Below are positions 1-64,000 of a stretch of DNA of 64,000 bases, piece after piece (position 1 is the stretch's first letter; each line of letters begins with the position of its first letter). The stretch comes from Agrobacterium tumefaciens. GTDB lineage: Bacteria > Pseudomonadota > Alphaproteobacteria > Rhizobiales > Rhizobiaceae. The notes below the pieces were generated by a model. It did not search any database. It was not told where the DNA came from and worked only from the letters and a program-made list of their open reading frames with translations. The stretch lies in assembly GCF_013337285.1 (NCBI RefSeq), contig NZ_SUPW01000006.1:186001-250000 (forward strand). The letters run 5' to 3'. The translations under genes were made by a program, and so were the position numbers.

Positions 1-767
1 GCGTCGATGGAATCCCTGAGGATGGCGGCGATGTAGATGATGCTGCGGTCGGGATCCATGACGTCGCGGTAGATTTCCTTCGGCCTGTCCGCCGAGAGTT
101 TCGGCAGGCCGCTCGTCCTGTTCACGAGATCGGTGACCTGCAGCGCCGTCAGCGGGCTGATCTGGCCAAGTCCGAAGGTCTGACCGGCATAAAAGGGCTG
201 GAAGAAGGCACGCTGGAACGAGATGGCCTCATAGCTCGCACCATCCACGACCTTGCCGCGGAAGTCCTCGTCCCACACGGTGTCGCGGCAGCTCCATTGT
301 TCGGAGGTGGTGGCAAGCGGCTCGCATGACTGAAATTCAGGCCTTTGGAGGAAGGTCTTCAGGGAAACGCCATTATAGCTGAACTTGATATCGAGTTCGG
401 CGTAGGAAATGGCCTTGACGTAATAGGTCTGCAGGCGATCCACGGCCGAGACGTTGAAGGTATGTTCTCCGACGATGGCGCCGACAATGTGGATCGGATC
501 GATGCCATAGGCCGCGGCGGCCCTCTTGATCTTGCTGAGAAGGGCGGGTTCACTGTTTAGAAGATCGATCGTCTTGCCGAACTTTTCCTCGTAGGTCGTG
601 TAGAAAGCCTTGGTCCGGATCGCCGAGGCGCGTGGTATTTCCGGCTGCTCGGCGGAGCGATTTCCGGGAGGAACGACGGTCATCTGCTGCGCGACGGCGT
701 AAGAAGGAAGGCAGGCCAGCGTCATGATGAGGGTGGCTGTGCGGGTGATCTTCGCAAACAGGCTCAT
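1..767 (-). CDS. Exported DUF1402-like protein, C-terminus cut by window edge
   Basis: The reading frame is open from the ATG at 767 down to base 1, so the C-terminal part lies outside the window. The first 27 residues (MSLFAKITRT... ending SYAVAQ) form a clear signal peptide, so the protein is probably periplasmic. The mature part contains IVGEHTFNVSAVDRLQTYYVK and later QTFGLGQISPLTALQ, which recall lytic-transglycosylase-like folds; from memory the whole resembles the rhizobial DUF1402 family, of unknown function. An in-frame ATG at 794 has a GAAAGG sequence upstream and would lengthen the signal n-region by nine residues. I preferred 767 because it gives a normal signal peptide. It is divergent from the peptidase gene at 998. 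Confidence 0.7.
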   Translation of the reverse strand, partial: MSLFAKITRTATLIMTLACLPSYAVAQQMTVVPPGNRSAEQPEIPRASAIRTKAFYTTYEEKFGKTIDLLNSEPALLSKIKRAAAAYGIDPIHIVGAIVGEHTFNVSAVDRLQTYYVKAISYAELDIKFSYNGVSLKTFLQRPEFQSCEPLATTSEQWSCRDTVWDEDFRGKVVDGASYEAISFQRAFFQPFYAGQTFGLGQISPLTALQVTDLVNRTSGLPKLSADRPKEIYRDVMDPDRSIIYIAAILRDSID

Positions 768-971
768 GCAACAGTCTCTGTAACGGGGATTCATCGTGGT
801 TGTGGGCCTTTCTTAGGCAGGCCATCCACGCATGGCAAGTTTGCCGCCGCTCACATTCCCGTTGTTGGCGATTGTGAAAGGGGTCGCACAATCCGGCGGT
901 AACAGGTGCGCCAATTTTCGGGATCGTTAAAAGTCGAGCGGTTTGTTTCATTTGAACTCAAACCGGCAGCG

Positions 972-1006
972 ATAGGTCATGTCCTCAGGAGATGGACATG
1001 ACCTAT
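972..1006 (+). promoter_or_regulatory. Perfect 13-bp hairpin containing the start codon of the next gene
   Basis: ATAGGTCATGTCC (972-984) and GGACATGACCTAT (994-1006) are exact reverse complements, separated by nine bases. The loop carries the AGGAG ribosome binding site (987-991) and the 3' arm contains the chosen ATG (998-1000). In the transcript the start codon would be base-paired. The same symmetry could instead be a protein-binding operator in DNA. Confidence 0.7.
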
Positions 1007-1666
1007 TTCAACAAATTGCTGCAGGCATGTTTTGTTCTGACCGTTGCCGGTCTGCTTTCACCGGCAGAGGCTTCGCCTTCGATGGTGACGGGCGCAATCA
1101 CCTCGCAGCCGGTGGGGCATTACGAATTCTGCCAGCGGCATTCGGCCGAGTGCCAGCCCGTGAAGGCCATGCCACCGCTTCATCTCACGCCCGACAACTG
1201 GAAAACCATGGTTTCGGTCAACAGCGCGGTCAATGTCGAAATCGACCAGCGTTCCGATATGGAAGTATGGGGTTACGAGGACTATTGGGAATATCCCTAT
1301 AAGGGCGCTGGCGATTGCGACGACCTCGTGCTGGAAAAGCGCAAGCGGCTGATGAATATCGGTCTGCCGGCCTCCAACCTGCTGATCACCGTCGTCCGCG
1401 ACGAGCGGGGGGATGGCCATGCCGTGCTCACGGTGAGGACGGATCGCGGTGATTTCATCCTCGATAATATGAAGCCGACAATCCTTCGCTGGGACGAAAC
1501 GCACTATAGCTATCTCAAGCGTCAATCCACCGAAAATGCCGGTCGCTGGGTGGATATTGATGGCTCGGGTTCGCCGGCCATCGCTGCGCGGGAGGTCGAC
1601 CGTGGCACCGCGATACCCGCGACCACCACCCGCCGCAACATCATCGATCTGTTCAGGAACCGCTGA
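998..1666 (+). CDS. Periplasmic transglutaminase-like cysteine peptidase (BTLCP/DUF920 family)
   Basis: This 222-residue protein starts with a signal peptide (about residues 1-26, ending SPAEAS). The mature part has the bacterial transglutaminase-like triad: Cys107 in GAGDCDDL, His141 in GDGHAVLTV and Asp156 in GDFILDN. Members of this family are exported proteases or amidases that in some bacteria process surface adhesins; no partner protein is encoded nearby, so the substrate is unknown. The ATG at 998 sits six bases after AGGAG; the in-frame ATG at 992 touches that site and is unlikely. The start lies inside the hairpin described at 972-1006, so translation may be controlled. Family call is firm; role is inference. 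Confidence 0.8.
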   Translation: MTYFNKLLQACFVLTVAGLLSPAEASPSMVTGAITSQPVGHYEFCQRHSAECQPVKAMPPLHLTPDNWKTMVSVNSAVNVEIDQRSDMEVWGYEDYWEYPYKGAGDCDDLVLEKRKRLMNIGLPASNLLITVVRDERGDGHAVLTVRTDRGDFILDNMKPTILRWDETHYSYLKRQSTENAGRWVDIDGSGSPAIAAREVDRGTAIPATTTRRNIIDLFRNR

Positions 1667-1673
1667 AGCGGTT

Positions 1674-2767
<1,094 letters not shown>

Positions 2768-2771
<4 letters not shown>

Positions 2772-3595
2772 TTGAGTGCTCCTGAGGTCAGGCCGGATAC
2801 GATGCGGCGCTGCAAGAGAATGAAGAGGGCGAGAATGGGCGTCACATACATGGTCGCATAGGCCATGATGTTGTTCCATTCGCTGGTATTGGGGCCCATG
2901 AAGGAATTGAGGCCGACGCTGGCGGGCTGCAATTCGGCCGCCTGTATCATCGATTTCGAATAGACGAATTCGCCGAAGGCCTGCATGAAGATGAGGATGG
3001 CGCTGACGAGAATGCCGTTTCTGGCAAGCGGCAGCACGATGTTGAAAAATGCGCCGACGCGGGAATTGCCGTCCACCAGCGCCGCCTCTTCCAGCTCCTG
3101 CGGCACGGCCATGAAGGTGGCGCGCACCAGGACGACGAAGAAGGGCATGCTTTTCGCCGCAATGGCGAGGATGACCGACAGGCGCGGATAATCCAGAAGC
3201 CCGAATTGCGAGAAGCCGACGAAGATCGGTGTGATCATCAGCGATGCTGGCAGAACCTGGAGCATGAGGATGAGGAACAGACCGATATCCACCCAGACAT
3301 TGCGATAGCGGGCCAGCACATAGGCGCAACCGACACCGAGAATGGTGATCAACAGCACGGCGCCGGAGGCGATCAGCACCGAATTCCAGAGATATCGGCC
3401 CATGTTGCGGCTTTGCCAGACATAGGAATAGGTCTGCCATTGCGGGTCTGTAGGCCAGAAACCGGGTGGATTGGCGAACATCTCCGAGCCGCTTTTAAGC
3501 GAGGTCAGATACATCCAGTAAAGCGGGAAGAGATAGATGATGGCGAGCACGATGGCGATTGCCAGCATCAGACGGTTGCGGTTGGTGGTGCTCAT
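2768..3595 (-). CDS. Sugar ABC importer permease (MalG type)
   Basis: This 275-residue inner-membrane protein has about six hydrophobic segments, starting with LAIAIVLAIIYLFPLYWMYL, and the cytoplasmic EAA loop EEAALVDGNSRVGAFFNIVLPLAR that contacts the ATPase. Both features and the length fit the MalG-type permease of the CUT1 family. It overlaps the upstream permease and the downstream ATPase by four bases each (ATGA). It would form the heteromeric channel with the product of 3592-4494. Confidence 0.92.
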
Positions 3596-4494
3596 CCGCG
3601 CACCTCATGTCGTGTGGAACGCACATAAACGATGGAAGCCAGCATGACGAAAACGATCATGATGACGGAGATCGTCGCGCCCTTGCCGAAATCATATTGT
3701 CGGAACGACAGGTCCCAGGCCCAATATTGCGCCACGTTGGAACTGTTGTTCGGCCCGCCATCGGTAATGGCGGCGAAAAGATCGAATTGTTGCAGGGTGA
3801 AGATCAGCCCGAGCGAGACGATCGCGCCGATGGTGGAGCGCATCATCGGCAGGGTGATGGTGTAGAAGCGCTGCCAGGCATTGGCGCCATCAAGCTCCGC
3901 CGCTTCGTAAAGATCGCCGGGGATTGAGGCGAGGCCGACGGAAAGCAGGATCATGTTGAAGGAGGTGCCGAGCCAGATATTGGCGATGACGACGGCCCAG
4001 AGCGAAAAATTCGCATCCGAACGCCAGAAGATATTGCCTGAAATCAGACCGCTCTCCCGCAGGAAGAAATTCAGCACGCCGAAGTCGCCGGACAGGATCC
4101 AGTTCCAGATGGCGCCGACGACGAGGCCGGGCATGACCCAGGACACGAGGAACAGGCCGCGCAGCCAGGTGGCGCCGGGAAAATTCACCCAGAAGAACAG
4201 CGCCAGCCCAAAGCCGATGGCGAATTGTCCGGCAATCGAGGCGACCACGAAAGTGACGGTGTTCATCAGGATCGGCAGGGTCTCCGGCTGCCGGAACAGA
4301 TCGACGTAATTCTTGAAGCCAACGAATGGGCGCACGAAGGTGCCCAGGCTGAACATGTCAACTTCCTGAAAGCTCATGACAATGTTGTAGAGCAGCGGCA
4401 GACCCGCCATGACGAACAGGAAACTTAAAGGCAGGGCGACAAGGACAATGTCGAAACCGCGACCGTCACTGACGCTGGAAAACAGTTTTTTCAT
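3592..4494 (-). CDS. Sugar ABC importer permease (MalF type)
   Basis: The 300-residue protein has an N-terminal transmembrane segment (VLVALPLSFLFVMAGLPLLY) followed by the permease domain with the EAA motif EAAELDGANAWQRFYTITLP. It pairs with the MalG-type permease next to it. The ATG at 4494 was chosen because GAGG lies eight bases upstream; the frame is open for 20 more codons without a binding site. It follows the binding-protein gene after a 113-base spacer that contains a stem-loop. Confidence 0.92.
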   Translation of the reverse strand: MKKLFSSVSDGRGFDIVLVALPLSFLFVMAGLPLLYNIVMSFQEVDMFSLGTFVRPFVGFKNYVDLFRQPETLPILMNTVTFVVASIAGQFAIGFGLALFFWVNFPGATWLRGLFLVSWVMPGLVVGAIWNWILSGDFGVLNFFLRESGLISGNIFWRSDANFSLWAVVIANIWLGTSFNMILLSVGLASIPGDLYEAAELDGANAWQRFYTITLPMMRSTIGAIVSLGLIFTLQQFDLFAAITDGGPNNSSNVAQYWAWDLSFRQYDFGKGATISVIMIVFVMLASIVYVRSTRHEVRG

Positions 4495-4570
4495 GAAACA
4501 TCCTCGCAAGCTCCGCTTGGGGCCGCCGCCGCATTTTGCGACAGGCGACCCCACCGGGAGGAACCCTGCG

Positions 4571-4600
4571 GATGGGCGTCGGATATTCCGCTCGCCCGTC
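4571..4600 (-). other. Intercistronic stem-loop after the binding-protein gene
   Basis: GATGGGCG (4571-4578) pairs with CGCCCGTC (4593-4600) with one wobble pair. It lies eight bases beyond the stop of the binding-protein gene and before the permease gene. No T tract follows, so it looks like an mRNA stabiliser or partial attenuator, not a full terminator. Confidence 0.45.
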
Positions 4601-4607
4601 CATTCAA

Positions 4608-6805
<2,198 letters not shown>

Positions 6806-6817
6806 GTCTTTCAGTCC

Positions 6818-7852
6818 TTATGCTGCAATGGAAACACGCTGGCCGAGGCGGGCGCTTTCGATCGCGCCGATCACCATGGCAAGGCTGTTGATGTTGTCGA
6901 AAGAGGCTGTCTCCGGCATCCGGCCGGTGCGGATGGATTCGAGGAACGAGAGAATGACGCTGGCGTGGCCGCGTGTATCTTGTTCAGAAATGGCATCGGA
7001 AACGTTTACGGTCGCAGATCCTCGCAACAGACCCTGTTCATCACCCGCTACGGAAGCCGAAAAACCGTCTTCTCCATCCCAGAGAATCATTCCCTTCGAG
7101 CCGATCAGCCGCCAACGGGCTTCCCAGCTGGTTCTTTCACCCTCGGCGCACCAGGAGCCTCGATAGGTGAAGACCACATCGTTGGAGAATTCGAAAATGG
7201 CATTGGCGCTTGCCCCGTGGGCATACCAGGAACCGGCCGGGTTCTTTTCCACGCAAAAGACGGCGAGGGGCTTCTCATTGGCGACAAAACGGGCGGCATC
7301 AAAGGTATGGATCGCCATGTCGAGAAGCAGGACGTTCTTCATCTCCTCACGGAAGCCACCGAAATGAGGGCCAAGGAAAAAATCACAATGGATGGCCGTC
7401 AAATCGCCAATGATGCCGTCTTCCACGGCGCGTCGTAGCCGCCGGATACCAGCCACGAACCGCCGATTTTGCACCACCGCGTGGACTTTACCCGCTTTTT
7501 TGGCCAATTCCACAAGGGTGGCAGCCTCTTCCATCGATGCCGCAAGCGGCTTTTCGCTGAGCACATGGCACCCGGCCTCAAGGCCTGCCGCGACCACCGC
7601 AAAGCGCGCCTGCGGGATGACGACGTCAAATAGAATGTCTGCTTTTGTTTGCGCGAGCACCGCACGGAGATCGGTGCCGATGACCGCGTCCGCCAGCCCG
7701 AATTCTTCTGCCAGCGCGCGGGCTGTGCTCTCGTTCAGATCAACCAGTCCGGCGATCCTGATCGCGCCGGCGATTTCCGGCGTGGATTGAATGGCGCGCA
7801 GCCAGCCCTTGGCCATGGCTCCGCACCCGCATAAAACGGCGTTGAATGTCAT
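6818..7852 (-). CDS. Gfo/Idh/MocA-family NAD(P)-dependent sugar dehydrogenase
   Basis: The 344-residue protein has an N-terminal Rossmann fold (AVLCGCGAMAKGWLRAI) and the family signature VLSEKPLAASMEEA with the conserved EKP, then the C-terminal beta-sheet domain. Such enzymes oxidise or reduce sugars, often at C1 or C3. It is the first gene of the importer operon and begins 46 bases from the operator. GGGGAG precedes the ATG at 7852. A sequence resembling the operator lies inside this gene at 6996-7011. Confidence 0.9.
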   Translation of the reverse strand: MTFNAVLCGCGAMAKGWLRAIQSTPEIAGAIRIAGLVDLNESTARALAEEFGLADAVIGTDLRAVLAQTKADILFDVVIPQARFAVVAAGLEAGCHVLSEKPLAASMEEAATLVELAKKAGKVHAVVQNRRFVAGIRRLRRAVEDGIIGDLTAIHCDFFLGPHFGGFREEMKNVLLLDMAIHTFDAARFVANEKPLAVFCVEKNPAGSWYAHGASANAIFEFSNDVVFTYRGSWCAEGERTSWEARWRLIGSKGMILWDGEDGFSASVAGDEQGLLRGSATVNVSDAISEQDTRGHASVILSFLESIRTGRMPETASFDNINSLAMVIGAIESARLGQRVSIAA

Positions 7853-7897
7853 CTCATCTCCCCGGACTCTTTCGCAAACTCCTCTTTGCGCAGAGCG

Positions 7898-7913
7898 TCG
7901 TAAACGTTTACGA
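7898..7913. promoter_or_regulatory. LacI-family operator, perfect 16-bp palindrome
   Basis: TCGTAAACGTTTACGA is a perfect palindrome with the central CG typical of LacI-family sites. It lies between the importer operon (minus strand, from 7852) and the divergent LacI gene (7992) and covers the expected transcription start of the minus-strand promoter at 7915-7942. It is the likely binding site of the product of 7992-9020. Confidence 0.85.
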
Positions 7914-7914
7914 G

Positions 7915-7942
7915 ACTATGACGATGATGTTAGATATGTCAA
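7915..7942 (-). promoter_or_regulatory. Predicted sigma-70-type promoter of the sugar importer operon
   Basis: On the minus strand TTGACA (7942-7937) is followed after 16 bases by CATAGT (7920-7915), a four-of-six match to the -10 consensus. The start would fall near 7908, inside the palindromic operator, the arrangement expected for direct repression. Confidence 0.6.
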
Positions 7943-7991
7943 GACCGTTAAGGGGCGTGCCGATGGCGCGTCCGGTTTGGGAGGGGAGTGC

Positions 7992-9020
7992 ATGAAAGGA
8001 ATCCGTCAGCTTGCCGATTATCTGGAGATATCGATAGGCACCGTTTCCCGTGCCCTGAACGGTAAGCCCGATGTGAACGAGGAAACGCGCCGCCGCGTTC
8101 TGGAAGCGGCGGAAAAGCTTGGTTATGTCGCCAATCAATCGGGCCGCAGCCTGCGGCAAGGGACCACTAATGTCATCGGCCTGATGACCGGCAGTGACGC
8201 GCAGACAGTGGAAAATTCAGACAACTTCTTCATGGGCGTTACGGATGGCCTGCAAAGCGTGTTTTCCGGCCATAATCTCGATCTCATCGTCCTGCCCTGT
8301 CCGGGGGAGGAAGATCCTGACGAATATCTGAAGCGCATGGTGGCGCGCCGCATGGTTGACGCGATGATCATTTCCTCGACCCGTCGGATCGACAAGCGTG
8401 TTGATTTCCTGAAACAGACGCGTCTGCCCTTCGTCGCTCTGGGCCGCACCTCGTCCAGCACGGACCATGCCTGGATCGATCTCGATTTCGAAGGCGTGGC
8501 GAAAAGCGCCGTCAACCGGCTGGTGGCGGCAGGTCATCGCACCATTGCGGTGGCGGCAGCCGATAACGACATCAACCTCGGTTATGTCTTTCTGGAGGCC
8601 TATAAACGCGCCCTCGAGGAAAACGGCATAACATACGATCCGTCTCTGGTTATCCGCACAAAATCGAGCGAGCAGGGTGGATATCACGCCGCCAGCGAGT
8701 GGCTTCAGATGCGCCCACGACCGACGGCCATCGTGCTGATCTATGAGTTGATGGCGGTCGGTCTTTACCGGCGGCTTGCCGAAGTCGGCCTCAAACCGGG
8801 GCGTGATCTGGCCGTCATCGGCTTTCGTGATGGTCCACGCGGCCAGTTTCTGGAACCGCGCCTGACCAGTTTTCGCATGTCCCTGCATGAGCTTGGCGTA
8901 ACGGTCGCCCAGACGCTTTTATCGACCATGCCGGCCTTTGCGCCCTTCTATCCCGATCAGGCCCGCCATTGCATCTGGCCGATGCTGCTTGTGGCGGGAG
9001 AGAGTGACCTTGCACCTTAG
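7992..9020 (+). CDS. LacI-family transcriptional regulator of the importer operon
   Basis: The 342-residue protein begins with the LacI helix-turn-helix (IRQLADYLEISIGTVSRALNGKPDVNEETRRRV), hinge VANQSGRSLRQGTTNVIGL and a periplasmic-binding-protein-like effector domain. The ATG at 7992 is preceded by GGGAGGGGAG. The hinge has the Leu (SLRQG) that intercalates into the operator CpG in this family. It is divergent from the importer operon and should repress it through the palindrome at 7898-7913 until the sugar or a catabolite binds. Confidence 0.93.
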   Translation: MKGIRQLADYLEISIGTVSRALNGKPDVNEETRRRVLEAAEKLGYVANQSGRSLRQGTTNVIGLMTGSDAQTVENSDNFFMGVTDGLQSVFSGHNLDLIVLPCPGEEDPDEYLKRMVARRMVDAMIISSTRRIDKRVDFLKQTRLPFVALGRTSSSTDHAWIDLDFEGVAKSAVNRLVAAGHRTIAVAAADNDINLGYVFLEAYKRALEENGITYDPSLVIRTKSSEQGGYHAASEWLQMRPRPTAIVLIYELMAVGLYRRLAEVGLKPGRDLAVIGFRDGPRGQFLEPRLTSFRMSLHELGVTVAQTLLSTMPAFAPFYPDQARHCIWPMLLVAGESDLAP

Positions 9021-9062
9021 GCGCCAGCTCCAGAGCATCAGGAGCGGCGGCTCGCCTCTATG

Positions 9063-9941
9063 TCAGAGTTTGTAGTCTTGAATGCTCACGACGCCGAACG
9101 GATTAAATTTGTAACTATCGTCCTCATACCGCCTGTCATTGGACAGGGCGGCATGATGAGCCGTTACGGTCGTTTCCACACCATCGCGCGCCATCTGATC
9201 GGCGATATCGTCCATCAGCGCGGCGATCTTTAATTGCTCCGGATTGGTTGACGGCAGGTTTTCGTCTTTCCGGATAAAGCTCACTTCAATATCAGGCAGC
9301 CCGACCAGATGAAATCCGACGCTTGCCATGCCGTTGGCATCGTCGCCGATCGGTCGGCGTGCGAAAGCGAGACGGCAGGTTCTGGCGAGCGCCAGCAAAT
9401 CACCTGACGCGGCGTCGCTGCGCGACTGTTCGAAAAGCTCTTTCCAGCGCCGCGCTCCATGCGCGACGCCCGCGCTTTCGCCTTTGACGGCGATGGCGCC
9501 GTGGTCAAGCATATGTTGCACGAACTGCAAGGCCGTGGCGGATGTCATGACCGCGTTTTTCGCGTCCATCGACGGGCCGAGCACATAAAGAACCGAGCCA
9601 TGTCCAGCGACAGCCTCTTCGTCAGCCTCCTGATAGGTGTCCGGGTCTACACGGTCCCAGCAGACATTGAAGGATCGCTCCATCCGCTCGTCCGCTTCAT
9701 CCTGCGAATATTCCTCATCGAGACTGAAATCAGCGGCAAATGTGCCGATTGCGGTGCGGGCGTTCTGCTGGAGTGCCGCCAGACCGTTTTCCGCTCCGAG
9801 GAAACACAGAACATGCCGGGGTTTGTATTCGGACCGGGATTCGGCAAAGGCCGATGATTTGCTTGCTGCTTTGCCGAGGGATGGCGCCCCCAGAACGAGA
9901 CCGCCCAAAAATGCGAGAACACCGCGACGCCCTGAATTCAT
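9063..9941 (-). CDS. Exported protein of unknown function
   Basis: I do not recognise this 292-residue protein with confidence. Its N-terminus (MNSGRRGVLAFLGGLVLGAPSLGKA) has two arginines, a hydrophobic stretch and a cleavage site, so it may be exported, perhaps by the Tat route. The body has acidic stretches (DEEYSQDEADERMERSF) and the segment VGFHLVGLPDIEVSFIRKD, which recalls DUF4261-type proteins; this is only a resemblance. It is monocistronic, 42 bases from the convergent LacI gene and downstream of the terminator at 10072-10102. Confidence 0.6.
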   Translation of the reverse strand: MNSGRRGVLAFLGGLVLGAPSLGKAASKSSAFAESRSEYKPRHVLCFLGAENGLAALQQNARTAIGTFAADFSLDEEYSQDEADERMERSFNVCWDRVDPDTYQEADEEAVAGHGSVLYVLGPSMDAKNAVMTSATALQFVQHMLDHGAIAVKGESAGVAHGARRWKELFEQSRSDAASGDLLALARTCRLAFARRPIGDDANGMASVGFHLVGLPDIEVSFIRKDENLPSTNPEQLKIAALMDDIADQMARDGVETTVTAHHAALSNDRRYEDDSYKFNPFGVVSIQDYKL

Positions 9942-10071
9942 CCGCTACCCCCAAATGGCTCCGTCAACAGGATGGGGGAGTTTTATATCGGTATATTCAT
10001 GCAGGCTATATGACAGGCGTCTTTTTTATCGTCTCGCAGCTGTCGAGATTGGTCATACTCGCCAAAAGAAA

Positions 10072-10102
10072 GGTGGCGAAAACGCCTGCGCGTTTCGCCA
10101 CC
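10072..10102 (-). terminator. Intrinsic terminator of the SDR gene
   Basis: GGTGGCGAAAACGC (10072-10085) pairs with GCGTTTCGCCACC (10090-10102) with one bulged base and a four-base loop. On the minus strand the hairpin is followed by TTTCTTTT. It lies 27 bases past the stop of the SDR gene. Confidence 0.75.
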
Positions 10103-10128
10103 ACAGTATCGAAGAAGATCGATCGAGA

Positions 10129-10902
10129 TTATTTGGTGGTGTAACCGCCATTGACCAGAATGGTCTGCCCCGTCATCCACCAACCGTCGGTAACGAGAAA
10201 GCGGATATAGGGAACGATGTCCTCGATATCGGTAAGGCCGGTCTTCGAGAAGCCGGAGAGTGCCGCGGCGCTCTTGTGATAGGCCTGTGCATCCGGCTTC
10301 TCCTGACCGTAGAAAAACGGTGTGTCCATCGGTCCGGGACCGATCGCCGTCACCGAGACGCCACGTTCGCCGAATTCCTTGGCGGCGGCACGGGTGAAGT
10401 GTTCCACTGGCGCCTTTGTGCCGGCATAGCTGGCGTAAAATGGCGTGAAAGCCCCCAGCAGGGAGGTAACGAGGGTGCAGATCTTGCCATTGTCATTGAC
10501 GTGGCGGCCAGCCTGCTGGAGGAAAAAGAAGGCCGACTTGGCGTTGACGGCGGTCATCTCGTCATATTCGGCTTCCGATGTTTCGAGGATCGGTTTCTTC
10601 AGGACCTTACCGACCGTGTTGATGGCGATATCCGGCCGGCCGATGGCGGCGACGGCATCGGCAAACAATTTTTCGACCGCACCTGCCGTGGTGAGATCGG
10701 CCTGGAGGGCAACGGCCTGCGCGCCGGCTGCCTTCATGGCCGCCACGGTTGCGTCGGCATCGGCCTTTGTGGCGGGGCTGTTATAGTGGATGGCGATTGC
10801 GCCTGCGCCCTGGCTGGCGAAATCGCGTGCGATCAGCCCGCCGAGGTTTTTCGCGCCGCCGGCGATGATGACTGTTTTACCTTTGATGGAATGGTCGGTC
10901 AT
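10129..10902 (-). CDS. Short-chain dehydrogenase/reductase
   Basis: The 257-residue protein has the SDR nucleotide site AGGAKNLGG (variant of TGxxxGxG, residues 14-22), the NTVG motif at 95-98 and the catalytic residues Asn120, Ser147, Tyr159 and Lys163 (YAGTK). It would oxidise or reduce an alcohol or keto group using NAD(P). AGGAGG precedes the ATG at 10902. It is divergent from a LysR-type gene and separated from it by a palindrome, so that regulator probably controls it. The substrate is unknown. Confidence 0.88.
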   Translation of the reverse strand: MTDHSIKGKTVIIAGGAKNLGGLIARDFASQGAGAIAIHYNSPATKADADATVAAMKAAGAQAVALQADLTTAGAVEKLFADAVAAIGRPDIAINTVGKVLKKPILETSEAEYDEMTAVNAKSAFFFLQQAGRHVNDNGKICTLVTSLLGAFTPFYASYAGTKAPVEHFTRAAAKEFGERGVSVTAIGPGPMDTPFFYGQEKPDAQAYHKSAAALSGFSKTGLTDIEDIVPYIRFLVTDGWWMTGQTILVNGGYTTK

Positions 10903-10991
10903 GGGGTTGGCCTCCTGCCGGTGCGCAGCCATGCTTGCTGCGCTTTCATGCCGTAAAGATATCGTCTAGAATTGCGCAATAAAGACTGTCA

Positions 10992-11012
10992 TTCTGACAT
11001 GACTTGTCAGAA
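10992..11012. promoter_or_regulatory. Inverted repeat, probable LysR-family binding site
   Basis: TTCTGACA (10992-10999) and TGTCAGAA (11005-11012) are exact reverse complements separated by five bases. The symmetric centre and the divergent LysR/SDR arrangement fit a LysR-type operator. Its position upstream of 11037 supports the TTG start chosen for the regulator. Confidence 0.65.
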
Positions 11013-11036
11013 AATCCGCACAGTGAAGGATGTCCA

Positions 11037-11936
11037 TTGGATCGCGTCGACCTGTTCCGTATCTTTGCGCGTGTCGTAGACTGCGCGAGTTTCACGCGGG
11101 CCGCCGATACGCTCGGCATTCCGCGCTCCTCGGTTTCGGCGGCGGTGCAGGAGCTGGAGGCGCGCGTTGGTGCACGCCTGCTCAACCGCACCACGCGCAA
11201 GGTCTCTCCAACCGAGGATGGGTCGGCTTTTTACGAGCGGTGCCAGCGGCTGATCGCCGATGTCGAAGATGCGGAAAACCTGTTCCGGCAAAGCGCGGCG
11301 CAACCCTCGGGGCGGCTGCGGATCGATGTGCCGGGCCGGATCGGTCGGTTGGTCATCGCACCCGCCTTGCCGGAATTTCTCGACCTTTACCCGCAGATCG
11401 ACATCAGTCTCGGCGTGACGGACCGGGCCGTCGATCTGGTGGAGGACAATATCGATTGCGTGCTGCGCGTCGGTGCGCTCAGCGATTCCGGCCTCATCGC
11501 AAGGCCGATCGGCAAGCTGCCGCTGATCAATGTCGCAAGCCCCGTCTATCTGAAGCGTCACGGCACGCCGCAGCTTCCCCATGATCTTTCCCGCCACTGG
11601 GCCGTCAACTACGCGTCGCCCTCCAGCGGGCGTGTGGAAAACTGGGAGTGGCTCGAAGGCGAGGCGCTGCATTCGGTTTCCATGCGCGGCCGCGTCACCG
11701 TCAACAATGCCGAGGCCTACATCGCCTGCTGTCTGGCCGGTCTCGGCTTGATCCAGATACCTGCTTATGATGTCAGGCCGCACCTCGAGAGCGGTGAACT
11801 GGTCGAGATCATGCCTGCCCATCGGGCTGAACCGATGCCGATGACGCTGCTTTATCCGCATCGCCGGCATCTGTCGCGGCGATTGCAGGTCTTTGCGGAC
11901 TGGCTGGAAGCTCTGTTACGGCGGCAGCTTCTCTAG
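11037..11936 (+). CDS. LysR-family transcriptional regulator
   Basis: The 299-residue protein has the LysR N-terminal winged helix (FARVVDCASFTRAADTLGIPRSSVSAAVQELEARVGARLLNRTTRKVSPTEDG) and a substrate-binding domain with IDVPGRIGRLVIAPALPEFL and VLRVGALSDSGLIARP, typical of the CrgA/AaeR-like subgroup. I chose the TTG at 11037 because AAGGA lies six bases upstream; an in-frame TTG at 11004 lies within the palindrome and has no clear binding site. It probably regulates the divergent SDR gene. Confidence 0.9.
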   Translation: MDRVDLFRIFARVVDCASFTRAADTLGIPRSSVSAAVQELEARVGARLLNRTTRKVSPTEDGSAFYERCQRLIADVEDAENLFRQSAAQPSGRLRIDVPGRIGRLVIAPALPEFLDLYPQIDISLGVTDRAVDLVEDNIDCVLRVGALSDSGLIARPIGKLPLINVASPVYLKRHGTPQLPHDLSRHWAVNYASPSSGRVENWEWLEGEALHSVSMRGRVTVNNAEAYIACCLAGLGLIQIPAYDVRPHLESGELVEIMPAHRAEPMPMTLLYPHRRHLSRRLQVFADWLEALLRRQLL

Positions 11937-12020
11937 GTCTCTCCACTGCCCGCATCCGCGTCCTCTCCTCGAGAGGTTTGCCACCCTGGAAAGTGGCAAC
12001 TGACCTCGTCTCAAGATTGA

Positions 12021-12048
12021 TGCATGGCGGCGGGGGCGCCGCCATGCA
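12021..12048. terminator. Strong hairpin between convergent transcription units
   Basis: TGCATGGCGGCG (12021-12032) pairs perfectly with CGCCGCCATGCA (12037-12048) around a GGGG loop. It lies between the LysR gene and the end of the importer operon. Neither strand shows a T tract, so it is a weaker candidate terminator or an mRNA-end stabiliser. A smaller stem (TTGCCAC/GTGGCAA, 11978-11999) lies just before it. Confidence 0.5.
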
Positions 12049-12060
12049 ATGCCGCTTTGG

Positions 12061-13062
12061 TCAGATGTAATGCAGCTGACGTTCGGCGACGGTGAGGGTG
12101 ACGTGCTGGCCGGGCGGCGGGTAAAGCGCGTCCTGGGCGCTTGCATGTTCGACCTTGAGCGCCACGCCGGCCGCATCCAGCTGGTAACGGACGGTGGGGC
12201 CGACGATGCTGATGTCTTTCACCTCGGCAGTAAAGGCCACGCCAGTTCCGTCCGGCGCGTTGCCGATCGTGAAGGCGTGTGGCGGGATGATGCAGGTCCG
12301 CTCGAAGCGGTTGCCGGTGATGCGCGACATGTCTTCGGCGGTGATGATGTTGGCGTCACCGATGAAACCGGCGACGAACAGGTCGGCCGGCCGGTAATAA
12401 AGCTCCTGCGGTGACGCTGTCTGGGCGATGCGGCCGGCATTCATCACCGATATGCGGTCACCCAGCGACAGGGCCTCGTCCTGATCATGGGTGACGAGGA
12501 TGCTGGTAAGGCCGCTTTCGCGCTGGATGCGTTTCAACTCATCGCGCAGACGCTTGCGGATCTGGGCATCGAGTGCGGAAAGTGGTTCGTCCAGCAAAAG
12601 CAGCTTGGGTTCGAGCACAAGCGCGCGGGCAAGCGCCACGCGCTGTTTCTGGCCGCCGGAGAGTTGATGCGGCCGCCGGTCGGCGCGGTCGCTGAGGGAG
12701 ACGGTTTCGAGCGCGGCGGAGACCTTGTCGTCGATGATCTTTTTTGCCAGCCGGCGCTGCTCCAGACCGAAGGCGAGGTTCTGCCGCACCGTCATATTGG
12801 GAAAAAGCGCATAATGCTGGAACACCATGCCGATGCCGCGATCCTTTGGCGGCAGGGTGTCGATGCGCCGGCCGTCCAGCGTGATAGATCCGGACGAGGG
12901 CGAAACGAGGCCGGCGATGGAGCGCAGCAATGTCGTCTTGCCGCAGCCGGACGGCCCCAGCAGCACATGCATCTCACCCCTGTCGATGCCAAGCTCTATG
13001 GTGTCGAGAACGGTGGCGTTGCCGTATATGGCGCTGATATTATGGATCGCGAGATGGGTCAT
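12061..13062 (-). CDS. ABC importer ATP-binding subunit (PotA/FbpC/PhnT type)
   Basis: The 333-residue ATPase has Walker A LLGPSGCGKTTLL, Q-loop VFQHYALFPNM, signature LSGGQKQRVALARA, Walker B LLLLDEPLSALDA and H-loop VTHDQDEAL, plus a C-terminal TOBE domain. The type is that of polyamine, iron and 2-aminoethylphosphonate importers. It is the last gene of the five-gene operon and overlaps the upstream permease by four bases. The phosphatase-like gene in the operon points to a phosphorus-containing substrate; this is inference. Confidence 0.92.
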   Translation of the reverse strand: MTHLAIHNISAIYGNATVLDTIELGIDRGEMHVLLGPSGCGKTTLLRSIAGLVSPSSGSITLDGRRIDTLPPKDRGIGMVFQHYALFPNMTVRQNLAFGLEQRRLAKKIIDDKVSAALETVSLSDRADRRPHQLSGGQKQRVALARALVLEPKLLLLDEPLSALDAQIRKRLRDELKRIQRESGLTSILVTHDQDEALSLGDRISVMNAGRIAQTASPQELYYRPADLFVAGFIGDANIITAEDMSRITGNRFERTCIIPPHAFTIGNAPDGTGVAFTAEVKDISIVGPTVRYQLDAAGVALKVEHASAQDALYPPPGQHVTLTVAERQLHYI

Positions 13063-13853
13063 GATGCACGCTCCGTTTCCCGGACCATCCGAAAGGCGAT
13101 CAGGGTAAAGGCAAGGATGAGCAGGAAATAGAGAATGACGATGACGCTGGTGATGCGGCCGCTGAGGCTGCGCTGGGCGAACATGTACATTTGCAGCGTT
13201 TCGAAATTGCCGCCGACCAGCATCTTGGCGTAGACGAATTCGCTGAACAGCGTCGCGAAATTCAGCACGATGGCAACCGCAACGGATGGCAGGATGCTGG
13301 GCAGGACGACGCGCCGCAGAATGGCAAGATCGCTGGCGCCGATCAGCCGGCCGGCATCCAGAAGCTCGTTGATATCGAGGTTGCGCAGGCCATTCTTCAC
13401 GGCGATGTAGAACATCGAAAAGCAGAGCGGCACATAGGTCAACACCAGTACCAGCGGTGAGCCGCCGATCTGCAGCGGCGGGGCGGAAAATATCCTGAGA
13501 TAACCAACCACCAGAATGATGCCGGGTGCGGCATAGGGCAAGATCACGAGCCGTGCGAACCAGCGGTCAAGTGAAGGCCAGTAGATATGGGCGGAAACGA
13601 CGGCCGGGACGATGATGATCGTCGCGATCGTCAGGGCGGCTGCGGCAACCAGCGTGGAACGCAGCAGGGCCGCATGGAAACGCGGGTCCGATAGGATGGT
13701 GACGAAATTATCCGCGGTCAGCCCGGCTGGCAGCAGGGTTCCGGACCAGTCGGTCGCCACCGCATTCAACATCGTTGCCAGTAGCGGCGATATCATGACG
13801 AGCGCCATCAGCCATAGAAACAGGCTTGTGCCTTTGAAGCCATGCTGCGTCAT
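13059..13853 (-). CDS. ABC importer permease 2
   Basis: The 264-residue inner-membrane protein has around six transmembrane segments and an EAA-like loop LLDAGRLIGASDLAILRRVVLPSI. It fits the PotC/PhnV-like permeases. The ATG at 13853 overlaps the stop of the upstream permease by four bases; the frame extends 22 codons further but only as an alternative reading of that gene. It pairs with the product of 13850-14674. Confidence 0.9.
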   Translation of the reverse strand: MTQHGFKGTSLFLWLMALVMISPLLATMLNAVATDWSGTLLPAGLTADNFVTILSDPRFHAALLRSTLVAAAALTIATIIIVPAVVSAHIYWPSLDRWFARLVILPYAAPGIILVVGYLRIFSAPPLQIGGSPLVLVLTYVPLCFSMFYIAVKNGLRNLDINELLDAGRLIGASDLAILRRVVLPSILPSVAVAIVLNFATLFSEFVYAKMLVGGNFETLQMYMFAQRSLSGRITSVIVILYFLLILAFTLIAFRMVRETERAS

Positions 13854-14674
13854 CGGCGCTTTTCTCCCGCCAATATCTGGCTTGCGGTGATGGGCACGAG
13901 AAGCACGACCAGAAGGCATATGGCGATGGCATTGGCGAGATTGGGATCGGAGAAAATATCACCCGATACCAGTTCGCTGATGCGGATGGTGACGACATTG
14001 ATGCTTGTGCCGGTCAGAGCGAATGTCGTCGCGAAAGTGCCCATGGCATTGGCGAAGAGCAGAATGGCGATCGCCACCAGTTGCCGCGCGACGGTGGGAA
14101 GGCCGACCCTGAGCCAGAACCGCAGCTTGCCGACGCCGATCAGCGCTGCCGCCTCTTCGATATCCTGCCCAACGGCGGCGAGCGCCGGCGTGATCAGTAG
14201 TGTGGCCAGCGCCACCTGAAAATAACAATAGGCGATGATGAGCCCGGTAAAAGAATAGACGTTGAAATCGTCTATCAACCCCAGTTCCTTCAGCAAAAGC
14301 GTGAACATGCCGTTCAGCCCGAAGAGGAAGATGAGCGCCATGGCCAGCGGCACACCGGAGAAGTTTGCGCCGATATTGGCGAAGGCCATGACGGTGCGGC
14401 GGGCACCGCCCGATCTTGCCCGCAGCGCCACTGCCACCAGAAAGCCGAACAGGAGACCTGTCCCCGTGCTGATGAGCGAAATGATCGTCGTTGTTGCAAA
14501 GGACTGGAGGTAAAAGGCATCGGTGAGAATGGTGCGGTAATTGGCAAGCGACAGCGCACCGCCGGCAAAAAAACTGTCTTTGACGACGCTCACCAGCGGC
14601 CAGATGACGAGAATGGCGATCACGCCCAGAAATGGCGCCGCCAGCAGCCGCATTTTGCGGTTCTGCACGCTCAT
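13850..14674 (-). CDS. ABC importer permease 1
   Basis: The 274-residue protein starts with a transmembrane segment (LLAAPFLGVIAILVIWPLVSVV) and contains the loop IEEAAALIGVGKLRFWLRVGLPTV with the EAA motif. It matches PotB/PhnU-type permeases in length and layout. It overlaps both neighbours by four bases, which implies coupled translation from the phosphatase-like gene through to the ATPase. Confidence 0.9.
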   Translation of the reverse strand: MSVQNRKMRLLAAPFLGVIAILVIWPLVSVVKDSFFAGGALSLANYRTILTDAFYLQSFATTTIISLISTGTGLLFGFLVAVALRARSGGARRTVMAFANIGANFSGVPLAMALIFLFGLNGMFTLLLKELGLIDDFNVYSFTGLIIAYCYFQVALATLLITPALAAVGQDIEEAAALIGVGKLRFWLRVGLPTVARQLVAIAILLFANAMGTFATTFALTGTSINVVTIRISELVSGDIFSDPNLANAIAICLLVVLLVPITASQILAGEKRR

Positions 14675-15477
14675 GCGGACAACAGCCCTTGCGGTACGGG
14701 CAGGCCATGATCGGGAATGGCGAGAAGCGTGCAGAGCAGTCCGGCAATATCCGTCTGCGCAAGCTTCGCATCAGCAGCCGGCGTAAAGGCCTCGCCGAAG
14801 GTATAAAACGGCACCAGCGCCTCGGTCTCATGCGGCCCGCCGTGATTGCCGTCATCGCTCATGCCGTGATCGCTGGTGACGATGATGCTGCAACCCGCTG
14901 CCGCCCAAGCCGGCAGATAACGCGCCAGGAGATCGCCGGCGTTGCGGGCGGCATTGCGATATTCCCGCGAGCTGCCGCCGTGCCTGTGGCCTTCATTGTC
15001 GATATTCATCGGGTGGATCAGCAGGAAATCCGGGCTGTGGCGGCGCAGCAGAACATCCGCATCGGCAAAGACATGGTCATCCGGATAATGATCGGCCCAA
15101 TAAAACGAGCCGTGATGGATGCCGCCGTTGAAATTTTCGATATGGCGGAATTCCGGGGAGAAGGGCGCCTGATTGTAAAGTTCGAAATACCAGTGATAGG
15201 CGGAGGCAGCGGTGGTGCGGCCGGCAGCAGTTGCCAGCGAGAAGACATTGGGAAAACGGGAGCGGCGAACAACGCCATTGCTGGTGACGCCATGAACCAC
15301 CGGCGGCAGCCCGGTCATCAGCGTTTCGTAAAGCGGCCGCGAAATCGACGGTAATTCGCTGCGCACGGTGTGGATGCCGGCCTTTCCGGCCGTTACCAGC
15401 CCTTCCATATATCCGAGGCAATCCCTTGCCGTCGCATATCTAAGGCCATCCAGCAGGATGAAGATCGTCTTGTGCAT
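14671..15477 (-). CDS. Alkaline-phosphatase-superfamily hydrolase, phosphonoacetate-hydrolase-like
   Basis: The 268-residue protein has the metal-site motifs of the alkaline phosphatase/NPP superfamily: Asp10 in FILLDGLR, a nucleophile region LPSISRPLYETLMTGLPP (Ser46 the likely nucleophile by comparison with phosphonoacetate hydrolase PTFTNP..VTG), HPMNIDNEGHRHG and SDHGMSDDGNHGG. There is no signal peptide, so it acts in the cytoplasm on what the importer brings in. The likely reaction is hydrolysis of a phosphonate or phosphodiester. The superfamily is firm; the substrate is inference from the operon. It follows the binding-protein gene after a spacer with a strong hairpin. Confidence 0.82.
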   Translation of the reverse strand: MHKTIFILLDGLRYATARDCLGYMEGLVTAGKAGIHTVRSELPSISRPLYETLMTGLPPVVHGVTSNGVVRRSRFPNVFSLATAAGRTTAASAYHWYFELYNQAPFSPEFRHIENFNGGIHHGSFYWADHYPDDHVFADADVLLRRHSPDFLLIHPMNIDNEGHRHGGSSREYRNAARNAGDLLARYLPAWAAAGCSIIVTSDHGMSDDGNHGGPHETEALVPFYTFGEAFTPAADAKLAQTDIAGLLCTLLAIPDHGLPVPQGLLSA

Positions 15478-15529
15478 CGATTTTGTCTCGTCTGGTTGTG
15501 GTTCGGTTTGCACCGAGCACTTTTTAGCA

Positions 15530-15558
15530 TGTTCCGCGGGCTTGGTGCCCGCGGAACA
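15530..15558 (-). other. Strong intercistronic hairpin after the binding-protein gene
   Basis: TGTTCCGCGGGC (15530-15541) pairs perfectly with GCCCGCGGAACA (15547-15558) around a five-base loop. It lies 29 bases past the binding-protein stop. On the minus strand the next bases are A-rich, so it probably protects the upstream message or attenuates read-through. Confidence 0.7.
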
Positions 15559-15587
15559 GTCGTTCGGTTTTTTGGCCGGTTGCCCGA

Positions 15588-16631
15588 TTACATCTTCGGG
15601 GCGACGCTGGCGCGCCACAGATTGACCAGCTTGCCGGCGGCCTGGGTCCAGACGGCGGCATTGATCGGACGTGCCTTGGCATATTGTTCCGAAGGCAGCA
15701 GGCGTTCCTTCGCCTCGGCCGGCAGGGTGATGCGGTCGACACGGATCGGACGGGCGTAACCATTGGCCAGGTTGATCTGGCCGGCATCGCTGAGGATATA
15801 TTCGCGCGCCAGCTTGGCGGCGTTGGGCTGCTTGGCGAATTTGTTGATGATGGTGGCGTAACCGCTGGTCACCGAACCGTCGGAAGGAATGACGACCTTG
15901 AACTTCTCGCGGCCAACCACATCGCGGTAGTTGAGGGCATTGAAGTCCCACATCGGCGCGACCTGGATTTCGCCCTTTTCCATCGTGGCGGGGTTTGCGC
16001 CATTGGCCAGCAGACGGCCTTTTTCCGCCAGCTTGGCGAAGAGGTCGACGCCCGGCTGGAGGTTTTCCTCACCGCCGCCCATGGCGATGGCGGCGGCCAG
16101 TACGGCGGCATTGTCCTGCGCACCGGAGCCGACATTGCCGAGCGAGACCTTGTAGTCGCCCTTCAGCAGATCGGCCCAGGAAGCGGGCGGGTTCTTGACA
16201 TCGGCGGAGATCAGGAAGGCGATGGTGCCGGTGTAACCGATGACCCAATGGCCGTCCTTGTCCTTGGCCCAATCGGGAACCTGGTCCCAGGTCGTGGTCT
16301 TGTAGGGCTGGGTGACGCCGCGGGCGACAGCAATCGGGCCGAATTCGAGACCGACATCGCCGATGTCAGCCGTCGCATTGGCGCCTTCATTGGCGAATTT
16401 GGCGATTTCCTCGCCGCTGCTCATGTCCGTATCGGCATGTTTCAGGCCGTATTTTTCGGTCAGCTGGTTCCAGGTGTCCTTCCAGTTCGCCCAGCCGTCC
16501 GGCATGCCGACGCTGTAGATGGCGCCTTCTTTGCGGGCGGCCGCTTCAAGGGCAGGAACGTCCTGCGCCTGGGCGGTGAGGGGAAGGGAAAAAACGGTGA
16601 GAAGGGAAAGGGAGAGGATGGAATTTTTCAC
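15588..16631 (-). CDS. Periplasmic substrate-binding protein of the ABC importer
   Basis: The 347-residue protein has a signal peptide (MKNSILSLSLLTVFSLPLTAQAQ) and resembles iron/AEP/polyamine-type binding proteins: AARKEGAIYSVGMPDGWANW near the N-terminus, GEIQVAPMWDFNAL and YARPIRVDRITLPAE. The start is GTG at 16631, with AAGGAG ten bases upstream; this site partly adjoins the palindromic operator at 16645-16656, so repressor binding could also block elongation close to the start. It is the first gene of the operon. Confidence 0.88.
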   Translation of the reverse strand: MKNSILSLSLLTVFSLPLTAQAQDVPALEAAARKEGAIYSVGMPDGWANWKDTWNQLTEKYGLKHADTDMSSGEEIAKFANEGANATADIGDVGLEFGPIAVARGVTQPYKTTTWDQVPDWAKDKDGHWVIGYTGTIAFLISADVKNPPASWADLLKGDYKVSLGNVGSGAQDNAAVLAAAIAMGGGEENLQPGVDLFAKLAEKGRLLANGANPATMEKGEIQVAPMWDFNALNYRDVVGREKFKVVIPSDGSVTSGYATIINKFAKQPNAAKLAREYILSDAGQINLANGYARPIRVDRITLPAEAKERLLPSEQYAKARPINAAVWTQAAGKLVNLWRASVAPKM

Positions 16632-16644
16632 GGCGCTTGCTCCT

Positions 16645-16656
16645 TGGTCTAGACCA
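16645..16656. promoter_or_regulatory. HutC/GntR-type operator TGGTCTAGACCA
   Basis: The 12-bp sequence is a perfect palindrome. From memory it equals the core of the DasR site of Streptomyces and differs by one base per half from the reported PhnF site of mycobacteria (TGGTATAGACCA); both proteins are UTRA-type GntR regulators like the divergent gene at 16758. A GATAAT sequence (minus strand, 16673-16668) could be the -10 element, putting the operator just downstream of the start site. Confidence 0.8.
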
Positions 16657-16757
16657 GTTGCATGCTCATTATCGGTTCGCTATGACAGGCCAATGACGTT
16701 TTCGGCGCGGACACAAATGCGCCCATTATTTTTTCGGCTGCGCAACGAAGGGCGACG

Positions 16758-17516
16758 ATGTTGGGCAAAAAGACGATGAGTGACCGGGATATCGACGCCG
16801 GCCGGCGCGGCGGGCTGGAGCAGCAATTGCGTGAGGCCATTGCTGCAGGCGAGGTGGTGAAGGATGGCCGGCTTCTCTCCGAGAGACAATTGATCGAAAG
16901 ATACACCACCACGCGCATCACCCTGCGCGAGGCGCTTTTCCATCTTGAGATTGACGGGCTGATCTTTCGCGAAAGCCGGCGCGGCTGGTTCGTTTCCGGA
17001 CCGCGCCTGATCTACAGCCCGCTGCACCGCTCCCACTTCCATCGCATGGCCGCCGAACAGGGGCGCTCCGCCGGAACCCTTCTGGTGGAGGCGGAGGCCG
17101 CAGCGCTGCCCGAGGAGCTTGCGCCCCTCATGCGCTGTGCGCCGGGAACGCCGTTCTGGCGCATCCGCAGAAAGCGCAGCATCGACGGCCGGCTGGTGCT
17201 TTTCGTCGAGCATTATCTTTCGATGGAGATTTTCCCCGATATCGTGCAGCACGACCTCACCCGGTCACTCACGACGATCTATCAGGACAGTTATGCCATC
17301 ACCTATGGTCCGGCCTATTTCGAAATCAATCCGGTCGCGTTGCGGGGATATCCGGCTCATCATCTCTGTTGCAGCGAGGGGGCTTACGGTCTGAAAATCA
17401 CGCGTGTCAATCAGGACCAGCATGGCCGCATCATCGATTGTGATCTCGAATATTGGCGCCATGACGCCATATCGGTGCGGGTCGAAACCGGCCAGCCGGA
17501 GCAGCTTTCGGCATGA
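16758..17516 (+). CDS. GntR-family regulator, HutC/UTRA subfamily (PhnF-like)
   Basis: The 252-residue protein has an N-terminal GntR winged helix (LSERQLIERYTTTRITLREALFHLEIDGLIFRESRRGWFV) and a C-terminal UTRA ligand-binding domain (PFWRIRRKRSIDGRLVLFVEHYL, ending with DCDLEYWRHDAISVRVE). It is divergent from the importer/hydrolase operon and probably represses it via the palindrome at 16645-16656. The ATG at 16758 follows AAGGG; a second ATG six codons on has no clear site. Phosphonate regulation fits the neighbours but is not shown by the sequence alone. Confidence 0.9.
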   Translation: MLGKKTMSDRDIDAGRRGGLEQQLREAIAAGEVVKDGRLLSERQLIERYTTTRITLREALFHLEIDGLIFRESRRGWFVSGPRLIYSPLHRSHFHRMAAEQGRSAGTLLVEAEAAALPEELAPLMRCAPGTPFWRIRRKRSIDGRLVLFVEHYLSMEIFPDIVQHDLTRSLTTIYQDSYAITYGPAYFEINPVALRGYPAHHLCCSEGAYGLKITRVNQDQHGRIIDCDLEYWRHDAISVRVETGQPEQLSA

Positions 17517-17531
17517 GGATTTGGCCGATTT

Positions 17532-18563
17532 TCAGGATTGCGGCAGGAGCACGCCGACGGCGAATTCCTCATCTGTCGCTATGTGGCCGACCTGAGTCTT
17601 GCGATATTCACTGGGGCTGAAACCGCGCTCGGCCCGCAAGGTGCGCGAAAGATGTGGGGCATCGCAAAACCCGGTGGCAAGCGCGATCTGGGTGATCGTG
17701 TCTCCCGTTTTGCGAAGCAGGGACAAGGCGCGGTCCAGCCGCAGTTCTAGATAGACCTTTGATGGCGTCGCCTTCAGGTCACCAAGAAAACGCCGTTCGA
17801 GGCTGCGGCGACCGAGGCCAAGGTCGCGGGCAAGTTCCAGCACGGTTCGCGGCACTTCAATATTCTGCTGCATGCGCAGGATCGCCTTTTTGACCAGTGG
17901 GTCGGTGGCCCTGCGCGCGCTCTGCTGGCCTGGTTGCGGTTTTTCACCGCTCAGCGCGCTGTCGATCATCATGATGTTGAGGCTCTTTATGGCGGCGGAG
18001 TGGCCAACATGGCGCTCCACGAGGAAGGCCGCCAGATGTGCGGCACCATGGCCGCCCGAACAGGTCAGCCGGTCGCGGTCGATGACGAAGATCTGGTCGG
18101 AGACCATCTGCACCGTGTCGAAACGGTCGAGAAAATCCTGATGGTGGAACCAGCTGACGCAGCAGCGATAACCATCGAGCAGACCCGCCTCATGCAGGAT
18201 GAAAACACCGGTGCACAGCCCCACGATCGGAACGCTTGCCGCTGCGCGGTCTTTCAGGAACCGCAGCGCTTCCTGCGGCAGCGCGCTGTGATCGCTGATC
18301 AATCCGCCGACAACGACGATATAGTCGTATTGGGCGGCGTCGATCAGCCGCGTGTCGGGCTGCACCTTCACGCCGCAACTCGATTGCACGTTGGCAAGGC
18401 TCGCAGACAGCACCGACCATTCGCAGAGAATTGGCCTTGAGCGATCGGCCTCATCGGCGGCAAGGCGCAACACGTCGACGAAATTCGCAAAGGCTGACAG
18501 CGTGAACCGGTCGGCAAGCAGGAAGGCGACGCTGAGGCGTTTTTTGGCGCGATGAGAGGTCAT
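17532..18563 (-). CDS. GATase1-like AraC-family regulator (GlxA/GbdR type)
   Basis: The 343-residue protein has an N-terminal DJ-1/PfpI-like domain (VAFLLADRFTLSAFANFVDVLRLA, IVGLCTGVFILHEAGLLDGY) and two C-terminal AraC helix-turn-helix motifs (VLELARDLGLGRRSLERRFLGDLK and ITQIALATGFCDAPHLSRTLRAERGFSPSEYR). Regulators of this layout control glycine betaine, carnitine and sarcosine breakdown in Pseudomonas and rhizobia. It is divergent from the sarcosine oxidase operon, 100 bases away, and is its likely activator. The start is the ATG at 18563; the frame upstream reads through the intergenic space. Confidence 0.9.
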   Translation of the reverse strand: MTSHRAKKRLSVAFLLADRFTLSAFANFVDVLRLAADEADRSRPILCEWSVLSASLANVQSSCGVKVQPDTRLIDAAQYDYIVVVGGLISDHSALPQEALRFLKDRAAASVPIVGLCTGVFILHEAGLLDGYRCCVSWFHHQDFLDRFDTVQMVSDQIFVIDRDRLTCSGGHGAAHLAAFLVERHVGHSAAIKSLNIMMIDSALSGEKPQPGQQSARRATDPLVKKAILRMQQNIEVPRTVLELARDLGLGRRSLERRFLGDLKATPSKVYLELRLDRALSLLRKTGDTITQIALATGFCDAPHLSRTLRAERGFSPSEYRKTQVGHIATDEEFAVGVLLPQS

Positions 18564-18663
18564 GGCGCAAATATTCACGCAAAGAGACGTGATTGTCCAG
18601 CCGGGGCGCGGCAAATGCTCATAGCTTTTGCGACACGAGATTTTCCAACCATTGGGTCCGCTC

Positions 18664-19917
18664 ATGACGCGTTTTAATGCTTTCAATCTTTTGAAGAACG
18701 CCGTGACCGGCCATAAGAACTGGGACGAGCAATGGCCCGACAGCCAGCCGAAGGCCGAATATGACGTGGTCATCGTCGGGGCCGGCGGGCACGGTCTGGG
18801 TGCTGCCTATTATCTTGCCAGCCAGCACGGCATCACCAATGTCGCTGTCATCGACAAGGGTTGGCTCGGCGGCGGCAATACCGGCCGCAACACCACGATC
18901 ATCCGCTCCAACTACCTTTATGATGAAAGCGCCCGTCTCTACGACCATTCCGTCGACCTGTGGGAGAACCTCAGCCAGGAACTGAACTACAACGTCATGT
19001 ATTCAAGGCGCGGCGTGCTGATGCTCGCCCATAACGTCCACGACGTGCAGAGCTTCAAGCGCCATATCCATTCCAACCGTCTGAACGGCGTCGACAATCG
19101 CTGGCTCACGACTGAGGAGTGCAAGGAGTATTGTCCACCGCTCAGCATTTCCCCCAATTCGCGTTATCCGGTCATGGGCGGTGCGCTGCAGGAACGAGCC
19201 GGCACGGCGCGCCATGATGCCGTCGCCTGGGGTTATGCCCGCGGCGCTGCGGCCCGCGGCGTCGATATCATCCAGAACTGCCCGGTCACCGCCATTCGCC
19301 GCAATCCCGATGGCTCGGTTGCCGGTGTCGAGACGGCGAGGGGTTTCATCAAGGCGAAAAAGGTCGCGGTTTCGGCCGCCGGTCATACATCCGTTGTCAT
19401 GGATACCGCAGGCGTTCGCCTGCCGCTCGAAAGCTATCCGTTGCAGGCGCTGGTGTCCGAGCCGATCAAGCCGATCTTCCCCTGCGTCGTCATGTCGAAC
19501 GCGGTCCATGCCTATATCAGCCAGTCGGACAAGGGCGAGCTGGTGATCGGTTCGGGTACGGACCAATACACCTCCTATTCGCAGCGCGGCGGCCTGCCGC
19601 TGATCGAGCATACGATTGCGGCGATCGTCGAGATTTTCCCGATTTTCAACCGCATGCGGATGCTGCGCAAATGGGGCGGCATCGTTGATGTCACGCCCGA
19701 TCGCTCGGCCATTCTCGGCAAGACGCCGGTTGACGGGCTTTATGTCAATTGCGGTTGGGGAACGGGCGGTTTCAAGGCCACTCCGGGGGCGGCCCACACC
19801 TTCGCCTGGACCATCGCCAAAAACGAACCGCACCCGATCAACGCGCCGTTCACGCTGGAACGTTTCCGCTCCGGCCGCCTGATCGACGAGGCCGCTGCCG
19901 CCGCCGTGGCGCACTGA
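18664..19917 (+). CDS. soxB: Heterotetrameric sarcosine oxidase, beta subunit
   Basis: The 417-residue protein carries the catalytic flavin domain of the four-subunit enzyme that oxidises sarcosine to glycine, with the methyl group passed to tetrahydrofolate. It has the dinucleotide site [18 protein letters not shown] and the segment [14 protein letters not shown], whose His (about residue 184) corresponds to the residue that binds FMN covalently in characterised enzymes. The C-terminus has [16 protein letters not shown] chose the ATG at 18664, although its binding site is weak; a TTG at 18628 is also in frame. First gene of soxBDAG-purU. Confidence 0.95.
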
Positions 19918-19927
19918 GGATACAACG

Positions 19928-20248
19928 ATGCTTTTGATCCGCTGCCCCTATTGCAATGAAACGCTGCCCGAGGCCGAATTCACCTATGCCGGACAGGCCC
20001 ATGTTGTCCGCGCCGCCAATCCCTCGTCGCAGACGGATGAGCAATGGGAGGAATTCCTGTTCATCCGTGAAAACGTCAAAGGCCCGCATTTCGAACGCTG
20101 GCGGCACCTGCATGGCTGCGGCCGGTTCTTCAACGCCGTGCGCGACACGGTGAGCGACCGGTTCCTCACGACCTACGCCGCCGGCGAACCGCGTCCTCAT
20201 CTTGCTTCCCTGACGGATGCACCAGTCTCTTCCGAGGTGTCGAAATGA
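19928..20248 (+). CDS. soxD: Sarcosine oxidase, delta subunit
   Basis: The 106-residue protein has the zinc-binding CPYC pair near its N-terminus and the later HLHGCGRFFNAVRDTVSD motif, both diagnostic of the small delta subunit that stabilises the heterotetramer. It starts 11 bases after soxB and its stop overlaps the soxA start by four bases. Confidence 0.95.
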   Translation: MLLIRCPYCNETLPEAEFTYAGQAHVVRAANPSSQTDEQWEEFLFIRENVKGPHFERWRHLHGCGRFFNAVRDTVSDRFLTTYAAGEPRPHLASLTDAPVSSEVSK

Positions 20249-23235
20249 ATTCCTATCGCGTTTCCGGCCGTGGCCGGGTGGATGCCAGCCGGTCGGTCAG
20301 CTTCACTTTCGATGGCAAGACCTATCGCGGCGTCAAGGGGGACACAGTCGCCTCGGCACTTTTGGCCAACGGCGTACATCTCATGGGCCGCTCGTTCAAA
20401 TACCACCGCCCGCGCGGCCCTGTTGCGGCGGGTTCCGAGGAGCCGAATGCGCTGATCGGCACCCGTCGCGGCACCGGCCGCTTCGAGCCGAATACCCGCG
20501 CCACGGTGCAGGAAATCTGGAACGGGCTGCAAACCAATTCGCAGAACAAATATCCGAGCCTGAAATTCGATATCGGCGCGGTCAACGACATCGCCTATAT
20601 GCTGTTTTCGGCCGGCTTCTATTACAAGACCTTCATGTGGCCGAAGAGCTTCTGGAACAAGGTTTATGAGCCTTTCATCCGCGCGGCGGCCGGTCTTGGC
20701 GTATCCCCGACGGAAGAAGACCCCGATACCTATGCCTCACGCAACCTGCATTGCGACGTGCTGATCGTCGGCGCTGGCCCTGCGGGTCTTGGCGCCGCGC
20801 GGGCGGCGGCGGTGGATGGCCTGAAGGTCGTGCTGGTCGATGAAAATGCCGAGGCCGGTGGCACGCTTCTGTCCGAACCGCAGGCGAAGATCGGCGGCCG
20901 GCCAGTATGGAACTGGCTGGCGGACGAGCTTGAGGCGCTGAAGGCGCGCGGTGTCAGGATCATGACCCGCACGACGGCGATTGCCTATTACCACCAGAAC
21001 ATGATCGGCCTCTGCGAAAAGCTGACCGACCACCTCGAAGCCCTGCCGAAGGACATGCCGCGCGAACGTCTGTGGCGTGTCCGGGCGCGCCACGTGGTGC
21101 TGGCCCAGGGCGCGTTGGAAAAGCCGCTGGTCTTCAACGGCAACGACCGTCCGGGCGTGATGCTGGCGGGTTCCGCCCAGACCTATCTCAACCGTTACGG
21201 CGTCAAGGTCGGCAACAGCCCTGTGGTGGTGACGAGCCATGACAGCGCCTGGTATGCGGCCTTTGATCTTCAAGCTGCGGGTGCCCGCGTTCAGGCCATC
21301 ATCGATACCCGCGCCACGGTGCGCGAGGAACTGGTCAACGAAGCCCGCGCGCTCGGCATTGCCGTGCGGTTGTCGCACACGGTGACGGCGACCTCCGGCC
21401 GGCTGCGCGTCAAGTCGGTCCGCGTCAACCCGGTGAATGGCACCACCGTCGGCGCGGGACAGGAAATCGCCTGCGACGCGGTGCTGATGTCTGGCGGCTG
21501 GACGCCGTCGCTGCACCTGTTTTCCCACACCCAGGGCAAGCTTGCCTGGGATGACGGGCTGACCACCTTCCTGCCGGCCATGACCAACGAGGATTGCGCG
21601 ATTGCCGGTGCCGGACGCGGACTTTGGGGCATCGAGGCCGCGCTGAAAGATGGCGCGGAGCAGGGCCGCAAGATCGCCGCAGCGCTCGGCAAGACGGGCG
21701 AGGCCAGCGATTATGTGGTGGAGCATGACCGCACCGGCAGCGGCGTTTCGCACACCGAACTGCCGAGCGACCGCGATGCCGGCAAGGCCAAGGCTTTCGT
21801 CGATTACCAGAACGACGTGACCGCCAAGGATCTGCGGCTGGCCGTACGCGAGGGCATGCGCTCCATCGAGCACGTCAAGCGCTACACCACCAACGGCATG
21901 GCCACCGATCAGGGCAAGATGTCCAACATCAACGGTTTGAATATTGCAGCGGAAGCGCTGGGAAAACGCCAGCCGCAGGTGGGGCTGACCACCTTCCGCC
22001 CGCCCTATACGCCGACGACCTTCGGGGCCTTCGCGGGCTATCATCGCGGCGCGCATTTCGAGGTGACGCGCAAGACGCAGATCGACGGCTGGGCGCAAGA
22101 GCACGGCGCTGTCTACGAGCCGGTCGGCCAATGGCGTCGCGCTTGGTATTTCCCGAAAGCCGGCGAAGACATGGATGCAGCGGTCGGCCGTGAATGCCGG
22201 GCGGTGCGGCAAAGCCTCGGCATTTTCGACGCCTCGACGCTCGGCAAGATCGAGGTTGTCGGGCCGGATGCGGTCGAGTTCATGAACCGCATGTACACCA
22301 ATCCGTGGTCGAAGCTCGCCCCCGGCCGCTGCCGCTACGGCCTGCTGCTCGGCGATGACGGCTTTATCCGCGACGACGGCGTCATCGGCCGCATGAGCGA
22401 GGACCGCTTCCACGTCACCACCACGACAGGCGGCGCGGCACGGGTGCTGAACATGATGGAGGATTACCTCCAGACCGAATGGCCCGATCTCAACGTCTGG
22501 CTGACGTCGACCACCGAACAATGGTCTACCATCGCGCTGAACGGCCCGAATGCGGCAAAGCTGCTGGCTCCGCTCGTTGAAGGCGTCGAACTGACGGAAG
22601 AGGCTTTCCCGCATATGTCTTGCGCGGAATGCACCGTGGCGGGAATACCGGCGCGGCTGTTCCGGGTGTCCTTCACCGGCGAGATCGGCTTCGAGGTCAA
22701 CGTGCCGGCCCCTCTCGGCCGCAAGCTTTGGGAAACATTGTGGGAAGCCGGCCAGCAATACGGCATCACCGCTTATGGCACCGAAACCATGCATGTGCTG
22801 CGCGCCGAAAAGGGTTACATCATCATCGGTCAGGATACCGACGGCACGGTGACGCCCTATGACGCCGCGATGGGCTGGGCCGTGGGCAAGGCGAAGCCGG
22901 ATTTCGTCGGCAAGCGCGGCCTTGCCCGCCCCGATCTTGTCGCCAAGGATCGACGTCACCTCGTCGGCCTCTTGACCGAAGACCGGTCGAAGCTGGAAGA
23001 GGGCGCGCAGATCGTCTTCGATCCGAAACAGCCAATCCCGATGAAGATGGTGGGGCATGTCACCTCATCCTACCATTCGGATGCGGCCGGCCGGCCGATT
23101 GCGCTGGCTCTGGTCGAGGGCGGCCACGAGCGGATGGGCGAGACCGTCTACATTCCGATGCTGGACCGCACGATTGCCGCAAAAATCACCGGGATGGTGT
23201 TTGTCGATCCCGAAAACACCCGCCTGAAAATCTGA
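20245..23235 (+). CDS. soxA: Sarcosine oxidase, alpha subunit
   Basis: The 996-residue alpha subunit has three parts: an N-terminal ferredoxin-like domain (about residues 10-100) that lacks the iron-sulfur cysteines, as usual in this enzyme; a pyridine-nucleotide/flavin domain starting near residue 165 (VLIVGAGPAGLGAARAAAVDG); and a C-terminal aminomethyltransferase domain (from about 620) with FRVSFTGEIGFEVNVPAP and DPENTRLKI at the end. The last domain makes 5,10-methylene-tetrahydrofolate. The length is normal for the family. The frame is intact throughout. Confidence 0.96.
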   Translation: MNSYRVSGRGRVDASRSVSFTFDGKTYRGVKGDTVASALLANGVHLMGRSFKYHRPRGPVAAGSEEPNALIGTRRGTGRFEPNTRATVQEIWNGLQTNSQNKYPSLKFDIGAVNDIAYMLFSAGFYYKTFMWPKSFWNKVYEPFIRAAAGLGVSPTEEDPDTYASRNLHCDVLIVGAGPAGLGAARAAAVDGLKVVLVDENAEAGGTLLSEPQAKIGGRPVWNWLADELEALKARGVRIMTRTTAIAYYHQNMIGLCEKLTDHLEALPKDMPRERLWRVRARHVVLAQGALEKPLVFNGNDRPGVMLAGSAQTYLNRYGVKVGNSPVVVTSHDSAWYAAFDLQAAGARVQAIIDTRATVREELVNEARALGIAVRLSHTVTATSGRLRVKSVRVNPVNGTTVGAGQEIACDAVLMSGGWTPSLHLFSHTQGKLAWDDGLTTFLPAMTNEDCAIAGAGRGLWGIEAALKDGAEQGRKIAAALGKTGEASDYVVEHDRTGSGVSHTELPSDRDAGKAKAFVDYQNDVTAKDLRLAVREGMRSIEHVKRYTTNGMATDQGKMSNINGLNIAAEALGKRQPQVGLTTFRPPYTPTTFGAFAGYHRGAHFEVTRKTQIDGWAQEHGAVYEPVGQWRRAWYFPKAGEDMDAAVGRECRAVRQSLGIFDASTLGKIEVVGPDAVEFMNRMYTNPWSKLAPGRCRYGLLLGDDGFIRDDGVIGRMSEDRFHVTTTTGGAARVLNMMEDYLQTEWPDLNVWLTSTTEQWSTIALNGPNAAKLLAPLVEGVELTEEAFPHMSCAECTVAGIPARLFRVSFTGEIGFEVNVPAPLGRKLWETLWEAGQQYGITAYGTETMHVLRAEKGYIIIGQDTDGTVTPYDAAMGWAVGKAKPDFVGKRGLARPDLVAKDRRHLVGLLTEDRSKLEEGAQIVFDPKQPIPMKMVGHVTSSYHSDAAGRPIALALVEGGHERMGETVYIPMLDRTIAAKITGMVFVDPENTRLKI

Positions 23236-23248
23236 CCCGGAGATGACA

Positions 23249-23803
23249 ATGAACATGCGCGTTTCCTCCCCCATTTCCGGCACGCTGGCCGAAAGCAAAG
23301 CGGCCCGGGTCAGCATACTGCCAACGCAGGGGCGGCTGTCGCTGCGGGCGCGCGGCGATCTGACGCTGCTCAGTGCAGCGATTGGTCTGACCTTGCCTGA
23401 CCGCATAGGCACCCGCGCCGCAGCCGGCGAAAAGCAGGCCGTGCGCCTCGGTCCCGACGAATGGACGATCCTTGCTCCCGAAGGAGAACTCGACGGGCTG
23501 AAGGCGGCTTGCGCCAGCGTTTACGCCAGCCACCCGCACAGCCTCGTGGATATTTGTGGGCGAGAAGTCACGCTTCTGATCGAGGGGTGCCAAGCCGCCG
23601 AACTGCTGACACTAGGCTGCGCCCGCGATATCGACACCGTTCCGGTGGGCGAAGCGCGCCGCACGATCTTCGACGGCGTGACCGTGGTGCTGTGGCGCGA
23701 TGGGGAAGACCGTTTCCGCATGGATGTCTGGAACAGTTTCGTACCGCATCTTGGCCATTTGCTTGAAACCGGTTGCAGGGAACTTGCCGCCGAAATTGCC
23801 TGA
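23249..23803 (+). CDS. soxG: Sarcosine oxidase, gamma subunit
   Basis: The 184-residue protein matches the gamma subunit by position and by motifs RLGPDEWTILAP and LVDICGREVTLLIEG, with the C-terminal DVWNSFVPHLGHLLE. The ATG at 23249 is seven bases after CCGGAG; the in-frame ATG at 23243 abuts that site. It completes the soxBDAG set and is followed after 55 bases by purU. Confidence 0.93.
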   Translation: MNMRVSSPISGTLAESKAARVSILPTQGRLSLRARGDLTLLSAAIGLTLPDRIGTRAAAGEKQAVRLGPDEWTILAPEGELDGLKAACASVYASHPHSLVDICGREVTLLIEGCQAAELLTLGCARDIDTVPVGEARRTIFDGVTVVLWRDGEDRFRMDVWNSFVPHLGHLLETGCRELAAEIA

Positions 23804-23858
23804 ACTCGCCACGGTTTCAAAACTGTCCGAGTGCTGATCCATCAAGGGGAGCAGGATT

Positions 23859-24743
23859 TTGACCACCTATGTCATGAAAGTCTCGTGCCCGGCACGCAGC
23901 GGCATCGTTGCCGCCGTCTCCGGATATCTCGCGCGATCCGGTTGCAACATCAATGACAGTTCGCAATTCACCGATCAGGAGACCGGCCGTTTTTTCATGC
24001 GGCTGAGCTTCGTTTCGGAGCAGGGGCTGGGGCGTGACGCTCTCTTTGACGGCTTCGCTCCTGTCGCTGCCGATTTCGACATGGATTACGATTTCCATGA
24101 TCTCTCTCGCAAAACCAAGGTGGTGATCATGGTGTCACGCTTTGGCCATTGCCTCAACGATCTGCTGTATCGCTCCCGGATCGGTGCCCTGCCGGTGAAG
24201 ATCGTTGCGGTAGTCTCCAATCATCTCGATTACCAGAAGCAGGTGGTGAACGAGGATATTCCTTTCCACCATATCCGCGTCACGCCGCAGACGAAGCCGG
24301 AAGCCGAGGCGGAAATCTTGCAGGTCGTGCATGATGCGGGGGCGGAACTCGTGGTTCTGGCGCGCTACATGCAGGTTCTGTCGGACCGGCTTTGCCAGGA
24401 AATGTCGGGCCGCATCATCAACATCCATCATTCCTTCCTGCCGTCGTTCAAGGGCGCCAACCCCTACAAGCAGGCTTATGAACGCGGTGTGCGGCTGATC
24501 GGCGCGACTGCCCATTATGTCACCGCCGATCTCGATGAGGGGCCGATCATCGAGCAGGATACGATCCGCGTGACCCATGCCCAAAGCGGCATGGACTACG
24601 TCTCGCTTGGCCGCGACGTGGAAAGCCAGGTACTGGCCCGCGCCATCCACGCCCATATTCATCACCGGGTCTTCCTGAACGGCAACCGAACCGTGGTGTT
24701 TCCCGCTTCGCCGGGGGAATATGTGTCCGAACGCATGGGATAA
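23859..24743 (+). CDS. purU: Formyltetrahydrofolate deformylase
   Basis: The 294-residue enzyme hydrolyses 10-formyl-tetrahydrofolate to formate and tetrahydrofolate. It has an N-terminal ACT domain (YVMKVSCPARSGIVAAVSGYLARSGCNINDSSQF) and a formyltransferase-fold catalytic domain with IINIHHSFLPSFKGANPYKQAYERGVRLIGATAHYVTADLDEGPIIEQ, containing the conserved Asn, His and Asp. The start is TTG at 23859 after GGGGAGCAGGA. Behind soxG it would recycle the one-carbon units released by sarcosine oxidation to free folate. Confidence 0.95.
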   Translation: MTTYVMKVSCPARSGIVAAVSGYLARSGCNINDSSQFTDQETGRFFMRLSFVSEQGLGRDALFDGFAPVAADFDMDYDFHDLSRKTKVVIMVSRFGHCLNDLLYRSRIGALPVKIVAVVSNHLDYQKQVVNEDIPFHHIRVTPQTKPEAEAEILQVVHDAGAELVVLARYMQVLSDRLCQEMSGRIINIHHSFLPSFKGANPYKQAYERGVRLIGATAHYVTADLDEGPIIEQDTIRVTHAQSGMDYVSLGRDVESQVLARAIHAHIHHRVFLNGNRTVVFPASPGEYVSERMG

Positions 24744-24770
24744 GTGCACCGGAACGCGGGAGCGGGCGCT

Positions 24771-26861
24771 TTACTCTTCGGGCGGCGGCTCCATTTCGCC
24801 GCCCTGCTGCTCCTCCGGGCGCTTCGCGGACCGCGCAGCGGGATAGGCGCCTGTCATGCTGGCGAACTGAATGTCGTTTTCAGCAAAGGCATCCTTCAAC
24901 ATCGAATAGGCCTTGCGTCGCACCACTGAGGATTGTCCGCCAGCGCGCAGCATCATGCCAAAGCCGAGCGTCATCCCATATTCGCCGAAGTGCTCGACGC
25001 CTTTCAGCTTGACGGTCTCGATGAGGAACGGCCCAAATTCCGGATCTTCTTGCAGGGCCTTGCCGATCTCCTTGGTGATGGCCTTGACCTTGGCGATATC
25101 CGTATCGAAGGCGACAGTGACCATAAACTTGTCGATCGACCAGTCACGGCTCATGTTTTCGACTGCGCCGAGCGACCCGAACGGCACGGTGAAGATCGGG
25201 CCGCGATGGTGGCGCAGCTTGACCGAGCGGATGCTGAAGGATTCCACCGTGCCGCGGTAGGAGCCGCTCTGAATATATTCGCCGACACGGAAAGCGTCGT
25301 CGATCATGTAAAACACGCCGCTGATGATGTCCTTGACCAGCGTCTGCGAGCCGAAACCGATGGCGATGCCGAAAATGCCGGCGCTCGCCAGCAGCGGCCC
25401 GATATTGACACCGAGTTCCGAAAGCGCCGTCATGACGGCGACGGCGGCGATGATGATGCCGAGCATGTTGCGCAGGATCGGCAGGATGGTCAAAAGCCGA
25501 TCATCCTGTGGCTGGCCGCCGGAGTGGCCGCTCACGGGGTCACCAACGGGAGCGCTCAGCTCCAGCCGCCGGGCGATCATCGATTTGATGGCGATCCATA
25601 TGAGATCGGCAAGCAGCAGGATGAGTGCCCCGTGCAGGAGGCCGACGACGATCGACGTGAGCAATGCGCCGTCTGGCAGAGAATCCGGATGGGCGCGCAC
25701 GAGAAAGATCAGCCACACTATGGCGGTTCCGACGATGGCGAGCCGCACGCCGCGCTCGGCCAGAACCGGGCGGAGATCGCTCTCGCCGTAGCCGCCAATA
25801 TCGATTGCCAGTTTTCTCGTCGCAATGCCGAGCGTCGAGGCGAAGCCGGGCAGGACCAGCGCATAAAGCCCGATCCAGAACAGGACGCCTGCACCGGCGA
25901 GTCGCAGCCCGAATAGGATGACAAGGCCAAAGATCAGCGCCACATCGATTGCGCGCGTCCGCTCAGACCCCGGATCGCCGCCGGGTCTGCGCCAGATCCA
26001 GAGGCCGGCGAGCAGAAACAGGATGCCGATCATACCGGTGGATAGAAGCCCGAGCGTATCGCGCGGGAGATCGAGATTTTCGAGCGTCCTGAGCACGGCC
26101 CAGAAAAGCCCGGCTAGCGCTGCAAGCCACGTCCAGCGGACGATCCAGAAATCGCGCCGGGTGCTGGTTTCGCGACCGACGACCTGCCGCAACAGGCCGG
26201 AAACTGCAAAAAGCATCGGCAGGAGAATGCTCATCACGAGCCAGGGCAGCAGAACGGCGCTTAACAGACGTGGCCACTGGATGGTTAGAAACATGGCGGT
26301 CGCGACAAGGCCGTAACCGAAGAGCGGCAGGAGGCTTCGCGACATGACAGCCGAGGCATATTTGCCGATTTCCCCGCTGTTTTTGCGGGATGCGTGCATG
26401 ACGATGATGCGGTTCGTGACAATACCGCCTGCAAGGCCTGCGCCGAACAGTACCAGCACATGCAGCAAGAAAATGAAGGGACCGTAGGCACGGATCGCAT
26501 CGCCAAGCCTTTCCCACGCGGAAGCGATTTGCGAGAACATGACGGGCAGGTCACCCACGATGCGGGCAAAATGCTCCCGGCGCTTGCTTGCCCATTGGTC
26601 GAGATCGCTCAACTGACTTGGTGACGCCGTTTGCGGCGGCGGCTCCGCGCCAGTTGTCGCGAGTTTCTGTGCGAGCAGGGCACGAACGTCGTCCTGCCCG
26701 AGCAGTTGCAGCAACTGGTCGACCTTCTGCTCCGTCGTCTGTGTGGGGAAAGGCGCTTTTACCGGCGGCGGCTCCTGCGCGGAAAGGCCGGTTGTTCCCA
26801 GCACGAAAAGTGCGATGACGGTCGCTGCAATCCATCTGAAAAGAGAGGGAAGGGTTGTCAT
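24771..26861 (-). CDS. Large mechanosensitive channel of the MscS family
   Basis: The 696-residue inner-membrane protein has a signal-like N-terminus (LFVLGTTGLSAQEPPP), a proline-rich periplasmic part, about ten hydrophobic segments and a C-terminal MscS core: the pore helix region NIGPLLASAGIFGIAIGFGSQTLVKDIISGVFYMIDD and beta domain FRVGEYIQSGSYRGTVESFSIRSVKLRHHRGPIFTVPFGSL. Such channels release solutes upon osmotic downshift. The ATG at 26861 overlaps the ParB-like gene by four bases, so it is the last gene of a three-gene operon. The tail is rich in Pro and Glu. Confidence 0.9.
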   Translation of the reverse strand: MTTLPSLFRWIAATVIALFVLGTTGLSAQEPPPVKAPFPTQTTEQKVDQLLQLLGQDDVRALLAQKLATTGAEPPPQTASPSQLSDLDQWASKRREHFARIVGDLPVMFSQIASAWERLGDAIRAYGPFIFLLHVLVLFGAGLAGGIVTNRIIVMHASRKNSGEIGKYASAVMSRSLLPLFGYGLVATAMFLTIQWPRLLSAVLLPWLVMSILLPMLFAVSGLLRQVVGRETSTRRDFWIVRWTWLAALAGLFWAVLRTLENLDLPRDTLGLLSTGMIGILFLLAGLWIWRRPGGDPGSERTRAIDVALIFGLVILFGLRLAGAGVLFWIGLYALVLPGFASTLGIATRKLAIDIGGYGESDLRPVLAERGVRLAIVGTAIVWLIFLVRAHPDSLPDGALLTSIVVGLLHGALILLLADLIWIAIKSMIARRLELSAPVGDPVSGHSGGQPQDDRLLTILPILRNMLGIIIAAVAVMTALSELGVNIGPLLASAGIFGIAIGFGSQTLVKDIISGVFYMIDDAFRVGEYIQSGSYRGTVESFSIRSVKLRHHRGPIFTVPFGSLGAVENMSRDWSIDKFMVTVAFDTDIAKVKAITKEIGKALQEDPEFGPFLIETVKLKGVEHFGEYGMTLGFGMMLRAGGQSSVVRRKAYSMLKDAFAENDIQFASMTGAYPAARSAKRPEEQQGGEMEPPPEE

Positions 26862-27475
26862 TCGGCTCTCCCGCACCAGCCGGGAAGATGTCGTGCATCG
26901 TGTGAGCGCGCCAGTTCCACTGCTCCTGCCATGGTCTTATCGAAAGAATGCCGCAGGTCTTTGCTGCTCACCCGGCGGCGGAGAAAATCCGCCCAGAGAA
27001 ATTCGGTAAAGGGCGCTTCGATCTTGGCGAAACCGCCCGCATCGCGAACTGCGCCGGCCAGCGAGCGGAACGGATCGTCTTGAAGGTCAATGATCCGCTT
27101 CGGCAACTCGTCGACAGGGCGGCGCGCACCTTCGGCATCGAAAGGATAAACCAGGTTGCGATGATCCATCACCGACCAGAATTCCTGCCTGCCCAGATGA
27201 GAAAGATCGGCAACGATGCTGGTCAGCACATGTTTCACGCCCTCGTAGTGTAACGCCAGAGCAAGGTGATGATGGTCGACCAGATAGAGGCGCTGTTTAT
27301 AGCCAATGACGACAGGCACCATGTGATGGCCGAGAAAGTCCGGCCCTTTTTCCTCGCGTATCGCGGCCCATTGTTTGCGCTTGTTTTCCACCTCGCGAAG
27401 GCCGACCGTCATTTGTGTCGGTCTGAGCGCGGTGATTTCAACCGGGCTGAGGTGCGGTTCAAGAGGTTGTGGCAT
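26858..27475 (-). CDS. ParB-like (ParBc_2-type) protein
   Basis: The 205-residue soluble protein resembles the putative ParB-like nuclease family PF08857. The segment PTQMTVGLREVENKRKQW and the block FLGHHMVPVVIGYKQRLYLVDHHHLALALHYEGV, with a DHHH cluster, are the family markers I recognise. It differs from chromosome-partitioning ParB and has no ParA next to it. Its start overlaps the end of the SulP gene by 17 bases and its stop overlaps the MscS gene by four. What such a protein does between a transporter and a channel is unknown. Confidence 0.78.
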   Translation of the reverse strand: MPQPLEPHLSPVEITALRPTQMTVGLREVENKRKQWAAIREEKGPDFLGHHMVPVVIGYKQRLYLVDHHHLALALHYEGVKHVLTSIVADLSHLGRQEFWSVMDHRNLVYPFDAEGARRPVDELPKRIIDLQDDPFRSLAGAVRDAGGFAKIEAPFTEFLWADFLRRRVSSKDLRHSFDKTMAGAVELARSHDARHLPGWCGRAE

Positions 27476-29090
27476 GGCTGTTCTCCCGGCCCATGGCCGT
27501 CGTTACGGCATCATCGACGCTGAAACTGCTGCGCGCCACCAGATCGCTCCCGCCGCCGGCGAGCAGCAGATCCCGTACATGGTCGTGCACGCGGGCATAA
27601 TAGATCGCAGTGCCGCCGCGCTGCATCGCTGCATCGAATTCCAGCAGCGCATCGAGCGCGGTGGAATCCAGTTCGAAGCTTTCCTCAAGACTGATGATCG
27701 CGACATGCAGTTCCGGCCTTGCGGCGAGGCGTTTGGTGACGGCGGCAAGGATCGGTTCGGCATTGCCGAAAAACAGCGGCTGCGCCGGGCGCAGGATAAT
27801 CATGCCCGCTATGTCCTTCGCATCCGGATGGCGTTCCATGTCGACGAAATCGTGGCTGTCGCCTAGCCTTCCGAGATGCATCACATGCGGCAGCGAAAGC
27901 CGACGGACGAAAACGGCGAAGGACAGCGCGACGGCAACGAGCATGCCGTTCAGAACGCCGAATGCCAGCACGCCGGCGGCGGCTGCAAGCGCCAGATAGG
28001 CATCGTTGCCAAGTCGCCACAAACGGATGATCGGCGTCGGATCAAGCGCGTGCAGCAGGGCGACTGCGATGATGGCGGCGAGCACGGCCAGGGGGATGAA
28101 GGCAAACCAGCCGGAAGCGAGCAGGCTGAAAATCGCAAGGCCGATTGCGGCGATGGCCGAGGCGAGCCGGCTCTGCGGCCCGACCGCTTCGCTTGCCGCA
28201 CCGGCGGAAAAACCGGCGCCGACCGGCATGCCCTGCACGGCGGCGCTGGCGATATTGGCAAGCCCGAAGGCCCGCAATTCGCGATTGGAATCGACGTTCT
28301 CGCCATGGCGCAGCGAAAAGCTGCGGATCGTACCCCAGGATTCCGCAAAGAGAATGAGGACCAGCGGCGGCGCAAAGCGGGCGACATGCGCGACGTCATC
28401 GAGCGACACTGAAAGCGGGCCAGCCCATATTCCGGCAAGATCGATGGTGCCGACAATGGCAACGCCGCGGCTTTGCAGATCAAGCAGCATCGAGACGGCA
28501 ATGCCTGCCACGATCACCACAAGGCTGCCGGGAAGGATCGGGCGTTTACGCAGGAGGAGCAGTACGGCAAGCGCCGTGAGGCCGACGACGATGCTTTCGA
28601 AGCTCCAGTCTCGCGGATGGGAGAGTATCTGCAACAGGATCGCCAGCGGTTCGCCCGTTTGCTCCGTGATTCCAAAGAGGCTCGGCAATTGCTTGATCGT
28701 GATCAGAATGGCGAGGCCGAAAGCGAAACCGCGCAGCACCGGGCGCGAAATCACACTCGACAGCGCGCCGAGCCGCGTGGCCGCTGCTACAAGAAACAGG
28801 ATGCCCACCAATGCGACCGAAATAGCGACAAGCAGCATCTTCTGCGCCGGTGTGACGGAAAGCGTGGCGAGCATTGCCGCCAATATTGCGGCGGAGGAAG
28901 ATGTGGGCGAAACGACCGCAAACCGGCTCTGGCCGAAAATGGCATAAACGATGCAGCCCATAATGGCTGCGAGAATGGCGTGCTGGGCCGGAACACCGGC
29001 AATTCCAGAATAGGCGATCGCTTCCGGCAGCATCAGGCCGGCGATCGACAATCCAGCAATCACATCACGCCGGTCGAATGTCACGGACAT
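27459..29090 (-). CDS. SulP-family anion transporter with STAS domain
   Basis: The 543-residue protein has a long membrane domain with the SulP opening LSIAGLMLPEAIAYSGIAGVPAQHAILAAIMGCIVYAIFGQSRFAVVSPTSSSAA and about 11-12 helices, then a cytoplasmic STAS domain (about residues 425-530) with IISLEESFELDSTALDALLEFDAAM. SulP proteins carry sulfate, bicarbonate or carboxylates; the substrate is not evident. First gene of the SulP-ParB-like-MscS operon; a long inverted repeat lies 72 bases upstream of its start. Confidence 0.9.
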   Translation of the reverse strand: MSVTFDRRDVIAGLSIAGLMLPEAIAYSGIAGVPAQHAILAAIMGCIVYAIFGQSRFAVVSPTSSSAAILAAMLATLSVTPAQKMLLVAISVALVGILFLVAAATRLGALSSVISRPVLRGFAFGLAILITIKQLPSLFGITEQTGEPLAILLQILSHPRDWSFESIVVGLTALAVLLLLRKRPILPGSLVVIVAGIAVSMLLDLQSRGVAIVGTIDLAGIWAGPLSVSLDDVAHVARFAPPLVLILFAESWGTIRSFSLRHGENVDSNRELRAFGLANIASAAVQGMPVGAGFSAGAASEAVGPQSRLASAIAAIGLAIFSLLASGWFAFIPLAVLAAIIAVALLHALDPTPIIRLWRLGNDAYLALAAAAGVLAFGVLNGMLVAVALSFAVFVRRLSLPHVMHLGRLGDSHDFVDMERHPDAKDIAGMIILRPAQPLFFGNAEPILAAVTKRLAARPELHVAIISLEESFELDSTALDALLEFDAAMQRGGTAIYYARVHDHVRDLLLAGGGSDLVARSSFSVDDAVTTAMGRENSHATTS

Positions 29091-29161
29091 GGGGTTGCAA
29101 CCGTTTCGACGCCGATGGAGGCGATAAAACTTTCACCCGGTATGATCACGATTCTCCACCC

Positions 29162-29203
29162 TGTATCCGTAATGAAATGAAGGTTTCACCCATTGCGGAT
29201 ACA
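29162..29203. repeat. Long near-perfect inverted repeat upstream of the SulP gene
   Basis: TGTATCCGTAATG (29162-29174) and CATTGCGGATACA (29191-29203) match as inverted repeats at 12 of 13 positions. The 16-base centre contains a second small inverted pair (TGAAA/TTTCA). No T tract follows on the minus strand, so it is not an obvious terminator of the cupin gene; a regulator site or structured leader of the SulP operon is more likely. The rest of the 243-base gap shows nothing else I can name. Confidence 0.6.
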
Positions 29204-29333
29204 AGTCAAAGTTTAAATTGCACGCCTGAAATATTTCGGTCTTTCCGGGTTTGGCCATCACCGCGTATCGTTCGGCGGATGATGCGGGCGTACCCGTTTC
29301 AGGTGGGCAACTGTCCCCCCCGGGACGGCGGTG

Positions 29334-29729
29334 TCAGCCGCCATATTGGTCGTCCGTCACCTTCTCCATCCAGTCCACCACCTTGCCGTCCTTGACTTCC
29401 TGAAGTGCAATGTGGGTCATGGCAACATTGGGAGCAGCGCCGTGCCAGTGCCTTTCGTCGGGTGCGAACCAGACGATATCGCCGGGGCGGATTTCTTCCA
29501 CCGGGCCACCCTCGCGCTGTACGCGGCCAAAGCCGGAGACGACGATCAGTGTCTGGCCGAGTGGATGGGTGTGCCAGGCTGTGCGGGCGCCGGGCTCAAA
29601 GGTGACCTGTGCACCCTGAACCCGCTCTGCATCGAAGGGATTGAACAGCGGATCAATGCGGACCGTGCCGGTGAACCAGTCCTCGGGTCCCTTGGCGGAT
29701 GCCCGGGTTCCTGCACGCAATATTTCCAT
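29334..29729 (-). CDS. Cupin protein, hydroxynitrile-lyase-like
   Basis: The 131-residue single-domain cupin contains [22 protein letters not shown], with the His-x-His and Gln metal ligands, and the second cupin motif [19 protein letters not shown] with the last His. From memory the sequence closely resembles the manganese-dependent cupin hydroxynitrile lyase of Granulicella ([19 protein letters not shown] is shared). Most such bacterial proteins have no known native role. The ATG at 29729 is seven bases after AGGAG; an earlier ATG at 29735 is too close to it. The gene appears monocistronic. Confidence 0.85.
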
Positions 29730-29948
29730 GGTCATTCTCCTGATTGGAATCGTGTGGTGATTTGAGGCGGGAATTCCCCTGTTGTCCACAGGGGCGTTCA
29801 ATCGAGCGGAGAGGCTGCAGACATTTTTTGAAGCCGCCGGCTTCGATCATTTTGATGGGTTGTCGCACTCTTTTGCGCGTATTTTGCGACACTGTCAGCA
29901 TTGATTTTGCCTTCCTTCCAGACGCTGCGAGAAAAATCGCACTCGGGA

Positions 29949-29996
29949 TTGACTCAATTATGAAAACGGTTACATTTGCTCATGTAAACGGTTTCA
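29949..29996 (+). promoter_or_regulatory. Promoter with two LacI-type operators for the ribose-type importer
   Basis: TTGACT (29949-29954) and TACATT (29971-29976) form a possible promoter with a 16-base spacer. TGAAAACGGTTACA (29961-29974) and TGTAAACGGTTTCA (29983-29996) are similar AACGGTT-centred elements, inverted copies of each other at 12 of 14 positions, separated by eight bases. One lies within the promoter and one across the expected start. They are probable sites for the LacI protein at 34596. The rest of the 300-base spacer after the cupin gene shows nothing I can name. Confidence 0.7.
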
Positions 29997-30029
29997 TTAG
30001 TAAAAACCGTGCTTGGAGGAGCAAATTTC

Positions 30030-31052
30030 ATGTTTAGACATTTGATGGCTGCCGCCGCTTTGGTGCTGGCGGCCGGCACGTCGGCGTACGCCCAGGAACA
30101 GAGCTTCAAGATCGGTCTTTCCAACTCGTTCGTCGGCAGCGAATGGCGCACGCAGATGATCGAGGAAGCCCAGGCTGCCGCAAAGGCGTGGGGCGAAAAG
30201 GGCGTCAAGGTCGAGGTTGTCGTTCAGAGCGGTAATGTCGATGTGCAGGGGCAGATCGGTCATATCCGCAATTTCATGAACCAGGGCGTTGATGCGATCC
30301 TCATCAATCCCGGCAGCCCGACGGCTTTCGATCCGATCTTCGCGCAGGCCAAGGCGCGCAACATTCTCGTCATCGCAACCGACGCCGAAGTGTCCTCGAA
30401 GGACGCGCTCTATGTCGGCATCGACCAGAAGGCATGGGCGGCGCAGTCCGCGCAATGGCTTGCGGATGCGCTGAAGGGCAAGGGAAGCGTCGTCGCCATC
30501 AACGGCATCGCCGGCAACCCCGCCAACGAAGCCCGCGTCGCCGGTTATCGCGAAGTGTTCAAGAAATACCCTGACATCAAGGTGCTGAACGAAGCAAATG
30601 CCAGCTGGGATCAGGCGCAGGGCCAGCAGGCCATGCAGAACCTGCTCGCCACCTACCCCGATATCAGCGGCGTGTGGGTGCAGGACGGCATGGCCGATGG
30701 CGCATGGCGCGCAATCGAAGCTGCCGGCAAGACCAAGGACATTGCGGCCACCGGTGAAATCCGCAAGGACTTCATGACCCGCTGGGAGAAGGAAAAGTTC
30801 AATTCCGGCGCGTCGGTCAATCCTCCCGGCGTCATGGCAAGCGCGCTCAACGTTGCTGTGCTGAAGCTGCAGGGCAAGGAATTCAAGGACGGTATTTTTG
30901 GTGGCACCTATGGTAACGCCATCTATATTCCGATCCCCTTCGTTAGCAACGACAACCTTGCCGACAATATCAAGGCCGCCGATGGCAAGCCTGGCTACTG
31001 GTCCGTCACGGCAACCGTAACGCCAGAGCAGGCTGGCGAGTTCTTCAAGTAA
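30030..31052 (+). CDS. Periplasmic sugar-binding protein (ribose/xylose type)
   Basis: The 340-residue protein has a signal peptide (MFRHLMAAAALVLAAGTSAYAQ) and the type-1 periplasmic binding fold seen in RbsB: FKIGLSNSFVGSEWRTQM, NQGVDAILINPGSPTAFDPI, VAINGIAGNPANEARVAGYREV and GVWVQDGMADGAWRAIEAAG. It delivers a sugar to the permeases at 32678 and 33624. GGAGG precedes the ATG at 30030. First gene of the operon; a hairpin follows its stop. Confidence 0.93.
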   Translation: MFRHLMAAAALVLAAGTSAYAQEQSFKIGLSNSFVGSEWRTQMIEEAQAAAKAWGEKGVKVEVVVQSGNVDVQGQIGHIRNFMNQGVDAILINPGSPTAFDPIFAQAKARNILVIATDAEVSSKDALYVGIDQKAWAAQSAQWLADALKGKGSVVAINGIAGNPANEARVAGYREVFKKYPDIKVLNEANASWDQAQGQQAMQNLLATYPDISGVWVQDGMADGAWRAIEAAGKTKDIAATGEIRKDFMTRWEKEKFNSGASVNPPGVMASALNVAVLKLQGKEFKDGIFGGTYGNAIYIPIPFVSNDNLADNIKAADGKPGYWSVTATVTPEQAGEFFK

Positions 31053-31059
31053 GAACGGC

Positions 31060-31088
31060 TTCGGGCTGGCGGCAATTGCCAGCCCGAA
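31060..31088 (+). other. Intercistronic hairpin after the binding-protein gene
   Basis: TTCGGGCTGGC (31060-31070) pairs perfectly with GCCAGCCCGAA (31078-31088) around a seven-base loop, eight bases after the stop codon. It is not followed by a T run and probably sets a higher level of the binding protein than of the ATPase and permeases. Confidence 0.7.
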
Positions 31089-31187
31089 TCTTCCAATTCG
31101 AGTGCGGACTTCAGGTGCGGGACCATGTGTTCTTTTCCGTGTCCGCCCATGACAAGAACAATGACAGTTACAATTCGGGGACATGCG

Positions 31188-32681
31188 ATGGCGAACGCTT
31201 TGGAAGCGGCCGGCATAACGAAGAATTTTGGGGCCGTGCGCGCGCTTTCTGACGGCAGGCTGACGGTTGGTCGCGGCGAAATTCACGCGCTGCTGGGCGC
31301 CAATGGTTGCGGCAAGAGCACGCTCTGCAAGATCGTTGCGGGCGCGGTCTCGCCAACCAGCGGCACGATCAGCTTCAACGGCGCGGAAGTGCGCTTCAAA
31401 AGCCCGCGTGACGCCGAAAATGCCGGTATCGCCTTGTTTTATCAGGAGCTGAGCCTCATTCCGCAGCTTTCCGTCGCCGACAATATCTTTCTCGGGCGTG
31501 AACCGAAGCGCGGCGTTTTCGTCGACGGCAAGGCACTGAAAGCCGAAGCGGCCAGGCTGATCGCGCTGTTTGACGGGGTTGCAGGCAAAGGGCTGGAGCC
31601 GGATGCCATCGTCGGCAATCTGCCGCCGGATCAGCGCCAGCTTGTCGAAATCCTCAAGGTTTTTGCACAGAATGCCAGCCTGATGATCATGGACGAGGCG
31701 ACAGCGGCGCTTGATGGCCGCCAGTCGCAGCGCTTTTTCGAGATATTGAGGGCCAAGAAGGCGGACGGTATCTCCACCATCATGATTTCCCACCGTCTCG
31801 ACGAAGTTTTCGCCGTCTGCGATCGCATCACCGTGATGCGCAACGGCGCGACGATTTCTGAACTCGATACGGCAGCCACCACTCGCGAAGCCGTCGTGCA
31901 CGATATGGTCGGTGATGTCCGCGCCGCACCCGCCCGCCAGCAGGGACGCGCTGCTGCAGCGCCCAGCCTGAAGGTGACGGATGTTGCGGGCGAGGGCATT
32001 CGCGGCGTCAGTCTGGAAGCCTATCCGGGTGAAATTATCGGTCTCGCCGGCCTGCAGGGACAGGGGCAGTCGGCCTTGCTGAAGGGCCTTTTCGGCGCCA
32101 GCCCCTTTGCCGCCGGCCAAGTCCGGTTCGAGGGCCGTGTAATCACCATCGGCAAGCCTTCGCAGGCGGTTCACAACGGTTTTGCCTATGTCTCGGGTGA
32201 TCGTGGGCGCGACGCCTCCCTTCAGGGAAGGTCGATCTTCGAAAATCTCGTGGCGGCGCTGATGGTGCGCGAAAAGATGCGGCTGATCCGGCCAGCGGCG
32301 CTGAAACCGCGTATGCAAAAGGTCGCGGATGATATGAAGACAAAATTTGCCGGCATGGATATGGCCATCGGCACGCTTTCGGGCGGCAACCAGCAGAAGA
32401 TCTTCATCTCCCGCTGGCTTGCCACATCGCCGAAACTGCTTTTGCTCGATGACCCGACCAAGGGCATCGATCTTGGCGCAAAGGCCGACCTGTTTGCGCT
32501 GATGCGACAGCAGGCCGATGCCGGCGCGACCATTCTTCTCTATTCGTCGGAAGATGCGGAGCTCCTCGAATATGCCGACCGCATTCTTGTGTTCAACGGC
32601 GGACAAATTTCCGCCGAACTGACCGGAGCCGACATGACATCCGTCAACATGACCCGCGCCGCCTACGGAGACGCCGCATGA
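31188..32681 (+). CDS. Sugar ABC importer, double ATPase subunit (RbsA/MglA type)
   Basis: The 497-residue protein contains two fused ABC domains. The first has Walker A LLGANGCGKSTLC, signature region NLPPDQRQLVEI and Walker B LMIMDEATAALD. The second has a degenerate P-loop GLAGLQGQGQSALLKG, as usual in this family, and LSGGNQQKIFISRWL with LLLLDDPTKGIDLGAK. I chose the ATG at 31188; earlier in-frame ATGs (31161 and before) have no better site. It overlaps the first permease by four bases. Confidence 0.93.
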   Translation: MANALEAAGITKNFGAVRALSDGRLTVGRGEIHALLGANGCGKSTLCKIVAGAVSPTSGTISFNGAEVRFKSPRDAENAGIALFYQELSLIPQLSVADNIFLGREPKRGVFVDGKALKAEAARLIALFDGVAGKGLEPDAIVGNLPPDQRQLVEILKVFAQNASLMIMDEATAALDGRQSQRFFEILRAKKADGISTIMISHRLDEVFAVCDRITVMRNGATISELDTAATTREAVVHDMVGDVRAAPARQQGRAAAAPSLKVTDVAGEGIRGVSLEAYPGEIIGLAGLQGQGQSALLKGLFGASPFAAGQVRFEGRVITIGKPSQAVHNGFAYVSGDRGRDASLQGRSIFENLVAALMVREKMRLIRPAALKPRMQKVADDMKTKFAGMDMAIGTLSGGNQQKIFISRWLATSPKLLLLDDPTKGIDLGAKADLFALMRQQADAGATILLYSSEDAELLEYADRILVFNGGQISAELTGADMTSVNMTRAAYGDAA

Positions 32682-33622
32682 GTTCCTCCGGTTTTCTGCG
32701 CAAGCAACCCTGGATCATAACCCTCTTCGTTCTCACGGTTCTCATTGCTGTGAACACGTTTCTGCAGCCGTCCTTCGTGCAGCCTTCCGTGCTGCAGTCG
32801 AACCTGACGACGTTTCTGCCCCTGATCCTCGTCGCCATCGGCCAGACCTATGTCATTCTAGCGGGAGATATCGATCTGTCGGTCGGCAGCATCGTGGCGC
32901 TTGCCAATGTCGTCACCGTCAGCGTCATCGCGGCGCTTGGCGGCACGACGGGTGCCGTCTTCGCCGGCATGGCGGCAGGGGCTGCGGTCGGGCTGCTTTG
33001 CGGTCTGGTGAATGGCCTGTTCATATCGGGCTTACGCTTCCAGCCGATCGTCACCACCTTCGCGACGGGCATCATCTTCGCCGGACTGGCGATCTGGGTC
33101 CTGCCGCAGGCTGGCCTTCCGGTGCCGGAAGCCTATTGGCAGACCTATTCCGGCAGCTTCATCGGCCTGCCCTTCGTGTTGTGGGTGCTGCTGGCCGGCA
33201 TCGCCTTCACGCTGATCCTGTCGCGCATTCCGTTTCACGCCCATTTGTTGGCGGTTGGCGGCAATCGTACCGGCGCCTTCCAGACGGGCCTGCGCCTTTC
33301 GGGCATCCGCATCGGCGCATACATGATCTCTGGACTGTTTTCGGCGCTGGCGGCGCTGTGCCTGACGGGCGAGACGGCCTCGGGCGATCCATTGCTCGGT
33401 GCGAGCTTGGCGTTGTCCTCCATTTCGGCCGTAGTTTTGGGTGGCACCGCGCTTTCCGGTGGCTTCGGCAGCTCGACAGGGTCAATTGCGGGAGCACTGG
33501 TGCTCGGCATGATCGGTAATGTGATTTTCTTTGCGGGGCTACCCTTCGAGTACCAGACACTGGTGCAGGGTTTGATCGTGCTGACGGCGCTGGCCGGCGG
33601 TGTTCTGGTGACGAGGCGTTGA
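32678..33622 (+). CDS. Sugar ABC importer permease (RbsC type), first copy
   Basis: The 314-residue inner-membrane protein has eight or more hydrophobic segments and the RbsC-family signature LAGDIDLSVGSIVALANVV and GGTALSGGFGSSTGSIAGALVLGMIGNV. It overlaps the ATPase by four bases and is followed after one base by a second, different permease. The pair is thus likely a heterodimer, where many ribose-type systems use one gene. Confidence 0.93.
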   Translation: MSSSGFLRKQPWIITLFVLTVLIAVNTFLQPSFVQPSVLQSNLTTFLPLILVAIGQTYVILAGDIDLSVGSIVALANVVTVSVIAALGGTTGAVFAGMAAGAAVGLLCGLVNGLFISGLRFQPIVTTFATGIIFAGLAIWVLPQAGLPVPEAYWQTYSGSFIGLPFVLWVLLAGIAFTLILSRIPFHAHLLAVGGNRTGAFQTGLRLSGIRIGAYMISGLFSALAALCLTGETASGDPLLGASLALSSISAVVLGGTALSGGFGSSTGSIAGALVLGMIGNVIFFAGLPFEYQTLVQGLIVLTALAGGVLVTRR

Positions 33623-33623
33623 T

Positions 33624-34592
33624 ATGACCAATCCCGGCTTGCAAATCAAATCCATCATCACCGATCCCCTGACCATTGCGATTGGCGCGTCGGTCTTCCT
33701 GCTGCTGGTCGGCGAATTGCTGTCGCCCGGCTTTGCGCAGGGGTCGCAGATCGTGCGGCTGCTGACGATCGCCGCCATTCTCGGCATCGTCGCGGCGGGA
33801 CAGAACCTCGTGATCCTCGGCGGACGCGAAGGCATTGATCTTTCCGTCGGCGCGATGATCTCGCTCGGCGCGGTCCTTGCAGGCAATATGATGAACGGCC
33901 AGAATGCGGGCATCCCGCTCGCCATTCTCGTCGCGGGCGGCGTTCCCTTCCTCATCGGCCTCATCAACGGCCTCGGCATTACCTTCGTGCGCATTCCGCC
34001 GCTGGTCATGACACTCGGCATGACGGCAGTGATACAGGGCGGGCTGGTTGTTTATTCGCAGGGCGTTCCGTCAGGTGCGGCAGCCCCCCTTCTGGCGGGC
34101 TTCATCAACCGTCCGCTCATCTTCGGTATTCCCGGCGTGCTGTTCGTCTGGCTTGGCATTGCCGCGATCATGCTGTTCGTGCTGCGCCGCACGGCCTTCG
34201 GTTTCGCGGTTTACGCCATCGGCTCGAACGAGCGGGCGGCGACGCTAACCGGATTGCCCGTTTCCCTGATCCGCACGCTGCTCTATGGTCTCTCCGGCCT
34301 GTTCGCCGGGCTGACCGGGGTTTGCGTGATCGGTTATACCGGCACCTCCTTCATTTCTGTCGGCGACCAATATGTCCTTCCGTCGATCATCGCGGTCGTC
34401 ATCGGCGGCACTTCGCTTGCCGGCGGTGCGGGCGGATATGTCGGAACCATGGCCGGGGCGGTTGCGCTCACCATTCTGCAAAGCGTACTGATAACGCTCA
34501 ACCTCGATGTATGGGCACGGCAGATCATATTCGGTGTCACGTTGCTAGCGCTGATGCTGCTTTATGGCCGCCAAAAGCAGTTGCGTGTGTGA
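33624..34592 (+). CDS. Sugar ABC importer permease (RbsC type), second copy
   Basis: The 322-residue membrane protein shares the family markers with its neighbour (LGGREGIDLSVGAMISLGAVLAGNMM and VIGGTSLAGGAGGYVGTMAGAVALTILQSVLITL) but is clearly divergent from it in sequence. It lies one base after the first permease and three before the LacI gene, so all are cotranscribed. Confidence 0.93.
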   Translation: MTNPGLQIKSIITDPLTIAIGASVFLLLVGELLSPGFAQGSQIVRLLTIAAILGIVAAGQNLVILGGREGIDLSVGAMISLGAVLAGNMMNGQNAGIPLAILVAGGVPFLIGLINGLGITFVRIPPLVMTLGMTAVIQGGLVVYSQGVPSGAAAPLLAGFINRPLIFGIPGVLFVWLGIAAIMLFVLRRTAFGFAVYAIGSNERAATLTGLPVSLIRTLLYGLSGLFAGLTGVCVIGYTGTSFISVGDQYVLPSIIAVVIGGTSLAGGAGGYVGTMAGAVALTILQSVLITLNLDVWARQIIFGVTLLALMLLYGRQKQLRV

Positions 34593-34595
34593 CAG

Positions 34596-35621
34596 ATGAG
34601 CAAAGACCAAGGTTCGAATATCAGGGAAGTTGCAGCTCTCGCGGGTGTTTCCATCGCGACCGTTTCAAGGGCGCTGCAACAACCCGACAAGGTTCGCCCG
34701 GAAACTCGGAAAAAGGTTTTCGACGCCGTCCGGCTGGCGAATTTTGTTCCCAACGCCCAGGCCGCGAGCTTCAGGCGTCAATCCAACAACACCGTCATCC
34801 TTCTCGTTCGCGATATCGGCAACCCGTTTTATCTCGAAATCTACAAGGGTGTGGAGGAGGCCGCCGGCGAAGCGGGTTTCAAGGTGCTGATGGGCGACGC
34901 CCGCAATGACGAGAACCGCGTGGCGACCCATATCGATATGGTGCGCCAGAAACATGCCGATGGCCTGATCCTGATGACCGGTCAGTTTCCTTCAGAGTTT
35001 CTCGATCAGGCCGACACGCTGCCGCCGATCGTCATCGCGTCGGAAACCGTGCCCGGCATCGCGCTGCCCACGGTCAAGGTGGATAACCGCGCCGCTTCCA
35101 GAAACGCCGTGCGGCATCTGATCGAGGCGGGGCACAGGGAGATCGTGCATCTTGCCGGTCCGTTCCCGGAGAGTCTGGCGAATGAGCGTTTCGAAGGCTA
35201 TCGGGATGCGCTGGTTGAAGCCGGTATTGGCTACTCCGACAAGCTGGTGGTGACGGGCGATTACAGTATCGAAGCCGGTCGTCAGGCGATAACCGGCCTT
35301 CTCGAAAACGGCATTGCCTTTACTGCGATCTTCGCATCGAGCGACCAGATGGCGATTGGCGCGATCAGTGAGTTGCGGGCGCGTGGCGTTTCGGTTCCGA
35401 CCGATGTCTCGGTCATTGGCTTCGACGATATCATCTTTGCCAACGCCTTTGAGCCGCCACTGACAACGGTACGCCAGCCCCGGCAGGAAATGGGCCGCAG
35501 GGCCATGGCGCTGATGGTTGACCGGCTGAACGGCAAGCGCACGGCTGAAACCATCGTGCTGGATACGGAATTGGTGGTGCGCGGCTCGGTCGCGCCCTGC
35601 CGCCGCCCGCCGCATCGGTAG
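34596..35621 (+). CDS. LacI-family regulator of the ribose-type importer operon
   Basis: The 341-residue protein has the LacI helix-turn-helix (IREVAALAGVSIATVSRALQQPDKVRPETRKKV) and a ligand domain (ILLVRDIGNPFYLEIYKGVEEAAGEAGFKVLMGDARND, PTDVSVIGFDDIIFANAFEPPLTTVRQP). Lying three bases after the second permease, it is part of the operon it probably controls, giving autoregulation through the operators at 29961-29996. The ligand is presumably the imported sugar or a product. Confidence 0.93.
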   Translation: MSKDQGSNIREVAALAGVSIATVSRALQQPDKVRPETRKKVFDAVRLANFVPNAQAASFRRQSNNTVILLVRDIGNPFYLEIYKGVEEAAGEAGFKVLMGDARNDENRVATHIDMVRQKHADGLILMTGQFPSEFLDQADTLPPIVIASETVPGIALPTVKVDNRAASRNAVRHLIEAGHREIVHLAGPFPESLANERFEGYRDALVEAGIGYSDKLVVTGDYSIEAGRQAITGLLENGIAFTAIFASSDQMAIGAISELRARGVSVPTDVSVIGFDDIIFANAFEPPLTTVRQPRQEMGRRAMALMVDRLNGKRTAETIVLDTELVVRGSVAPCRRPPHR

Positions 35622-35660
35622 CGGCTACGCCGAAATTGTGAATGCAAGGAGTGTAAGGAC

Positions 35661-36710
35661 ATGAAGACGATCAAAGGCCCCGCGATTTTCCTCGCGCAAT
35701 TTGTCGGGGACGAAGCCCCCTTCGACACGCTCGACAATCTCGGCCAATGGGCGGCTTCGCTCGGTTACAAGGGCATCCAGCTGCCGACCGATCCAAAACT
35801 CTTCGATCTCGAAAAAGCTGCCTCCTCCAAGACCTACTGCGATGATATCAAGGGTCGTCTGGCCGAGACAGGCGTCGAGATCACCGAGCTTTCCACCCAT
35901 ATTCAGGGCCAGCTTGTTGCTGTTCATCCCACCTATGATGAAATGTTCGATGGTTTTGCACCGGCCGAGTTGCGCGGCAAACCGCAGGCGCGGCAGGAAT
36001 GGGCGGTCAACCAGCTGAAGTGTGCGGCGAAAGCCTCGCAGCATCTTGGCCTCAAAAGCCACGCAACTTTCTCTGGCGCGCTTGCCTGGCCCTTCGTTTA
36101 TCCGTGGCCGCAGCGTCCGGCTGGTCTTGTCGAAATGGCCTTTGCGGAATTGGGCAAGCGCTGGACACCGATTCTCGATGCTTTCGAGGAGAATGGTGTC
36201 GATCTCTGCTACGAGCTGCATCCGGGTGAGGACCTGCATGACGGCGTCACCTTCGAGCGGTTTCTCGAGGCCACCGGCAATCATCCGCGCGCCAACATTC
36301 TCTATGATCCCTCGCATTTCGTGCTTCAGGCGATGGATTATCTTGAGTTCATCGATATCTACCACGAGCGTATCCGCGCCTTTCACGTCAAGGATGCGGA
36401 GTTCAATCCGACCGGCCGTTCCGGCGTTTATGGCGGCTATCAGAGCTGGGTCGACCGGCCGGGGCGTTTCCGTTCGCTCGGCGACGGGCATGTCGATTTC
36501 GGTGCGGTGTTCTCCAAACTCACCCAATATGACTTCGACGGCTGGGCGGTGCTGGAATGGGAATGCGCGCTGAAACACCCGGAAGATGGGGCGCGTGAAG
36601 GTGCGGGCTTTATTGAAAACCACATCATCCGCGTGACTGAGCGGGCTTTCGACGATTTCGCCAAGAGCGGCGTCGATGATGCCGCCAACCGTCGCCTTCT
36701 TGGACTTTGA
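35661..36710 (+). CDS. Cytoplasmic sugar isomerase/epimerase-like TIM-barrel protein
   Basis: The 349-residue protein has the xylose-isomerase-like TIM barrel with metal-site segments VDLCYELHPGEDLHDG (Glu and His), ILYDPSHFVLQ (Asp, His), IRAFHVKDAEFN and GWAVLEWECAL (Glu). It lacks a signal peptide. Members of this family include isomerases, epimerases and enzymes that act on 3-keto-glycosides, including catalytic subunits of C-glycoside deglycosidases. It is cotranscribed with the importer and with the dehydrogenase that overlaps its end region, so it processes the imported sugar. Confidence 0.85.
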   Translation: MKTIKGPAIFLAQFVGDEAPFDTLDNLGQWAASLGYKGIQLPTDPKLFDLEKAASSKTYCDDIKGRLAETGVEITELSTHIQGQLVAVHPTYDEMFDGFAPAELRGKPQARQEWAVNQLKCAAKASQHLGLKSHATFSGALAWPFVYPWPQRPAGLVEMAFAELGKRWTPILDAFEENGVDLCYELHPGEDLHDGVTFERFLEATGNHPRANILYDPSHFVLQAMDYLEFIDIYHERIRAFHVKDAEFNPTGRSGVYGGYQSWVDRPGRFRSLGDGHVDFGAVFSKLTQYDFDGWAVLEWECALKHPEDGAREGAGFIENHIIRVTERAFDDFAKSGVDDAANRRLLGL

Positions 36711-36721
36711 AAGGGATAGCC

Positions 36722-37891
36722 ATGTCTTCCGGCACAAAAAAATTCGACAGCCGCCGTATCCGTCTCGGTATGGTGGGTGGTGGTCAGGGCGCTTTTATCG
36801 GCGCTGTGCATCGCATCGCCGCAAGGCTGGACGACCGTTATGAACTGGTGGCCGGCGCGCTTTCCTCTGATGCGGCCCGCGCTAGCGCTTCTGCGACCCT
36901 GCTTGGCATTGGGCCGGAGCGCTCTTATGCATCGTTTGAGGACATGGCGGCGGCCGAAGCCGGACGTGAAGACGGCATTGAGGCAGTCGCCATCGTTACG
37001 CCGAACCATCTGCATTTCGCCCCGGCCAAGGCGTTTCTCGAAGCTGGCATCCACGTCATCTGCGACAAGCCCGTCACCGCGACGATGGACGAGGCGAGGG
37101 CGCTTGCCAAGATCGTCGGCGCATCCGACCGGCTGTTCATCCTCACGCATAATTACACCGGCTACGCCATGTTGCGGCAGATGCGCGAGATGGTTGCGAA
37201 TGACGCCATCGGCAAGCTGCGCCATGTCCAGGCGGAATATGCGCAGGACTGGCTGACCGAAGCGGTGGAAAAGACCGGCGCAAAGGGTGCGGAATGGCGC
37301 ACCGACCCCAGCCGCTCCGGCGCGGGCGGGGCAATCGGCGATATCGGCACCCATGCCTTCAACGCCGCCGCCTTCGTGACGGGTGAAATCCCGACGAGCC
37401 TTTATGCCGATCTGACCTCGTTCGTGCCGGGCCGGCAGCTGGATGACAGCGCCAATATTCTGCTGCGTTACGAAAGCGGTGCGAAGGGAATGCTGTGGGC
37501 GAGCCAGATCGCTGTCGGCAATGAAAATGCGCTGTCGCTCAGGGTCTATGGCGACAGGGGCGGACTTGAGTGGCACCACCGGATACCAGACGAGCTGTGG
37601 TTTACGCCTTATGGAGAGCCGAAACGGCTTATCACCCGTAACGGTGCGGGGGCAGGTGCTGCCGCCAGCCGTGTCAGCCGCGTGCCATCCGGGCACCCGG
37701 AGGGATATCTCGAAGGTTTTGCGACGATTTACCGCGAAGCCGCAGACGCAATCATCGCAAAAAGGGAGGGAAAGACAGCCGCCGGGGATGTGATTTATCC
37801 CGGCATAGAGGACGGCCTTGCGGGTCTCGCATTCATCGATGCGGCCGTTCGGTCCAGCCGGACCTCGTCCTGGGTAGGGATAGACATCTAG
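36722..37891 (+). CDS. Gfo/Idh/MocA-family sugar dehydrogenase
   Basis: The 389-residue protein has the Rossmann motif LGMVGGGQGAFIGAVHRIAA, VAIVTPNHLHFAPAKAFLEAGIHVICDKPVTATMDEA with the family DKP, and GGAIGDIGTHAFNAAAFV. It would use NAD(P) to oxidise or reduce a sugar or keto-sugar. AAGGG lies before the ATG at 36722; a TTG five codons earlier overlaps the previous stop. It closes the importer/catabolic operon. Confidence 0.88.
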   Translation: MSSGTKKFDSRRIRLGMVGGGQGAFIGAVHRIAARLDDRYELVAGALSSDAARASASATLLGIGPERSYASFEDMAAAEAGREDGIEAVAIVTPNHLHFAPAKAFLEAGIHVICDKPVTATMDEARALAKIVGASDRLFILTHNYTGYAMLRQMREMVANDAIGKLRHVQAEYAQDWLTEAVEKTGAKGAEWRTDPSRSGAGGAIGDIGTHAFNAAAFVTGEIPTSLYADLTSFVPGRQLDDSANILLRYESGAKGMLWASQIAVGNENALSLRVYGDRGGLEWHHRIPDELWFTPYGEPKRLITRNGAGAGAAASRVSRVPSGHPEGYLEGFATIYREAADAIIAKREGKTAAGDVIYPGIEDGLAGLAFIDAAVRSSRTSSWVGIDI

Positions 37892-38020
37892 ATCATCGCA
37901 TACCGAGAACGGACGACGCAGGGCACAGGAGGCGGTGCCCGGCATGACCCGGTCAGAAGGCCGGGAAACGCGTGGGCACACGTGTCGTCACATTGATCAA
38001 ACGGAAAGGGAGTTACGCGT

Positions 38021-38875
38021 TTGAAAACGTTCAAGTCAAAATTCGCAAGCATGGCAGTCGTCGTCGCATTGGCGGCCGGTATCGCAAACCCGGTTTTTGC
38101 TGAAGACAGCAAGACACTGCCGATCGCCGCGCAGATGTACACATTGCGCAATGCGGGAACACTTGAGGAGCAGCTTGCAATCCTCAACCGCGCCGGCGTT
38201 TCCGCCGTGGAAACGGTGGACATGCAGAAGGTCAGCGCCAGCGAGCTGAACGCGCTTCTGGAAAAGCACAAGATCAAGGTCATTTCCTCGCATGTACCGA
38301 TCGACAAACTGCGCGGCAACCTCGATGAGGTCATCACCGAGCAGAAGGCCGTCGGCAATCCGGTCGTGACCGTGCCTTTCCTGAAACCCGAAGATCGCCC
38401 GAAGGACGCCGCTGGCTGGACCGCCTTCGGCAAGGAGCTTGGTGGATATGCCGACAAGCTGTCTGCGGCAGGCCTCTCCATGGCTTACCACAACCACGAC
38501 TTTGAAATGGTCAAGTTCGACGGCAAGACAGCGCTTGAGTTGCTGCTCAATGCCGCTGGCCCGAAGCTGCAGAGCGAACTCGACGTCGCCTGGGTGGCGC
38601 GCAGCGGCAATGATCCGGCGCAGTTCCTCGGCACGTTGAAGGGCCGGGTATTTGCCATCCATGCCAAGGACAATGCGCCTGCGGGCACGGCGGAAAATGA
38701 GCGCGGCTTTGCCACGCTGGGCACCGGCGTTCTAGACTGGAAGGCAATTCTGCCGGCGGCCAAGCAGGCCGGCGTCAAGTGGTTCATCCTTGAACACGAC
38801 CTTCCGCTCGATGCCGAAGCTGTCGTGACCAAGGGCAATGCGTTCCTTAACGAACGCCTGCCGACCCTTCAGTAA
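38021..38875 (+). CDS. Exported sugar isomerase-like TIM-barrel protein
   Basis: The 284-residue protein has a signal peptide (MAVVVALAAGIANPVFAED after a basic start) and then a xylose-isomerase-like TIM barrel: IAAQMYTLRNAGTLEEQLAIL, LSMAYHNHDFEMVKFDG, ELDVAWVARSGNDP, GRVFAIHAKDNAP and WFILEHDLP. Members of the family are mostly cytoplasmic, so export to the periplasm is notable. The start is TTG at 38021 with GGGAG upstream. It lies before a GMC dehydrogenase that probably acts in the same compartment. Function as an isomerase or keto-glycoside lyase is inference. Confidence 0.83.
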   Translation: MKTFKSKFASMAVVVALAAGIANPVFAEDSKTLPIAAQMYTLRNAGTLEEQLAILNRAGVSAVETVDMQKVSASELNALLEKHKIKVISSHVPIDKLRGNLDEVITEQKAVGNPVVTVPFLKPEDRPKDAAGWTAFGKELGGYADKLSAAGLSMAYHNHDFEMVKFDGKTALELLLNAAGPKLQSELDVAWVARSGNDPAQFLGTLKGRVFAIHAKDNAPAGTAENERGFATLGTGVLDWKAILPAAKQAGVKWFILEHDLPLDAEAVVTKGNAFLNERLPTLQ

Positions 38876-38901
38876 ACACTGCCAGTAAAACCAGAACCGC
38901 T

Positions 38902-38925
38902 CCCCGGCGGCCGGTTTCGCCGGGG
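38902..38925 (+). terminator. GC-rich hairpin after the exported isomerase-like gene
   Basis: CCCCGGCG (38902-38909) pairs with CGCCGGGG (38918-38925) around an eight-base loop, 27 bases past the stop codon. No T tract follows, so termination may be partial. Confidence 0.5.
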
Positions 38926-39025
38926 CGCATGAGGTTCGACAGACGCATATCCAGTTTCCGCCGCGTCGCGACGGGAAGCGTTTCGTCTCGTCGTTTTTTC
39001 CAAAGTACACATCGGAGGAGTTATC

Positions 39026-40711
39026 ATGGCGAACAATCATTATGATGCGATTGTTGTCGGCTCAGGTATCAGTGGAGGCTGGGCCGCAAAGGAACTCACG
39101 GAAAAGGGCCTGAAGGTCCTGCTGCTGGAACGCGGCCGGAACATCGAGCACATCACCGACTATCAGAATGCGGACAAGGAAGCCTGGGATTATCCCCATC
39201 GCAACCGCGCCACGCAGGAGATGAAGGCGAAATACCCCGTTCTCAGCCGCGATTATCTGCTGGAAGAAGCCACGCTCGGCATGTGGGCCGATGAGCAGGA
39301 AACGCCCTATGTCGAAGAAAAACGCTTCGACTGGTTCCGCGGTTATCACGTCGGTGGCCGTTCGCTGCTCTGGGGACGCCAGACTTATCGCTGGTCGCAG
39401 ACCGATTTCGAAGCCAATGCGAAAGATGGCATCGCCGTCGACTGGCCCATCCGCTATGAGGACGTCTCTCCGTGGTATGATTATGTCGAGCGTTTTGCCG
39501 GCATTTCCGGCAGCCGGGAAGGGCTGGATATTCTTCCCGATGGTGAATTTTTGCCGCCCATTCCGCTCAATTTCGTCGAGCAGGATGTTGCCAGCCGGCT
39601 GAAGAAAGCTTTCAAAGGCACGCGCCACCTCATTAATTCGCGTTGCGCCAACATCACCCAGGAACTTCCGGATCAGGAGCGCACGCGCTGTCAGTTCCGC
39701 AACAAGTGTCGGCTGGGCTGTCCCTTCGGCGGTTATTTCAGCACGCAGGCATCGACCCTGCCTGCGGCGGTCGCTACCGGCAATCTCACTTTGCGACCTT
39801 TCTCCATCGTCAAGGAAATCCTCTACGACAAGGACAAGAAGAAGGCGCGTGGCGTCGAGATCATCGATGCCGAGACGAACCTGACCTATGAATATACCGC
39901 CGACATCATCTTCCTTAACGCCTCGACGCTGAACTCGACATGGGTATTGATGAATTCCGCCACCGACGTCTGGGAGGGCGGGCTTGGAAGCAGCTCCGGC
40001 GAACTCGGCCATAACGTGATGGACCACCATTTCCGCATGGGGGCCACCGGCCAGGTTGAGGGTTTCGATGATTTCTATTTCAAGGGTCGCCGCCCGGCGG
40101 GCTTCTATATTCCCCGCTTCCGCAACACCGGCGACGACAAGCGCAAATATCTGCGCGGGTTCGGTTATCAGGGATCCGCCAGCCGGTCGCGCTGGGAGCG
40201 GGAAATCGCCGAACTCAATATCGGTGCCGACTACAAGGAGGCGCTGACCGAGCCGGGCGGCTGGACCATCGGCATGACCGCCTTCGGCGAAATGCTGCCG
40301 TATCATGAGAACCGCGTGAAGCTGGATCAGGACAAGAAGGACAAATGGGGCCTTCCCGTCCTGTCGATGAATGTCGAGATGAAGCAGAACGAACTCGATA
40401 TGCGCGAAGACATGGTCAATGACGCCGTCGAGATGTTCGAGGCGGTCGGCATCAAGAACGTCAAGCCCTCGCGGGGCACCTACGCGCCGGGCATGGGCAT
40501 TCATGAAATGGGAACGGCCCGCATGGGACGCGACCCGAAAACCTCCGTCCTCAACGGCAATAACCAGGTCTGGGATGCACCCAACGTCTTCGTGACCGAT
40601 GGCGCCTGCATGACCTCGGCGTCCTGCGTCAACCCGTCGCTCACCTATATGGCGTTGACGGCGCGTGCCGCCGATTTTGCCGTTTCTGAACGCAAGAAGG
40701 GGAACCTGTGA
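39026..40711 (+). CDS. GMC-family FAD sugar dehydrogenase, catalytic subunit
   Basis: The 561-residue flavoprotein has the FAD site DAIVVGSGISGGWAAKELTEKGLKVLLLERG, the GYHVGGRSLLWGRQTYR segment, and the C-terminal GIHEMGTARMG and SCVNPSLTYMALTARAA with the catalytic His and Asn. Cys222, Cys228 and Cys232 (spacing x5, x3) match the cysteines that bind a 3Fe-4S cluster in bacterial FAD-glucose dehydrogenase. It has no signal peptide and would be carried out by its Tat-tagged partner at 40711. The family includes glucoside 3-dehydrogenase and gluconate/sorbitol dehydrogenases. Confidence 0.9.
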   Translation: MANNHYDAIVVGSGISGGWAAKELTEKGLKVLLLERGRNIEHITDYQNADKEAWDYPHRNRATQEMKAKYPVLSRDYLLEEATLGMWADEQETPYVEEKRFDWFRGYHVGGRSLLWGRQTYRWSQTDFEANAKDGIAVDWPIRYEDVSPWYDYVERFAGISGSREGLDILPDGEFLPPIPLNFVEQDVASRLKKAFKGTRHLINSRCANITQELPDQERTRCQFRNKCRLGCPFGGYFSTQASTLPAAVATGNLTLRPFSIVKEILYDKDKKKARGVEIIDAETNLTYEYTADIIFLNASTLNSTWVLMNSATDVWEGGLGSSSGELGHNVMDHHFRMGATGQVEGFDDFYFKGRRPAGFYIPRFRNTGDDKRKYLRGFGYQGSASRSRWEREIAELNIGADYKEALTEPGGWTIGMTAFGEMLPYHENRVKLDQDKKDKWGLPVLSMNVEMKQNELDMREDMVNDAVEMFEAVGIKNVKPSRGTYAPGMGIHEMGTARMGRDPKTSVLNGNNQVWDAPNVFVTDGACMTSASCVNPSLTYMALTARAADFAVSERKKGNL

Positions 40712-41268
40712 TGAACAGACGCGAACTGCTGAAACTGATAGCCATTGCCACCGGCCTTCCGCTGATCGGCGCGGATATCCTCACGGCTGCGGAAAACGCC
40801 GCCAAGCCCGCCGGCGGCCATGTGTTCAGCCCGGAGGATATCCGGTTTCTGGATGAGGTTGCGGAGACCATTATTCCCCGCACGTCCACGCCGGGTGCAA
40901 AGGATGCCGCTGTCGGCGCATTCATGGCGGTTTACGCGGCCGATTGTTATACCGAGGAGCAGCGGACACTCTTCCTCTCGGCAATCCCCGAAATCGAGAA
41001 GCGCAGTCAGGCCGAGCACAAAAAGGCATTTCTGGAGTTGACGGATCAGCAGCGGCAGACGCTGCTTGCGGCGCTGGACAAACAGGCCAAGGCGGAACAG
41101 ACGCCGACCGCTCCGCACGCCTTCACACTCGTCAAGCAATTGACGCTGCTCGGTTTCTTCACCTCGAAGATCGGCGCGACGGAAGTTCTCGTTTATGACG
41201 AAATTCCCGGCGGTTTCGAAGACCGCGTTCCCTATAACAAGGGCACGCCCGCGTGGGGCACGACCTGA
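40711..41268 (+). CDS. Small (gluconate 2-dehydrogenase subunit 3-like) subunit with Tat signal
   Basis: The 185-residue protein has a twin-arginine signal (MNRRELLKLIAIATGLPLIGADILTA) followed by the subunit-3 domain with DEVAETIIPRTSTPGAKDAAVGAFM and a C-terminal YDEIPGGFEDRVPYNKGTPAWGTT. In related dehydrogenases it is needed for export and maturation of the flavin subunit. Its ATG overlaps the stop of the flavoprotein gene by one base, and a hairpin follows before the cytochrome gene. Confidence 0.9.
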   Translation: MNRRELLKLIAIATGLPLIGADILTAAENAAKPAGGHVFSPEDIRFLDEVAETIIPRTSTPGAKDAAVGAFMAVYAADCYTEEQRTLFLSAIPEIEKRSQAEHKKAFLELTDQQRQTLLAALDKQAKAEQTPTAPHAFTLVKQLTLLGFFTSKIGATEVLVYDEIPGGFEDRVPYNKGTPAWGTT

Positions 41269-41282
41269 ACAGAGCAACCTCC

Positions 41283-41308
41283 GGCCCGTCCGCTTTTGCG
41301 GGCGGGCC
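41283..41308 (+). other. Intercistronic hairpin before the cytochrome c gene
   Basis: GGCCCGTCCGC (41283-41293) pairs with GCGGGCGGGCC (41298-41308) with one wobble pair and a TTTT loop, 14 bases past the small-subunit stop. It could end most transcripts or protect the upstream message. Confidence 0.55.
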
Positions 41309-41338
41309 GTATTTATGCGGCAAGACAAGGATGACACG

Positions 41339-41734
41339 ATGCGCAATACAACAATCATCGCGGCGGCAATGCTGACTGCAAGCGCCATTCCCGCTCTTTC
41401 GGAAGGCGATGTCGCCAAGGGGGAGGCGGTGTTCAAGCGCTGTTCCGCCTGCCACGCCATCGGCGAGGGCGCCAAAAACCGGGTTGGCCCACAGCTTAAC
41501 GGCATCATTGGCCGCGCTGCCGGTGGCGTATCTGACTATAATTATTCGAGTGCGATGAAAAAAGCGGGCGAGGACGGTCTCGTCTGGACGCCGGAGGAAT
41601 TGCGGGATTTCCTGAGCGCGCCGAAAAAGAAAATACCTGGAAACAAGATGGCGCTGGCCGGCATCAGCAAGCCGGAAGATCTGGACAACCTCATCGCCTA
41701 TATCGAAAGCGCGGCTTCGAAACCGGCCGAGTGA
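41339..41734 (+). CDS. Periplasmic class I cytochrome c
   Basis: The 131-residue protein has a signal peptide (IIAAAMLTASAIPALSEG), one haem c site CSACH and the distal Met in KIPGNKMALAGI, the layout of a soluble cytochrome c550/c2-like protein. Following the flavoprotein and its small subunit, it is the probable electron acceptor linking sugar oxidation to the respiratory chain. AAGGA precedes the ATG at 41339. Confidence 0.9.
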   Translation: MRNTTIIAAAMLTASAIPALSEGDVAKGEAVFKRCSACHAIGEGAKNRVGPQLNGIIGRAAGGVSDYNYSSAMKKAGEDGLVWTPEELRDFLSAPKKKIPGNKMALAGISKPEDLDNLIAYIESAASKPAE

Positions 41735-41776
41735 CAACGAAAAGGTGGGACGCGACGAGACCGGGGATACGCCCAA

Positions 41777-42478
41777 TTATACTTGGCTTGTTTCGCCCTC
41801 TGCCAGCTGGGCAAGGCCCGGCAGATTGCACACCAGCAGCTTCTGCCGCCCTCCCTGCACCAGTCCCTTGGACTCCCAGCTGGAAAGGATGCGCGAGACC
41901 GTGTGCAGGGTCGTGCCGGTCATCTCGGCGATGTCCTGACGCGAGATCGGGAAATCGATACGGATGCCGTCCTCCTCCTTGCGTCCCGCCTGCTGCGAAA
42001 GACGCAGCACGGCATGGGCCACCCGGCGCTCCACTTCCTGTGTCGACATTTCGCGGATGCGCGTATGGGCTTCTTCAAGACGCTGACCGATGGTCTGCAT
42101 GGCGGAGACGGCGAGATGCGGGTTCTGCTCGACGAATTGCGGCCAGAGGTCCGTCTGCCACGACAGGATGACGCTTTCGGCAGCTGTCGTGGCTGTGCCG
42201 GGATAATCGGACCGTTGCAGTGCTCGCGCGAAACCGAAGAGATCACCGGGATGCACCATACGCACGATGATCTGCTGACCGTCATGCGTCACCTGCGTCA
42301 CCTTCAGGCGGCCGTGGATGAGCAGGAAGAAATGTGTTGCCGATTGCCCCTGCTCGAAAATGGCTTCGCCCGGCGGCACCAGCCGGGATGTGGCGTGGGT
42401 CAGCAGTCCGTCCAGCTCATCGTCGGCCATCTTGGCAAACAAGGCCAGCGACCGGATGACGCTTCGGTCAATCTTCAC
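41777..42478 (-). CDS. nnrR: Crp/Fnr-family nitric-oxide-responsive regulator NnrR
   Basis: The 233-residue protein has an N-terminal cyclic-nucleotide-like fold (PGEAIFEQGQSATHFFLLIHGRLKV) without the N-terminal cysteine cluster of FNR, and a C-terminal winged helix (FPISRQDIAEMTGTTLHTVSRILSSWESKGLV). Beside nirK it is NnrR, which activates nir and nor genes in response to NO. The start is GTG; I chose 42478, eight bases after GGAGAG, over an in-frame GTG at 42484 that is too close. Two FNR-type boxes lie upstream. Confidence 0.93.
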   Translation of the reverse strand: MKIDRSVIRSLALFAKMADDELDGLLTHATSRLVPPGEAIFEQGQSATHFFLLIHGRLKVTQVTHDGQQIIVRMVHPGDLFGFARALQRSDYPGTATTAAESVILSWQTDLWPQFVEQNPHLAVSAMQTIGQRLEEAHTRIREMSTQEVERRVAHAVLRLSQQAGRKEEDGIRIDFPISRQDIAEMTGTTLHTVSRILSSWESKGLVQGGRQKLLVCNLPGLAQLAEGETSQV

Positions 42479-42590
42479 TTGCACCCTCTCCGGTGATTGG
42501 ACGATCCTCAGGATGATTGCATTGGCAATCGGAGATCGGCCTTTTCTGTATTGTCAGCATACAGCACTATCACCGGCGGCAGAAGATCAA

Positions 42591-42604
42591 ATGATATGAA
42601 TCAA
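42591..42604 (-). promoter_or_regulatory. FNR-type box in the nnrR promoter
   Basis: ATGATATGAATCAA matches TTGAT-N4-ATCAA at nine of ten positions. Its centre is 28.5 bases before a weak -10-like TAGTGC (minus strand, 42569-42564), so it would act near -41 of an nnrR transcript. An anaerobic FNR/FnrN protein encoded elsewhere is the likely ligand. Confidence 0.65.
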
Positions 42605-42617
42605 GCGCTTGTTTTAA

Positions 42618-42631
42618 TTGATGAATGTCAA
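42618..42631 (-). promoter_or_regulatory. Second FNR-type box upstream of nnrR
   Basis: TTGATGAATGTCAA fits TTGAY-N4-RTCAA on both halves. It overlaps the stop codon of nirV and lies 27 bases upstream of the first box (centre to centre). Confidence 0.6.
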
Positions 42632-43545
42632 GAAAGCAGGGTGGTGGCACGAAGCTTTTCGAGAAGCGGCGCATACCACCGTGTGTCCTTTACCAGCCGG
42701 AAACCGAGATTATCAGGCGGTACGCCGACGGCGCAGCCGCCGCTTTTCGGGTTTTTGACGAAGGCGCTCATCGCCGCCCGGTGTTTTCCCGAAGCGACCG
42801 GGATACCGCAGGAGGCGACGCTATCGATCGCCTCACCATCCTTGCCGAGCGTCACACGGTGGCTGCAGCTGGATGTCCATTCCCAGACATTGCCGCCGAA
42901 ATCGGCAAGGCCATATTCGTTTTCGCCGAAGCTGCCATAGGATTGCGGAACGGGATTGCCCGAGGCCTTGCGGCTGGTCTGCCGCTCGTAATCGGCCAGC
43001 CAGCGCAAAGCCGGGTTTTCACTGTTGGCAGCCACACCAAGCGTCTCATCCGGAAAAAGCGATCCGGCGGCAAAAGCCAGTTCAGCGTCGCTCGGCAGGC
43101 GCCAGACAGCGCCTGTCCGCTCGCTCAGCCATGCGGCATAGGCGCGGGCATCATCCTGGCTGATGCCGGTTGCCGGTATCTCGCCGCCGACCGGAGCGGC
43201 AAAGCCGGGTTCCGGCTGCTGGCAGCCGCCTTCCGCCACGCAGCGCGCATAATCCGCGCTCGATACCTGATATTTCATGATCGTCAAATTTTGCCGCATC
43301 GCCACCTCGACCATCGGGCCATCGACGGCGTAACCATTGCGAAAATATTCGCCCTCCGCCCGGTATCTGAAACTGCCCGGCGGAACGGTGACGACCTGAG
43401 GCGCGGTCATGACTGCGCGTGGATCGGTGCCGCTGCGGATGATCCCTGACTGGAAGCCGATGGCCGCCGCCAGCAGCGTGGCAAGCGAGAGCGGCAAAAG
43501 AAGCGAGACTGTATTTGGGAAAAGGCTGTTGCCGGGAATGCCCAT
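42628..43545 (-). CDS. nirV: NirV, formylglycine-generating-enzyme-like protein
   Basis: The 305-residue protein starts with a transmembrane or signal segment (VSLLLPLSLATLLAAAIGFQSG) and continues as an FGE/sulfatase-modifying domain: VTVPPGSFRYRAEGEYF, QDDARAYAAWLSERTGAVWRLPSDAELAFAAG, YGLADFGGNVWEWTSSC and LGFRLVKD. NirV genes regularly follow nirK; their role is unknown, and the protein may attach or modify something in the periplasm. It lies 111 bases behind nirK with a strong hairpin between them. Confidence 0.9.
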   Translation of the reverse strand: MGIPGNSLFPNTVSLLLPLSLATLLAAAIGFQSGIIRSGTDPRAVMTAPQVVTVPPGSFRYRAEGEYFRNGYAVDGPMVEVAMRQNLTIMKYQVSSADYARCVAEGGCQQPEPGFAAPVGGEIPATGISQDDARAYAAWLSERTGAVWRLPSDAELAFAAGSLFPDETLGVAANSENPALRWLADYERQTSRKASGNPVPQSYGSFGENEYGLADFGGNVWEWTSSCSHRVTLGKDGEAIDSVASCGIPVASGKHRAAMSAFVKNPKSGGCAVGVPPDNLGFRLVKDTRWYAPLLEKLRATTLLS

Positions 43546-43616
43546 GGGAACCTGCCTGCGTTGCGGGAACGCTAAAGTTCGGGCCTGCGTTCAGGCCGGA
43601 TAAAGCCGGAGGGGAA

Positions 43617-43645
43617 GCGCGCCGCACCTCATACTGGCGGCGCGC
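43617..43645 (-). other. Hairpin after nirK
   Basis: GCGCGCCGC (43617-43625) pairs perfectly with GCGGCGCGC (43637-43645), 11 bases past the nirK stop. The following minus-strand bases (TTCCCC) are only weakly T-rich, so partial termination or nirK message stabilisation ahead of nirV is likely. Confidence 0.6.
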
Positions 43646-43656
43646 CTCTGGTCGTG

Positions 43657-44799
43657 TCAGATGCTCGACGGGGCGAGCACCGCCTGCATCAGGCTGTTGT
43701 TCCACTCACCCGTTACCTTGAAATGGCCGGCCGCGCCCAGTTCGAAGGCCTCGATGAGGTTGTGGTTGACATAGGCATAGATGCCGGGCTGCTCGAAGGT
43801 GTAGAAGGCCGCACCCGCCGTGCCGCCGGGAATGAACCAGGTTTCCTGGTCGAGATCAGGCGGGTTGCGGAATTTGCCGGTGGCCCAGACATAATCGCCA
43901 TGGCCGCCGATAAGATGCGGGCGGGTATCACGGTTGGCCTGCGAATGGACGATCAGCACCTTTTCACCGACTGCGGCCTGAAGGGCGTGTTCCCCGGTCA
44001 GGGCGCCGACTGCGCCGTTAAAGACGATGTGGGTTGGCGTCAGCGTGCGCATCACCTCCAGCGTATCTGCCATGGCGTCGCCGGCGCTTTCATATTTCTT
44101 GAAATTGCCGTTCTCGTCACGCGGGATGTAGAAGTCCTGCTCGCCGATATAATAGACCTTGTCATAAACAAGCTCCTTGCCGTGGCCGTCGGTCAGGCCC
44201 TCACGCGGCAGCACCATGATCGCGCCGTTCATGCCCGAGGTGACGTGCCACGGCACCATGCCGGGAGGTGCGCAGTGATAGACGAAGACGCCGGCCTTGG
44301 TCGCCTTGAAGCGCAGGATCGCTTTTTCACCGGGGTTGACGATGGTCAGCCCGCCGCCGCCGAGCGCCCCGGTGGCCGAATGGAAATCGATATTGTGCTG
44401 CAGCTCGTTGGTATCGGGGTTGATGAGGGTCAGTTCGACATAGTCGTCCTGATGCACCACCATCAAGGGGCCGGGAACCGAACCGTTGAACGTCATGGCG
44501 TGAACTTCGGTGCCCTTGTCGTCGAGGACCATCTTCTGCTCTTTGATCGTCAGCGTGAACTCGACGATCTTCGGTCCGCCTTCGGCTTTTTGCGTATGGG
44601 CGTGTACGAAGGGCGGTTTGACGAGGTCAACCTTTACGCGAGGTAGCGCTGCAATCTCCGCGCTCGTCAATGGCTTGGCCGCGGCCTTCTTTTCCTCTGC
44701 CGCGCTTGCTGCCGAAGGCATGATCATGGGCGCTACAGCCCCTGCAAATGCTGCGCCTGCGAGAATATTACGCCGTGTGATGTGGAACCCGTCCGTCAT
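43657..44799 (-). CDS. nirK: Copper-containing nitrite reductase
   Basis: The 380-residue enzyme reduces nitrite to NO in the periplasm. It has a Tat signal ([15 protein letters not shown]). Type 1 copper ligands are His135, Cys176, His185 and Met190; type 2 ligands are His140, His175 and His346; the catalytic Asp138 and His295 are present, all offset by 40 from the Alcaligenes enzyme numbering as I remember it. The ATG at 44799 is seven bases after AGGAG; the adjacent ATG at 44802 is possible. Promoter elements are at 44852-44892. Confidence 0.97.
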
Positions 44800-44878
44800 C
44801 ATATTTCTCCTGTCCCTCTTAGGGCAGAGCATCTTTCGCTCTGTCACAACATTTGTAGCGGAGATGCAGAAATACAAT

Positions 44879-44892
44879 TTGAGATGGAACAA
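44879..44892 (-). promoter_or_regulatory. NnrR/FNR-type box of nirK
   Basis: TTGAGATGGAACAA (TTG-N8-CAA) is centred 28.5 bases before the first base of TACAAA (minus strand, 44857-44852), a four-of-six -10 match. The start would be near 44845, giving a leader of about 45 bases. Confidence 0.7.
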
Positions 44893-44964
44893 ACTACCCT
44901 GGCGGCGACCTGCGACATTTTGGCAGTCGATTGAGGAACGGTGCGGAAGCATTGCTCCTCCTCT

Positions 44965-44978
44965 TTGCCTGTTCGCAA
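44965..44978 (+). promoter_or_regulatory. NnrR-type box of nnrS
   Basis: TTGCCTGTTCGCAA lies in a perfect inverted repeat CTCTTTGC/GCAAAGAG (44961-44982). Its centre is 29.5 bases before TAGACA (45001-45006), so it would act at -41.5 of a start near 45013, with AAGGAG and the nnrS ATG just behind. A further palindrome GACATATGTC (45003-45012) covers the -10 region. Confidence 0.7.
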
Positions 44979-45035
44979 AGAGGCTGGACGGGCTTGGGTC
45001 TAGACATATGTCAAGACCAAGCAAGGAGCATTATA

Positions 45036-46268
45036 ATGAGTGGCAGCGAAACCGTTCTCACCCAAGGGCGGCCCCGGCCCAAGGGCGGCATTCCAAGAGG
45101 GCTGGCGCGCACCGGCCCGGTTATCTTTTCTTACGGCTTCCGGCCGTTTTTCCTCGGCGGAGCCATCTGGGCGATCGTGGCGATGGTGTTGTGGATCGCA
45201 GCCCTTTCCGGCTTCGTCGACCTTGGCGGGGATTATGGTGCACCGAACTGGCACGCTCATGAAATGCTGTTCGGTTTCGCCTCGGCGGTGCTGGCCGGTT
45301 TTCTCCTGACGGCTGTGCCGAACTGGACGGGGCGGCTGCCGGTATCGGGCAAACCTTTGGTGTGGCTGTTTGCGCTCTGGTGCGCCGGCCGGCTTTTCCT
45401 GCTTGTGCCGGATACGGTGGGCGTGGTCGTTGCGGCGGCGGTCGATGGGCTTTTCCTGCCGGCGCTTCTGGCGATCTGCGCACGCGAGGTTATTGCCGGG
45501 CGCAAATGGAAGGACCTGAAGGTGCTGGGCGGGCTACTGGCGCTTTCCGTCGCCAATATCGTATTCCACGTTGCGGCGATTGGGGGCGATCATAGCCTGA
45601 TCGCGACCCGCCTGGCGGTCTCGGCCTATACCGTGCTCGTCATCATCGTCGGCGGCCGTATCGTGCCGAGTTTTACCCGCAACTGGCTGAACCGTTTCGG
45701 TCGCACGGATTTCCCCGTTCCCTATAACGGTTTCGATACCGCCGCCATTCTGATCGGCATTGCAGCACTGGCCGTCTGGACGATGGAACCCGAGAGCATG
45801 GTCGCCGTACCCACGGCACTTCTGGCGTCATTCATGCATGCCGTGCGTCTGATCCGCTGGCGCGGCTGGACGACATGGCCCGAGCAGGTGCTGGTGGTGC
45901 TGCATGTGGCCTATGCCTTCATTCCCGTCGGTTTCATCACCATAGCGCTGGCGGCTCGTGACGTCATGGACACACGCTCCGTCCTGCATATCTTCACCGT
46001 CGGCGTCATCGGCTGCATGATGCTTGCGGTGATGACGAGAGCAAGCCTTGGTCATACCGGGCGCAAGCTTGCGGCCAGCAGGGTCACCATCGCCGCTTAT
46101 GTGGCGCTGATCGCCTGCGCGCTGCTGAGACCGGCAGCCGAGTTCTTCCCCGGTGCGATGATGCATCTTTACGCCTGCTCCGCGCTTCTCTGGATCGTGG
46201 GCTTCGGTCTCTTCTGCATCGAATATGGGCCAATCCTGATGCGGGAACGCAAACCGCTGAAAGCATAG
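45036..46268 (+). CDS. nnrS: NnrS-family haem-copper membrane protein
   Basis: The 410-residue protein has around 12 hydrophobic segments and the family motif NWHAHEMLFGFASAVLAGFLLTAVPNWTGRLPVSG with conserved His residues. NnrS proteins bind haem and protect against NO stress, possibly by keeping iron from forming dinitrosyl complexes. AAGGAG lies eight bases before the ATG at 45036. It is divergent from nirK and has its own NnrR-type box. A bidirectional terminator follows. Confidence 0.93.
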   Translation: MSGSETVLTQGRPRPKGGIPRGLARTGPVIFSYGFRPFFLGGAIWAIVAMVLWIAALSGFVDLGGDYGAPNWHAHEMLFGFASAVLAGFLLTAVPNWTGRLPVSGKPLVWLFALWCAGRLFLLVPDTVGVVVAAAVDGLFLPALLAICAREVIAGRKWKDLKVLGGLLALSVANIVFHVAAIGGDHSLIATRLAVSAYTVLVIIVGGRIVPSFTRNWLNRFGRTDFPVPYNGFDTAAILIGIAALAVWTMEPESMVAVPTALLASFMHAVRLIRWRGWTTWPEQVLVVLHVAYAFIPVGFITIALAARDVMDTRSVLHIFTVGVIGCMMLAVMTRASLGHTGRKLAASRVTIAAYVALIACALLRPAAEFFPGAMMHLYACSALLWIVGFGLFCIEYGPILMRERKPLKA

Positions 46269-46291
46269 AAGGCTTTATCGCGACACCGCCA

Positions 46292-46334
46292 AAACGAAAC
46301 GCCCCGGAAGCAATTTCCAGGGCGTTTCGTTTTC
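46292..46334. terminator. Bidirectional intrinsic terminator after nnrS
   Basis: AAAACGAAACGCCC (46292-46305) and GGGCGTTTCGTTTT (46321-46334) are perfect reverse complements, with an inner GGAA/TTCC pair in the loop. The stem ends in T runs on both strands, fitting termination of nnrS and of the convergent DUF2249 operon. Confidence 0.92.
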
Positions 46335-46353
46335 GACGGACTTGATATCCGGC

Positions 46354-46887
46354 CTAATGCGCGCCAACACCGGCACGGATAAAGATGCGAAACGCCGTGC
46401 GCGCCTCGTCGAAATTGCCGGCCCATTGATGGCCCCGGGCCAGAAGTTCCGGATAAAGAAAGGTCGGCTCCTGCGGCATCAACACGAAGATCACGGCACC
46501 CGGCGGAAGACGGCCAAGCGCCGCAAGCGTGCGGCTCGCCTGACCCTCAACCGTCTCATCGCTCAGATCGAGATAGATGACCGGGTCGGGCCATATCTGC
46601 GGCTCCTCGGCATTGCCGGCAAGCGCCGGCGAAACGGAAATCTGTTCGGTCTCAGTGGATTGCGGCGTAAACAGCACTTCCCAGTCACCGCCGCCGATTT
46701 CCCTCACCTGATGGTCGAAACCGCGCTCGGCCATTACCTTGAACAGCGGAACGGGCCGGAAGGTGGCGTATAAGCGCAGCGCCTCACCGGGAGCAAGCCC
46801 GGCCACGGCTTCCATGATGGCCGGAAAGGGCTCGCCGCCGCTCCGCAAAAGCGGCCGGACATCGAGTTCCCTGATCATTTCCGTCAT
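46354..46887 (-). CDS. DUF2249-domain protein, long form
   Basis: The 177-residue soluble protein begins with a TusA-like DUF2249 domain (IRELDVRPLLRSGGEPFPAIMEAVAGLAPGEALRLYATFRPVPLFKVMAERGFDHQVREIGGGDWEVLF), followed by a second, divergent repeat (VIYLDLSDETVEGQASRTLAALGRLPPGAVIFVLMPQEPTFLYPELLARGHQWAGNF). Such proteins are common beside denitrification genes but their role is not established. The ATG at 46887 follows GAGGTGAAG. It lies 78 bases behind the shorter DUF2249 gene. Confidence 0.85.
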   Translation of the reverse strand: MTEMIRELDVRPLLRSGGEPFPAIMEAVAGLAPGEALRLYATFRPVPLFKVMAERGFDHQVREIGGGDWEVLFTPQSTETEQISVSPALAGNAEEPQIWPDPVIYLDLSDETVEGQASRTLAALGRLPPGAVIFVLMPQEPTFLYPELLARGHQWAGNFDEARTAFRIFIRAGVGAH

Positions 46888-46965
46888 TGCTTCACCTCAT
46901 CTGTCGGCTGGCGGCGGCAAGGGCCGTCCGCCAGAGGTCTTTTCACCACATCGCCGGGGCAGGGG

Positions 46966-47271
46966 TCAATGTTCGGATCCGCAGCAGCATTCGCAGCCGG
47001 ACATATCGTCCTCGGAACCTTCGGCCTGTTCTTCCAGCCGGCCGATATCGAGACGCCAGACTTCCGGACCCTGTTCGAGATATTCCCAGCCGAACTGGCC
47101 GGGGAAATTGGTGGCCAGCTGGTAGAGCAGCGGACGGGGATCGTGATCGCTGGTGATCTGCAGCGATTGACCTTCGGTCAATGCACCAAGCGCGCCGAAA
47201 ATGCGCGGATGGCGTTCACGAGGCGGAATGATGCGCACATCTATATTGGTTGCGGTCTGGGCTTCGGACAT
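46966..47271 (-). CDS. DUF2249-domain protein with Cys/His-rich tail
   Basis: The 101-residue protein has one TusA-like domain (VRIIPPRERHPRIFGALGALTEGQSLQITSDHDPRPLLYQLATNFPGQFGWEYLEQGPEVWRLDIGR) and ends in an acidic linker and a cluster GCECCCGSEH. Four cysteines and a histidine within ten residues suggest metal binding. GGAG precedes the ATG at 47271. An NnrR-type box lies at 47364-47377, so it and the gene behind it belong to the NO regulon. The function is unknown. Confidence 0.85.
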   Translation of the reverse strand: MSEAQTATNIDVRIIPPRERHPRIFGALGALTEGQSLQITSDHDPRPLLYQLATNFPGQFGWEYLEQGPEVWRLDIGRLEEQAEGSEDDMSGCECCCGSEH

Positions 47272-47363
47272 AGGCTGGCTCCATGGCCGCGGATGGAATG
47301 ATGTCCGGCGGTGCGGCCGGCCGGCGGACTGGAAAAACCTATCCGCCGTGCCGTCTGGCGACA

Positions 47364-47377
47364 TTGTTGCCGCGCAA
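47364..47377 (-). promoter_or_regulatory. NnrR-type box of the DUF2249 genes
   Basis: TTGTTGCCGCGCAA (TTG-N8-CAA) is centred 29.5 bases before TAGGTT (minus strand, 47341-47336), the same -10-like hexamer as before ubiT. The leader would be about 58 bases. The rest of this 237-base gap after norD shows nothing I can name. Confidence 0.6.
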
Positions 47378-47508
47378 ATAAACCTGAGATTCGTCAGATT
47401 GGAGCATTTCCAGCAAAAGTGCGGAGCGGTTTTGCGTCCGGACAATGCGTAAAAACAAAGAGTTAGAACGGTTTTGCGTTTCAAAGAAAAGCGGAATCGC
47501 TCAAGGTC

Positions 47509-49407
47509 TTAGCCGGCGAGGTTGCGATAGATCGCCGGCAGCGCCGATGGCAGCTTCGCTATTCTGTTGACGATGGCATAGCCGTTCTGGCCAAACATGG
47601 CCGGAATATAGGATTGCGCCTTGCTATCGACAGTCACGCCGAAAACGCTGACGCCCGAGCGTCGCGCCTCGGAAACCGCGCGGCGGCTGTCCTCAATGGC
47701 GAAGCGGCCCTCATAATGGTCGACATCGTTCGGCTTGCCATCCGTCAGCAGCAGAAGCAGCTTGCGGCGTTCCGGTCTTTCACGCAGCTTGGCGCTGGCA
47801 TGACGGATGGCGGGGCCGATGCGGGTGTAGAAACCGGGCTTTAGCGCCGCAATGCGACGCTCGATAGTGTGGCCCATCGGCTCATCGAAATCCTTCACCG
47901 TTTCCACCCGCACCCACGAACGGCGGCGGGAGGTGAAGGTCAGGATCGAGTGACTGTCGCCGCAGGCGGAAAGCCCGTGGGCAAGCACCAGCAGGGCTTC
48001 CTTCTCCACATCGAGCACCCGGTGATTGTCGAACCAGGCATCGGTCGATAGCGACACGTCGACAAGAATGGTTACGGCAAGATCATGCGCCTGTGGGCGG
48101 CTTGCCATATGAATGCGGTCGCTGCCCTGTCCTCCGGCGGCGATATCGCTTCTGGCGCGAACCACGGCGTCAAGATCGAGATCGTTGCCGTCAAGCTGGG
48201 CGCGCAGCATTTCGTGGCGTGGCCTCAGCACCTCGAACTGCCGCCTGACGCGGCGGATGAGGCTTTTCGTGTCCGCGTCGGGTTCCGGTGCCGTCTCGGC
48301 GTCCTTCGCCGGTCCGGCAATGACCCGGCAATGGTCGGCGAGATAGGCGCCGCTGCGATAATCCCACTCTGGATAGGTCAGTTCCGCCGTCAGCGGCGTA
48401 TGGTTCAGCGCTTCGGGCGGCAGGTCGAGGTCGAAACGGAAGCGGGCGGAAGGTCTTCCCTTTCTTTCACCCAGCGTCATATCGTCAAGCTCATCCGCCG
48501 CACTGCCATCGGCATCGTCGCTGTCGTCACCCGGCCGGTCGACATTGACCATCTCGGCCATGGCGAGGATTTTTTCGAAACGGTTGAGGATGAAGGGGCT
48601 GCGTTCGGTCTTGCGATTCTCGGCCTTTTCGCGCACGGCGATATGGCGAGCTGCTTCCGCACTCTGCGGCGCTGCATTGGAGGCCGGCTGGTCCTCGCCT
48701 TGCCGGGCCTCGGAGGTTTCTCGCAGCAGCGTATCCGGCCACAGCGGCACCGGCAGCATCGGTAGATAACGCGGCGGGGCCTTTTCCGGGAAGCCGGCGG
48801 GCGGCGTATGGCCCTCGATCCCTGCTGCATCGGCCAGCATGGAAAGCACCCGTTGCTCCACCTGCTGCTCCGTCTGGGGCAACGGCCGCTTCTGGCGCAC
48901 CGCGAGCATCGCGGCGCAAAGCCGGCGATAACGGGTCTTCATGCCGGGGAAGGCATGGGTGACGGCTTTTGCCAGCTCTGTGGCGCGGTCGAGCCGGGCA
49001 AGATCGTTGCCCAACGGGTCGGCGGCCATGACTGGTTCAAGCGGCATCAGCGCCATGGCAGCAGCGAGCCAGAGATAAAGATCGCGGTTGAGGCGGCGGT
49101 CGGGAAACAGATCGAGTACGGGCGGCAACATCAGCGTGGCGTGATCGCGGCCCGGCTGGGCCAGCTTTTCTTCCCCAAGGCCCATGCGCTGACGAAGCCT
49201 TAGCCGATGCGTGGAGGTACGGGCGCGGGCCGGCGCGATCTGCACCGCATATTCACCACCAAAACCGCGGAAACAGATGGCCAGCACGGCCTGCATATCC
49301 TCCAGCTTCACGGCGTGATCCGGGAAGCGCAGCCATGTGCCGGTTTCGCCGATCAGCCTGTGCCAGGCGCGGCCGACGGTTTCTTCCAGTTCCAGAAAGT
49401 CCAGCAT
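47509..49407 (-). CDS. norD: NorD, nitric oxide reductase activation protein
   Basis: The 632-residue cytoplasmic protein ends in a von Willebrand factor A domain (about residues 445-630) with the metal-site motif ILVDVSLSTDAW and LLLLLTDGKPNDVDHYEG. The middle part is acidic and low in complexity (DRPGDDSDDADGSAADELDD). With the MoxR-type ATPase NorQ it is needed to activate NorCB, probably for insertion of the non-haem iron. GAGG precedes the ATG at 49407. It is the last gene of norCBQD. Confidence 0.93.
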   Translation of the reverse strand: MLDFLELEETVGRAWHRLIGETGTWLRFPDHAVKLEDMQAVLAICFRGFGGEYAVQIAPARARTSTHRLRLRQRMGLGEEKLAQPGRDHATLMLPPVLDLFPDRRLNRDLYLWLAAAMALMPLEPVMAADPLGNDLARLDRATELAKAVTHAFPGMKTRYRRLCAAMLAVRQKRPLPQTEQQVEQRVLSMLADAAGIEGHTPPAGFPEKAPPRYLPMLPVPLWPDTLLRETSEARQGEDQPASNAAPQSAEAARHIAVREKAENRKTERSPFILNRFEKILAMAEMVNVDRPGDDSDDADGSAADELDDMTLGERKGRPSARFRFDLDLPPEALNHTPLTAELTYPEWDYRSGAYLADHCRVIAGPAKDAETAPEPDADTKSLIRRVRRQFEVLRPRHEMLRAQLDGNDLDLDAVVRARSDIAAGGQGSDRIHMASRPQAHDLAVTILVDVSLSTDAWFDNHRVLDVEKEALLVLAHGLSACGDSHSILTFTSRRRSWVRVETVKDFDEPMGHTIERRIAALKPGFYTRIGPAIRHASAKLRERPERRKLLLLLTDGKPNDVDHYEGRFAIEDSRRAVSEARRSGVSVFGVTVDSKAQSYIPAMFGQNGYAIVNRIAKLPSALPAIYRNLAG

Positions 49408-49474
49408 GGTTTATCCTCATGGCATCTGACCGGAACGCGCGGGGCCGCGCAATCCGGCGTGGATATCAAAGCGC

Positions 49475-50287
49475 CTATCGGATGATCGCATCCGCGACTT
49501 CATGCAGCGCGGCCTTCACATCAGGCTCGTCGGTCAGCGGTTCGATCATGGTCGCACGCACGGCCTGACGGGCGGGAAGGCCGGTATCGATGAGGCTGGC
49601 GCAATAAACGAGCAGGCGGGTGGAGACGCCTTCTTCCAGATCGTGGCCCTTCAGGCCGCGCAGCCGGTGGGCAAGATCGACGAGCGGCTCGACATCGCGC
49701 GCATCCAGCCCGCTTTCGTGCGAAACGACGGCGATTTCTTGCTCCTTGGGCAGAAAATCGAATTCAATGGCGACGAAACGCTGGCGGGTGCTGGGCTTCA
49801 GGCTCTTTAAAAGGTTCTGGTATCCGGGATTATAGGAAACGACGAGCATGAAGCCCGAGGGTGCTTCCAGCACTTCGCCGGTGCGCTCCAGCGGCAGGAT
49901 GCGGCGATCATCGGTGAGGGGATGCAATACGACAGCCACATCCTTTCGCGCCTCAACGATTTCGTCGAGGTAACATATGCCGCCCTGGCGCACGGACCGT
50001 GTTAGCGGGCCGTCCATCCACACGGTTTCACCGCCTTTCAGCAGGTAACGGCCGGTCAGATCAGCGGCAGCAAGATCGTCGTGGCACGAAACGGTGGAAA
50101 GCGGCAGGCCGAGTTTCGCTGCCATATGGCTGACGAAACGGGTCTTGCCGCAGCCTGTCGGGCCTTTCAGCAGCAGCGGCAATTGCCGCACCCAGGCGCT
50201 TTCGAACAGCGTGCATTCATTGCCGAGCGGTGTGTAAAAAGGTGCGTCCGGCAAAGGCTGCGGCGCGGGGCGGAAAATCGTATTCAT
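49475..50287 (-). CDS. norQ: NorQ, MoxR-type AAA+ ATPase for nitric oxide reductase activation
   Basis: The 270-residue ATPase has Walker A LLLKGPTGCGKTRFV, Walker B GGICYLDEIVEA, and sensor segment FMLVVSYNPGYQN. It works with NorD. The ATG at 50287 lies after GGAGATGACC; two in-frame ATGs just upstream are less well placed. It is separated from norB by a 65-base spacer that holds a strong hairpin. Confidence 0.94.
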   Translation of the reverse strand: MNTIFRPAPQPLPDAPFYTPLGNECTLFESAWVRQLPLLLKGPTGCGKTRFVSHMAAKLGLPLSTVSCHDDLAAADLTGRYLLKGGETVWMDGPLTRSVRQGGICYLDEIVEARKDVAVVLHPLTDDRRILPLERTGEVLEAPSGFMLVVSYNPGYQNLLKSLKPSTRQRFVAIEFDFLPKEQEIAVVSHESGLDARDVEPLVDLAHRLRGLKGHDLEEGVSTRLLVYCASLIDTGLPARQAVRATMIEPLTDEPDVKAALHEVADAIIR

Positions 50288-50314
50288 GGTCATCTCCATG
50301 GTTGGTGGTAAGGA

Positions 50315-50345
50315 ACCGGCTCTCCGGGGGAAAAGGAGAGCCGGT
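50315..50345 (-). other. Intercistronic hairpin between norB and norQ
   Basis: ACCGGCTCTCC (50315-50325) pairs perfectly with GGAGAGCCGGT (50335-50345). It begins eight bases past the norB stop and probably gives more norCB than norQD message, as structural subunits are needed in larger amounts. Confidence 0.7.
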
Positions 50346-50352
50346 CCGTTTC

Positions 50353-51699
50353 TCATTCGGCGGGCTGCACGAGGCGGGCAACGTCGCCCTGTTTCTGCTT
50401 GCCCGGTACCAGGATTGCCCAGATGAACATGACCGCCGAAATGAGAACCGCGAGACCAGAACCGAGACGGATCCAGTAGAAGATCGCCAGCTGGTCCTGC
50501 ACATCCATGAAGCTTTCACCCATGACCCGCTGAAGCTGGATCTGCACCACGCCGGCGAATGTCAGCGCGAAGGTCATGACCGACATGGCCGTGCACATGA
50601 CCCAGAAGCTCGTCATCGAAAGCCACTGATTGTAGGGCGCACGCTTCTTCATTTCGGGTATGGCATAGGCCATCATCGCAAGGTTCAGCATCACATAGGC
50701 GCCGAAGAAGGCGAGGTGCCCGTGGGCGGCGGTGAGCTGCGTGCCGTGGGTGTAGTAATTCACCGACGACAGCGTGTGCAGGAAGCCCCAGACGCCGGCG
50801 CCGAAGAAGGCCATGACCGAGCAGCCGATCGACCACAGCAGCGCTGCACGGTTCTCATGCTTGCGGCCAGCCTTCCAGGTCATGACGAAGGTGAAGATGA
50901 CCATGGTGAAGAAGGGGGCCACTTCCAGCGTCGAGAACAGCGAGCCGATCCACTGCCAGTAACCCGGCGCGCCTATCCAGTAATAATGGTGGCCGGTGCC
51001 GAGAATGCCCGAGAAAAGCGCAAGACCGACGATGACATAGAGCCATTTTTCCACCACTTCGCGGTCGATGCCGTTGAGCTTGATCATCAGGAAGGCGAGG
51101 ATCGAGGCCATGATCAGTTCCCACACGCCTTCCACCCACAGATGGATGACGTACCACCAGTACATCTTGTCGAGTGCGAGGTTGATGGGGTTGTAGAAGG
51201 CGAAGAGGAAGAAGATCGCCAGACCCCAGAGGCCGAAGAGCAGGATGTTGATGACCGTCGTCTTGCGGCCCTTCAGCGCCGTCATGGTGATGTTGAACAG
51301 GAACATCAGCACCACGAGAACGATGCCGACCTTGATGAAGAACGGCTGTTCGAGGAATTCGCGGCCCTCATGGATGCGGAACATATAACCAACCACGGCA
51401 ACCGCGGCGGCCACCAGGAAGATCCAGAACTGCGCGATGGCGAGCTTGGGGCTGTAAAGCTCCGTTTCCGTTTCTTCCGGCAGAAGATAGAAGGTCGAGC
51501 CCATGAAGCCCATCAGTAGCCATACCACGAGGGCATTGGTGTGGATCATGCGCACGATGTTGAAGGGCAGAAGCTCGGAAAGCGTGTTGGGCAGCACGTA
51601 GATCGTGGCGGCGACGACGCCGAACAGGATCTGCGCCACGAACAGCCCGATTGCGCCGTAAAAATACAGCATGGCGACTTTTTGTGTCTGGTATTTCAT
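50353..51699 (-). CDS. norB: Nitric oxide reductase, large subunit
   Basis: The 448-residue inner-membrane protein is the catalytic subunit that reduces NO to nitrous oxide. It has 12 predicted helices and the haem-copper-oxidase-like histidines, including IHTNALVVWLLMGFMGSTFYLLPEE, WWYVIHLWVEGVWELI, GTGHHYYWIGAPGYWQ and HGHLAFFGAYVMLNLAMMAYA. The Glu in WVEGVWE is characteristic of NorB. It lies 24 bases behind norC; AGGAG precedes the ATG. Confidence 0.97.
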   Translation of the reverse strand: MKYQTQKVAMLYFYGAIGLFVAQILFGVVAATIYVLPNTLSELLPFNIVRMIHTNALVVWLLMGFMGSTFYLLPEETETELYSPKLAIAQFWIFLVAAAVAVVGYMFRIHEGREFLEQPFFIKVGIVLVVLMFLFNITMTALKGRKTTVINILLFGLWGLAIFFLFAFYNPINLALDKMYWWYVIHLWVEGVWELIMASILAFLMIKLNGIDREVVEKWLYVIVGLALFSGILGTGHHYYWIGAPGYWQWIGSLFSTLEVAPFFTMVIFTFVMTWKAGRKHENRAALLWSIGCSVMAFFGAGVWGFLHTLSSVNYYTHGTQLTAAHGHLAFFGAYVMLNLAMMAYAIPEMKKRAPYNQWLSMTSFWVMCTAMSVMTFALTFAGVVQIQLQRVMGESFMDVQDQLAIFYWIRLGSGLAVLISAVMFIWAILVPGKQKQGDVARLVQPAE

Positions 51700-51723
51700 C
51701 TCGTCATCTCCTTGCCGTCAACC

Positions 51724-52176
51724 TCAACCCGCCTCGTTCGGCGGCCAGTTCTGCGTCTTGATCCGGCTCGTCCATTCGAGGAAGTCGACGAGATCATCGA
51801 GCTCCTGTTCGGTGAGATTGAACTGCGGCATCTGGCGTCTGCCCTCGATGCCGGTCGGCTGTGCGGCCATCCAGCCCTTGATGGAATCGCGCGCCGTCTC
51901 CTTGTCTTCCACGCCGCCATAGCGCTTCCAGACATTGCCGAGTTCGGGTGCGAAATAGGCGCCTTCGCCGAGCAGCGTGTGACAGTTGATGCAGGAATTT
52001 TTCTCCCACACGTGTTTGCCGCGCGCGACGCTTTCCGTCAGCGTGCTTTCATCCGTCGAGGTGGTGCGCATGTAATAGTGGCTATGGGCGGTCAGCCCGA
52101 CGAATATGGCGAAGAAGAAGATGGAGCCGCCGTAAAAGACGTTTCGTGCTCCTGTTTTGGTCAGGCGTTCTGCCAT
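51724..52176 (-). CDS. norC: Nitric oxide reductase, cytochrome c subunit
   Basis: The 150-residue protein has an N-terminal membrane anchor (FYGGSIFFFAIFVGLTAHSH) and a periplasmic haem c domain with CINCH at residues 62-66 and a distal Met in QMPQFNLTEQEL. It passes electrons to NorB. The ATG at 52176 follows AAGGA; an in-frame ATG six codons earlier (52194) is less well placed. The NnrR box and -10 element lie at 52284-52325. Confidence 0.96.
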   Translation of the reverse strand: MAERLTKTGARNVFYGGSIFFFAIFVGLTAHSHYYMRTTSTDESTLTESVARGKHVWEKNSCINCHTLLGEGAYFAPELGNVWKRYGGVEDKETARDSIKGWMAAQPTGIEGRRQMPQFNLTEQELDDLVDFLEWTSRIKTQNWPPNEAG

Positions 52177-52309
52177 GCCAATGGTCCTTTCCATCCGGAA
52201 GACCGCTTATGCGGACTGGCTTGATCGAACCCTCTTGCCGGGATTTGCCAGCAGGCTGGCGGAATGCGGTGGGGTCTGAAGCCTTTCTAGCCGCTGGCGG
52301 CCGGCGTTC

Positions 52310-52325
52310 TTTGCCATTTGGCAAA
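52310..52325 (-). promoter_or_regulatory. NnrR box of norCBQD
   Basis: TTTGCCATTTGGCAAA is the most symmetric of the boxes: perfect TTTGCC/GGCAAA arms around four bases. Its centre is 28.5 bases before TAGAAA (minus strand, 52289-52284), a four-of-six -10 match. The leader to norC is about 100 bases. Confidence 0.85.
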
Positions 52326-52354
52326 CAAGTGGAGAGGTGGTGTGGTCCGCCTTT

Positions 52355-52645
52355 TCAGAGCGACAAAATGCCCTGCAGGAACGCCCGCAAAAAGGCTGCG
52401 GCGGCGAAGATTGCGGGCCATACCAGAAGTGCTGTGCGCAGCAGGCCTCGCTCTTCGCGAAAGCCCAGAAAATCGTCGATGACGCGTCTGGATTTCATAA
52501 GCGCGAAAAGCAGCATCAGGCAGGCGGCGGCGACCGGCGGCAGAAGCGCCGCCTTCCAGGATGTGACGACGGCCGTGCCGGCGAGAACGAGAATGGCGAG
52601 CACTGCAAAACTTCTTGCAAGCTGGCGGGAGGTGCGGTGGATCAT
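52355..52645 (-). CDS. norF: NorF-like small membrane protein
   Basis: The 96-residue protein has two or three hydrophobic segments (FAVLAILVLAGTAVVTSW, LLPPVAAACLMLLFALM, LLVWPAIFAAAAFLRAFL). By size and place directly behind norE it corresponds to NorF, which supports nitric oxide reductase activity by an unknown route. It begins five bases after the norE stop. Confidence 0.8.
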   Translation of the reverse strand: MIHRTSRQLARSFAVLAILVLAGTAVVTSWKAALLPPVAAACLMLLFALMKSRRVIDDFLGFREERGLLRTALLVWPAIFAAAAFLRAFLQGILSL

Positions 52646-52650
52646 GATTA

Positions 52651-53184
52651 TCAAACCAGATAGACGACGGGAAAGATGACGATCCAGACCAGATCGATGA
52701 CATGCCATAGCGTCGTCACCAGCGTGATATTCTCGTTTTTGGGCCAGCAGGCGACGATGAACAGCAGGATCGCCACGAAGATGACATGCAGCAGGTGGAA
52801 GCCGGTGAGCAGGAAATAGAGCTCGAAGAACGCGCCATAGGCGGGATCGGACGCGAAGGCGATTTCGGTGGAATATTCATGGAGTTTCACACCGACGAAA
52901 GCGAAACCCAGCAGGCCAGCAAGGACAAGCGCCCGCCTTTTGCCCGGCAGCGCGGTGTGACGGCTGGCCGCAACGGCCGCCTGCCAGCCGCTCGCCAGCA
53001 AAATCAGAGTGTTGAGGCCGGCAAGCTGCGGCTGAAGATGCTGGCGAGCGGCGGCGAACGCATCAGGGTTGAGCGCGAAGGCGATGATGAACGCCCCGGT
53101 CAGCGCGCCGAAGGCTGCAAGTTCGCTCCATACCAGAATCCACAGGAGCAGATTTCCGCTTTCCTCTTCCGTATTGATCGCCAT
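52651..53184 (-). CDS. norE: NorE, cytochrome c oxidase subunit III-like protein
   Basis: The 177-residue membrane protein has five hydrophobic segments and subunit-III signatures (LLWILVWSELAAFGALTGAFI, LLTGFHLLHVIFVAILLFIVA, TTLWHVIDLVWIVIFPVVYL). NorE helps maximal NO reductase function in other denitrifiers. GAGG precedes the ATG at 53184. It shares one NnrR-type box with the divergent small-protein/nnrU operon. Confidence 0.9.
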   Translation of the reverse strand: MAINTEEESGNLLLWILVWSELAAFGALTGAFIIAFALNPDAFAAARQHLQPQLAGLNTLILLASGWQAAVAASRHTALPGKRRALVLAGLLGFAFVGVKLHEYSTEIAFASDPAYGAFFELYFLLTGFHLLHVIFVAILLFIVACWPKNENITLVTTLWHVIDLVWIVIFPVVYLV

Positions 53185-53244
53185 GGCCTCGTCCGTAATT
53201 GTAAAACAGCAAGCCACGCATAGGCGTCCTCAAACCCCGCTTCT

Positions 53245-53258
53245 TTGCGGTCGATCAA
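53245..53258. promoter_or_regulatory. Single NnrR-type box shared by divergent norEF and nnrU operons
   Basis: TTGCGGTCGATCAA (TTG-N8-CAA) is centred 29.5 bases from TATGCG on the minus strand (53222-53217, for norE) and 28.5 bases from TATTGT on the plus strand (53280-53285, for the small gene). One site can thus serve both promoters at about -41.5. A 12-bp palindrome TTGTCATGACAA (53282-53293) lies over the plus-strand start. Confidence 0.75.
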
Positions 53259-53321
53259 AGAAGGGAGCGCGCAAAGCCCTATTGTCATGACAAAGCGCAA
53301 CTCTGGAAATTGGAGCATCCC

Positions 53322-53477
53322 ATGAACGACGCACAGGTCGGGCTGATTGTCGCAACCCCTATTATCATTGGCTTTGCGGTGCTGTTGTACCGTATGGGAG
53401 TGTTGCAGCGCATGGGCGCGGTTTCCGCCGTGCTTGCCTCCGTGGCCATTGCTTCGGTGCTGTTCCTGAACCAGTGA
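53322..53477 (+). CDS. 51-residue membrane protein in the NO regulon
   Basis: The short frame (MNDAQVGLIVATPIIIGFAV...) encodes two hydrophobic segments (about residues 6-23 and 33-49) split by a basic turn YRMGVLQR. GGAG lies eight bases before the ATG, and the stop is 12 bases before nnrU. The -10 element and the NnrR-type box lie directly upstream, so it is a real gene and the first of its operon. I do not recognise a family for it; small genes at this place may be called nnrT in some annotations, which I cannot confirm. Confidence 0.8.
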   Translation: MNDAQVGLIVATPIIIGFAVLLYRMGVLQRMGAVSAVLASVAIASVLFLNQ

Positions 53478-53489
53478 GAAGGCAGTCGG

Positions 53490-54167
53490 ATGCTTGAACT
53501 TGTCGCCGCTCTTTCGCTTTTCGTGGCGCTGCATTCCATTCCCGCCGTGCCTGCCGTGCGCGGCCGGCTGATTGCGGCCATCGGCAGGCCCACCTATTTC
53601 GGTCTCTATTCCGTTGTCTCGCTTCTGGCGCTGGGCTGGGTGTTTTATGCCGCGCTCTCAGTCGAATACGTTCCGCTCTGGGATGTCGCGCCCTGGCAGG
53701 CGCATGTCACCTTTCTGGCAGCGCCGATTGGGCTGTTTTTCGTGCTGGCCGGTCTTCTCAGTGTCAATCCGCTCTCCATTTCCGTGCGACAGGGAGAGAA
53801 GCCGGGGGCAATCGTGCACATCACGCGGCACCCTGTGCTTGTCGGTTTTCTGTTTTGGTCTCTGGGGCATGTCGTGCCGAATGGCGATCTGCGCTCCGTT
53901 ATCCTCTTCGGCGGCTTTGCGCTGTTTTCGCTTGGCGGAATGGCGATGACCGAAAAACGCGCCCGCAAAAGACTGGGCGGTGCATGGAGCGCTACGGCCG
54001 GCGAAAGCTCCACGGTTCCCTTCGCGGCGATTCTCACCGGTAAAACCCGCATCGCCGTGGATGGGCCGATGCTGTTAGCCGCGGCGCTGACGGGATTGAC
54101 GGTCTGGTGGCTGTTGGCAGGTGGCCATGCCGCGCTCTTCGGCGCGGACCCGATGGCCTATCTCTGA
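53490..54167 (+). CDS. nnrU: NnrU-family membrane protein
   Basis: The 225-residue protein has five to six hydrophobic segments and the NnrU/isoprenylcysteine-methyltransferase-like block ITRHPVLVGFLFWSLGHVVPNGDLRSVILFGGFALFSLGGMAMTEKRAR. The family is tied to denitrification and was found in the NnrR regulon of Rhodobacter; its biochemical role is unknown. It is cotranscribed with the 51-residue protein and convergent with ubiX. Confidence 0.9.
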   Translation: MLELVAALSLFVALHSIPAVPAVRGRLIAAIGRPTYFGLYSVVSLLALGWVFYAALSVEYVPLWDVAPWQAHVTFLAAPIGLFFVLAGLLSVNPLSISVRQGEKPGAIVHITRHPVLVGFLFWSLGHVVPNGDLRSVILFGGFALFSLGGMAMTEKRARKRLGGAWSATAGESSTVPFAAILTGKTRIAVDGPMLLAAALTGLTVWWLLAGGHAALFGADPMAYL

Positions 54168-54171
54168 TCGC

Positions 54172-54762
54172 TTAGGGTGCCTTCACCACATGCGGCTGCC
54201 ATATCGCCGCCTGCGGTGCGGAAGCGATGCCAAGCTGATCAATGGCGCGGGCGGCGAGCTGATCGACAATATCGTTGACGCTTTGCGGCCTATTGTAAAA
54301 GGCCGGTACCGGCGGCATCACGACGGCGCCTGCTTCCGTCACCGCGCACATATTGCGCAGATGGATGAGATGCAGCGGCGTTTCGCGGGTCATCAGCACC
54401 AGCTTCCGGCGTTCCTTCAAATGCACATCGGCGGCGCGGGTGAGAAGATTGTCCGAAAGCCCGGTTGCGATGGCCGCGAGCGTCCGCATCGAGCAGGGCG
54501 CAACGATCATGCCAGTGGTCGGGAAAGAACCGCTGGCAATCGCCGCGCCGATATCATCGACGGCATGATTGACGCTGGCGAGCGAGAACATCCGCCCCAT
54601 GGCTTCAGCACCTTCCTCATGCAACACCGTACGCTTGGCGGATTGCGACAGGACCAGATGGATTTCGACGTTTTTCATGTCGGCGAGACGCTCGATGATG
54701 CGCAGCGCAATGGCGGCACCCGAAGCGCCGGTGACGCCGACCACGACGCGGCACGGGGTCAT
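54172..54762 (-). CDS. ubiX: UbiX flavin prenyltransferase
   Basis: The 196-residue protein has the flavoprotein motif VVVGVTGASGAAIALRI and MIVAPCSMRTLAAIATGLSDNLLTRAADVHLKERRKLVLMTRETPLHLIHLRNM. UbiX prenylates FMN to make the cofactor of UbiD. It overlaps ubiD by four bases. UbiX and UbiD carry out the decarboxylation of the octa/decaprenyl-hydroxybenzoate intermediate in ubiquinone synthesis. Confidence 0.94.
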   Translation of the reverse strand: MTPCRVVVGVTGASGAAIALRIIERLADMKNVEIHLVLSQSAKRTVLHEEGAEAMGRMFSLASVNHAVDDIGAAIASGSFPTTGMIVAPCSMRTLAAIATGLSDNLLTRAADVHLKERRKLVLMTRETPLHLIHLRNMCAVTEAGAVVMPPVPAFYNRPQSVNDIVDQLAARAIDQLGIASAPQAAIWQPHVVKAP

Positions 54763-56285
54763 GGCCGTTCTCCAAGGCCGAGATCACGCCACATCAGATC
54801 GACTTTCGCGATCACGTCAGGCGTCATGGACAGCACGCGGCCCCATTCGCGCTCCGTCTCCGGCGAAAGCTTGCGGGTGGCGTCCAGCCCCATCTTGCCG
54901 CCGAGGCCGGCTTTCGGCGAGGCGAAGTCGAGATAATCGATCGGCGTATCGTCGATGATCGTCGTATCGCGCGAGGCGTCGAAACGGGTGGAGAGCGCCC
55001 AGATGACATCCGCCCAGCTGCGCACATCAATGTCTGGATCGACCAGAATGATGAGCTTCACATAGCTGAACTGCGGCAACATCGACCACAGGCCCATCAT
55101 CACCCGTTTTGCCTGCCCCGGATAACGTTTGTCGATAGAGGCGACCATGACGCGATAGGAACAGGCCTCGGGTGGCATCCACAGATCGACGATTTCCGCA
55201 AACTGTCTTTTGACGAGCGGCAGGAAAATCTCGAGCATGGCTTCCCCTAGAACCGAGGGTTCATCCGGCGGCCGGCCGGTATAGGTGGAAAGATAGATCG
55301 GATCGCGGCGCATGGTGATCGCCGACAGCGTCATGACCGGGAAAGGCTCGACGGAATTATAATAGCCGGTGTGGTCGCCATAGGGGCCTTCCATTGCCGT
55401 TTCCGTGGCCGAAACAGTACCTTCCAGCACAATCTCAGCGTTGGCTGGTACCGGCATCGGCACCGTCAAAGCTTTCGCGATGCGACTTTTCGAGCCGCGC
55501 AGCAGGCCAGAAAAACCAAGCTCGCTGATATGTTCGGGAAGCGGCATGACGGCGGACAGAATGGTGGCGGGATCAGTGCCGATGGCGACGGTTACGGGCA
55601 TATCCAGCCCGCGCGCCTGCCACAGCCGGTGGTGATGCGCGCCGCCGCGATGCGCCAGCCAGCGCATGATCACCCTGTCCGGCCCCAGCACCTGCATGCG
55701 ATAGATGCCGACATTGATATCGTCGGGATCATCGGGCGAACGGGTGATGACCAGCGGCCATGTGATGAGCGGGGCCGGCTCGCCCGGCCAACACCATTGC
55801 ACCGGCAGGCGGGCAAGATCGACCACATCACCCGTCAGTATCTTTTCCTGCACCGGCGCGCGCGAGACGTTGCTTGGCCGCATGGACAGTGCGGCCTTCA
55901 GCAAAGGCAGTTTACCCCATACCTCGGCCATGGATTTCGGCGGTTGTGGCTCGCGCAATTCGGCGAGCATTTTCCCAAGCGCCGGCAGCCCGCCGGTCTC
56001 AAGCCCGAGCCCCCATTCGATGCGCTGCCGCGTGCCGAAGAGATTGGCAAGCAGCGGCATGTCCCGCACCTTGCCCTCATGGTCAACGGGTTGCTCGAAA
56101 AGCAGGGCCGGCCCACCATCGGCGAGCACACGGCGGTGGATTTCGGTGATTTCGTGCACCAGCGAAACCGGCTGGCGGATTCGCCGCAGCTGCCCGCGTT
56201 CTTCCAGCAACCGGACGAAACCGCGCAGATCGGCGGCGCGGGCAGGTTTCGCTTCTGTCTTTTTATCTGTCGGTTCGTCTCTCAT
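54759..56285 (-). CDS. ubiD: UbiD-family decarboxylase
   Basis: The 508-residue protein has the UbiD hallmarks: NVGIYRMQVLGPDRVIMRWLAHRGGAHHH, TAMEGPYGDHTGYYNSVEPFPVM (with the Glu of the prenyl-FMN site region) and IILVDPDIDVRSWADVIWALSTRFD. With UbiX overlapping it, the role as 3-polyprenyl-4-hydroxybenzoate decarboxylase is likely. Start sites upstream (56315) are in frame but 56285 is best spaced after AGGCGG. It lies next to the oxygen-independent ubiTUV set. Confidence 0.92.
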   Translation of the reverse strand: MRDEPTDKKTEAKPARAADLRGFVRLLEERGQLRRIRQPVSLVHEITEIHRRVLADGGPALLFEQPVDHEGKVRDMPLLANLFGTRQRIEWGLGLETGGLPALGKMLAELREPQPPKSMAEVWGKLPLLKAALSMRPSNVSRAPVQEKILTGDVVDLARLPVQWCWPGEPAPLITWPLVITRSPDDPDDINVGIYRMQVLGPDRVIMRWLAHRGGAHHHRLWQARGLDMPVTVAIGTDPATILSAVMPLPEHISELGFSGLLRGSKSRIAKALTVPMPVPANAEIVLEGTVSATETAMEGPYGDHTGYYNSVEPFPVMTLSAITMRRDPIYLSTYTGRPPDEPSVLGEAMLEIFLPLVKRQFAEIVDLWMPPEACSYRVMVASIDKRYPGQAKRVMMGLWSMLPQFSYVKLIILVDPDIDVRSWADVIWALSTRFDASRDTTIIDDTPIDYLDFASPKAGLGGKMGLDATRKLSPETEREWGRVLSMTPDVIAKVDLMWRDLGLGERP

Positions 56286-56341
56286 GCCGCCTGTTTGCCG
56301 GCGGCGATGCGACATGTCCTTGCGCTGCCGCAAATGCGGCT

Positions 56342-56692
56342 TCAGTGCGAACGAAGATAGTCGGCGAGAACGAGGGCGTGGTTGTGTTCGGTATCATGGG
56401 CGGCATAAAGCAGCGTGACGCGGCCCTTCGCCATCAGCTCCTTCATGCGCCCCACGGCATCGGGATTGGCGTCCAACTCCTCATGATAGTGCCGGGTGAA
56501 TTCCGCAAAACGCGACGGCATATGCGAGAAATTCTTGCGCAATTCGTTGCTGGGCGCGATTTCCTTCATCCACAGCGAAAGCTGTGCGGTTTCCTTGCGC
56601 ATGCCGCGCGGCCACAGCCGGTCCACCAGAATGCGTGCGCCGTCATCATCGCTGGCGGCATCGTAAATCCGTTTGATCCTTATATCGGACAT
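56342..56692 (-). CDS. DUF488-family protein
   Basis: The 116-residue protein has the DUF488 motifs IKRIYDAASDDDGARILVDRLWPRGMRKE, LSLWMKEIAPSNELRKNF and VTLLYAAHDTEHNHALVLADYL. Function unknown; the fold is predicted to be enzyme-like. It lies 56 bases upstream of ubiD in the same direction, so it may be the first gene of a DUF488-ubiD-ubiX unit. A TATAAA (minus strand, 56729-56724) lies 22-36 bases before the ATG, about 47 bases from the ubiT NnrR-type box. Confidence 0.85.
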   Translation of the reverse strand: MSDIRIKRIYDAASDDDGARILVDRLWPRGMRKETAQLSLWMKEIAPSNELRKNFSHMPSRFAEFTRHYHEELDANPDAVGRMKELMAKGRVTLLYAAHDTEHNHALVLADYLRSH

Positions 56693-56768
56693 GGGCGGCC
56701 TCCTTCGCTTCGCAAGTGAGTGATTTATAGCGGCTTTTGTGAAACTGCACCCGAAAATCTCCCTGTCT

Positions 56769-56782
56769 TTGCGTTCGCTCAA
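56769..56782 (+). promoter_or_regulatory. NnrR-type box of the ubiTUV operon
   Basis: TTGCGTTCGCTCAA (TTG-N8-CAA) is centred 29.5 bases before TAGGTT (56805-56810). The start would be near 56817, with a 25-base leader carrying AGGA before the ubiT ATG. Geometry and sequence match the nor promoters in this window. Confidence 0.75.
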
Positions 56783-56841
56783 ACCGGTGCTGGCGCGCTG
56801 CGGTTAGGTTCCTGCCCGCAACTGACCTGACAGGACCATCT

Positions 56842-57357
56842 ATGAGACCGTTTCCCGCCGCCATCGCCCGCCCCATGAATTTTCTGCCCCTTGCCGTGGT
56901 GCAGCGAGCGACGGCGGCGATGCTGGCGCAGATCATGAAACGACATCCCGATCTGTTCGGTCGGCTGGGAGAACATTGCAACAAGCGTTTTACCTTTCTT
57001 CCCGTCGATCTGCCCTTCGCCTTCATGGTGGAACCGGCGCGTCCCGCCATCACCGTCAGCCGCAAGGGCCGCCTGCCGAAGGCGGATGCGGCGGTCGAGG
57101 GGCCACTTTTCATGCTGCTTGCGCTGATGGAGGGGCGGCAGGATGCCGATGCGCTGTTTTTCTCGCGTGATCTGAGTGTGACCGGCGACATGGAGGCGAC
57201 GCTGGCGCTGCGCAATGCGCTCGATGACAGCGGCATCGACCTGCCGCGTGATCTCGGTTCATTTGCCGGACCCTTTGCGCCGGTGGTAACGGGCCTCGCG
57301 AACCGCTTGCGTGGCCATGTTCTATCCGAAACGCGGGGAGGTGAGGCATGGAACTGA
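56842..57357 (+). CDS. ubiT: UbiT, SCP2-domain protein of oxygen-independent ubiquinone synthesis
   Basis: The 171-residue protein has an SCP2 sterol-carrier-like domain (ITVSRKGRLPKADAAVEGPLFMLLALMEGRQDADALFFSRDLSVTGDMEATLALRNALD). UbiT is the lipid-binding counterpart of UbiJ in the anaerobic pathway. AGGA lies before the ATG. It overlaps ubiU by ten bases. Confidence 0.92.
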   Translation: MRPFPAAIARPMNFLPLAVVQRATAAMLAQIMKRHPDLFGRLGEHCNKRFTFLPVDLPFAFMVEPARPAITVSRKGRLPKADAAVEGPLFMLLALMEGRQDADALFFSRDLSVTGDMEATLALRNALDDSGIDLPRDLGSFAGPFAPVVTGLANRLRGHVLSETRGGEAWN

Positions 57358-58325
57358 TCTGTCCGGCGGGAACGCCCGCCGCGTTCCGCGAGGCCGTGGA
57401 TGCCGGCGCAGACGCGGTCTATTGCGGGTTTCGCGATGAGACCAATGCTCGCAATTTCCCCGGCCTCAATTTCTCCCGCGAAGAGCTTGCCCAAGCCATC
57501 GCTTACGCGAAGAAACGCGGCGTGCAGACCTTCGTGGCGCTCAACACCTTCATGCGTGCTGGCAATGAGGATATCTGGTATCGCGGCGCGGCCGATGCCG
57601 TGAAGGCGGGAGCGGATGCGTTGATCCTTGCCGATTTCGGCCTGATGGCGCATGTGGCGGAACACCATCCGCAACAGCGCATACACGTCTCCGTGCAGGC
57701 TTCTGCCTCCAATGCCGATGCGGTGAATTTTCTCGTCGATGCCTTCGGCGCAAAACGCGTGGTGCTGCCGCGCACGCTGACGATTGCCGACATCGCCCGG
57801 CTGGCGCGGCAAATCCGCTGCGAGATCGAAATCTTCGTGTTTGGCGGCCTCTGCGTCATGGCGGAGGGACGGTGTTCGCTGTCCTCCTATGCCACAGGCA
57901 AATCACCCAACATGAACGGCGTCTGCTCGCCGGCAAGCCATGTGCGTTACCGGCAGGATGGGCAGGAGCTGGTATCGGAACTCGGCGATTACACCATCAA
58001 CCGCTTTCCGGCCGGAGAGGCGGCGGGTTACCCAACGCTGTGCAAGGGGCGTTTCGAGATTGCCGACGACAAGTCCTATGCCTTCGAGGACCCGGTATCG
58101 CTTGACGTGATGGACCAGATCGATGCCTTGCGCGACGCGGGTGTGAGCGCGCTGAAGATCGAGGGCCGCCAGCGCGGCAAGGCCTATGTGGCGGAGGTGG
58201 TGTCCACCCTGCATCGCGCGCTGGCCGCCAGCGCCGAAGAGCGGGGACGGCTGCTCTCACGCTTGCGGCTCTTAAGCGAAGGCCAGCGCACAACTGTCGG
58301 TGCTTACGAGAAACGCTGGAGGTGA
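57348..58325 (+). CDS. ubiU: UbiU, iron-sulfur U32 protein for anaerobic ubiquinone hydroxylation
   Basis: The 325-residue protein belongs to peptidase family U32. Cys169, Cys176, Cys193 and Cys232 are placed exactly as the 4Fe-4S ligands of E. coli UbiU, as I remember them. With UbiV it forms the complex that hydroxylates ubiquinone precursors without oxygen. GGAGG precedes the ATG at 57348, which overlaps ubiT. Confidence 0.95.
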   Translation: MELICPAGTPAAFREAVDAGADAVYCGFRDETNARNFPGLNFSREELAQAIAYAKKRGVQTFVALNTFMRAGNEDIWYRGAADAVKAGADALILADFGLMAHVAEHHPQQRIHVSVQASASNADAVNFLVDAFGAKRVVLPRTLTIADIARLARQIRCEIEIFVFGGLCVMAEGRCSLSSYATGKSPNMNGVCSPASHVRYRQDGQELVSELGDYTINRFPAGEAAGYPTLCKGRFEIADDKSYAFEDPVSLDVMDQIDALRDAGVSALKIEGRQRGKAYVAEVVSTLHRALAASAEERGRLLSRLRLLSEGQRTTVGAYEKRWR

Positions 58326-58330
58326 TGGCG

Positions 58331-59269
58331 ATGGCAAAAACCGCAAAGGCCACATTGGCGCTCGGCCCGGTCCTTTATCTCTGGCAGGGCGAGAAATGGC
58401 GCGATTTCTATTTCCGCATCGCCGATGAGGCTCCTGTCAGCCATGTCTATCTCGGCGAAACCGTCTGTTCCAAACGGTTTCATTTCACCGAGGCGCATCT
58501 GGCCGAGGTGATCGAGCGGCTGGAGAGTGCCGGAAAACAGGTGATCCTCTCGACGCTTTCACTGGTGACTCTGGAGCGGGAAAGCCGCCAGCTGCGAGGC
58601 TTGATCGCCGACAGTCCCTATCCCGTCGAGGTAAACGACCTTTCGGCGCTCGGCCTGTTGCACGGCACGCCGCATGTCGTCGGGCCAATGGTGAATGTCT
58701 ACAATGCCGCCACCGCGCGGCTGCTCGCCTCGCGTGGGGTGACCGCCATCTGCCTGCCGCCGGAGCTGCCGGTAAACTCGGTGGAGCGTATCGTGGCGGA
58801 GACACCGGATGTTGAATTCGAGATTTTTGCTTTCGGCCGCCTGCCGCTCGCCATTTCGGCGCGCTGCGCCCATGCCCGCGCCAAGGGCAATATCAAGGAT
58901 AATTGCCAGTTCGTCTGCGGTGACGATCCGGACGGACTACCTGTCCGCACCCTCGACCGGCAGTCGTTTCTGGCGCTGAACGGCGTGCAGACGGTGTCGC
59001 ACACCTGCCAGTCGCTGCTTGGAGAGTTGCAGGATTTGGCGGCCACCGGGATCGCCCGCTTCCGGCTGTCGCCGCAGGATTGCGACATGGTGGCCGTGGC
59101 GCAGATCCACGACGATGTTCTCGCCGGCAGGGTGGATGTGGAAAACGGTCTCCACCTTCTGCGAAAAGCCTATCCCGACGTGCCTTTTTCCAATGGTTTT
59201 CACCACGGGCAGGAAGGGGCGGCCTGGATCGCCCGTGCCCGCAACACGGCGCATGGAGCGAACCTATGA
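58331..59269 (+). CDS. ubiV: UbiV, iron-sulfur U32 partner of UbiU
   Basis: The 312-residue U32 protein has Cys46, Cys179, Cys192 and Cys196; the last three keep the spacing x12, x3 of the E. coli UbiV cluster. I chose the ATG at 58331 because GGAGG is eight bases upstream, over GTG 58322 and ATG 58325, which overlap the ubiU stop and lie too close. The next gene overlaps its stop by four bases. Confidence 0.94.
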   Translation: MAKTAKATLALGPVLYLWQGEKWRDFYFRIADEAPVSHVYLGETVCSKRFHFTEAHLAEVIERLESAGKQVILSTLSLVTLERESRQLRGLIADSPYPVEVNDLSALGLLHGTPHVVGPMVNVYNAATARLLASRGVTAICLPPELPVNSVERIVAETPDVEFEIFAFGRLPLAISARCAHARAKGNIKDNCQFVCGDDPDGLPVRTLDRQSFLALNGVQTVSHTCQSLLGELQDLAATGIARFRLSPQDCDMVAVAQIHDDVLAGRVDVENGLHLLRKAYPDVPFSNGFHHGQEGAAWIARARNTAHGANL

Positions 59270-59643
59270 TGATGAGCGGACAAAACCAGCAAGCGGCCGT
59301 AGCACCGGGCGGGGCGGATATTGCGGCGGCGATCCATCTGGTGCGCAATGTCGTTTTGCAGAGCGCACTCGATTGCGGTTGCCGCGACAAGGTGCATGAG
59401 GCCCTGCGCGAACTTGAGGATTTTGAGCGCCAGCGCAATATCGTCAAGCTTCTGGCCGCCGCCCGCGAGGAGCGGCGCAAGATCGGGCTTCTGACTGAGA
59501 TGCTGGCGGATTTTGCCGAGGACGATACGGTCGATGAAGGCGTCCTCGAAACGGCGAGCCTGATGTTTCTCGACATCGCCGCCGCCGCTCAGGAAGGATC
59601 GCGAATTCTGCGCGACGCCCTGTCTCTCAGGACAGGCGAATAG
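59266..59643 (+). CDS. Small helical protein of unknown function, fourth gene of the ubiTUV operon
   Basis: The 125-residue protein starts MMMSGQ and overlaps the ubiV stop by four bases, so it is translated with it. It is predicted mostly helical and charged (HEALRELEDFERQRNIVKLLAAAREERRKIGLLTEMLADFAEDD), with a CGC pair near residue 38, and has no signal peptide or membrane segment. I do not recognise the family. GGAG is seven bases before the first of three tandem ATGs. Its place suggests a role with UbiTUV or in denitrification. Confidence 0.75.
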   Translation: MMMSGQNQQAAVAPGGADIAAAIHLVRNVVLQSALDCGCRDKVHEALRELEDFERQRNIVKLLAAAREERRKIGLLTEMLADFAEDDTVDEGVLETASLMFLDIAAAAQEGSRILRDALSLRTGE

Positions 59644-59662
59644 GCCTGCTTTCCGGCGCTGT

Positions 59663-59676
59663 TTGATCCTGCGCAA
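59663..59676 (+). promoter_or_regulatory. Possible NnrR/FNR-type box upstream of the ABC/nnrS-like operon
   Basis: TTGATCCTGCGCAA has one FNR-like half (TTGAT) and one NnrR-like half (CGCAA). No good -10 hexamer lies at the expected distance (TCACTT at 59698), so the call is weak. The rest of the 150-base gap shows nothing else clear. Confidence 0.4.
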
Positions 59677-59793
59677 AGAGCGACCGCTTGCAAAATGTCA
59701 CTTCCAGATGGGTGACGCGCCTGTGGCCGAAGATCGACCCGAGTGGGCGTCACACGCATCACGGCGCGTTCGGCGCGAACAAGGATCAGGACC

Positions 59794-60777
59794 ATGGCTC
59801 ATCTCACCCGTCGTCAGGCGCTTTCGGCCTTTTCGGGATTGACGGTGGCGACACTTGCCGCGCCGCATCTTCTGAAGGCGGAAACGCCACTCACCTTCTA
59901 TGGCCCTCCTGCCGCGCCCTCAGCCGTGCTGGCCCATGCCGTAAAAGGCGGGTTCCTGAAGGATGTCGCACCTGGGGCCGTCTTCAAGGCCTGGAAAACG
60001 CCGGATGAAATGCGCGCCGCTGTCGCCTCCGGCTCCATGGGGGCGGTAGTGATGCCGAGTTATGGGGCCGCCAATCTCCATAATCGCGGCCTTGGCCTGG
60101 GGCTTCTAAACGTGCTGACCACCGGTCTGCTTTACGTCGTGTCGAAGGACGAGACGCTGACCTCGCTGGAAAGCCTTTCCGGCAAGACGCTGGCTTTGCC
60201 TTTCAAGAACGATATGCCCGATTTCGTGCTGCGCCGCCTTGTTGCCGAGAACGGCTTGAAGCCCGGCGATATCACGCTGGAATATGCGGCTTCGCCACCG
60301 GAAGCCGTGCAATTGCTGCTGACGGGCCGGGTGGACGCGGCCCTGCTCAGTGAACCGGCTGCGACCGCTGTGTTGATCAAGGCAAAGTCGTTTTTCATGA
60401 CCGTTCACCGCACCATCGATATCCAGCAAGAATGGGCAAGGGTGGCGGGCAAGCCGGAAATCCCGCAGGCGGGTCTCGCCCTGACGTCGCAGGTTCAGCA
60501 AAAGCTCGGCAAGGCGGGTATAGAGGCTTTGCAGGCGGGCATGGAAACGGCACTTGCCAGTGCCGCCGCTGACCCGCAAACGGCGGCCGCCGGCGCGGCC
60601 GATGCCCTAGGTTTCCCACCGGAAATCATCGCCGCTTCCTTCCCGACAAGCCATTTGTCGGCGCTGAAGGCGAGCGCTGCGCGCGCCGATCTCGAGGCAT
60701 TTTACGACGAGCTCGCCAAGGCCGACCCGGCAATCATCGGGGGGCGGCGGCCGGATGACGGCTTTTATCTGGTGTAG
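59794..60777 (+). CDS. Tat-exported ABC substrate-binding protein (NMT1/SsuA-like)
   Basis: The 327-residue protein has a twin-arginine signal (HLTRRQALSAFSGLTVATLAAPHLLKAE) and the fold of nitrate/sulfonate/thiamine-precursor-type binding proteins (MGAVVMPSYGAANLHNRGLGLGLLNVLTTGLLYVVSKDETLTSLESLSGKTLALPFKNDMPDFVLRRL). Tat export suggests that it folds, possibly with a cofactor, before export; this is inference. It is followed after five bases by the permease gene, without the hairpin seen after other binding-protein genes here. The ligand is unknown. Confidence 0.85.
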   Translation: MAHLTRRQALSAFSGLTVATLAAPHLLKAETPLTFYGPPAAPSAVLAHAVKGGFLKDVAPGAVFKAWKTPDEMRAAVASGSMGAVVMPSYGAANLHNRGLGLGLLNVLTTGLLYVVSKDETLTSLESLSGKTLALPFKNDMPDFVLRRLVAENGLKPGDITLEYAASPPEAVQLLLTGRVDAALLSEPAATAVLIKAKSFFMTVHRTIDIQQEWARVAGKPEIPQAGLALTSQVQQKLGKAGIEALQAGMETALASAAADPQTAAAGAADALGFPPEIIAASFPTSHLSALKASAARADLEAFYDELAKADPAIIGGRRPDDGFYLV

Positions 60778-60782
60778 CAGGC

Positions 60783-61592
60783 ATGAACCGCATTCTTGAA
60801 AGTCTTGGCTGGACCGGCCGCTATCTCTGGGCGGGCTGGGCCGGGCTTTCCGGCATTTTCTGTTTTCTCGCCGCCTGGCAGGCGGGGCATGAGATTTACG
60901 GCTCCTTCATCCTGCCCTCGCCGGGTGAGACTTTCGCGGCAATCGGGCTTCTGGCGGCGCGGCCGGATTTCTTCGCCATCCTGTCGCAGAGCGCCATCAG
61001 GGCATTGACCGGTTTTGCCATCGCTGCCGGCATCGGCACGGTGGCGGGTGTGGCGGCGGGCTACTCATTTGCTGCCATGCGGCTGATGAAGCCTGTTGTC
61101 ACCGTCCTGCTCGGCGTGCCGCCCATCGGCTGGATTGTGCTGGCGCTCATCTGGTTCGGTTCGTCGGGTGGCACGGCCGTCATGACCGTTGTCATCGCCT
61201 CGGCCCCCGTTTCCTTCGCAGGGGCGCTGGAAGGGGTGGCCAAGCGGGACCGTCAGCTGGAGGTGATGGCGCAGGCGTTTGGCGCTCCGTGGTTTTACCG
61301 GCTGCGCACCGTCACCATGCCGCATGTGCTTTCCTATCTCTTCCCGGCATGGACGACCACGGCCGGAAGCGCCTGGAAAGTGACCGTCATGGCCGAGCTT
61401 CTGTCGAATTCCGGCGGCATCGGCGGTGAACTGGCAACAGCACGGGCGCTGTTCGATATCGCGCAGGTCAGCGCCTGGCTCACCATCACCGTCGCGCTGG
61501 CGCTCATCACCGATTACGGCCTGCTGCATCTGCTGCGCGAAGCGCTGGAACGCTGGCGTGCCGCCGGATTGCCATGGGGTGTCAAACGATGA
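60783..61592 (+). CDS. ABC importer permease (SsuC/TauC/NrtB type)
   Basis: The 269-residue inner-membrane protein has six hydrophobic segments and the EAA-like loop VMAQAFGAPWFYRLRTVTMPHVLSYLFPAWTTTAGSAWKVTVMAELLSNSGGIGGEL, typical of the taurine/nitrate/sulfonate class. Its stop overlaps the ATPase start by four bases. Confidence 0.88.
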   Translation: MNRILESLGWTGRYLWAGWAGLSGIFCFLAAWQAGHEIYGSFILPSPGETFAAIGLLAARPDFFAILSQSAIRALTGFAIAAGIGTVAGVAAGYSFAAMRLMKPVVTVLLGVPPIGWIVLALIWFGSSGGTAVMTVVIASAPVSFAGALEGVAKRDRQLEVMAQAFGAPWFYRLRTVTMPHVLSYLFPAWTTTAGSAWKVTVMAELLSNSGGIGGELATARALFDIAQVSAWLTITVALALITDYGLLHLLREALERWRAAGLPWGVKR

Positions 61593-62341
61593 GCGACCAT
61601 TCCGTCTTGAGTTTCGAGCATGTCGGCCACGCCTTTCTCGGCCGCAGCCTGTTCGAGAATTTCGATCTCCGTATAGCGCCCGGTGAAACAGTCGCCCTGC
61701 TTGGTCCCTCCGGCAGCGGCAAGACAACGATTTTGCAGATCGCGGCCGGCATCATCGATCCCGTTCGCGGCCGTGTGCGGCGCAATTACCACCGGCAGGG
61801 TCTTGTGTTTCAGGAGCCGCGGTTGCTGCCATGGATGACGTTGATCGACAATATCGCCTATGGTCTCGCTGCGGCGGGTATGCCGAAACGGCAACGGCGG
61901 GAGACCGCCGGGCAGTTTGCCCTGGAAGTTGGTCTGGAGGAGACGGATTTTCACAAATATCCGGTCGAGCTTTCCGGCGGCATGCGCCAGCGTGCCGGGG
62001 TGGCGCGGGCGCTCGCGGTGGAGCCGGACATGCTGTTTCTGGACGAACCCTTCAGTGCCGTTGATGTCGGCCTGCGCCGGCATTTGCAGGAACTTCTGGT
62101 GGATGCCGCTCGCAGGCGTGGTTTCTCCACGCTGCTCGTCACTCACGATCTTCATGAAGCGCTGCTGGTGGCCGACAGGCTGATCGTGCTCTCGGGTGTC
62201 GATGGCCGCGTTGTTGCCGCACATACTCCGGCCGGTTCGCCGGGGCGGCGCATGGCGCGCGCGGTGTTCGACGAAGTGGAATTCCTGTCCGAGAGCCCGG
62301 CTTTCGCCGAATTGTTTTCGGCAAAGGAGCGGATGCGATGA
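61589..62341 (+). CDS. ABC importer ATP-binding subunit (SsuB/TauB/NrtD type)
   Basis: The 250-residue ATPase has Walker A LLGPSGSGKTTIL, Q-loop VFQEPRLLPWM, signature LSGGMRQRAGVARA, Walker B MLFLDEPFSAVD and H-loop VTHDLHEAL. It overlaps the permease and the following NnrS-like gene by four bases each, so the NnrS-like protein is translated together with the transporter. Confidence 0.92.
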   Translation: MSDHSVLSFEHVGHAFLGRSLFENFDLRIAPGETVALLGPSGSGKTTILQIAAGIIDPVRGRVRRNYHRQGLVFQEPRLLPWMTLIDNIAYGLAAAGMPKRQRRETAGQFALEVGLEETDFHKYPVELSGGMRQRAGVARALAVEPDMLFLDEPFSAVDVGLRRHLQELLVDAARRRGFSTLLVTHDLHEALLVADRLIVLSGVDGRVVAAHTPAGSPGRRMARAVFDEVEFLSESPAFAELFSAKERMR

Positions 62342-63525
62342 GACAGCCACCGATCCTTTCGGAAGCCCTGCGGCTGTTTTTCCCTCTGGCCGCCCTGCAT
62401 GGCGCGGTCTGGCCGTTTTTGTGGATCGTCATCGGCGGCTATGCCCTGCCTTTCGCCAATGTCGTTCCCCCATCGCAATGGCATGCCCATGAAATGATTT
62501 TCGGCACCTATGGCATGGCGCTCGCCGGTTTTCTCGGTTCGGCAGTGCCTGAATGGACCGATACGAAAGCGGCAGCGGGCCGCACGCTGCTTTGTCTCGC
62601 CGGCCTCTGGCTGCCGGGTCGCCTGATCGGCTTCGTCGGGGCCGATGCGTGGAGCCTGCTGGCGGGCTTTTTTGATCTGGCGTTTCTGCTCGCGCTCTCC
62701 GTGCTTATCGGCAAGGCGATGCTGGTGCGGCGAACGACGAGACATCTGGCGTTCCTCGTCTGGCTCATTTTGTTTGCGGCAATGGAGACGGGCGTGCGCT
62801 ACGCCTGGTGGATCGGTGATCTGGAACTTGCAGCCCGCTTTCTGGAGGCGGCGCTGTGCATCTTCACCGTGCTGTTTTCGCTCTCGGCCGCCCGCATCAA
62901 TGTGGTCGTCATCAATCTGGCGCTCGATCCGAGCGGCGAGACCACACCTTACCGGCCACATCCCGGCCGCCAGCACATGGCGGGCGCCATGGTGACGTTA
63001 TACATGGTGGCAAAACTCTTCTTTCCGGAAAGCGATGTTTGCGCCTGGCTGGCGCTTGCGGCCGGTGCGGCATTTTTTGACCGGCTGGCGGAATGGTTCA
63101 TCGGGCGGGCCGCTTTCAAGACCGAGGTGCTGCTGCTCGGTCTCGGCAATGCCTTTGCAGGTGCGGGTTTTCTGGCGCTCGGGGCGGGGCGGCTCGGTTT
63201 TTCCGTCACGCCCGCCGCTGGCCTGCACCTGTTGTCGGTGGGCGCACTTGGCTGCGCCATCATGGCGGTGTTCATCATTGCCGGGCTGCGGCATACCGGA
63301 CGCAACCTGACATATCTGCCGTGGCAGGCGCATATGGCCGCCGCCCTGATGGTGGCGGCCGGGCTGATCCGCATCCTGCCGGAATTCGATTTCGCAGCGT
63401 TCGTGTCACCCTATCATCACGGCCTCAGTGCTATCCTGTGGGCGGCAAGTTTCGGCGTCTGGCTTCAGGGCTTCCTGCCCTTCATGCGTGCGCCCGGTGT
63501 TGATGCAGGGGGAGCCTGTGGCTGA
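62338..63525 (+). CDS. Second NnrS-family membrane protein, in an ABC importer operon
   Basis: The 395-residue protein has about 12 hydrophobic segments and the NnrS motif QWHAHEMIFGTYGMALAGFLGSAVPEWTDTKAAAGRTL, and later LRHTGRNLTYLPWQAHMAAALMVAAGLIRILPEF. It is clearly divergent from the NnrS at 45036. Its four-base overlap with the ATPase gene indicates a functional link. The NnrS family binds haem; a role in NO protection or in handling what the importer brings in is possible but not shown. Confidence 0.88.
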   Translation: MRQPPILSEALRLFFPLAALHGAVWPFLWIVIGGYALPFANVVPPSQWHAHEMIFGTYGMALAGFLGSAVPEWTDTKAAAGRTLLCLAGLWLPGRLIGFVGADAWSLLAGFFDLAFLLALSVLIGKAMLVRRTTRHLAFLVWLILFAAMETGVRYAWWIGDLELAARFLEAALCIFTVLFSLSAARINVVVINLALDPSGETTPYRPHPGRQHMAGAMVTLYMVAKLFFPESDVCAWLALAAGAAFFDRLAEWFIGRAAFKTEVLLLGLGNAFAGAGFLALGAGRLGFSVTPAAGLHLLSVGALGCAIMAVFIIAGLRHTGRNLTYLPWQAHMAAALMVAAGLIRILPEFDFAAFVSPYHHGLSAILWAASFGVWLQGFLPFMRAPGVDAGGACG

Positions 63526-63618
63526 GGTGCAACGTGTTCCTCTCACCTTCCGCCTTCGTGTCGCCTGATTATTTTTTTGGCAAAAGCGCAATATGAAATC
63601 AGTGACTTAGGCCGGCCC

Positions 63619-63653
63619 TATTGATGAATGTTATTTCTAATAAATAATCAATA
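63619..63653. repeat. AT-rich nested inverted repeat upstream of napE
   Basis: TATTGAT (63619-63625) and ATCAATA (63647-63653) frame an inner TTATT/AATAA pair. It contains TTGATGAATGTTAT, a degenerate FNR-type site that shares the 12-mer ATTGATGAATGT with the box at 42618. The gap 63526-63721 is unusually AT-rich and is presumably the nap promoter region; I found no strict TTG-N8-CAA box in it. Confidence 0.5.
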
Positions 63654-63721
63654 AAATCAAGTGGTTGAATATTTCTGCCTTTTGGCCGATGATAACTCGA
63701 ACCGAACAGGGAAACGCGAAT

Positions 63722-63907
63722 ATGCCCAAAATAGTCGCGCCTCTGCACGCAGATGGAAAGCCGAGCCGGACGAGGGAGCTTATTACCTTCGCCGTTCTGG
63801 CTTTTGGGATCTGGCCTGTGCTGGCGGTCGGATTTGTCGGAGCCTATGGTTTTATCGTCTGGATGTTCCAGATCATTTACGGGCCGCCGGGACCACCCGG
63901 CCATTGA
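63722..63907 (+). CDS. napE: NapE, small membrane component of periplasmic nitrate reductase
   Basis: The 61-residue protein has one membrane segment (ELITFAVLAFGIWPVLAVGFVGAYGFIVWMFQII) and ends in GPPGPPGH, both typical of NapE. Its function is uncertain, but it heads nap operons in many denitrifiers. The in-frame upstream ATG at 63665 lacks a binding site; 63722 gives the usual length. It is followed by napF after six bases. Confidence 0.9.
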   Translation: MPKIVAPLHADGKPSRTRELITFAVLAFGIWPVLAVGFVGAYGFIVWMFQIIYGPPGPPGH

Positions 63908-63913
63908 GGGCGA

Positions 63914-64000
63914 ATGACGATGCAAGTCTCTCTCACCCGGCGTGACTTTCTGCGCGGCGGACAAAAACGGGAAACACGTATCTGTCCCCCCGGGGTCGCG
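63914..64000 (+). CDS. napF: NapF, iron-sulfur maturation protein, cut by window end
   Basis: The first 29 codons are visible (MTMQVSLTRRDFLRGG...). The motif LTRRDFLRG is the characteristic N-terminus of NapF, a ferredoxin-like protein that helps assemble NapA in the cytoplasm. The start is the ATG at 63914, with GAGGG upstream; the ATG at 63920 is also in frame. The iron-sulfur domains and the rest of the nap operon lie outside the window. Confidence 0.85.
   Translation, partial: MTMQVSLTRRDFLRGGQKRETRICPPGVA

Follow-up and report, generated by a model that had tools for sequence, protein, structure and literature searches.

On which side of the inner membrane does Agrobacterium tumefaciens take beta-glucosides apart, and what does the importer encoded beside the enzymes carry? 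These questions are raised by a locus in a 64,000-nucleotide stretch of contig NZ_SUPW01000006.1, which we call the window. An ORF check of the window showed 11 ORFs at 30030-41734, all there and without interruption. Pfam families were assigned for 10 of the proteins in one profile search and for the cytochrome in a second, and positions and families agree with those of an initial annotation of this DNA. The features are as follows.

29949..29976, + strand: promoter-like site TTGACT-16-TACATT, overlapping the first operator (consensus scan, 5 such sites in this region where 3.3 would be expected, weak alone)
29961..29996, no strand: tandem LacI-family operator, TGAAAACGGTTACA and TGTAAACGGTTTCA, starts 22 bp apart (recurrence across relatives)
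30030..31052, + strand: exported binding protein of a CUT2 (ribose-type) ABC importer (PF13407 Peripla_BP_4, 1.9e-61; leader by sequence)
31185..32681, + strand: double ATPase of the CUT2 importer (PF00005)
32678..33622, + strand: permease 1 of the CUT2 importer (PF02653 BPD_transp_2)
33624..34592, + strand: permease 2 of the CUT2 importer (PF02653 BPD_transp_2)
34596..35621, + strand: LacI-family repressor, likely the cluster regulator (PF00356 and PF13377)
35661..36710, + strand: cytoplasmic 2-hydroxy-3-keto-glucal hydratase, AtHYD orthologue (AP_endonuc_2 TIM barrel, about 95% identity to 8RO4, without leader)
36722..37891, + strand: Gfo/Idh/MocA reductase, 3-keto-glucose to glucose (PF01408/PF22725; place in the published operon)
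38021..38875, + strand: exported Mn2+ O-glycoside beta-eliminase, AtOGE orthologue (AP_endonuc_2, N-terminal leader, about 95% identity to 8BVK)
39026..40711, + strand: FAD/GMC glucoside 3-dehydrogenase catalytic subunit, GlycDH/G3DH (PF05199/PF00732; place in the published operon)
40708..41268, + strand: small "hitch-hiker" subunit with a twin-arginine leader (PF13618 Gluconate_2-dh3; RR motif)
41282..41309, + strand: G+C-rich hairpin between the small-subunit and cytochrome genes (terminator-like scan)
41339..41734, + strand: exported cytochrome c, likely the electron acceptor (PF00034; leader-like segment)

The GlycDH-AtOGE-AtHYD-Gfo operon comes from the same organism group and has the same four enzymes as the window, and Kastner et al. 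reportedly devoted a further paper to this A. tumefaciens operon in 2024 (doi 10.1002/anie.202410681). An A. tumefaciens operon for oxidation, beta-elimination, hydration and reduction was described by Bitter et al. in 2023 (PMC10628242, of which part of the text was available); the legend of its Fig. 3 speaks of a putative four-enzyme pathway, Gfo was used with NADH, and the hydration and reduction steps are termed preliminary. With enzymes and chemistry published in 2023-2024, the locus is not the undescribed system for which it had initially been taken. What is apparently new is the compartment split, the importer and the regulon, of which we found no description in the openly licensed literature; the words periplasm, signal peptide, transporter and LacI gave no hit in a search of the available main text of PMC10628242.

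The 38021 product is about 95% identical to AtOGE (PDB 8BVK; mature protein 257 amino acids, E 1e-162). The Mn2+ ligands of AtOGE are His132, Asp163, His189 and Glu233, with His134 as the catalytic residue, and AtOGE converts 3-keto-phlorizin into the aglycone and 2-hydroxy-3-keto-glucal and cleaves 3'-keto-cellobiose (available text of PMC10628242). Its active-site residues return in the window protein as H157, H159, D188, H214 and E258, which is the published numbering plus 25. All five are present in 54/54 exported rows among the matches listed, a conservation that is partly by construction, as two of the histidines are part of one of the two patterns used in the search; leaderless relatives likewise retain the active-site residues. 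The 38021 product would release 2-hydroxy-3-keto-glucal from 3-keto-O-beta-glucosides, an activity assayed for the orthologue. The 35661 product aligns over 349/349 amino acids with 8RO4, deposited as 2-hydroxy-3-keto-glucal hydratase (about 95% identity, E 8.4e-239). Both TIM-barrel proteins had first been called isomerases, a name that we rejected for each because of its near-identity to a solved enzyme, the Mn2+ beta-eliminase for 38021 and the hydratase for 35661.

The genes for the GMC subunit, the Tat-bearing small subunit and cytochrome c stand in this order at 39026-41734. The initial annotation spoke of a Tat-dependent GMC dehydrogenase. A Tat signal is indeed there, but it is the twin-arginine motif NRRELLK on the small subunit, and our hydrophobicity rule found no leader-like segment on the GMC protein of the window. 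Because the GMC protein is without a leader and the motif sits on its partner, it would be exported piggy-back on the small subunit. The name GlycDH for the GMC protein is putative and taken from its position in the published operon. The complex is predicted to oxidise C3 of glycosides, as assayed for its homologue, the GlycDH of Rhizobium sp. GIN611, which is 95.5% identical to the A. tumefaciens GlycDH (PMC10628242, available part). The glucoside 3-dehydrogenase complex of R. radiobacter, studied for electrodes, likewise combines a FAD enzyme with cytochrome c, the acceptor being a mono-haem cytochrome c (Miyazaki et al. 2018, as cited in the part of PMC9915066 available). The dehydrogenase would also be the natural candidate for the enzyme behind the 3-ketolactose test, classical for biovar 1 agrobacteria. 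R. rhododendri is 3-ketolactose negative (PMC10064268, available part), and the GMC gene is absent within the stretch fetched round its cluster.

In the window, leaders are found on the eliminase, the binding protein and the cytochrome, an RR leader is found on the small subunit, and the hydratase and reductase are without leader. This layout was compared across the best 80 of 581 confirmed eliminase loci, and the scan for them used two short patterns together with an alignment built from exported members; leaders were called by our own hydrophobicity rule and not by a signal-peptide program. An exported member of the family had been thought unusual. A leader is present in 49/80 of these loci, a figure from a scan seeded with exported members and not a family-wide rate. 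Near the exported eliminases, hydratase matches are leaderless in 43/43 cases and reductase matches in 40/40, and small-subunit matches carry a loosely defined RR motif in 33/33. A CUT2 or nucleoside-symporter-type importer lies within 10 kb of 40/49 exported eliminases and a CUT1 permease within 10 kb of 0/49, not counting the CUT1-type ATPase matches without permeases that several exported loci contain. Leaderless eliminases have a CUT1 importer in 18/31 loci, one of them with a CUT2 permease too; no importer was recognised in 9/49 exported and 13/31 leaderless loci. Importer class was assigned by BLAST to references partly from the same clusters, by which unlike importers beside leaderless eliminases could be missed. 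Fisher tests of export against importer class gave 7e-15 by loci and 3e-8 by genus, but these are not fair probabilities and the locus counts overstate the correlation, because the export state changed only about four times on the eliminase tree (a quick method with several long branches flagged, among the matches listed). The exported clade of this quick tree (51 rows among the matches listed, SH-aLRT 96) has three unlike importers filling the same slot. Locus L112 counts as leaderless in the ORF-based tree and, from the DNA, as exported in the importer count, and L049 and L104 in the trees are the same genome.

When four cluster genes were searched for in 39 genomes of the genus, they occurred together in the same 22. 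In 21 of these they lie close to each other, and in the remaining one, G267, they are found at two sites, the halves of the cluster lying on two contigs. Orthologues of the importer and hydratase occur in the same 22 genomes plus G120. That genome retains the importer, hydratase and reductase genes, with homologues of ThuA and ThuB as neighbours, and these searches found no eliminase or dehydrogenase orthologue in it. In a different taxonomic order, a plasmid of Ketogulonicigenium robustum groups importer, LacI, hydratase, Gfo, GMC, small subunit and eliminase, a locus outside the 80 with CUT1 permeases nearby besides its CUT2 set. The co-occurrence in the same 22/39 genomes and the grouping on this plasmid indicate that the arrangement is not chance. 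Class-wide searches, with the window's own genome counted, found the binding protein in 2/385 and the eliminase in 1/385.

The tandem operator recurs with its 22-bp spacing, and 0 or 1 change in the first word, in 5/5 named Agrobacterium-type loci (L070-L074). Five further loci have weaker or single sites, and L065 is without a site at up to 2 mismatches. In G267 each of the separated halves is preceded by the same tandem operator. At the window locus a single operator pair was found, that upstream of 30030; a separate operator before the eliminase gene was considered and rejected, as the palindromes there are poor. The scan gave no + strand terminator-like site between 37891 and 38021 and a weak one at 38970-38987, after the eliminase gene and before that for GMC. 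The two transcription units proposed initially are therefore doubtful, and the cluster may be one 11-gene operon.

Identity of the genes, leaders, co-inheritance and shared operator are established here at the level of sequence. They lead us to regard it as likely that the locus is an operon for breaking down beta-glucosides without hydrolysis, that its steps are divided between the two sides of the inner membrane, and that its importer takes up the elimination product. On the outer side, C3 of plant aryl-beta-glucosides, cellobiose and the like would be oxidised by the GMC dehydrogenase together with cytochrome c and the small subunit that bears the Tat signal, and the exported Mn2+ eliminase would free the aglycone and 2-hydroxy-3-keto-glucal. 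The CUT2 ABC importer would carry the latter inward, where the hydratase would convert it to 3-keto-glucose by adding water, and this would be reduced to glucose by the Gfo enzyme, with the LacI-family repressor governing the whole cluster. The initial annotation had already proposed 3-oxidation, cleavage by the exported TIM-barrel protein, import and reduction; these steps fit every gene, and close homologues of the dehydrogenase and the eliminase have been assayed (PMC10628242, available part). We infer that elimination takes place outside the membrane and hydration inside, and that the elimination product is what the importer carries. A bolder version, to which we give slightly less than an even chance, is that the importer is dedicated to the reactive, unsaturated 2-hydroxy-3-keto-glucal, so that glucosides with any aglycone would be cut outside, the aglycone left there and the same fragment always taken up, that three unlike monosaccharide-type importers were recruited for this in separate lineages, and that some bacteria, such as G120, with the inner half only, may live on fragments released by neighbours.

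The identity of the cargo is where other readings enter. The CUT2 set is complete, with a Peripla_BP_4 binding protein, a double ATPase and two BPD_transp_2 permeases. An AlphaFold model of the binding protein (mean pLDDT 77.8, built from 5 close sequences) has arabinose-, ribose- and polyol-type binders as best Foldseek matches, indicating the general CUT2 fold only. 2-Hydroxy-3-keto-glucal is the probable cargo, because exported eliminases adjoin monosaccharide- or nucleoside-type importers and the hydratase and reductase are leaderless. The glucal may hydrate spontaneously before import, and then 3-keto-glucose, or several keto-sugars, would be carried while the hydratase clears unhydrated arrivals. 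We think this rather unlikely. It agrees with the existence of importer relatives without a nearby hydratase and with the inner genes of G120, whose ThuA/ThuB neighbours make another keto-sugar source conceivable. However, a leaderless hydratase beside the importer would be wasteful if hydration were completed outside, and outside the sister clade described below hydratase adjoins the importer in 16/18 binding-protein rows (two of the 16 being one genome), while the hydratases near exported eliminases are all leaderless in the best 80 of 581 loci. Moreover, the product of LgdB2, presumably 3-keto-glucose, could not be isolated because of its instability (PMC7676230, available part), and would be a poor import substrate.

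It is also conceivable, although we consider it quite improbable, that the importer block works independently on some unrelated monosaccharide or polyol and is merely adjacent to the glucoside enzymes, with hydratase and reductase serving both. In a sister clade, 31 binding proteins at about 66-72% identity, including S. meliloti, have no hydratase within the fetched stretches, which extend from about 2 kb ahead of the gene to about 11 kb behind it, and the conserved motifs of this clade look like those of the window; judging from these neighbourhoods, the importer is not confined to the glucoside pathway. This tree leaves out 3/38 fetched loci (L161, L172 and L188), where the gene was not picked, and the L171 stretch is only 3 kb. 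The nearest solved binding proteins, which take ribose, arabinose and other sugars, would also allow an unrelated cargo, at about 20-30% identity. Mere adjacency is at odds with the same cluster in Ketogulonicigenium, with the common operator of the separated halves in G267 and with the other monosaccharide-type importers that occupy the slot elsewhere. In a last reading, the exported TIM-barrel protein would isomerise or epimerise free keto-sugars and the GMC enzyme would oxidise polyols or gluconate. This has only general family names in its favour (AP_endonuc_2, GMC, Gluconate_2-dh3) and is extremely improbable, as published assays of the near-identical AtOGE contradict it (PMC10628242, available part).

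In the rhizobial thuEFGKAB disaccharide 3-keto pathway a CUT1 importer takes in the intact sugar and the chemistry is inside; this pathway, with its 3-keto sugar chemistry and Gfo-type enzymes, is presumably encoded in the same genome as the window. Levoglucosan dehydrogenase is a Gfo-type enzyme. It is the first enzyme of the LgdA-B1-B2-C pathway of Bacillus smithii, unlike the GMC enzyme of the window, and oxidation, beta-elimination, hydration and reduction there run via the same glucal as in the window pathway (PMC7676230, available part). That cluster also has ABC transporter and LacI genes, as in the window, and the word periplasm is absent from the available text on it; we presume that its importer brings in the intact anhydrosugar. 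In the lacABC lactose cluster of Caulobacter crescentus, a putative DUF1080 hydrolase is responsible for cleavage, whereas the window has an eliminase; the account of that cluster states neither the type of transporter nor what it carries (PMC9007349, available part). DUF1080 hydrolysis was rejected as the cleavage step of our cluster, as Pfam found no PF06439 (DUF1080) among the 11 proteins; elsewhere in the genome there are matches of 33.1 and 30 bits (cut-off 26.8) at C16:258961, which lies some 9 kb outside the window, and at C17:149099.

If true, the layout locates the membrane within the pathway and gives a candidate importer for the keto-sugar fragment; the openly licensed literature examined names no Agrobacterium gene for the uptake of 3-keto-glycoside products. 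It also predicts that deletion of the importer would strand the fragment outside the cell. Cleavage outside the cell, if true, would explain how one eliminase can serve plant glucosides of very different aglycones.

From 30030 to 41734, a genome of 5.0 Mb whose closest named loci come from Agrobacterium carries 11 uninterrupted genes, all on the + strand and with the domains assigned in the initial annotation, so that the cluster described there stands. The features are as follows, with leaders called by hydrophobicity.

29961-29996, tandem LacI-type operator, TGAAAACGGTTACA and TGTAAACGGTTTCA, starts 22 bp apart, over a promoter-like site
30030-31052, + strand, binding protein of a CUT2 importer, followed by the other three importer genes (ATPase and two permeases, + strand)
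+ strand, LacI-family regulator
35661-36710, + strand, TIM-barrel protein without leader (hydratase)
36722-37891, + strand, Gfo/Idh/MocA oxidoreductase (reductase)
38021-38875, + strand, TIM-barrel protein with a Sec-type leader (eliminase)
39026-40711, + strand, GMC flavoprotein (dehydrogenase)
+ strand, small subunit with a leader containing a twin-arginine motif
+ strand, cytochrome c, exported

At the level of sequence, a Protein Data Bank search settles the identity of the two TIM-barrel proteins. For the exported protein, the match is 8BVK at about 95% identity (E 1e-162); the alignment spans the entire mature protein, and the aligned part of the 8BVK chain starts at the apparent leader end. 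For the leaderless protein it is 8RO4, whose deposited name is 2-hydroxy-3-keto-glucal hydratase, with 349/349 residues aligned (about 95%). This operon was reported in A. tumefaciens by Bitter et al. 2023 (PMC10628242). Every metal or catalytic residue that they list for the eliminase (132, 134, 163, 189 and 233) is found in the window protein, where the numbering is shifted by +25. The same authors grade as preliminary their evidence for two further steps, hydration of 2-hydroxy-3-keto-glucal by AtHYD and reduction of the hydration product to glucose by the Gfo enzyme. The structure matches together with this operon therefore indicate that the chemistry, which had been well guessed in the initial annotation, is real and already published; the system is known, and the proposal of an undescribed one has to be dropped. 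The words periplasm, signal peptide, transporter and LacI have no match in the main text of PMC10628242.

Among the 53 rows with exported eliminases, the window apart, no leader-like segment was found in any of the 43 hydratase or 40 reductase matches nearby, and all 33 small-subunit matches contain a loosely defined RR motif. Leaderless hydratases and reductases beside exported eliminases suggest that the membrane lies between elimination and hydration. 2-Hydroxy-3-keto-glucal then seems to be the compound that must cross it, unless it is hydrated spontaneously.

The class of the importer bears on the same question. An alignment of exported eliminases served as query against the genome collection; of 581 confirmed loci, the 80 best were all annotated, and their eliminases are exported in 49 and leaderless in 31. 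Within 10 kb, 40 of these 49 exported loci have a CUT2 or nucleoside-symporter-type importer, none has a CUT1 permease and nine have no recognised importer; among the 31 leaderless loci of the same set, 17 have CUT1, one has both classes and 13 have none recognised. Monosaccharides are the cargo of CUT2 systems, and CUT1 systems mostly take larger sugars, so the importer class tracks the site of glycoside cleavage. In a tree of 87 eliminase rows built by a quick method, importer type changed six times and export state four times; because export state changed so rarely, the correlation is good circumstantial evidence rather than large-sample proof. The main exported clade of that tree (51 rows, SH-aLRT 96) contains three unlike importers: CUT2 of the window type, a second CUT2 in Paracoccus, Palleronia and Celeribacter, and a carrier (Nuc_H_symport in the Xanthomonadaceae locus L069) that BLAST also finds in other Xanthomonadaceae, Halomonadaceae, Pectobacterium, Pantoea and Pseudomonas loci. 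In six of the 51 rows no importer was recognised. A Ketogulonicigenium locus outside the 80 has a CUT2 set plus the CUT1 permeases of an adjoining cluster.

Other evidence speaks against an importer dedicated to this pathway. We took the surroundings of the binding-protein gene (about 2 kb before and 11 kb after; 10 kb on both sides in S. meliloti) from all 37 further family genomes having it, plus one class genome. A 31-row binding-protein clade (SH-aLRT 100), which includes S. meliloti and most added genomes, has no hydratase within these stretches, whereas 16 of the 18 rows outside it do have one. The strongly conserved motifs are identical in both groups, so the binding protein by itself is no proof of cargo. 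In the genome G120, importer, hydratase and reductase orthologues (L046, contig C51) adjoin homologues of ThuA and of what we take to be ThuB, no dehydrogenase orthologue was found (best match 27%), and the eliminase relative reaches only 35%. Either such bacteria scavenge the keto-sugar fragments of others, which is possible, or the importer is broader than the glucoside pathway. Together with L064, the 31-row clade forms a widespread rhizobial importer (binding-protein identity about 66-72%), and the stretches covered there contain no hydratase.

The operator bears on how the two halves of the pathway are controlled. With up to two mismatches, five operator words occur in the window, versus 0.35 in base-shuffled windows; three of them lie outside the cluster locus. 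The pair, its first word with no or one change, is retained in L070-L074, all five of the named Agrobacterium-type loci that were checked; two weaker words stand in each of L046 and L075, a single word with two mismatches in each of L104, L036 and L064, and in L065 none was found at up to two mismatches. In G267, the eliminase-dehydrogenase-cytochrome half (C18, at 312 kb of 659 kb) and the importer-LacI-hydratase-reductase half (C19, at 428-435 kb of 537 kb) lie on separate contigs, well inside both. Both carry the operator pair with identical 14-base words, in a common promoter stretch of 88 columns (89% identity) that retains a trace of the binding-protein start. That the moved half kept the same operator argues for a single regulon. 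In the window, the scan found no + strand terminator-like site between the two gene blocks.

Eliminase (at least 87%) and dehydrogenase (at least 95%) occur in the same 22 of 39 genus genomes, and binding protein and hydratase orthologues in those 22 plus G120. All 39 have some hydratase and eliminase relative, in most at about 73% and 36% identity, respectively. Among 247 family genomes, 40 have the binding protein at E 1e-80 and three have the eliminase at E 1e-50, which is leaderless in one of them. The window's own genome has three related loci (L051, L052 and L053), with a leaderless eliminase-like protein and CUT1 importer adjoining thu-type genes, and hydratase-reductase pairs (hydratase 73% and 64%), the first with a CUT1 importer. 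Outside Rhizobiaceae (L066-L069 and others), in Xanthomonadaceae, Halomonadaceae and Paracoccus-like bacteria, many of the clusters with an exported eliminase also have, next to the GMC gene, a DUF1080 protein and a further TIM-barrel protein, whose L069 copy has a leader with RR.

Divergent to the importer lies a cupin gene (29334-29801, - strand) whose product passes the NCBIfam (R)-mandelonitrile lyase cut-off (199 versus 140 bits) and has 4BIF, 8OZ8 and 4UXA as structural kin. In 16 of the 22 cluster-bearing genus genomes its distance from the importer is at most about 2.2 kb, but four genomes that lack the cluster also have cupins of 81-83% identity. Mandelonitrile would come from cyanogenic glucosides such as prunasin, a link that is a lead only. 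Directly downstream of the cluster are a Crp/Fnr-type regulator (41777-42484) and a copper nitrite reductase (43657-45024, - strand; TIGR02376, 547 bits).

Price et al. provide a precedent for the layout; the window has its counterpart built on an eliminase and served by an ABC importer. It is the importer and the compartment split that are worth following.
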